Part shown: in pieces, positions 1 to 32,042 of the stretch
How positions within the stretch are numbered: the first letter of the stretch is position 1
Layout: every line of letters starts with the position of its first letter
Assembly (NCBI GenBank): GCA_937919915.1
Contig: CALFOL010000804.1
Coordinates: 1-32,042 of the forward strand
Direction: 5' to 3'
Source: an uncultured Planctomycetaceae bacterium
GTDB taxonomy: Bacteria; Planctomycetota; Planctomycetia; Planctomycetales; Planctomycetaceae
DNA: 32,042 nucleotides
Made by a program: the position numbers and the translations under genes
Notes under the pieces: model-generated
Databases searched by the model: none
The model's input: the letters and a program-made list of their open reading frames with translations, nothing else
Told to the model about the DNA's origin: nothing

Positions 1-1
1 A

Positions 2-1258
2 CTCTGGCTGCTGCGCAAAGACGCGTCTCAAGCGTTACTTTGGGTTGTTCCGGTGTTGGCACTGTTGTGTGCGGTACCTGCGGTGTGGCTGGGCGGTCAT
101 TCGCGCAGCGTGGCGCCCCCGACCGCAATTCAGCAACAGGTCGCGTCCGTGGTGAATGGTCAAAACACCCTGTCAGCCGATGGTGTCGCTTCGGTGTTTT
201 ATCCGGAACCGCAGCGTCTAGACGTCAGATTGGAAGATTTTTCACTGATGACGCCCATCAGTGCTTCGACGGGAAACTCACCCCAACGGATGGTCTGGAC
301 CGATGCCGGTGAGTCACACTGGGATAACCTCGAGCAGGCCGCCGGGATTCGAAACTACCGCATTCGATCCTTGAATCGGTTGCAGCAGCCTGGTCGGGTG
401 ACGCTGACTCTGAATGAGCATGGGGTGATCGGACGCATCGAGGGCGATGACGTGAAACAGCCTGCCGATATGATTTTGGCAGGGACTGCTATCGAACGCA
501 TGTCCGTGCGAATGAACGACGATGGCAGCTTTCAGGGTACATCGGACGATCTGCTGGCCGCATCAGAATTTGTGACAGGGACGTTGCTGTCAGATACTCA
601 GAAGCAACGTTCTGCTGTTTATAATGAGCTGTTCCAGACCGCCGCTCTGGATGTTGCTTATCCCCGTTCTCTGACGTTGTTCTACTGGTCGGATCTGAAT
701 CTGAGCTCCATTCGGATTGGCGATGACACGACGCGACAGGCGGGATCGAGATTGTTTATTCAGGAGGTGAATCTGCAACCTCCGCCTAGTGGCCGTGAAT
801 TGTGGATTCCTCCTGCGCTGCTGCCGTTTAAGACTGTGAAAGACGAGTCCGGTGGACTCAGCGGTGCCTTCAGCAATCCCAGTCGAAAGTGGCAGGAACG
901 AGAAAATGCTCTGGCCACTTTGCTGGAATTTGATGTGCCGGATGTTTGTGAGCCGTTTGATGCGACTGGAGGCACGTTGACGATTCGTCTCAACGCTGGC
1001 TCACGCCCCGTGACAATCAGCATGGGGCCGCGTGATTCGCCTGTGTTGCTGGAAGAACTGTCCAGCCCTGCTGGACTGTACACGTTGCCCCTGAGTGCAG
1101 AGCATTTGGCTTCGATTCAAAAGTCCGGCGTCGTCTATCTTCGACTGGACGTCGGGAAAACGATCCATGCGGAAGCTGACGAAGATTCTGTAGAGCGGGA
1201 CGACGGCTGGAAGGTTGAGCGGCTTATGCTGTCGCTGAAGGGTGTTCGAATTGAGTGA
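2..1258 (+). CDS. Hypothetical membrane-anchored/periplasmic protein, 5' truncated by window edge
   Basis: Frame is open from base 2 (LWLLRKDASQALLWVVPVLALLCAVPAVWLGG), so the ORF-track GTG at 53 is probably internal. Hydrophobic N-terminal segment; stop at 1258; lies directly upstream of ABC transporter genes on the same strand. Confidence 0.7.
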   Translation, partial: LWLLRKDASQALLWVVPVLALLCAVPAVWLGGHSRSVAPPTAIQQQVASVVNGQNTLSADGVASVFYPEPQRLDVRLEDFSLMTPISASTGNSPQRMVWTDAGESHWDNLEQAAGIRNYRIRSLNRLQQPGRVTLTLNEHGVIGRIEGDDVKQPADMILAGTAIERMSVRMNDDGSFQGTSDDLLAASEFVTGTLLSDTQKQRSAVYNELFQTAALDVAYPRSLTLFYWSDLNLSSIRIGDDTTRQAGSRLFIQEVNLQPPPSGRELWIPPALLPFKTVKDESGGLSGAFSNPSRKWQERENALATLLEFDVPDVCEPFDATGGTLTIRLNAGSRPVTISMGPRDSPVLLEELSSPAGLYTLPLSAEHLASIQKSGVVYLRLDVGKTIHAEADEDSVERDDGWKVERLMLSLKGVRIE

Positions 1259-1306
1259 TTGGTTCTGCGGGCTTTCCGCAGTTTCGCATAACGAAAAGGA
1301 AAATCC

Positions 1307-2311
1307 GTGAGTCGTGACTCAAGACCAGTTGTTGATATCAAAAATCTGACGAAGCGTTTCGGCGACTTTGTCGCGTTGGATGATCTGAATCTGACTCTGA
1401 ACAAGGGAGAGATTCTGGGTTTTATCGGTCCCAATGGGGCGGGCAAGACCACCGCGATTCGCGTGCTGGTCGGGTTGACTCGGCCGACTTCCGGGACGGC
1501 TCATATTGCGGGCGTCGACTGTGCTCGGGAGGCTCAGAAGGTCCGGCGATTGATCGGCTATATGCCCGACAAATTCGGTTCGTACGACAACATGCGTGTC
1601 ACGGAGTATCTGGATTTCTTTGGCGCGGCGTATGGGATTTCGCAGAAGCAACGCCAGCTCCGTATCGCGGAAGTGCTGGAACTGACGAACGCCACATGGA
1701 TGAAAGACCGCTATGTCGAGAGCCTGAGCCACGGTATGCAGCAGCGTATCGGGATCGCTCGTACGCTGCTGCACAGCCCGGAAGTGTTGATTCTTGACGA
1801 ACCCGCGAATGGCCTGGATCCGCAGGCCAGAATTGAAATGCGGGAAATCCTGCTGCGACTGGCGGAAGAGGGGCGAACGCTGATCGTGACCAGCCACATT
1901 CTTCCTGAGCTCTCACGGATTTGTGACCGCATTGCAATTCTTGCTGGCGGACAACTGAAGGCTTGTGGGACGTTGACGGAAGTTAGTCGTCAACTTTCGC
2001 CTCGACGGACAATGGAAGTCGAACTGCTGGACCCAGCCAGCGTACTGCCGGTGGCGGAACAGATTCGTGGAGCTTTGGAGCAGGACTGCGAAGTCACGCC
2101 TTCCGAATCGGAAGGCGCTGTGCGGTTTCGGACGGCCGCCGCGGATGACAAGCTGTCGTGTTTGTTGGAGCAACTGGTTCAGAGCGGACAGCGAATTTCA
2201 CAGTTTCGGGAAGTTGCTGGTGACCTTGAAGATATCTTTATGAGCGTCACGCAGCAGGCCCAGGCGTCTGCCGAAGATGCTGCGACATCTGTTGCGGAGG
2301 ATCAGGCATGA
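1307..2311 (+). CDS. ABC transporter ATP-binding protein
   Basis: Walker A GPNGAGKTT, signature-like LSHGMQQR, Walker B VLILDEPANGLDP, H-loop TSH. GTG start with upstream AAAGGAAAA. Confidence 0.95.
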   Translation: MSRDSRPVVDIKNLTKRFGDFVALDDLNLTLNKGEILGFIGPNGAGKTTAIRVLVGLTRPTSGTAHIAGVDCAREAQKVRRLIGYMPDKFGSYDNMRVTEYLDFFGAAYGISQKQRQLRIAEVLELTNATWMKDRYVESLSHGMQQRIGIARTLLHSPEVLILDEPANGLDPQARIEMREILLRLAEEGRTLIVTSHILPELSRICDRIAILAGGQLKACGTLTEVSRQLSPRRTMEVELLDPASVLPVAEQIRGALEQDCEVTPSESEGAVRFRTAAADDKLSCLLEQLVQSGQRISQFREVAGDLEDIFMSVTQQAQASAEDAATSVAEDQA

Positions 2312-3975
2312 ACGGCAGTCTTGCAATTGTACGGCGCGAGTTGCCGGGTTTGTTGCGGATGAAACGCACCGTGTGGGTGTTTGTGCTGGTCGCGTTTGCC
2401 TTTTCCGTTGTCGTCCTGCTGAAGTGGCCGACGTCAGGGACGGCAGATCTGAGCGGAACACAGGCACGAGCCGTTTTTCGGGGGCTCGCGTATTCGATGT
2501 TCGCTGTGGTTGTGTTCGTGGTGCCCGCGTTTCCGGCAACGGGTTTGATTCGCGAAGTCCGCCACCACACGATGGAACTTCTGCTGAACTCTCCACTGGC
2601 ACGCTCCGAAATATTCGCGGGAAAATTCATCGCGCTGGCTGGGTTCGCTGTGTTATTGTTGGTCGTCACTTTGCCGTCCATGGCGTGCTGTTATGCGATG
2701 GGGGCCATTTCGCCAACGGCGGACGTGTTGGCGCTGTACGCATTACTGGCTGTGATTTGTGCCGAGCTCATTGTACTGGGACTACTGGTCGGCACCTTGG
2801 CACGTACACCGGAAGCGGGCTTGCGCTGGGCGTTTGGTGCGACGTTCTGTTTGACGGTTGTCGTGCTGATTCCGCATTTGTTTCTGCAGGGAGGCGACAG
2901 TAATTACGCGTCAATCGCCGAAAAACTGCGACAGCTGTCACCGATTCCTGCATTGATGCAACTTGTTGGTGACGCGTCTCCCGCCGCCACTGGGGCGATT
3001 GAGTCTGTAGATCTGATGTGGTCCTATATTGTATCTGCCGCGATCTTTGTCATTGTTGGCAGTATTGTTTGTGTTCAGCGAATGAACTATTCCCTGATGG
3101 ACCGCTCTCGCGCACAGGGTTTGATGACAGACGATCGATCAGGGTCACATCGTGCCGCGCGGCGCTTGTTGTATCTGGTTGACCCGCAGAAAAGAAAGTC
3201 GGGGATTCCCTGGTATTTGAATCCGCTGATGGTCAAGGAATTTCGTAGTCGACAGTTCGGCCGCTTACATTGGTTGCTGCGAATGATCTCGGCCTGTGCC
3301 GTGATGTCTTTGTTACTGTCGCTGGCGACAACGATGGGAACGCTGGACTGGGGTGTGGAAAAAGTCGGCGGCATTATGATTGTCGCTCAGATTGGGCTCA
3401 TCATCGCGCTCACACCGGGTCTTTCCGGTGCCATGATCGCCGGGGAAATTGAAAGCGGTGGCTGGAATTTGCTGCGGACGACCCCGCTGAGCGTACATCG
3501 CGTATTGTCCGGAAAACTACTCAGCGTCTGTATCACTCTGTTGCTTGTGCTTTGCGCTTCTTTGCCGGGTTATGGCATCATCATGGTGATTAAACCGGTG
3601 CTGCAGGCTCAGGTTATTCAGGTGATCATTTCGTTGCTGCTGACTGCGTTAGTCGCCATGCTTGTGAGTGCCGCTGTGAGCAGTTTTTGTCGCTCAACGG
3701 CTGTTGCCACAACGATTGCGTATGGTGTCCTTGTCGCCTTGTATGGCGGTTCGATGCTGGTTTGGATCAACCGGGATTCTCCGTTCAGTTATTCGTTTGT
3801 GGAGAAGGCTTTGTCTGTTAATGCGATGGCCGGTGCATTGCATGCGATGGGTGTGCAGGGTTTTGAGACTTACGATGGCTTACTGCGGACCACCTGGATG
3901 GTCTCCGGAGTCATGTGTGCCGTGCTGTTGTTGTTGCTATATGTTCGAACCTGGAGACTCTGGCAACCGGACTAA
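2308..3975 (+). CDS. ABC-2 type transporter permease (two membrane modules in one chain)
   Basis: ATGA overlap with the upstream ATPase; many hydrophobic segments in both halves, linked by a hydrophilic stretch (DDRSGSHRAARRLLYLVDPQKRKSGIPWYLNPLMVKEFRSRQ). Confidence 0.9.
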   Translation: MNGSLAIVRRELPGLLRMKRTVWVFVLVAFAFSVVVLLKWPTSGTADLSGTQARAVFRGLAYSMFAVVVFVVPAFPATGLIREVRHHTMELLLNSPLARSEIFAGKFIALAGFAVLLLVVTLPSMACCYAMGAISPTADVLALYALLAVICAELIVLGLLVGTLARTPEAGLRWAFGATFCLTVVVLIPHLFLQGGDSNYASIAEKLRQLSPIPALMQLVGDASPAATGAIESVDLMWSYIVSAAIFVIVGSIVCVQRMNYSLMDRSRAQGLMTDDRSGSHRAARRLLYLVDPQKRKSGIPWYLNPLMVKEFRSRQFGRLHWLLRMISACAVMSLLLSLATTMGTLDWGVEKVGGIMIVAQIGLIIALTPGLSGAMIAGEIESGGWNLLRTTPLSVHRVLSGKLLSVCITLLLVLCASLPGYGIIMVIKPVLQAQVIQVIISLLLTALVAMLVSAAVSSFCRSTAVATTIAYGVLVALYGGSMLVWINRDSPFSYSFVEKALSVNAMAGALHAMGVQGFETYDGLLRTTWMVSGVMCAVLLLLLYVRTWRLWQPD

Positions 3976-4057
3976 GATTTTCCGACCGCTGCTGCCGTAC
4001 CTTATTTTCTCGAAGCCACTGTTTCATTGTTGGCCCTGTTTGTATTGGTCTTGCCGG

Positions 4058-5848
4058 ATGAACAACATCCTCAATCTGTCGCGAGTGATTGCGGCGTTCT
4101 GTTTTTTCCTGCCGTGGTGTAGTTCTTCCGCGGCTCAGGAGCTTGACTATCAGGGTGAAGTGAAGTTCTCCGGGATTGTTCGCTTCAATGACTTGCCCAG
4201 GCGTATGTACCTTGAACCGGAACTCAAACTTCCGGCAGACGAGTACTATCTTGAAGATTCGATGGCCGAATTTTTGAAGAGAATTCTACGTTCGGCGCCG
4301 GATAATGAGATGCTGGTCGAAGCGATTCGTTCTCTGAAGCGAGTGCAGTTGGAAGAGCATGCTGACGTTGCGGATGTCGGCGCGGACCTGCAGAAGTATC
4401 TGACGGAAAACAAGAACCGTCAGGTGCAGCAGGCGTGCGCGTCGACTTTGGCGGCGATCGGGAATGCGGAATTTGCGACTGTAGTGGCAGAGTGCTGTGT
4501 GCCACGTTACGAATCGCTTTGCCTGGAAGTTGAGCCTGACTTTGTCCGTTGGGGCGGTGCTGCAATGAAGGCAACGTGGCTCGATCGGATCGAGCACCCG
4601 GACGCTTTTTCCAGCCCCTTACTTGCATTGGCCTGCGACGGTCTTGCCCAGTTGAACGAGAAGTCTGCGGTGCCAGCTCTTGAATCGCTGGTGACTAAAG
4701 TCTCCGTCCATGCGTCGGTTCGTCACGCGACGGCGGGCGCGCTGGGTCGCATCAATGGGACTCGAGCTGCAGAGATTGCTCAATCGCTGGCGAATCGTGC
4801 GGTTATTGATCGGCTATGTGCCTGCGCATTACTTGAGCATACGGAGTCGGATGTCGCACTGCAGCTGTTGTCAAAGTTGTGCGATGATGAATCAAATGCT
4901 GTGGCGTCACGGGGCTGGCAGATTCTGACGGAGCTCAAGCCATCGGTGTTGGTTAATCGGCTGGATCGCGGCCGGATGCATGCCGACGCGAACGTTCGTC
5001 TGGCTGTGATTCAGGTGCTTCATAAGTTACCCACTGTCGCGGGCTGCGACATACTGCATGCTATGACCGCAGACGTGCATATTGGCGTCCGCAATTCGGC
5101 TCGAAATGAACTGCGGACGGTCGCGTTGACGAATTCAGCCTTTAAGCAACAGATTCTTGACAACGCTGGTATGAGCGTCCGTAATACAAGTACTAACTGG
5201 CAGCAGTTGGAACAATTGCTGGTATTACTCGCAGAACTGCGGCATCGCGAATTGCAACCGGAATGCGTACGATTGCTGCAACACCCAAGGGCGGAGGTGT
5301 ATGTGACCGCCGCGTGGCTGCTGCACCTGATGCCCGATCCCGGATTGGCCGATGCGATTAACCTGACGACAACAGCGAGATTCGAAACGATCAATACCTA
5401 CGATAATTTGGCAGGAAACCTGCAGCTTACGTTTTTGTTTCAACATGCGGGATTGGTTCGGGCCGAATCGCTCCAACCGCTCTGCGAAAAACAATTCAGC
5501 AAAATTGGTGCTGCGGAAAAACGCGCGGCTGGTCTATGGGCCATCGGTAAAATTCACACCGATGACCCGGATCAGGTTTTGGTCGACAAGCTTGTGGAAC
5601 GGATTTTCGATGACAGTCTCTTTGCTCCGGAAGAATTTCGTGTGCGTCGCATGAGTGTCCTGGCACTTGCCTACATGAATGCACGTTCTACGGCTTCGGA
5701 ACTCAAGCGGGCTCGCGAAAAGTACGGTGTGCACTCGCTGCTCGGAGAAGCCGCGCGATGGGCGCTGGCTCAGTTGGTAGCGGAACAGTTTCCTCCGCTG
5801 GAATCGCCGCGGATCGAGATCGGGGGGTTTCCCTTCGGGCCGCTGTGA
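4058..5848 (+). CDS. HEAT-repeat domain protein with signal peptide
   Basis: MNNILNLSRVIAAFCFFLPWCSSSAAQ resembles a signal peptide; alanine/leucine-rich helical repeats follow (e.g. ALESLVTKVSVHASVRHATAGALGRI). The 3704 start in the track overlaps the permease and is unlikely. Confidence 0.75.
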   Translation: MNNILNLSRVIAAFCFFLPWCSSSAAQELDYQGEVKFSGIVRFNDLPRRMYLEPELKLPADEYYLEDSMAEFLKRILRSAPDNEMLVEAIRSLKRVQLEEHADVADVGADLQKYLTENKNRQVQQACASTLAAIGNAEFATVVAECCVPRYESLCLEVEPDFVRWGGAAMKATWLDRIEHPDAFSSPLLALACDGLAQLNEKSAVPALESLVTKVSVHASVRHATAGALGRINGTRAAEIAQSLANRAVIDRLCACALLEHTESDVALQLLSKLCDDESNAVASRGWQILTELKPSVLVNRLDRGRMHADANVRLAVIQVLHKLPTVAGCDILHAMTADVHIGVRNSARNELRTVALTNSAFKQQILDNAGMSVRNTSTNWQQLEQLLVLLAELRHRELQPECVRLLQHPRAEVYVTAAWLLHLMPDPGLADAINLTTTARFETINTYDNLAGNLQLTFLFQHAGLVRAESLQPLCEKQFSKIGAAEKRAAGLWAIGKIHTDDPDQVLVDKLVERIFDDSLFAPEEFRVRRMSVLALAYMNARSTASELKRAREKYGVHSLLGEAARWALAQLVAEQFPPLESPRIEIGGFPFGPL

Positions 5849-5863
5849 GGCGGGTGTCCATCA

Positions 5864-5884
5864 GTCCGCAAGAAACCCGCGGAC
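5864..5884. terminator. Possible bidirectional hairpin between convergent genes
   Basis: GTCCGC-aagaaaccc-GCGGAC inverted repeat in the gap between convergent CDSs; no T-tract. Confidence 0.3.
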
Positions 5885-5908
5885 CGATGCGCCCATCCTG
5901 CTACTGGA

Positions 5909-7180
5909 TCAGCTACGTAAGTCGTAACACATCAGTACGTTTTGTTCTCGGAGATACAGCTTGCCACCAACAACCACCGGATGCGACCAGCTTTTGCCTT
6001 CCTGGTAATCCGGCATGAAGTGACCCTTTAGCTGGTAACTGTCCGGAGTTGCTACGATCGATGCCAGGTGCCCGGATTCGTAACGGAACAGCAGATGGTC
6101 GCCCACCATCGTGACGGCTGCCGATTTCTTACCGACGCCTCGAAGTTTTCCGCCCCAGACAATCTCACCGGAATCGATCTTCACGCAGGTGGGAAAGCCT
6201 TCGTTGTGCCCGTGTCCACAATAAATGTAATCGCCATCGCGAATCATGCCACCGTGATGGTTTTGCAGCGTGCCCGCGTCAAGGAAGTACTCTTCGTTGG
6301 CGTTCAGGTTTGAACCATTTTTGGTGATGTGCAGCAGGGCCGATCCTGTGCCATATCCCGACGAGCAAAAGACATAGTCGTCGATGATGACGGGTGTCGG
6401 AATATTTGCTGTGCCGTTGGCAACGCGAGCGTACGTCCACAGAATCGAACCGTCTTCGGCGTTCACACTGATCACTCCGCGACCGGTTAGGGTGACATAC
6501 TGCTTGATTCCGCCAGCGTGACTGATCACTACAGAAGAATAGCCAGCTCCGTCTTTGCCTTTGTCCGATTCGAACGACTTGCTGGCCCAGATCTGCTTGC
6601 CCGTCATACGATCAAGGGCCACGATGAGTGCGTCTTTGCCGCCGGGGGTGCAGATCACGCGGTCACCGTCGACCAGCGGAGATTCTGAGAATCCCCAGCC
6701 GCTCATCATCTTGCCATCCCATTCCTGGCTGAAGTTTTTTGCCCAAACCTTGCTGCCGTCGCCCCGCTTAAGGCAAACGATCTGTCCATCCGAAGTGACA
6801 ACATACAGATGCTGGTCCGTGACGGACGGCGTGCAGCGAGCTCCATCGTATCCATGCTTGGGAGCTTTGTCGGTCAAAGGCGTCGACCAGATTTCCGCAC
6901 CATCGCTGGCGTTTCGTGCGACGACCACCTGGGCCTCTTTTGTGTTTCCAGTCGTGTAAATCGTGTTGTCCACGATTGCCAGACTCGAATATCCAGAACC
7001 GACGCCATCAACTCGCCAAAGCATTTTCGGAGCGCCGTCAGTCCAGTCGAGATCCAGGCCGGTTTCGGTCGACTTTCCGTCTCGGTTCGGGCCGCGCCAT
7101 TGAGGCCAGTCGGCAGCGTTAACCGCCGTCGCAATGAGAAGGAGGGTGGAAATCACAGCTGCAACACGTAGGCTTGACAT
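5909..7180 (-). CDS. PQQ-binding-like beta-propeller repeat protein (secreted)
   Basis: MSSLRVAAVISTLLLIATAVNA signal peptide then ADWPQWRGPNRDGKS and repeated blade motifs (VVARNASDGAEIWSTPL, VALDRMTGKQIWASKSF, SVNAEDGSILWTYARV). The track's extension to 8374 runs antisense to ispG and is rejected. Confidence 0.9.
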   Translation of the reverse strand: MSSLRVAAVISTLLLIATAVNAADWPQWRGPNRDGKSTETGLDLDWTDGAPKMLWRVDGVGSGYSSLAIVDNTIYTTGNTKEAQVVVARNASDGAEIWSTPLTDKAPKHGYDGARCTPSVTDQHLYVVTSDGQIVCLKRGDGSKVWAKNFSQEWDGKMMSGWGFSESPLVDGDRVICTPGGKDALIVALDRMTGKQIWASKSFESDKGKDGAGYSSVVISHAGGIKQYVTLTGRGVISVNAEDGSILWTYARVANGTANIPTPVIIDDYVFCSSGYGTGSALLHITKNGSNLNANEEYFLDAGTLQNHHGGMIRDGDYIYCGHGHNEGFPTCVKIDSGEIVWGGKLRGVGKKSAAVTMVGDHLLFRYESGHLASIVATPDSYQLKGHFMPDYQEGKSWSHPVVVGGKLYLREQNVLMCYDLRS

Positions 7181-7594
7181 AACTGATGTCTCGGAGGGAA
7201 AAGTGTTCTGGGGATATCCGGCGAGGGAAGAATTTCGGCGGACGCGGACGGTAAAGTCTGAAAGCCGCTTCGGCAAGTCGCAGATCCCACCTTTGTTCGG
7301 CGGAATCGGTTGCATTACTGTGAAAAATGCGGTTTCAGGTAAGAATCGCGTCAAAATCTGGGTTGTTCCATCTCGCGGCTCGAAGATACTCCGCGTAGAT
7401 AGTGCAGGTCCAGAGGTTTGGCCCTTCTTTTTGACGTTACGAGGCGCCGTACAGCGGATTACGCTGCTGACTTGTGGCCGCGGGCACGCGTTTCGATCGA
7501 AGCAAGCCTGCTCCCGCGAGCGAGTACCGTTCACAACAATAAGTAATCTGCTCCAACGTAAGTGTTTTAACCGTCTTTCTCGTGGAAGTATGCA

Positions 7595-8743
7595 GTGACG
7601 ATCGAACGAAATCCAACTCGACTGGTCAAAATTGGCAGCATTGCGATCGGCAGCGGTTCGCCGATTGCCGTGCAGAGCATGACCGCCACCAGGACTCAGG
7701 ATATAGATAAAACGGTGTCGCAGATTCGTGATCTGGTCAATGCCGGAGCGGACGTGGTGCGGGTCGCCATCGACAGTCAAAAAGACGCCGAGGCCCTGAT
7801 TGAAATTCGCAGTCAGGTGGAAGGCAATCTGTCCGTTGACCTGCAGGAAAACTATCGACTGGCTGAAGTGATCGCTCCGTTTGTCGAAAAACTGCGTTAC
7901 AACCCAGGGCATCTGTATCATCACGAACGCGAAAAGCCGTGGGAAGATAAGGTCCGTTATCTTGCCGATGTTGCTCGCGACAATGATTGCGCGCTGCGAG
8001 TCGGTGTGAATTGTGGTTCCGTGGATCCGGCGATGAAGGCGAAGTACGCGGATGGCGATTCGATTTCTCCAATGCTCGAAAGCGCATGGGATCACTGTCA
8101 GCTGCTGGATGATTACGACTTCACGCGGTATTGCGTGTCGCTGAAGGATTCTGATCCACAGAAAGTGATCGAAGTTAACAAGCGGTTCGCAGAGAAGCGT
8201 CCGGACGTGCCGCTGCATCTTGGTGTGACGGAAGCCGGCATGCCTCCTGATGGGGTGATTAAGACTCGGATCGCGTTCGAGCAACTGATCAGTCGCGGCA
8301 TTGGTGACACCATCCGCGTTTCGTTGACAGTTGCGAACAATCGCAAGGCTGAGGAAATCGCAGCGGGGCGTCAAATCCTGGACGATATCGCCAATGGCCG
8401 CGTGCGTTCAGTGGTGGACTATGGCCTAAAGACACTGAACATCATCAGTTGCCCGAGCTGCTCACGTGTTGAAAACGAAGCGTTCATCGACCTGGCTGAG
8501 CAGGTTCGCGATATGACGGCTTATGCTCAGGATCATTCGCTGACGATCGCTGTTATGGGTTGTCGAGTCAACGGACCGGGTGAAACAGACGACGCAGATC
8601 TGGGCCTCTGGTGTGGCCCGACGCACGTTAACCTGAAAAAGGGCCCTGAGAGTATCGGTGCGTTCACCTACGACGAAATTCTGGCGAAGCTGAAGGCCGA
8701 ATTGGATGCTTTGATTGATCAGAAGTCGCAGGCTGCTGTTTAG
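7595..8743 (+). CDS. ispG: 4-hydroxy-3-methylbut-2-en-1-yl diphosphate synthase
   Basis: Starts [42 protein letters not shown]-terminal Fe-S ligand motifs SCPSCSR and [10 protein letters not shown] typical of IspG/GcpE. GTG start. Confidence 0.96.
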
Positions 8744-8773
8744 AATCGAACGGTTTTGGTTGTTTGCAAGCGA

Positions 8774-9502
8774 CTACTTCAATGCCTTTTCAATCGCAGC
8801 GACCGCCTGCTGTGCAAGTTCCTGAGACCCTGACGGCGAAAAGTGGACGTTCGCGGGAAGCTGAATTTTGTCCAGCTTCGTCATGCAGAACGCGTATTGG
8901 TCGTCGATCGCGATGCCATTTTCGTCCATGATCGTTTTGGCGATCGTGTTGTACTTCACTGAATCTCCGACGACTCGTCCTGCGCAACCTTCCGGCACGG
9001 GAGTTGTGGATCGCCAGATCAGTTTTGCTCCGGTTTTCTTCAGGCGAGCGACGAGTGCTTTGAGATTCTCTTCGTACTTGTCCGGTGGCACCTGTTGAGA
9101 GCTGCCGTCGGCATTGGGATCGGCTAGATTCTTGCCGTTTGGCCCCATGTATTTCAGATCGTGCAGTCCCCAGTTGAAGTGAATGACGTCCCATTTTCCG
9201 CCGCCCAGCCATTTGTCGATATCCGCAACGCCTCTTGATGTCGGGCCACAGTTCGTCAGTGGGCGGTGTACATTTGCCTTGCCCTGCAACAGCTTTCGCA
9301 CTGGGACGGTGTATCCAATAGAAATCGAATCGCCGATCAGCAGGACGCGCGGCAGGCCAGCGACGTCTTCCACTTTGGCCATCGCAGGATTTGGTTTTCT
9401 AACGGCTGGCTTTTTCTGTTTTTTGACTTCATCAGCAAAACTGGTGTTGGTCAGAGACAACGCGAGCAAGGTGGCAAGGAGCGGGATCGACTGATTCATC
9501 AA
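8774..9502 (-). CDS. SGNH/GDSL-type hydrolase family protein (secreted)
   Basis: Signal peptide; block [16 protein letters not shown] block; C-terminal [15 protein letters not shown]. Confidence 0.85.
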
Positions 9503-9722
9503 AATGGACTTTCATTTCGGTTGGTTTGCAGTGATGACTCTTCGAATCCTAATGCGTATCCTGCCGTTCGTAAATCGTCTACGAGCCTGGAAGACCGGCA
9601 GTAATTGCTGATTGACTCGCGAAGTACGCCTGAGTACGCATGCATTGGCAGGTGGAGTGAATCTGAATCCGAGGTTCTGACGAAGTCAGTATTGGGACTT
9701 CCCAGCGTTCGATGTAGTTTGC

Positions 9723-9768
9723 TGATGTGCCCCAATCGTTTGATGTGCCCCAATCGTTTGATGTGGCC
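9723..9768. repeat. 18-bp tandem direct repeat, two perfect copies plus a partial third
   Basis: TGATGTGCCCCAATCGTT at 9723-9740 and 9741-9758, then TGATGTGGCC. Confidence 0.9.
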
Positions 9769-9798
9769 AGGAGCCTTGTTGTGTCCGAAACCGAAGTC

Positions 9799-10167
9799 AT
9801 GGAGATCGTCAGAAATAGTCTGAATGAGCTGCTGCGCTGGGTTGGCTTCGGCACTTTGACGGGACTGGCTGCGAAAGCCATCATGCCAGGCAGAGATCCC
9901 GGCGGTGCTGTCGGCACCATGCTGATGGGAATCGGCGGAAGTGTCATCGGTTGCGGCACGGTGCTGTTTTTCTGGCGTGATGCTCAGATTGATCCCATCA
10001 GCTTCAAGGGATTCTTCGCCGCCACACTGGGCGCCTTCACACTGCTGTTTTTCTATCGGCTGCTGGCCGGATCGTTCTTTGCTGAAGGCAGCATTCATGA
10101 TGACCGGCTCGCGCATCGCAGCCGCCGTCGCAGTCGCCGCAGAAAAATTGTGGATGATGTGATTTAG
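9799..10167 (+). CDS. Small glycine-rich membrane protein, GlsB/YeaQ/YmgE (transglycosylase-associated)-like
   Basis: GFGTLTGLAAKAIMPGRDPGGAVGTMLMGIGGSVIGCGTVLFF pattern; hydrophobic segments; basic C-terminus. Start could be GTG 9781 or ATG 9799. Confidence 0.65.
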   Translation: MEIVRNSLNELLRWVGFGTLTGLAAKAIMPGRDPGGAVGTMLMGIGGSVIGCGTVLFFWRDAQIDPISFKGFFAATLGAFTLLFFYRLLAGSFFAEGSIHDDRLAHRSRRRSRRRKIVDDVI

Positions 10168-10339
10168 AGCAGCTTTCCGGTTGTCATTCGCAAACCCGCG
10201 GGCGCGGGACCGCACGACCAGCGAACGTCGCTGAGGTCGTAATTCACGAGACGCCGTTTCAACAGTGGCGCTGGCCAATTCTCAGTTTACTGTGCATAAT
10301 CAGACTTCAAGCAAACTTCTTTGATGTCAGGATTGCCAC

Positions 10340-11602
10340 ATGAAAATGATGCTAACGCTTCCGTTGTTTTGCCTGATCGCCGTTCAGGCTATGGCTGCGG
10401 ACAAACTTGTGAAAGTCAAACGCATTGATGGCATTGTGTTCCGCAACGCGTTGGATGTCGCAAACACCCTGGAATACAAGTTGGAAACACTTCAGGACGG
10501 CCACCTACTGACGTTTTGCCGGGGAGGGCAGGGCGATGGCGTTTGTGTTCCTGTGCAACTCAAGCACATCGAATCACCGAATCGCAGACGGTGATCTGTA
10601 TCTGGCATCGGCGGACGTCTCTGCTGCCATGCAGGTTCAGATCTTTGGTGAAGGTGAACACGTGCGACTCAGTGCTTTGCCTGCTAACAATGCGGCGAAT
10701 GTTCCGTCCTACAACGCAGCCTGGGGCAAGGGACGTGGTTTTGGCGTTGGCGTACATTGCCGGATATTCCGCTGATGGATATGGACGGTAACGAAGTGCG
10801 GTTTTCGAAGTTTCTCGGCCGGAAATACATCCTCTACTGCTGGGCAAGCTGGTGATTCTGTCGCAACAACCTGCCCGTGTGGCAGAAAAAATTTGAGCAG
10901 CTGGGGGACGAAGGTTTCACTATCGTTGGGCTCGCCCTGGATGCGGAAGGTGTGCCGCCAGCCAAAAAATACTACGACCGCTTTGGTGTCACATTTCCCG
11001 CACTTGTCGACCCAGACTATGCAACGCAGTTCGGGGCTGTGCCGAAGACATTCTTCGTTGGGGAAGACGGCAAGGTGTTGGCATTGGAGAACTGGGAACA
11101 ACGTCTCGCAACTGTCGATTCCGCACAGCTGATCGGTTCTGAGACTGAAGCCAAGTGGAGCAAACCCAATCAAAGGCTGGATGCCGCGGAAATTCGGCGA
11201 TTGAGTCTGGCGTCTGCAGCGGTACCAGCAGACCTCGCGACTGCCACAGACCTCGGATCACGTTATTTGGCACTGGGGCTGAAGAACGAAGCCCGGAAAG
11301 TTCTGCAGCGCGCAGTTGATCTGCATGACGCCAAATCGGTGGCTCGCGCGAACGACGCTGTTGCCACGCTGCTGGGGCAGGCTTACTTTCAGTTGGCCCG
11401 CTGCAGTGACGACCGGGAGACGCTGGTGAGTCATGCCAGACTTTCGTTCTATTTGAATCCGTCTGTTGGATTCGGAAAGCAGATTGCTCGACTGATCGCA
11501 CCTGAAAAGTTTGACGATCGACCGCACGGCGACTTTGACAATCCATTCCGTGAAGCGACGTTGAAACAGCTACAGCGTGGGCGGGCTGAATGGCTGCGGT
11601 AA
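10340..11602 (+). pseudogene. Thioredoxin/TlpA-like protein gene with two apparent frameshifts and an in-frame TGA at the redox motif (pseudogene, or selenoprotein with sequence errors)
   Basis: Signal peptide MKMMLTLPLFCLIAVQAMA at 10340. The coding signal moves to the +1 frame near 10575 (RIADGDLYLASADVSAAMQVQIFGEGEHVRL), then returns to the original frame near 10752 (TLPDIPLMDMDGNEVRFSKFLGRKYILYCWASW-TGA-FCRNNLPVWQKKFEQLGDEGFTIVGLALDAEG). The frame then stays open to 11602. Confidence 0.65.
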
Positions 11603-11618
11603 ACGCGGAGGCTGGCTA

Positions 11619-12044
11619 CTAATTGTTCGGATCGAGGCCATGCGCCTGTCTGACTTCCGCGAGGGTCTCTTTCAAGGACTTTTGCGGAGCCAGGTTTCGC
11701 CGCCGCAGTTGACTCGCATAAACGCGCGAGGCCATTGCATCGCTGATTGCCAGTAATACCAGCCACAATGCCAACAGCAACAAGCCGATTACGTAGGTCG
11801 TTGCGAAAATCGGCGACTCCTCGAAGGCCTTCAGGTATCCGCAAAGACCAATCAACGCTCCTAGAGTGACCGCCAAAGTTGATGTCTGCAGCCTGCGAAA
11901 ATACTGGTGCTGATAAAAACGATGATCAGGCTCGGAAAGCTTCTCGTCCGCCAAATGCCCGCGATGTGAGCGAACATGAAAGCAAATCAGGCCGATTCCG
12001 ATTGTGGAGATCATTGCCCCAAAAAAAACTTCAGGCGTTGGCAT
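11619..12044 (-). CDS. Hypothetical membrane protein
   Basis: MPTPEVFFGAMISTIGIGLICFHVRSHRG, then hydrophobic segments TLAVTLGALIGLCGYL and YVIGLLLLALWLVLLAI. Longer start at 12221 is less plausible. Confidence 0.6.
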   Translation of the reverse strand: MPTPEVFFGAMISTIGIGLICFHVRSHRGHLADEKLSEPDHRFYQHQYFRRLQTSTLAVTLGALIGLCGYLKAFEESPIFATTYVIGLLLLALWLVLLAISDAMASRVYASQLRRRNLAPQKSLKETLAEVRQAHGLDPNN

Positions 12045-12683
12045 CAGAAGCCTCGCAGAATTCAAAGATCTGGAAAAGTCGCGGTGTTGGTCAGCAAATT
12101 TCGCGGGATCGCGTACGAACTCCCGTGTAGGACTACAGCAATAGTGTTGAGATAGAGAATAGATTAAGCAATCGTCGTACCCCGTCTTTTTGTTTTTCGA
12201 AAACACGGTCGTATAACCCAAGCAGCTAAAGCCAAATACTTTATGGAGATTGACTCGGGAACTGCGTTCGGTGGCAACCTTTCTTTGGTAGGTGTGATTC
12301 GCGACAACGCAGCAAAATGATGCGTCTAATACAATACAGTTGTCAAATTGATGTCACCTTATCCAGGTGATGGCACGTTTCTGGTGTAAGAATTGGAGTG
12401 TTATCTACGTCCTTAAAGTATTCAGGCAAAAACGGCTTGCTCCAGCGTTCTAAAGAAACTAGCCGCCGTTTGAAAAACTGACGAACGTTTTTGCAATCCC
12501 GGCGTCTTCATTTTACGTATTTACAACGTTGACCTTGTGTCTTTTGGTGCTGCAGGTGAATTTTTAGATTGTTTTGCGGAGTTGTTTTCCAGTCCAAGAC
12601 GGGCTTTTGGTGTTTCGGAAGTGTTTCGGCCAAGACGGTCGACAGGCGTCCGGCATGAGCTTTGCCTAAAGGTTTATGCAACA

Positions 12684-12700
12684 GCTGGCAGAATGCCAGT
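12684..12700 (+). promoter_or_regulatory. Short hairpin just upstream of the Shine-Dalgarno of the sigma factor gene
   Basis: CTGGCA-gaa-TGCCAG (plus a flanking G-T pair), followed by AAGGAGGT at 12708-12715 and ATG at 12720. Confidence 0.45.
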
Positions 12701-12719
12701 TTCAAAAAAGGAGGTCATT

Positions 12720-14384
12720 ATGCCCAGATACCGATCAATTCAGATTCAGGAACTTGCAGCTCAGCAGGTTCGATTCGCCCCTCAAAGCGTCCGGAACAAG
12801 CAAATTTTGCAGGCGGAGGCATTTCTGCTGTCAATCGACAGTGAAATGAAATACGTCTACGGAAACATCTGCCATGAAATTACGGGCTACCGGCCTGAGG
12901 CGGATGAGGATTCGAACGTTACGGGCGAAGACCTGGCTCACGACTTGCGTTGTTTCGTTGAAGACCTGTCAGACAGTCTGAACGTTTCGGCCGCAGATTT
13001 GGGCGAACCAGTCCTGACTGTGCAGGAGATCAGTGAGCAATTCAATGTGTCTGCGAAGACTGTTGATCGCTGGCGGGACCGTGGTTTGGCGAGTCGCCGG
13101 CTGAAAGTAGATGGCCGTAAGCGAGTGGTGATTCCAAAATCAACACTTGATCGTTTCGTCGCGGCGCACCAGAAGGAAATTGACCGCGGACGGACCTTTC
13201 GTCAAATGTCCGACTCTGAGCGTCAGCAAATTATCATTGATGCTCGCGCAATGGCGGCGACCGGGTTGGGTCTCACCGAAGTGAGTCGCCAGTTGGGACA
13301 AAAACTGGGGCGAGCGACGGAGACAGTTCGGTACACGCTTCGTGATTACGATAAGTCACATCCTGAAAACGCGATTTTTCCCAAGGTTGCTGGTCAGGTT
13401 TCCGTCGAGCACCAGTCTTTAATGTTTGACTTGCATGCTCAGGGGATCTCGATTGCCGACCTGGCTCGACGTTTCGGTCGCAGCAAGCCCGCAGTGCATG
13501 GGATTCTGGCTGAAGTTCGCATCAAGCGACTGAAGGCTGTTCCAATCGATTATATGGACAGCGATGAGTACCGTATGGAGGGTGCCGAGGGAATTATCTG
13601 CGGCACAGCACCCGATTATGACCCGCAGAAGGGGAGCCTGCGTGTCCCGTCAGGGCTGCCGGCTTATCTGGCTGAGCTGTATAAGGTCCCGCTGCTGAAT
13701 AAGGCTCAGGAGCAGTACTACTTCAGAAAGATGAACTTCCTGAAGTATCAGGCATCCGAACTTCAGAAAACGCTCGATGTTCGTCGGACGGCAGCACGTG
13801 TGGTTAAGAAGATGGAGTCGCTGCTGGAGGATGCGAATGGTGTCAAGAACATGCTGACTCGTTCGAATTTGCGGTTGGTCGTGTCTATTGCAAAACGCCA
13901 TATGAAGCCCGGAGTGAATTTCTTCGAGCTCGTGAGTGATGGAAATATGTCTTTGATTCGGGCGATCGAAAAGTTCGATTACGCCCGCGGAAACAAGTTC
14001 TCGACATATGCGTCATGGGCGATCATGAAGAACTTCGCTCGTTCCGTGCCGGCTGAGCACACTCGGCTGGACCGATTTCGGACTGGGTTCGATGAAATCT
14101 TCTATGATTCTGAAGATGGTCGTGGAAACGCGTTCGCCGAGGAGCTGGTCAATAATTCACAACGTAACGCATTGATGGAGATTCTCGAGGAGTTGAACGG
14201 CCGAGAACGAAAGGTGATTTCCTGCCGCTACGGTCTGGGCAAAGGTAGCGAACCGGAAACGCTTGAGCAAGTTGGGAATCGGCTGGGGGTTACGAAAGAG
14301 CGTGTTCGACAGATTGAGGTTCGGACGCTGGAGAAACTTCGACGCATCGCACAGCGCAAGCAGGTCGATATTCCGGGGATTTGA
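12720..14384 (+). CDS. Sigma-70 family RNA polymerase sigma factor with extra N-terminal helix-turn-helix modules
   Basis: Region 2 LTRSNLRLVVSIAKRHMKPGVNFFELVSDGNMSLIRAIEKFDYARGNKFSTYASWAIMKNFAR; region 4 LNGRERKVISCRYGL...LEQVGNRLGVTKERVRQIEVRTLEKLRR; N-terminal LTVQEISEQFNVSAKTVDRWRDRGL. Strong AAGGAGGT ribosome site. Confidence 0.93.
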   Translation: MPRYRSIQIQELAAQQVRFAPQSVRNKQILQAEAFLLSIDSEMKYVYGNICHEITGYRPEADEDSNVTGEDLAHDLRCFVEDLSDSLNVSAADLGEPVLTVQEISEQFNVSAKTVDRWRDRGLASRRLKVDGRKRVVIPKSTLDRFVAAHQKEIDRGRTFRQMSDSERQQIIIDARAMAATGLGLTEVSRQLGQKLGRATETVRYTLRDYDKSHPENAIFPKVAGQVSVEHQSLMFDLHAQGISIADLARRFGRSKPAVHGILAEVRIKRLKAVPIDYMDSDEYRMEGAEGIICGTAPDYDPQKGSLRVPSGLPAYLAELYKVPLLNKAQEQYYFRKMNFLKYQASELQKTLDVRRTAARVVKKMESLLEDANGVKNMLTRSNLRLVVSIAKRHMKPGVNFFELVSDGNMSLIRAIEKFDYARGNKFSTYASWAIMKNFARSVPAEHTRLDRFRTGFDEIFYDSEDGRGNAFAEELVNNSQRNALMEILEELNGRERKVISCRYGLGKGSEPETLEQVGNRLGVTKERVRQIEVRTLEKLRRIAQRKQVDIPGI

Positions 14385-14416
14385 GAATTCTCGCTTCTGA
14401 GTCTTGAGTCGATCTT

Positions 14417-14447
14417 GCGACCCGGCGTCCGTTTGACGCCGGGTCGC
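14417..14447 (+). terminator. Strong 13-bp hairpin downstream of the sigma factor gene
   Basis: GCGACCCGGCGTC-cgttt-GACGCCGGGTCGC is a perfect inverted repeat 32 bp after the stop; only a weak T-run follows. Confidence 0.7.
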
Positions 14448-14702
14448 TTCCGTGATCGGGGCTTCACGTTGCCAGGTCGTGGAAGTCAGTCCTGGTTTTT
14501 AGGAAATATTAGCTTTTCTCCGTCTGACTCGCCGTTTTGCTCGACTCGGTCACGCGGTGTGCCGACTACATGAGGATCAGAAAATCTGCGAATTGGTTGC
14601 CCTAATGCCTCGGGTTCGTGAAAAATGTTTCGACGAATGAAAGTCCCATGGTGGTTGAATTCTCCTAAATCGAGACTCCGCCGTTGGTTTCCGCGATCGG
14701 CC

Positions 14703-14730
14703 TTGCTTGGGCAATTCCGATTGCTATACT
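14703..14730 (+). promoter_or_regulatory. Candidate sigma70-type promoter of the tRNA-tuf operon
   Basis: TTGCTT (14703) - 16 bp - TATACT (14725-14730), 28 bp upstream of the first tRNA. Confidence 0.5.
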
Positions 14731-14735
14731 GCCCG

Positions 14736-14751
14736 GCTCGCTTCGGCGAGC
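14736..14751 (+). promoter_or_regulatory. UUCG-tetraloop hairpin in the tRNA operon leader
   Basis: GCTCGC-TTCG-GCGAGC perfect inverted repeat, about 6 nt after the candidate -10 box. Confidence 0.6.
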
Positions 14752-14758
14752 GGTTTGC

Positions 14759-14831
14759 GCTAGCGTAGCTCAATTGGTAGAGCACTGGTTTTGTAAACCA
14801 GATGTTGTGGGTTCAAGTCCCTCCGCTAGCT
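14759..14831 (+). tRNA. tRNA-Thr (anticodon TGT)
   Basis: Acceptor GCTAGCG/CGCTAGC; anticodon stem CTGGT-TTTGTAA-ACCAG; T-arm GTGGGTTCAAGTCCCTC region with GTTCAAGTC. Confidence 0.95.
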
Positions 14832-14898
14832 TCGTTGAACTTTAGTAGAACGAGGTGTGTCGAAGTACTCAATCTGCATCGTTGACGGAAAATTTTGG

Positions 14899-14981
14899 GG
14901 GGGTGTTCCAGAGCGGCCAAATGGGCCAGACTGTAAATCTGGTGGCGTACGCCTTCGCAGGTTCGAATCCTGCTGCCCCCA
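14899..14981 (+). tRNA. tRNA-Tyr (anticodon GTA)
   Basis: Acceptor GGGGGTG/TGCCCCC; anticodon CCAGA-CTGTAAA-TCTGG; long variable arm; T-arm GCAGG-TTCGAAT-CCTGC. Confidence 0.95.
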
Positions 14982-15021
14982 CTCTCGTGTTTCGTAAAGA
15001 TTTTTGCTGAGCGCGAGTGTC

Positions 15022-15092
15022 GCGGGCGTAGTTCAATGGTAGAACTCCAGCCTTCCAAGCTGGTCGTGTGGGTTCGATTCCCATCGCCCGCT
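15022..15092 (+). tRNA. tRNA-Gly (anticodon TCC)
   Basis: Acceptor GCGGGCG/CGCCCGC; anticodon CCAGC-CTTCCAA-GCTGG; TTCGATTC T-loop. Confidence 0.95.
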
Positions 15093-15114
15093 CTTCCGGG
15101 TCCGCTCGGACGAC

Positions 15115-15189
<75 letters not shown>

Positions 15190-15298
15190 GGGTGTTGGTG
15201 GCGTGAGGTGGTGCTCCGTGTGGGGTGCTGGATTTGTTTTTTGAACGTTTTGTCAATGGCACCGGTGAAGGGCTGTTGCTTCTGGCGTGGAGTTTGAG

Positions 15299-16495
15299 AT
15301 GGCAAAAGAGACATTCGCTCGTACAAAGCCTCATGTTAACGTGGGGACTATTGGTCACATTGACCATGGTAAGACAACTACAACTGCAGCGATTCTCGCT
15401 GTTCAGGCTGCTAAGGGTTTGGGCGTGGCAAAGAGCTACGCGGATATTGCCAAAGGTGGTACCGTTCGTGATGCCACGAAGACGGTGACGATTGCTGCGA
15501 GTCACGTTGAGTATGAGACTCCGAATCGTCACTACGCGCACATTGACTGTCCGGGTCACGCGGACTTTATTAAGAACATGATCACCGGTGCTGCCCAGAT
15601 GGACGGTGCTATTCTGGTGGTTGCGGCTGATAGTGGTCCAATGCCTCAGACGCGTGAACACATTCTGTTGGCTCGCCAGGTGGGTGTTCCTGCTCTGGTT
15701 GTGTTCATGAACAAGGTTGACCTTGTTGATGATGAGGATCTGCTTGAGCTGGTTGAGCTGGAGGTTCGTGACCTGCTGACGAAGTACGGCTTCCCTGGCG
15801 ATGATATTCCGCTTGTCAAGGGGAATGCGAAGGGTGCGCTGGATGCTCCTAATGATGAAAAGTTTAGTGCTTGCATTACTGAGTTGATGGAACAGCTGGA
15901 TGCTTATATTCCTGAGCCTGAGCGAGATTCTGCTAAACCATTCCTGATGGCAATCGAAGACGTCTTCTCAATTGAAGGTCGTGGTACGGTTGCGACTGGT
16001 CGTATTGAGCAGGGGGTTGTTAAGGTTGGTGAGAAGGTGCATTTGATTGGTCTTGCTGATACTGTTGAGACGACGTGCACTGGCGTTGAGATGTTCAAAA
16101 AACTGCTTGATCAGGGTCAGGCTGGTGACAATGTTGGGATTCTTCTTCGTGGCTTGAAGAAGGAGGATGTTCAGCGTGGTCAGGTTTTGGCAGCTCCTGG
16201 TTCCATCAAGCCTCATACGAAGTTTGAGGGCGAAGTTTATGTTCTGAGTAAAGAAGAGGGTGGTCGACACACGCCGTTCTTCTCGGGGTATCGTCCGCAG
16301 TTCTACTTTCGGACAACGGACGTGACTGGCACGACAGCGCTGCTTGGTGGCGCTGAGATGTGTATGCCAGGCGACAACGTTAAGGTTGAAGTGTCTCTTG
16401 GTAAGCCGATCGCAATTGTTGAAGGTGTTCGGTTCGCAATTCGTGAGGGTGGTCGAACTGTTGGTTCGGGTGTTGTTACGAAGATCCTGGAGTAG
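15299..16495 (+). CDS. tuf: Translation elongation factor Tu
   Basis: [67 protein letters not shown] at 15299 preferred over 15287. Confidence 0.98.
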
Positions 16496-16615
16496 TCTTT
16501 GATTTGCTGCTGTCGGGTTGTTGTGATTCGATGGGATCAGTGATGAAGTAAATTTGCTGCCTGTTTATCGCGTTGGTATGCAGGTGGCTTTTTGTTTTGG
16601 TTAAGGGGTGCTCCC

Positions 16616-16768
16616 GTGCGAGAATACGTTTGGTTGGAGTGTACTGAGACCGGTATGCGGAATTACCGGGTGATTAAGGAGACTCGCGGCACGGAGCGTC
16701 TTGAGTTGATGCGTTATTGTCCGAAGCTGCGAAAGCACACCTTGCACAAAGAGTCTCGGAAGAAGTAA
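16616..16768 (+). CDS. rpmG: 50S ribosomal protein L33 (bL33)
   Basis: GTG start; MREYVWLECTETGMRNYRVIKETRGTERLELMRYCPKLRKHTLHKESRKK; 50 aa, so below the ORF-track cutoff; expected position between tuf and secE. Confidence 0.93.
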   Translation: MREYVWLECTETGMRNYRVIKETRGTERLELMRYCPKLRKHTLHKESRKK

Positions 16769-16839
16769 CTCTGGTGGCTGTCCGGCGAGTGTTAAGGCAC
16801 TGCCAGTGGTTGTGTAGCATAGCTGGCTGCGGATATTGG

Positions 16840-16912
<73 letters not shown>

Positions 16913-16955
16913 TTTTGGTAATGGCCTTGGTGGTTCTTTTTTGAGAGTTGCGCGA

Positions 16956-17375
16956 ATGTCCAGTGGTGGGGTAGTTGCTGAGTTGTTTCGGATTGGCTTC
17001 TATAAGCCAACTCAGGGCAAGTTTGTTCGGCAGTTGACATTTGTTGCGCTTGCTGTGGTCTGTGCGTTCGCTGCGTTTAGTCTTTCCACCAATATTCTCG
17101 ACTCTGAGGCTCAGCCGGTTCGCGTTGGTGTTCCGTTTGGTCTCTGGCTGTTGTTGTGTTGGGTTGCGTTTCGTGTTGTCAATCTACCGCAGTTCGCTGA
17201 GTTCTTGATTTCCGTTGAGTCTGAGCTGGACAAGGTGGTTTGGCCGGGGCGTAAGCAGGTTATGCAGTCTACTGTCGTGGTTATTGTGACGATGTTGTTT
17301 TTGGGAGCTTTTCTGTTTGTGGTCGACTTCATGTGGAGGTGGCTGTTTACGTTGATTAGCTTTATTGAGTATTAG
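16956..17375 (+). CDS. secE: Preprotein translocase subunit SecE (extended, about three TM segments)
   Basis: Conserved C-terminal ESELDKVVWPGRKQVMQSTVVVIVTMLFLGAFLFVVDFMWRWLF; followed by nusG. The 16836 start overlaps the tRNA. Confidence 0.93.
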   Translation: MSSGGVVAELFRIGFYKPTQGKFVRQLTFVALAVVCAFAAFSLSTNILDSEAQPVRVGVPFGLWLLLCWVAFRVVNLPQFAEFLISVESELDKVVWPGRKQVMQSTVVVIVTMLFLGAFLFVVDFMWRWLFTLISFIEY

Positions 17376-17577
17376 TTTGCTTCGGCTCTTTGTTTGTTCG
17401 GCGATGTTCTGTCAGCGTCGTACGGCAAAGTCAGAGGTTTTATCGCCGATCTTTGTTAGTATCGCGAAACCGTGACTCCGGTGGAGTCGGTGGTTGAAAT
17501 TCGAGTCATCGGAGGTCAGGATACCCGGCTTCCAATTTTTGGGCCTGAGGTCCTGTCTTTGCGGTGGCGATGGATCA

Positions 17578-18144
17578 ATGTCTGGTGAATCTTCGGAGTC
17601 CAGTTCATCCACAGAAAAACTCTGGTATGTACTCAAGGTTCAGACGAATCGCGAGCGGACGATTCGCGATGCTCTGTTGAAGAAGATTAAGTTAGAGGGC
17701 CTTGAGGAGTTTTTTGGCGAGATCATGATCCCATCTGAGAAGGTGGTTGATACTCGAAGTGGTAAGGCTAAGGAGCAGGACCGGAAATTGTTCCCGGGAT
17801 ATATCATGATAAACATGGTTCTGAACGATGATACTTGGTATCTCGTGCGGGACACGAGTGGTGTCGGGGATTTCGCCGGTGCTGCTGGAAAGCCGATGGC
17901 AATGGAGCAGTTCGAGGTTGATCGAATGCTGGGTAAGGCTGAGGCTGATGCTGATTCGGCTCCGAAGGTGAAGATTGAATTCGCCCAGGGCGATGTGGTG
18001 AAGATTCGCGAGGGGACGTTTGAGGCGTTCGAAGGCACTGTTGAAGGTGTCGATGAGCATAATGGTAAGATTTCTGTGTTGATTGAAATCTTTGGTCGGT
18101 CGACTCCGGTGGAGTTGGATCATTGGCAGGTTGAGTCGGTTTAA
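17578..18144 (+). CDS. nusG: Transcription termination/antitermination protein NusG
   Basis: [56 protein letters not shown] motif [40 protein letters not shown]. Confidence 0.95.
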
Positions 18145-18173
18145 GTTTTTTTTGAAGTTTGGGACTGCTGGCT

Positions 18174-18599
18174 ATGGGCAAGCAACTGGTAATTCAGATT
18201 AAGGTGCAGGTGAAGGGTGGTCAGGCCACTCCTGCGCCTCCTGTTGGTACGGCTTTGGGTCCGCATGGCGTGAACATTGCGCAGTTCGTTCAGCAGTTTA
18301 ACGAACGAACGCGGGACATGATGGGGACTGTGATTCCTGTTGTGATCAGCGTTTATAACGATCGTACTTTTGAGTTTATTTTGAAGAGTCCTCCAGCAGC
18401 AGTGCTGCTGAAGAAAGCTGCTGGCATTGCTATGGGCTCCGGTAGTCCGCTAAAGACGAAGGTTGGGACGGTGACTCAGGCACAGCTTGAGGAAATTGCG
18501 ACACTGAAGTTTGCTGATATGAATGCTGGTTCTATCGCTAAGGCGGCTCGGGTGATTGCTGGTACAGCACGCAGTATGGGGCTTGAGGTGGTGGAGTAG
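18174..18599 (+). CDS. rplK: 50S ribosomal protein L11
   Basis: [56 protein letters not shown]-terminus. Confidence 0.97.
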
Positions 18600-18655
18600 T
18601 TCGCTGCTGGCTGTTGGTGGTATTTTCTTTTTGTTTGAATGAATCGGGTGAAGTG

Positions 18656-19360
18656 ATGGCTCGTCGCTCAAAGCGAATGCAGGCTCTGCTGAAGAAGGCT
18701 GCTGGGTATAATGTTCTTGAGTTGGCTGCTGCCGTTGAGGCCCTCCAGTCATTGGAGAAGGGGCTTCCCAAGGGTGTTAAGGCGTGTGCGTTTGATCAGG
18801 CCGTCGAGGTTGCGCTTCGTCTTGGTGTTGATCCGAAGCAGGCAGATCAGATGGTTCGGGGTTCGATTGTTTTGCCGCACGGTATCGGAAAGACGCAGCG
18901 GGTCGTTGTGTTTGCCCAAGGAGATAACGTTGCTGTTGCTGAGGCCGCCGGGGCTGACGTTGTTGGTGGCAAAGAGCTCGCTGACCGCATCAAGGACGGC
19001 TGGCTTGAGTTTGATGTGGCGATTGCGGCGCCGGATATGATGGGCGTCGTGGGTCCGCTCGGTCGCGTTCTTGGTCCTCGAGGGATGATGCCTTCTCCTC
19101 GTGCGGGTACGGTGACAACTGATATTGCGACTGCCGTCAGGGAGTACCGCGCTGGTAAGGTTGAGTTTCGTGTTGACTCTAGTTCCAACGTGCATTGCGT
19201 GGTTGGTCGGATGTCGTTCACTCAGCAACAGTTGAGTGAAAATACACAGGCTTTGCTAAAACTTGTTCAGGGCCTTAGGCCGTCGACTTCGAAGGGTGTT
19301 TATCTGCGTGGCTTGAGTATCTCCGGGACGATGACTCCTGGTATCTCTGTTGCGGTTTAG
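18656..19360 (+). CDS. rplA: 50S ribosomal protein L1
   Basis: [15 protein letters not shown]...[23 protein letters not shown]...[22 protein letters not shown]. Confidence 0.97.
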
Positions 19361-19428
19361 GTTGTCCGTTTGGCTGTCTCCACGCTGAGTTCTACTTGTC
19401 GTTGAAATTGGTTGAGGTCGAGGTTGAT

Positions 19429-19944
19429 ATGAGTCGTCCCGTAAAAGATATGCTGATCGCTGAAATTCAGTCACAGGTTGGTGAGCATAGAGATATGCTG
19501 GTTGTGGACTGTTCGAAGTTGGATGCCATCTCGGCAAATAAATGGCGTATCGCTTTGGCTGAGTCGAAGATTTCGGCGTTGACGGTTAAGAATTCGATTG
19601 CGAAAAACGCGTTGGAGCGTTTGGGCGTCTCAGGGCTGGAGTCAGTTCTGGCCGGCCCGTCGACGCTTGTTTGGGGCGGCGATGATGTGGTTGCTCTGTC
19701 AAAAGAGATCGCCAAGTGGGCTAAAAAATTCGCTAAGCTGGAGATCAAGGGCGCTACCGTTGAGGGGCAGGGACTGAACGCCAAGGAAGTTATGGCTCTG
19801 AGTAAGAGCCCGGGACGCATGGAGTTGATTGCTCAGGTGGCAGGTTGTTTGCTGGGGCCGGGAAGTCAATTGGCTGGTGCGTTGCAGGGGCCGGGTGGTC
19901 AGTTGGCTGGTTGCCTGAAAAAGATCTCCGGCGACGAGGATTGA
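19429..19944 (+). CDS. rplJ: 50S ribosomal protein L10
   Basis: MSRPVKDMLIAEIQSQVGEHRDMLVVDCSKLDAISANKWRIALAESKISALTVKNSIAKNAL; position between rplA and rplL. Confidence 0.93.
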   Translation: MSRPVKDMLIAEIQSQVGEHRDMLVVDCSKLDAISANKWRIALAESKISALTVKNSIAKNALERLGVSGLESVLAGPSTLVWGGDDVVALSKEIAKWAKKFAKLEIKGATVEGQGLNAKEVMALSKSPGRMELIAQVAGCLLGPGSQLAGALQGPGGQLAGCLKKISGDED

Positions 19945-20058
19945 GTGTTGCGATGATTCGTCGAGCCGTTTCGTTCCGGCGATAATTACATATTTGAAAT
20001 GTGAAGAGGTTCTCTCTTCCTGTGTAGCTTCTTTACAGAAAATGAAAGGTTAAGACTA

Positions 20059-20472
20059 ATGTCAACTGCTGAAGCAGAAGCAACGGTATTTGATGCAGCC
20101 ACTAAGGAACTGGGCGACAAGATTGTTGGCCTGACGCTGCTTGAGGCCAAAAAAGTTGTGGACTATCTGAAAGCGGCCCACAATATCGAGCCAGCTGGTG
20201 GTGGTGCTGTGATGATCGCCCCTCCGGCTGAAGGTGATGGACCTGCGGCTGCAGTTGAGCAGACTGCTTTCGACGTGGTTCTGACCGGCGACGGCGGTTC
20301 GAAGATTCCAGTCATCAAGGTGGTACGCGCTGCTACAGGTCTGGGCTTGAAAGAAGCCAAGGATCTTGTAGAAGGGGCTCCGAAAGCCGTCAAGGAAGGC
20401 TTGTCGAAAGACGATGCCGCAAAACTGAAGGCAGAAATCGAAGCTGCCGGCGGTACCTGCGAAATTAAGTAA
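20059..20472 (+). CDS. rplL: 50S ribosomal protein L7/L12
   Basis: [68 protein letters not shown]. Confidence 0.97.
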
Positions 20473-20507
20473 TACTGATTCGTCGGTATTGAAGCTTCAC
20501 TACGAAG

Positions 20508-20533
20508 GCTGAAGTGGCGAAAGCCGCTTCAGC
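20508..20533 (+). promoter_or_regulatory. GAAA-tetraloop hairpin in the rplL-rpoB spacer (attenuator or RNase processing candidate)
   Basis: GCTGAAGTGGC-GAAA-GCCGCTTCAGC, 11-bp stem with one G-T wobble, 35 nt after the rplL stop. Confidence 0.6.
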
Positions 20534-20796
20534 TGATCGTGTTAATTGGCATTGGCTTCCTTGTTTGGTAGCCTTCTCGGAATCGCTTCGCGCTTCTTTG
20601 GGGTGTGTTTGTGCGTTTCGGGAGTTTGGTCAACGGCTGGTCGGATTATCAACGCTTATTCGCCATTGCATTTGGTGGTTTCAGGGCAGTTGCTCAGTCT
20701 GGGCAAGTGTCTTTTGTCGCGCGCTGAAAACTTATTCGATCTAGTTCGTGTCGTCCGTTCCGTATCGTATCGTTGAATTAAAAGGCAATTGCTGCA

Positions 20797-23700
20797 ATGC
20801 CAGTACCCTCTGTTCGTACAATCGACCAGGACACGGTTCGAAACTTTGGAAAAATCCAGGCTGACTACGAGATTACTGATTTAACTCGTATTCAGACCGA
20901 ATCGTATTCTCGCTTTCTCCAGGTGGAACGTTCTTCGCGCGATCGCCTCGAGCAGGGTTTGGAGGGGATTCTGCGAGAAGTCTTTCCAATCGAAAGCTAC
21001 GATGGGCAATTCCGTTTGGAATATGTTCGCTACGAACTCGGCAAGCCTCGTTACACGCCGCCTGAGTGTCGTCAGTTGCGACTGACGTATGGTCGACCTT
21101 TTCGGGTTTGGCTCCGTTTGATTAAGGAACAGCCTGTTGAGGAAGAGGTGTATCTCGGTGACATCCCAATTATGATCGGTGGCGGTGAGTTCATCGTCAA
21201 CGGTGCTGAGCGGGTCGTTGTTAGTCAGTTGCATCGTTCTCCTGGTGTCGACTTTGTAATGGCGGAAGAAACTGCCAGTAGTGATCGTAAGACGCAGTCC
21301 TGCCGAATTATTCCGGAACGCGGTAGCTGGATCGAACTGATCTGTACCAAGAAGGACGCTGTTGCTGTCCGGATTGACCAGAGCGGTAAGTTCTCTGCGA
21401 TGACGTTGCTGCGGGCAATGTCAGTGGAGTACTCCAGTAACGCGGAGATCATTCGTCTGTATCACGATACGGAGGAAATGAAGCTGACACCAAAGACAGA
21501 GCCGGGGAAGCTGATTGGTCGGTATGCCGTGGTGGATGTTGTATACCCCGCGAATCATTCACGTGCTGGTGAAATTCTGGTTGATAGCGGTGGTGTGATT
21601 TTGGAGGAGATGATCGATGATCTCCTTGCGTCAGGCCTGAAGACGATCGAGCTGGTGATTGGTCCGGAAGATCTTTTGATTCTTAAGTCATTGGCTGAAG
21701 ATAACACTGCCACTCACGAGGAGGCATTGCTCCGAATTTATCAGCGCCTACGTCCTGGTAACCCGCCAAATCTGGACAAGGCGTCTGACCTGTTCAAAGA
21801 AAAGTTCTTTGACCTTAATCGGTATCGTCTGGGTCGCGTCGGCCGTTTTCGTATCAACCGCAAGTTCAGTCAGGATATTCCTGATGATGAAATGACTTTG
21901 CGTCCGGAAGACTTCGTGAACGCGATTCGTTATTTGATGCGTCTGCGGTTGAATGACGAGACTGCGCAGATCGACGACATTGACAACTTGGGAAATCGTC
22001 GATTGCGAACAATCGACGAGCTTGGTGCGGATGAAATTCGCAAAGGATTCTTGAAGCTTCGTCGCACAGTTCAGGAGCGAATGAGCCTGAAGGAAGTCGA
22101 CAGCATGACTCCGCGGACGCTGATTAATCCGAAGAGCGTGTCGGCGGCGATCGATTTCTTTTACGGTCGTAGCGAGTTGTCTCAGGTAGTGGACCAGACC
22201 AACCCGCTTTCAATGCTGACACACGAGCGTCGGCTGAGTGCACTGGGGCCTGGCGGTTTGAACAGAAAGCGGGCGGGCTTTGAGGTTCGCGACGTTCATA
22301 TTTCGCATTACGGTCGTATTTGTCCGATTGAGACGCCGGAAGGTACGAATATTGGTTTGATTTCCAGCCTGGGGATCTTTGCTAAGGTTGATGATTATGG
22401 ATTCCTGATCACCCCATACCGAAAAGTTGCAGACGGGAAGGTGACGGACGAAGTCGTCTGGCTGCGTGCTGACGAAGAGTCATTTGGTCACGTTGCTCCA
22501 GCGGATACACCGATCAAGGATGGCCAGATTCTGGATGACTTGGTTCTCGCTCGGTTCAAGAGCGACGTGGTTTGGGTCCCTAAAGAAAAGGTTCAGTACA
22601 CCGACGTGGCGCCATGCCAGATGGTCGGCGTATCTGCTGGTTTGATTCCGTTCCTCGAGCACGATGACGCGAACCGAGCGTTGATGGGTTCGAACATGCA
22701 GCGACAGGCTGTTCCGCTACTGATTACAGAGCGTCCAGTCGTTGGTACCGGCATGGAAGATTACGTTGCTCAGCACTCTGGCATGCTGCAGAGAGCCGAA
22801 CGGGCTGGAACCGTGACCTATGTTGACGCCAACGTTATCGAAATTGATGACCGTAAATATCCTCTGCGAAAATTCGTTAGGCTGAATGAGCGAACCTGTT
22901 TGAATCAGAAGCCGATCGTTGCGATCGGTGACAAAGTCAAGGCAGGGCAGTTGTTGTGCGACAGTGCGGCGACCCGTCGTGGATCGCTGGCTTTGGGGCG
23001 GAATGTGACCGTCGCGTTCATGTCGTGGAACGGCTACAACTTTGAAGACGCGATTATTCTGTCAGAGCGTTTGGTTAAAGAAGATGTCTATACGTCCATT
23101 CATCTGGATGAGTTTGATGTTGAGATTCGCGAAACCAAGCTGGGACGCGAGGAATTCACTCGAGATATTCCGAACGTCAGCGAAAAGGCGCTGCACCATC
23201 TGGACGACGATGGGATTGTGCGGATCGGTACGCGAGTTCTTCCGGGCGACATTCTGGTAGGTAAGGTTTCGCCGAAAGCGAAGTCAGAGCTCACGCCGGA
23301 AGAAAAGCTGTTGCACGCGATCTTTGGTCGTGCTGGCGAAGACGTAAAAAACGAATCGCTTGAGGTGCCGAGCGGTGTTGGTGGGATTGTTATTAACACA
23401 GAGAAGTTCTCTCGCCGGATGAGTCTTTCGGATCTTGAGCGGAAGAAATTTGAGGACGAGCTGAAGAAGACTGAAGAGGAAGGTGACACAAAGATCACCG
23501 AAGCATTCCAAAAGTTTGCTGCTTCAATGAAGTCTGAGTTGGGTGACGCCCTGACTGATCCTGACGGTCGTGATATGGGCTCACTCCAGGAGAAGAAGGC
23601 GGTTGCCGAATTCTCTCGCGGATTTCTGGCATACTTTGAGGGATTGGATATCCGCAGTGCTCAGAAGAAGACCGCAGCTCGCAAGCTGATCAAGGAGGAA

Positions 23701-24519
23701 TGGCCAGCAGTTGAGGCAATTATTGACGAAGAGGATCATCGCCTGAACAGCATGAAACGAGGCGATGAGTTGCCGAGTGGTGTGCTGCAGATGGTTAAGG
23801 TGTACGTCGCTTCGAAACGTCATATTTCTGTCGGCGACAAGATGGCTGGTCGTCACGGAAACAAGGGGGTTATCTCGAAGATTCTTCCAATCGAAGACAT
23901 GCCTTACCTGGAGGATGGGACGTCTGTTGACATCATCTTGAACCCGCTGGGGGTTCCGAGTCGTATGAATGTAGGCCAGATTCTGGAAACCCACCTTGGA
24001 TGGGCAGCCAGTACTTTGGGATATCGAGCAATTTGTCCGGTCTTTGATGGTGCCACGGAAGAGGAAGTTCGTGAGGCATTGCGTGAAGCCGGCCTGCCTG
24101 AAGAAGGTAAGACGTTCCTGAATGATGGTCGCACTGGCGAGCGGATGGAACAGAAGACGACCGTCGGCACGATCTACATGTTGAAGCTGCACCATCTGGT
24201 TGATGACAAGGTGCATGCGCGTGCCACTGGTCCGTACTCACTGATTACCCAACAGCCACTTGGTGGTAAGGCTCGCTTCGGCGGTCAGCGATTTGGTGAG
24301 ATGGAAGTGTGGGCTCTGGAGGCCTACGGTGCTGCTTACATTTTGCAGGAGCTGTTGACGGTGAAGAGCGACGACGTTGAAGGTCGTACGAAGATTTACG
24401 AGTCGATGGTAAAGGGCGAGAACACGCTTGAGGCGGGCACTCCAGCCAGCTTCGACGTACTGAACAATGAGATTCGGGGGCTTTGCCTGAATCTGCAACT
24501 GGAGAAAGCTGGCCACTAG
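20797..24519 (+). CDS. rpoB: DNA-directed RNA polymerase subunit beta
   Basis: [88 protein letters not shown]. Confidence 0.99.
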
Positions 24520-24706
24520 TCAATGGCTCGTCGCCAGTCAGGCTGCTGCAGATTGCAGTGTCCTGAGCCTGGCGGGTAGGGGTATTGGTTGAGTGCTCGT
24601 GGCGTCTACAGCGTTGCGATGGTTTGGAAATCAAGCGTGTATTTTTGAGATGTGCGGCGAAGTCGCCCATCAGTTTTTTAAACATCAGGTGTTGAGGAGT
24701 CAGGAC

Positions 24707-27700
24707 GTGAGCGTAAGTGAAACCACTTTCGATCGAGTCAATGATTACGCGTCTATTCGCATTGGCCTTGCTAGTCCTCATGACATTCGCGGTTGGTCTT
24801 TTGGCGAGGTAAAGAAGCCCGAAACGATTAACTACCGGACATATCGTCCGGAACGCGATGGGTTGTTCTGCGAGCGGATTTTTGGCCCTGAAAAAGACTG
24901 GGAATGCGCCTGCGGTAAATATCGGGGCATGAAATACAAGGGGATGATCTGCGACCGCTGCGGCGTCAAAGTCACCCACAGTCGCGTGCGTCGTAAGCGT
25001 ATGGGGCACATCGAACTGGCAGCGCCGGTCGTTCACATCTGGTTCTTCAAGTCGATGCCGAGTCGTCTTGGGGCGATGTTGAATATGAAGACCACCGCGC
25101 TCGAGAAGGTGGTTTACTTCCAGGATTACGTCGTCACTGATCCTGGTGAAACTCCGCTGGAGCTTTGCCAGATGCTGACTGAGGATGAAGCTCGTCAGGC
25201 TCGCCGTGACTATGGTGAAGACGCTTTTGAGATCGGCATGGGTGCCGAGGCGATCAAAAAGCTTCTGTTGCAAATGAAGTTGGTCGAATCATCTGAGGCG
25301 TTGCGCGCTCAATTGGCGACGACCAAAAGTCAGTCAACGGCTAAAGATCTGATTAAGCGTCTGAAGATTATTGAAGCTCTGCGAGACAGCGACAACCGTC
25401 CTGAGTGGCTGGTACTGGATGTGATTCCTGTGATTCCGCCGGACCTGCGTCCGCTGGTGCTGCTGGATTCCGGCAACTTCGCAACTAGTGACCTGAACGA
25501 CCTTTACCGTCGAATCATCAACCGCAATAACCGTCTCAAAAAGCTGGTGGACCTTAACGCGCCAGAAGTGATTGTTCGCAACGAAAAGCGAATGTTGCAA
25601 CAGTCGGTCGATGCGTTGTTTGATAATAATCGCTGCAAGCGACCTGTTCTTGGTTCGTCAAATCGACCGCTGAAGTCGCTGACGGACATGATCAAGGGTA
25701 AGCAGGGTCGTTTCCGCGAAAACCTGTTGGGAAAGCGTGTCGACTATTCGGCTCGTAGCGTGATTGTTGTTGGTCCCGAGTTGAAACTGCATCAGTGTGG
25801 TCTTCCTAAGAAGATCGCCCTGGAGTTGTTTCAGCCGTTTGTTATTCGGCGGTTGAAGGAGCTGGGGCACGCAGACACGATCAAAAGCGCTAAGCGAATG
25901 CTTGAGCGTCGTGATGAAGACGTTTGGGATATTCTGGACGATGTGATTCGGAATCATCCAGTGCTGTTGAATCGTGCTCCGACGTTGCACCGTATTGGCA
26001 TTCAGGCGTTTGAGCCTGTGTTGGTTGAAGGGAATGCGATCCGACTGCACCCCTTGGCGTGTAAAGGGTTCAACGCAGACTTTGACGGCGACCAGATGGC
26101 CGTTCACCTGCCGCTTTCAATTGAAGCACAGGTCGAAGCGACGACTCTGATGATGTCGACGCACAACATTTTCAGCCCGGCCAACGGCGACCCGATTATC
26201 ACGGCGTCTCAGGACATCGTGATGGGTTGCTACTATCTCACCATGAAACGTGAAGGCCATACCGGCGAGAACATGGTGTTCGCGTCTTCGAACGAGCTCT
26301 TCATGGCCTTCCAGCAGGGCAAGGTAGGGCGGCACGCGACAGTTCGCATTCGTATGCCTAAAGATAAACGTGTTAAGGGTGACGGTGCCAAAGGATACCG
26401 CCTCGGAGGTCTGATCGAAACGTCACCAGGTCGGGCAATTTTCAATGATAGCCTGCCGGCCGGGATGGCTTACTACAACATGACGATGCGTAGCAAGGAT
26501 CTCGCGACAGTGATTTCTGATTGCTATCTCGAACTTGGTCGGCGAGAAACGATTGAGCTGCTGGACCGGATGAAGAAGTGCGGGTTCGTCGCCTCGACGG
26601 AGAGCGGTTTGTCGTTCGGTGCGAGCGACCTGAAGACTGCTCCTAACAAGGAGCAGGTGATCGGTGATGCTGAGAATGAAGTTCTGAAGTTGATGAAGAA
26701 CTTTCAGCGTGGTTTGATCACTGAAAAAGAACGTTACAACAAAGTGCTTGACATCTGGACGCATGCTCGTGAAGAGATTACGGTCAGCATGATGAAGCAG
26801 CTGGAGCATGACGTTCGTGACGAAGGTCGCTATGTGAACCCGGTCTACCTGATGGCTCACTCTGGTGCTCGAGGGGGTGTCGGCCAGATGCAGCAGCTTG
26901 CTGGTATGCGTGGTCTGATGGCCAAGCCAAGTGGCGAAATCATTGAGACGCCGATTAAGTCGAACTTTCGCGAAGGTCTGACTGTTCTTGAGTTCTTCAG
27001 TTCAACTCACGGTGCTCGAAAAGGTCTTGCTGACACTGCATTGAAGACAGCGGACAGTGGTTACCTGACCCGAAAACTGGCGGACATCTGTCAGAATATG
27101 GTTGTGACATCCTACGACTGCGGCACGACCAAGGGGCTGACTCGGGGAGTCGTGTACCGTGGTGAGAAAGTTGAAACCGGACTCGCGTCGGCCGTTCGTG
27201 GACGTGTGAGTCGAACTAACATCGTGAATCCGATTACGGATGAACTGATTGTCAGTGAAGACGAGTTGATTACAGTTGAGAAAGCTCGCAAGATCGAAGA
27301 GATGGGGCTTGAGAGAATTCAGGTTCGCAGCCCGATGACCTGTAATTCGCCGCTGGGTATATGTCAGTTGTGCTACGGAATGGATCTGTCGACTGGTGAT
27401 ATGGTCGAACAGGGCCTTGCGGCTGGTATCATTGCTGCTCAGAGTATTGGTGAGCCTGGTACGCAGTTGACAATGCGTACATTCCACATTGGTGGTGTTG
27501 CTCAGATGGGAACGGACACCAGTGAGCTGCTTGCCAAGCGTGGCGGTCGAATTCGCGTGACACGTATTCGCAGCGTTATTAACGCTGATGGAAAGCCTGT
27601 TGTGCTTGGTCGCAACGGGGAGATCTGCATCGTTGACTCCAAGGGACGTGAAGTCGAGAAGCAGACCGTTCCTAACGGGGCCATTCTGCAGGTGAAAGAG

Positions 27701-29020
27701 GATCAGGAAGTCAAAGAAGGGACCGTGCTTTGCAACTGGGACCCTCACGCTGTTCCGATCATCTCGCAGGTTGGCGGTAAGATTCGCCTCGACGATTGCG
27801 TTGAAGGCCAGACGATGCGTTCTGAAAAAGAAGCGTCCGGTAACATTCAAAGAACGATTACAGAGCATCGTGGTGCGTTGCATCCGCAGGTAATCCTCGA
27901 AGATGGTGCTGGCGCGATTCTTGACTTCTACTATCTGCCGGAAGGTGCCACCCTGCTGGTGAAAGACGGCGACCAGATTTCGTCTGGTTTCGTTGTGGCT
28001 CGAACACCGCGTGACTCAGCCGGTACACAGGACATTACTGGTGGTTTGCCGCGAGTTACTGAACTCTTCGAGGCACGAAGTCCAAAGGATCCGGCTGTTG
28101 TTGCTGAGATCGATGGAGAAGTCGAGCTGCTTTCTGAGAAGAAACGTGGCAAGCGAATCGTCGTGGTGCGTGGAAAGGACGGAACCGAAGTTGAGCATTC
28201 GATTCCTCATGGTAAGGCCCTGTTGGTTCACACGGGCGACGTTATTGCCGCGGGTGATGCACTGGTCCGTGGCCCGTTGGTTCCCGAGGACATCCTGCGA
28301 GTCAGCGGTCCTGAAGAGGTTCAGCAATACCTGCTGCACGAAATTCAGAGCGTCTATCTGGCTCAACGTGTGGAAATCGATGACAAGCACATTGAGATCG
28401 TGATCGCACAAATGCTTCGTAAGGTGAAGATCACCAACGTCGGCGATACCGATTTGCTGCCGGGTGTTCTAATCGACAAGTACGAGCTTGAGCGAGTTAA
28501 TGAAGAGCTGCAGTCTAAATGTCGCATTACGGATCCTGGCGACTCTGAATATCAGATTGGCGATGTCGTTCCGGTTTCAGAAGTCGAAGAGGTAAATGCG
28601 GAAGTTTCCAATCCTGCTCAATACGCCAAGCCGCGTGCGGCTAAGGCAACGCCTCAGCTGTTAGGGATCACCAAGGCATCTGTCCAGAGTGAGAGCTTTA
28701 TCTCTGCCGCGAGTTTCCAGGAAACGACAAAGGTGCTGACTGAAGCAGCATTGGGGGGGCGAGTGGATAACCTCGTGGGACTGAAAGAGAATGTGATTCT
28801 TGGGCACCTAATCCCGGCGGGTACAGGCTTCCATATTCATCAGGAATCTCACGTCCGTATCCACGATGAGGCAATTCGCGAACAGGAAGAGGCCAAGGCA
28901 AGGATTTTGGCGGCTCGCGACGATATGTTGTCAGACGCTGATTTGATTGCTCGCCGTAGCGAAGATGATGGTGACCGACCACGTACTCCGTTTTTGGCTG
29001 ATCTGACGCCCGATGAGTAG
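24707..29020 (+). CDS. rpoC: DNA-directed RNA polymerase subunit beta'
   Basis: Zinc ligands [20 protein letters not shown]; catalytic [18 protein letters not shown] start at 24707 preferred over 24593, with GGAG at 24695-24699 region. Confidence 0.98.
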
Positions 29021-29185
29021 ATTTTGAGATTACAAAAGACCATGGGGGAGGTCTCAAACTTGACTCCGGGCGAATTATATTGATTGCAGCAACCAAAGGT
29101 TGACGATCACAGATGACGCCAGTACAGTGCCCGATCCGTTTTTAACTCCGTTGATTTCCGACAGAATTGTCCAAGAGTTCGTTTC

Positions 29186-29557
29186 ATGCCGACAATTAAC
29201 CAATTGGTTCGAAAGCCGCGAAAGCAGCAAAAAAGCAAGAATAAGACTCCACTGCTTGAGGGTAGTCCTCAAAAGCGTGGCGTTTGTCTGCAGGTGAAGA
29301 CAGTTACTCCGAAGAAGCCAAACTCGGCTCTTCGAAAGGTGGCTCGAGTTCGTCTTTCCAATGGAAAGGAATGTACGGCCTACATTCCCGGGGAAGGTCA
29401 CAACCTGCAGGAACACTCCATTGTTCTTGTCCGTGGTGGTCGTGTTCGCGACCTTCCAGGGGTTCGATACAAAGTCATTCGTGGCGTGCTGGATACACTC
29501 GGTGTGAGTGATCGTCGTCAAGCACGTAGCCGTTATGGTCAAAAACGCCCCAAATAA
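29186..29557 (+). CDS. rpsL: 30S ribosomal protein S12
   Basis: [78 protein letters not shown]. Confidence 0.98.
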
Positions 29558-29588
29558 TTCCCTCACTCCGTAAGCGATATTTGCTGAC

Positions 29589-30062
29589 ATGGTCAAAAAA
29601 TTTACAGCTAGTCCGATTCAGCTGAAGCCGGACACTCGTTACAAAAGTAAGCTCCTTTCCAAGTTCGTCAACTGTCTGATGTACGATGGGAAGAAGAGTG
29701 TTGCGACACGTGTCGTTTACGAAGCGCTTGAGTTGGTGCGGAAGCAGGTTCCGGATGTAAATCCGTTGGACGTGTTTGTGACTGCTCTAGACAATGTCAA
29801 GCCAGCGATTGAAGTACGCTCCAAGCGAGTTGGTGGGGCGACTTATCAGGTTCCGACACCAGTGAGTGCCAAGCGTCAACAGACTCTTGCGATTCGATGG
29901 TTGCTGGAAGCTGTTCGTGGTCGAAAAGGGCGTCCGGTTGGTCGTTCTTTGGCTGACGAGTTGTTGTCTGCTTATCGACGCGAAGGAATCGCGATGAATA
30001 AGAGAGAAAACGTTCATCGTATGGCTGATGCAAACAAGGCGTTCTCACACTTCGCCTGGTAG
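29589..30062 (+). CDS. rpsG: 30S ribosomal protein S7
   Basis: [84 protein letters not shown]. Confidence 0.98.
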
Positions 30063-30128
30063 ATCAATGTTACTGTTCTGGAGAGCTGTTGCCGCAGAGT
30101 TGATTGATCGTTACTAAATTGAGACATC

Positions 30129-30162
30129 CGCCAGACAGGTTTCACTTGTTTGGCGTTTTTTT
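30129..30162 (+). terminator. Rho-independent terminator between rpsG and the EF-G-like gene
   Basis: CGCCAGACA-ggtttcact-TGTTTGGCG stem (one G-T) immediately followed by TTTTTTT. Confidence 0.85.
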
Positions 30163-30211
30163 ATGCCCGGAGATTGCTTTCATCGGGCCTGTTTTGAGGG
30201 GCTGAGTGCAA

Positions 30212-32042
30212 ATGGCTCGTTCGATTGATGAAATTCGGAACATCGGCATCATCGCCCACATCGATGCCGGCAAGACTACGACCACGGAGCGTATTCTGTA
30301 TTACACGGGCGCGTCGTATCGCATGGGGAACGTCGATGATGGCACCACGCAGACGGACTTCGATCCGGAAGAGGCTCAGCGCGGCATAACGATTTACTCT
30401 GCCGCCGTCACGTGTGAGTGGAAGGGGTGCACAATCAACTTGATCGACACGCCTGGTCATGTCGATTTCACGGCAGAAGTTGAACGCAGTTTGCGCGTCC
30501 TTGATGGTGCGGTCGTGATTTTCAGTGCTGTCGAAGGCGTTGAAGCGCAGAGTGAGACGGTGTGGCGCCAAGCGGACCGCTATGAGGTTCCTCGATTTTG
30601 CTTCATTAACAAGATGGATCGAATTGGCGCGGACTTTGATCGAGTGTTGAGCGCAATGCGAAGTCGGCTGCGGGCGATTCCGCTTCCGATTCAGTTGCCG
30701 ATCGGGCAGGGGCCGGTGACGAACCCGGGCGGTTTTCGAGGAGTGGTGGACCTCATTGCTATGAAGGCAATGTACTGGGACGCTGAGTCTCGTGGGAAGG
30801 AATATCGCTTGGAGGATATTCCTGCGGAACTGGCTGATGACGCCGAATTGATGCGCGGGGAGTTGCTGGATGCGTTGTCGAATGTCGATGACCAGCTGAT
30901 GGAGACGCATATGGAGGGTGGCGATGTGACTCCCGAATCGATGGTTCGAGCTCTTCGTATTGGCACGTTGGCTGGCAGTTTTCAGCCGATTTTGTGCGGT
31001 TCCTCTCTGGATTATATAGGTGTACAACCAGTCCTGGATGCAATTGCTGGGTTTCTTCCGAGTCCTGTGGATCGCCCGGCTGTGACTGGTATTGATCCAT
31101 CCTCAAAGGCGGGAGGGAAACTGACGTCCCGTGAGAGTGCCGTCGATGAACCGGTCTGTGCCTTGGTTTTTAAGATTCAGTCAGACAATCATGGTGACTT
31201 ATATTTCGCCCGAGTGTATTCCGGCATTCTAAAGAGTAATTCGCGCCTGTTGAATCCGCGCACAAAGAAGAAAGAGCTGGTGACGCAGCTCTGGCACATC
31301 CAGTCTGATTCCCGCGAAAAGGTAGATGAGGTCTTTGCGGGCGACATTTGTGGGGTTGTTGGTCCCAAGGATACAGCGACTGGTGATACTCTTTGTGATC
31401 CACAAAGGCCAATCGTTCTGGAGCAGATTCGGTTTCCGGAAACCGTAATTTCTGTGGCGATCGAGCCAGAATCCAGTGCGGATCGAAAAAAGCTGGGCGA
31501 GGTTCTGGATCGAATGCAACGTCAGGATCCGACATTTACTGCCCGGACAGATGATGACACGGGGCAGACGATTATTAGTGGGATGGGGGAGCTGCATCTT
31601 GAGGTTGTGCGGCACAGGATGGAACGTGACTTCAATATGAAGGTCCGCGTTCACAAGCCGCGAGTCAGCTATCGTGAAAAGTTGGTTGGGGAGTTGAAGA
31701 TCGAAAACACCTTCAATGTCTCAATGCCAGCCGGCACTCTGTTCTTTGGCGTGCATTTGACCGCCCAAGAGGATTCCGGGGGTGAATCGTCCGTCACAGT
31801 TTCTCATAAACTGAAGCCCAACGCGTTGCCTGGGCCATTACTGCAGGTTCTGATGGAATCGCTGCAGGGCGAAGCGAACGGCGGCGGGAAATTTGGATAT
31901 CCGTTGATGGATCTTCGGCTCACTGTGACGAAGGTAGACTACTCCGAGACTGAGTCGACCGAACCGGCAGTTCGTTCGGCGGTTGCTCAAGCATTCAATA
32001 AAATGTTACAGCAGGGGCATTTAGTCATGGTGGAGCCCATCA
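30212..32042 (+). CDS. Elongation factor G-like GTPase, 3' truncated by window edge
   Basis: [117 protein letters not shown]. Absent from the ORF track because no stop lies in the window. Confidence 0.95.

Follow-up and report, generated by a model that had tools for sequence, protein, structure and literature searches.

A Sigma-70-Family Protein of Planctomycetota with Three N-Terminal Helix-Turn-Helix Modules and without Region 3

We found that a gene of an uncultured Planctomycetaceae bacterium encodes a sigma-70-family protein in which three helix-turn-helix (HTH) modules precede sigma regions 1.2, 2, and 4 and a disordered linker replaces region 3. The gene lies in a stretch of 32,042 nucleotides, which we call the window (GenBank assembly GCA_937919915.1, contig CALFOL010000804.1). 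We give somewhat better than an even chance to the explanation that this fused sigma serves Planctomycetota as an alternative factor of the sigma-70 family, descended from a group 1-3-type sigma by loss of region 3 and equipped with its own sequence-specific N-terminal DNA-binding module. We count in its favor the SigA/HrdB/RpoD-like sigma regions, the single copy per genome, the predicted HTH folds, and upstream sites that exceed their frequency in shuffled sequence. We infer that the protein binds core polymerase, reads promoters, binds operators, and stands in a cascade. Regions 1.2, 2, and 4 would bind core RNA polymerase and read the -10 and -35 elements. The HTH module, tethered via the stretch 274-312, would bind an operator within the promoter or close to it and would give binding energy and specificity that otherwise come from region 3 (extended -10 reading) or from a separate activator. 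The gene itself would be placed in a cascade below an ECF sigma and sigma-54. A sigma with a built-in DNA reader would explain both the conserved sigma half and the persisting HTH half. The gene and the parts of its product are as follows.

12710 to 12714, + strand: ribosome-binding site GGAGG, read directly; kept in most aligned near relatives
12720 to 14384, + strand: fused sigma gene, 554 aa, ATG start (open reading frame listing and translation)
12720 to 13004, + strand: N-terminal domain, residues 1-95, in the AF2 model mainly helices plus two short strands
13011 to 13166, + strand: HTH 1, residues 98-149, BldC/excisionase-like winged HTH (HTH_17, 1.5e-8; Foldseek, BldC)
13212 to 13358, + strand: HTH 2, residues 165-213, trihelical HTH (three high-pLDDT helices in AF2; weak profile match, HTH_38, 0.0035)
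13404 to 13538, + strand: HTH 3, residues 229-273, trihelical, resolvase/transposase type (HTH_23, HTH_38, and HTH_7 matches; AF2)
13656 to 13769, + strand: sigma region 1.2, residues 313-350, aligning with SigA/HrdB PDB sequences from residue 313
13833 to 14057, + strand: sigma region 2, residues 372-446 (Sigma70_r2, 1.4e-13)
14046 to 14129, + strand: disordered linker replacing region 3, residues 443-470 (pLDDT below 50 at 443-468; spacing)
14130 to 14360, + strand: sigma region 4, residues 471-547, with the near-RpoD helix VTKERVRQIE (Sigma70_r4, 1e-19 at 489-541)

The reading frame opens with the ATG at 12720 and closes with the stop codon at 14382-14384. A GTG at 12537 would open a longer frame; the conserved protein begins at 12720, and orthologs align over their full length from residue 1. 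All 97 non-identical orthologs keep the fused architecture at 551 to 562 aa. Thus, this architecture is far beyond chance, and the frame singled out by a first-pass annotation of the sequence is a real gene, with its ATG, GGAGG, stop codon, and conserved orthologs. Full-length orthologs were found in nearly all of 58 relatives, and the exceptions are mostly fragmented assemblies; the source assembly is itself a draft, in 925 contigs and 94% complete. We sampled 392 genomes across the phylum, and the N-terminal half was present as a single copy in 40 of 40 Planctomycetia genomes and once per genome in 47 of the 352 other Planctomycetota genomes. One draft genome in this sample has the gene for the N-terminal half split across two contigs. 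The named loci with the fused sigma are all from Planctomycetota, the phylum covered by the in-depth search, so that restriction to this phylum is not proven.

The first-pass annotation had proposed a sigma-70 factor with several DNA-binding-like modules at its N terminus, which might read extended promoter elements, and had quoted three HTH segments. These segments are present. HTH_17 and HTH_23 exceed their Pfam cut-offs in the protein, and both matched in every one of the 66 N-terminal halves scanned from Planctomycetia; of the three modules, HTH 2 is the least well backed by profiles. Structure prediction, in which HTH folds might have been missing from the N-terminal half, confidently gave one winged HTH and two trihelical HTHs, and profile matches and predicted folds together bear out a sigma-70-family protein with several such modules. 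The AF2 model of residues 1-302 alone had a mean pLDDT of 90.5 and a pTM of 0.59, and the full-length model, built on an alignment of 76 orthologs, had a mean pLDDT of 84.5 and a pTM of 0.46. At these pTM values the placement of the modules relative to one another is not fixed by the models. In Foldseek searches, the winged HTH matched the DNA-bound BldC structure 6ama (probability, 0.95; TM, 0.64 of target), and HTH 2 and HTH 3 together weakly resembled tandem transposase DNA-binding domains, such as that of Tc3 (1u78). The E values for the N-terminal half were all 0.2 or worse, which is usual for folds so short. The domain at residues 1-95 has no Pfam match above cut-off and no known relative.

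These modules could be something other than promoter readers. If they were an intramolecular inhibitor or sensor, the protein would be a working sigma with a built-in anti-sigma. Regulatory C- or N-terminal extensions are known in ECFs (PMC8103513), the domain at residues 1-95 has no HTH match, and in the loci examined, no anti-sigma partner is conserved among the adjoining genes. However, it would be unusual to find three distinct HTH folds, with their recognition helices conserved, in an inhibitor, and the HTHs remain in the lineages described below, whose sigma half has decayed. We consider this alternative improbable.

In the C-terminal half, Sigma70_r2 and Sigma70_r4 both exceed their Pfam cut-offs, which places the protein in the sigma-70 superfamily. 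The absence of region 3, suspected at first reading, has stood up: no region 3 family is among the Pfam hits listed for this reading frame, residues 443-468 between regions 2 and 4 are the sole stretch with a pLDDT below 50 in the full-length model, and the spacing from FSTY (region 2.3) to the KERxRQ helix (region 4.2) is 97 to 99 residues across the family. The same spacing is about 157 residues in E. coli sigma-70. The linker between regions 2 and 4 measures about 28 to 36 residues. DGN, KFSTY, W433, and the K-E-R-x-R-Q positions are invariant in the Planctomycetia orthologs, and the ortholog alignment shows that the residues of region 2.2 and FSTY are conserved. The FSTY/W433 aromatics (E. 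coli numbering, coincidentally the same here), which capture the -10 element, are retained. The second tryptophan of the region 2.3/2.4 pair is an invariant alanine (W-A), the residues that read position -12 differ, and the region 4.2 helix differs little from the RpoD one. Together, these three features suggest altered -10 recognition and recognition of a TTGAC-like -35 element. Among Planctomycetia, mean pairwise identity is 69% in the sigma half versus 54% in the HTH half. Because the sigma half evolves more slowly and keeps every landmark, a working sigma appears to be the best reading in this class.

A layout of region 2, linker, and region 4 is also that of the ECF sigmas. N-terminally extended ECFs (original groups ECF87 to ECF89) have been reported from Planctomycetes, without a mechanism (PMC8103513). 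An ECF sigma with such an extension would account for the two-domain layout with its linker of fewer than 50 residues; region 1.2 and the N-terminal modules would be extra. However, a tree of own-genome sigmas and family members united the fused protein with three short paralogs in one group (support, 97/92) that sat with RpoD and a SigB-like sigma, and the own-genome ECFs lay on the other side of a 99/98 branch. The RpoD/SigB-side grouping excludes 15 of the 16 ECF-like rows, and the sixteenth, L130, branches off next outside it. The protein also has region 1.2 and RpoD-like KFSTY and VTKERxRQ motifs, and RpoD-type models outscore the ECF model on it (1e-43 versus 3e-31). We therefore regard an extended ECF as very improbable. 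The own-genome tree likewise argues against membership in ECF87 to ECF89, groups that we compared by description only. The placement with RpoD and SigB types, away from the ECFs, indicates that a group 1-3-type ancestor lost region 3, in convergence with the ECFs. Placement is thus as in groups 1 to 3 and region 3 is missing; group 3 sigmas "usually contain" sigma2, sigma3, and sigma4 (PMC4598750).

The three short paralogs (L002, L003, and L004, on own-genome contigs C116, C401, and C700) are about 300 to 326 aa long and have regions 1.2, 2, and 4 without region 3. They belong to a short, region-3-less, non-ECF sigma group that looks undescribed and is expanded in Planctomycetota. The same genome has two RpoD-type sigmas, on contigs C442 and C347 (L006 and L005), with frames of 553 and 607 aa; in R. 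maiorica there seem to be three (L240, L242, and L243). With 49 Sigma70_r2 matches, this one draft genome illustrates how sigma-rich such bacteria are.

The chief rival to a working sigma with its own DNA reader is a protein that would act first of all as a sequence-specific DNA-binding regulator, whose sigma half would tether or dock on RNA polymerase while the short region-3-less sigmas would initiate. The evidence that bears on it comes from members outside Planctomycetia. We fetched 40 of these and scored them on the positions conserved in Planctomycetia. Fifteen kept 52 to 77% of the region 2 positions, and 25 (families f10, f70, f92, f97, and f99) kept 6 to 31%, with a clear gap to the rest. 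Region 4 is gone in f70 and f97, and its recognition helix is lost in f10, f92, and f99. N-terminal half positions were kept at 38 to 70% in the sigma-decayed members and at 41 to 70% in the other out-of-class members. The sigma-decayed, HTH-retaining members are L208 to L210, L212 to L214, and L216 to L234. Mapping the intact and decayed states onto a tree of the N-terminal half alone requires three changes, each imposed by branches with good support. Because the rebuilding of a decayed sigma is unlikely, we read these as three losses, and the sigma half would have decayed at least three times independently.

A frameshift or pseudogene explanation did not hold, as no region 4 was found in any downstream frame at the 10 loci checked. 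Within one genus of f10, the decayed C-terminal half is still 74 to 79% conserved, which argues against a pseudogene; the decayed half probably has a new function, and the protein of the decayed lineages has probably ceased to be a sigma factor. A separate short sigma without region 3 was present in at least 22 of 25 genomes with a decayed fusion versus 4 of 15 with an intact one, a comparison that ignores kinship. Since the sigma half has decayed in 25 of the 40 out-of-class members, selection was not on sigma activity alone. Retention of the HTH half in such members points to a function separate from sigma activity and outliving it, most simply operator binding, and the two halves, it appears, can evolve separately.

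The five families that keep the HTH half, the repeated decay, the lack of a hidden region 4, and the association with short sigmas all favor the regulator. However, the Planctomycetia keep all of the sigma landmarks and their sigma half is the slower to change, which fits a working sigma, and the disregard of kinship weakens the short-sigma association. We judge the regulator unlikely as an account of the family, if less so than the other rivals.

Two promoter-like sites precede the fused sigma gene.

12483 to 12506, + strand: ECF-type promoter-like site GAAC-N16-CGTC, lying 237 nt upstream of the ATG (alignment of upstream regions)
12652 to 12665, + strand: sigma-54-type promoter-like site GGCATG-N4-TTGC (GG-N10-GC), 68 nt before the ATG

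Across the orthologs these sites read GAAC-N16/17-CGTC and GGCAYG-N4-TTGC. The second site shows the -24/-12 arrangement typical of sigma-54 promoters. The hallmark of ECF promoters is AAC/CGT (PMC8103513). The pattern GAACNTTT-N11..13-CGTC occurred without mismatch in the upstream regions of 22 of the 97 orthologs (shuffle mean, 0.06; maximum, 1) and with at most one mismatch in those of 58 (shuffle mean, 2.28; maximum, 7), and GGCA.[GC]..[CG]TTTGC was found in those of 16 (shuffle mean, 0.02; maximum, 1), counts that near-identical relatives inflate for both sites and that are set against shuffles keeping half of the dinucleotides rather than the full composition. Fourteen of these 16 regions also carry the ECF-type site. 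Within the window, the ECF-type pattern has its single match at 12483-12506, and GGCAYGNNNTTTGC matches once, at the sigma-54-type site. Two unlike promoter-like sites before one sigma gene suggest a sigma cascade. Because an RpoD-like region 4.2 is expected to read a TTGAC-like -35 element, an ECF sigma would be a likelier reader of the GAAC site than the fused sigma itself.

A regulon for the ECF-type site was sought without success: the own genome has 18 exact core matches versus 6 for the reversed pattern, and most lie inside genes. A stricter family-wide search returned mainly scattered single matches and the fused gene's own promoter, which established no regulon, and no obvious copy of the GAAC-type motif was found at any ECF gene in the set checked. 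The leader from the ECF-type site to the ATG (12524-12719) has conserved blocks beyond the sigma-54-type site, such as CCAAGACGGGCTT and CAAGACGGTCGA, which are possibly RNA structure or operators.

The gene had also been described as lying directly upstream of an RNA polymerase/ribosomal cluster.

14759 to 16495, + strand: tRNA-Thr, tRNA-Tyr, tRNA-Gly, tRNA-Thr, then tuf (ARAGORN; conserved neighborhood)

It is upstream of this cluster, but not directly: four tRNA genes and 0.9 kb lie between it and tuf, and rpoB starts at 20797. The order in the window continues from tuf with tRNA-Trp and nusG-rplK-rplA. The order tRNA-Thr/Tyr/Gly/Thr-tuf-nusG-rplK recurs in 25 of 62 ortholog loci of sufficient length, at 46 to 79% protein identity. 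No tuf was seen adjoining the fused gene in the members fetched from outside the class. The tRNA-tuf linkage looks ancestral within the class and repeatedly lost. On the other side, at 11619-12221 on the - strand, is a small open reading frame without a Pfam match that is divergent from the sigma gene and is kept beside that gene in 12 close relatives.

As a rule, a sigma factor works with activators that are separate proteins and that it recruits. If our preferred explanation is true, the fused sigma would test whether a sigma can carry its own activator and dispense with region 3. The lineages that retain the HTHs and have a decayed sigma half would be matched natural experiments that separate the two functions. 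More tentatively, and with the chances against it, the family could be a phylum-level sigma class in which a three-HTH operator-binding module replaces region 3 in function, making activator and sigma one polypeptide, and in which the fusion was functionally split in at least three lineages, leaving the HTH half as a DNA-binding protein and a short sigma to initiate. The fused sigma would also offer a way into transcription in Planctomycetes, which is poorly understood and in which many standard expression systems fail (PMC11958385).

No description of the fused sigma was found in the open-licence literature searched, and an earlier mention is possible; within this scope it is not an already characterised sigma subfamily, as the first-pass annotation had allowed it might be. 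The R. baltica sigma factor RB12251 (567 aa; pI, 9.4) is repressed under heat, cold, and salt (PMC2754498). We could not assign it to the family, since length and pI fail to separate it from the RpoD paralogs of a related Rhodopirellula. MzaA, a sigma factor associated with the MZA anti-phage system, is the top NCBIfam hit, through its sigma regions. We rejected this identity, as the score is 153 bits against an equivalog cut-off of 800 and the N-terminal half is not matched; no defence genes were seen near the fused sigma gene.

BldC/excisionase-type proteins share the fold of HTH 1 and its KTVxRW motif. However, BldC is a small stand-alone protein, whereas HTH 1 is one of several modules within a sigma factor. 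The NCBIfam BldC model gave 22.3 bits against a cut-off of 77, and 64 of 66 Planctomycetia members matched it below that cut-off. HTH 1 is therefore a domain relative only. ECF (group 4) sigmas are like the fused sigma in their sigma2-linker-sigma4 layout without sigma3 (PMC8103513), but they fall in another clade of the own-genome tree, and the fused sigma adds region 1.2 and resembles RpoD in region 4.2. Sigma-I of Bacilli and Clostridia likewise has part of region 1.2 and sigma2 without sigma3 (PMC10575876) and is the nearest known region-3-less sigma having region 1.2. Unlike the fused sigma, SigI has an unrelated C-terminal domain and no N-terminal HTHs; the fused sigma has N-terminal extras and a canonical region 4 where SigI has its own domain in place of sigma4. 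With the group 1/2 sigmas (RpoD, SigA, and HrdB), the fused sigma shares regions 1.2, 2, and 4, the FSTY motif, and a near-identical region 4.2 recognition helix, with K for R at the first position. It differs from them in lacking regions 1.1 and 3, in its W-A pair, and in its three N-terminal HTHs. New in this analysis are the two upstream promoter-like sites, the tRNA-tuf-nusG-rplK linkage, and the decay of the sigma half outside the class.
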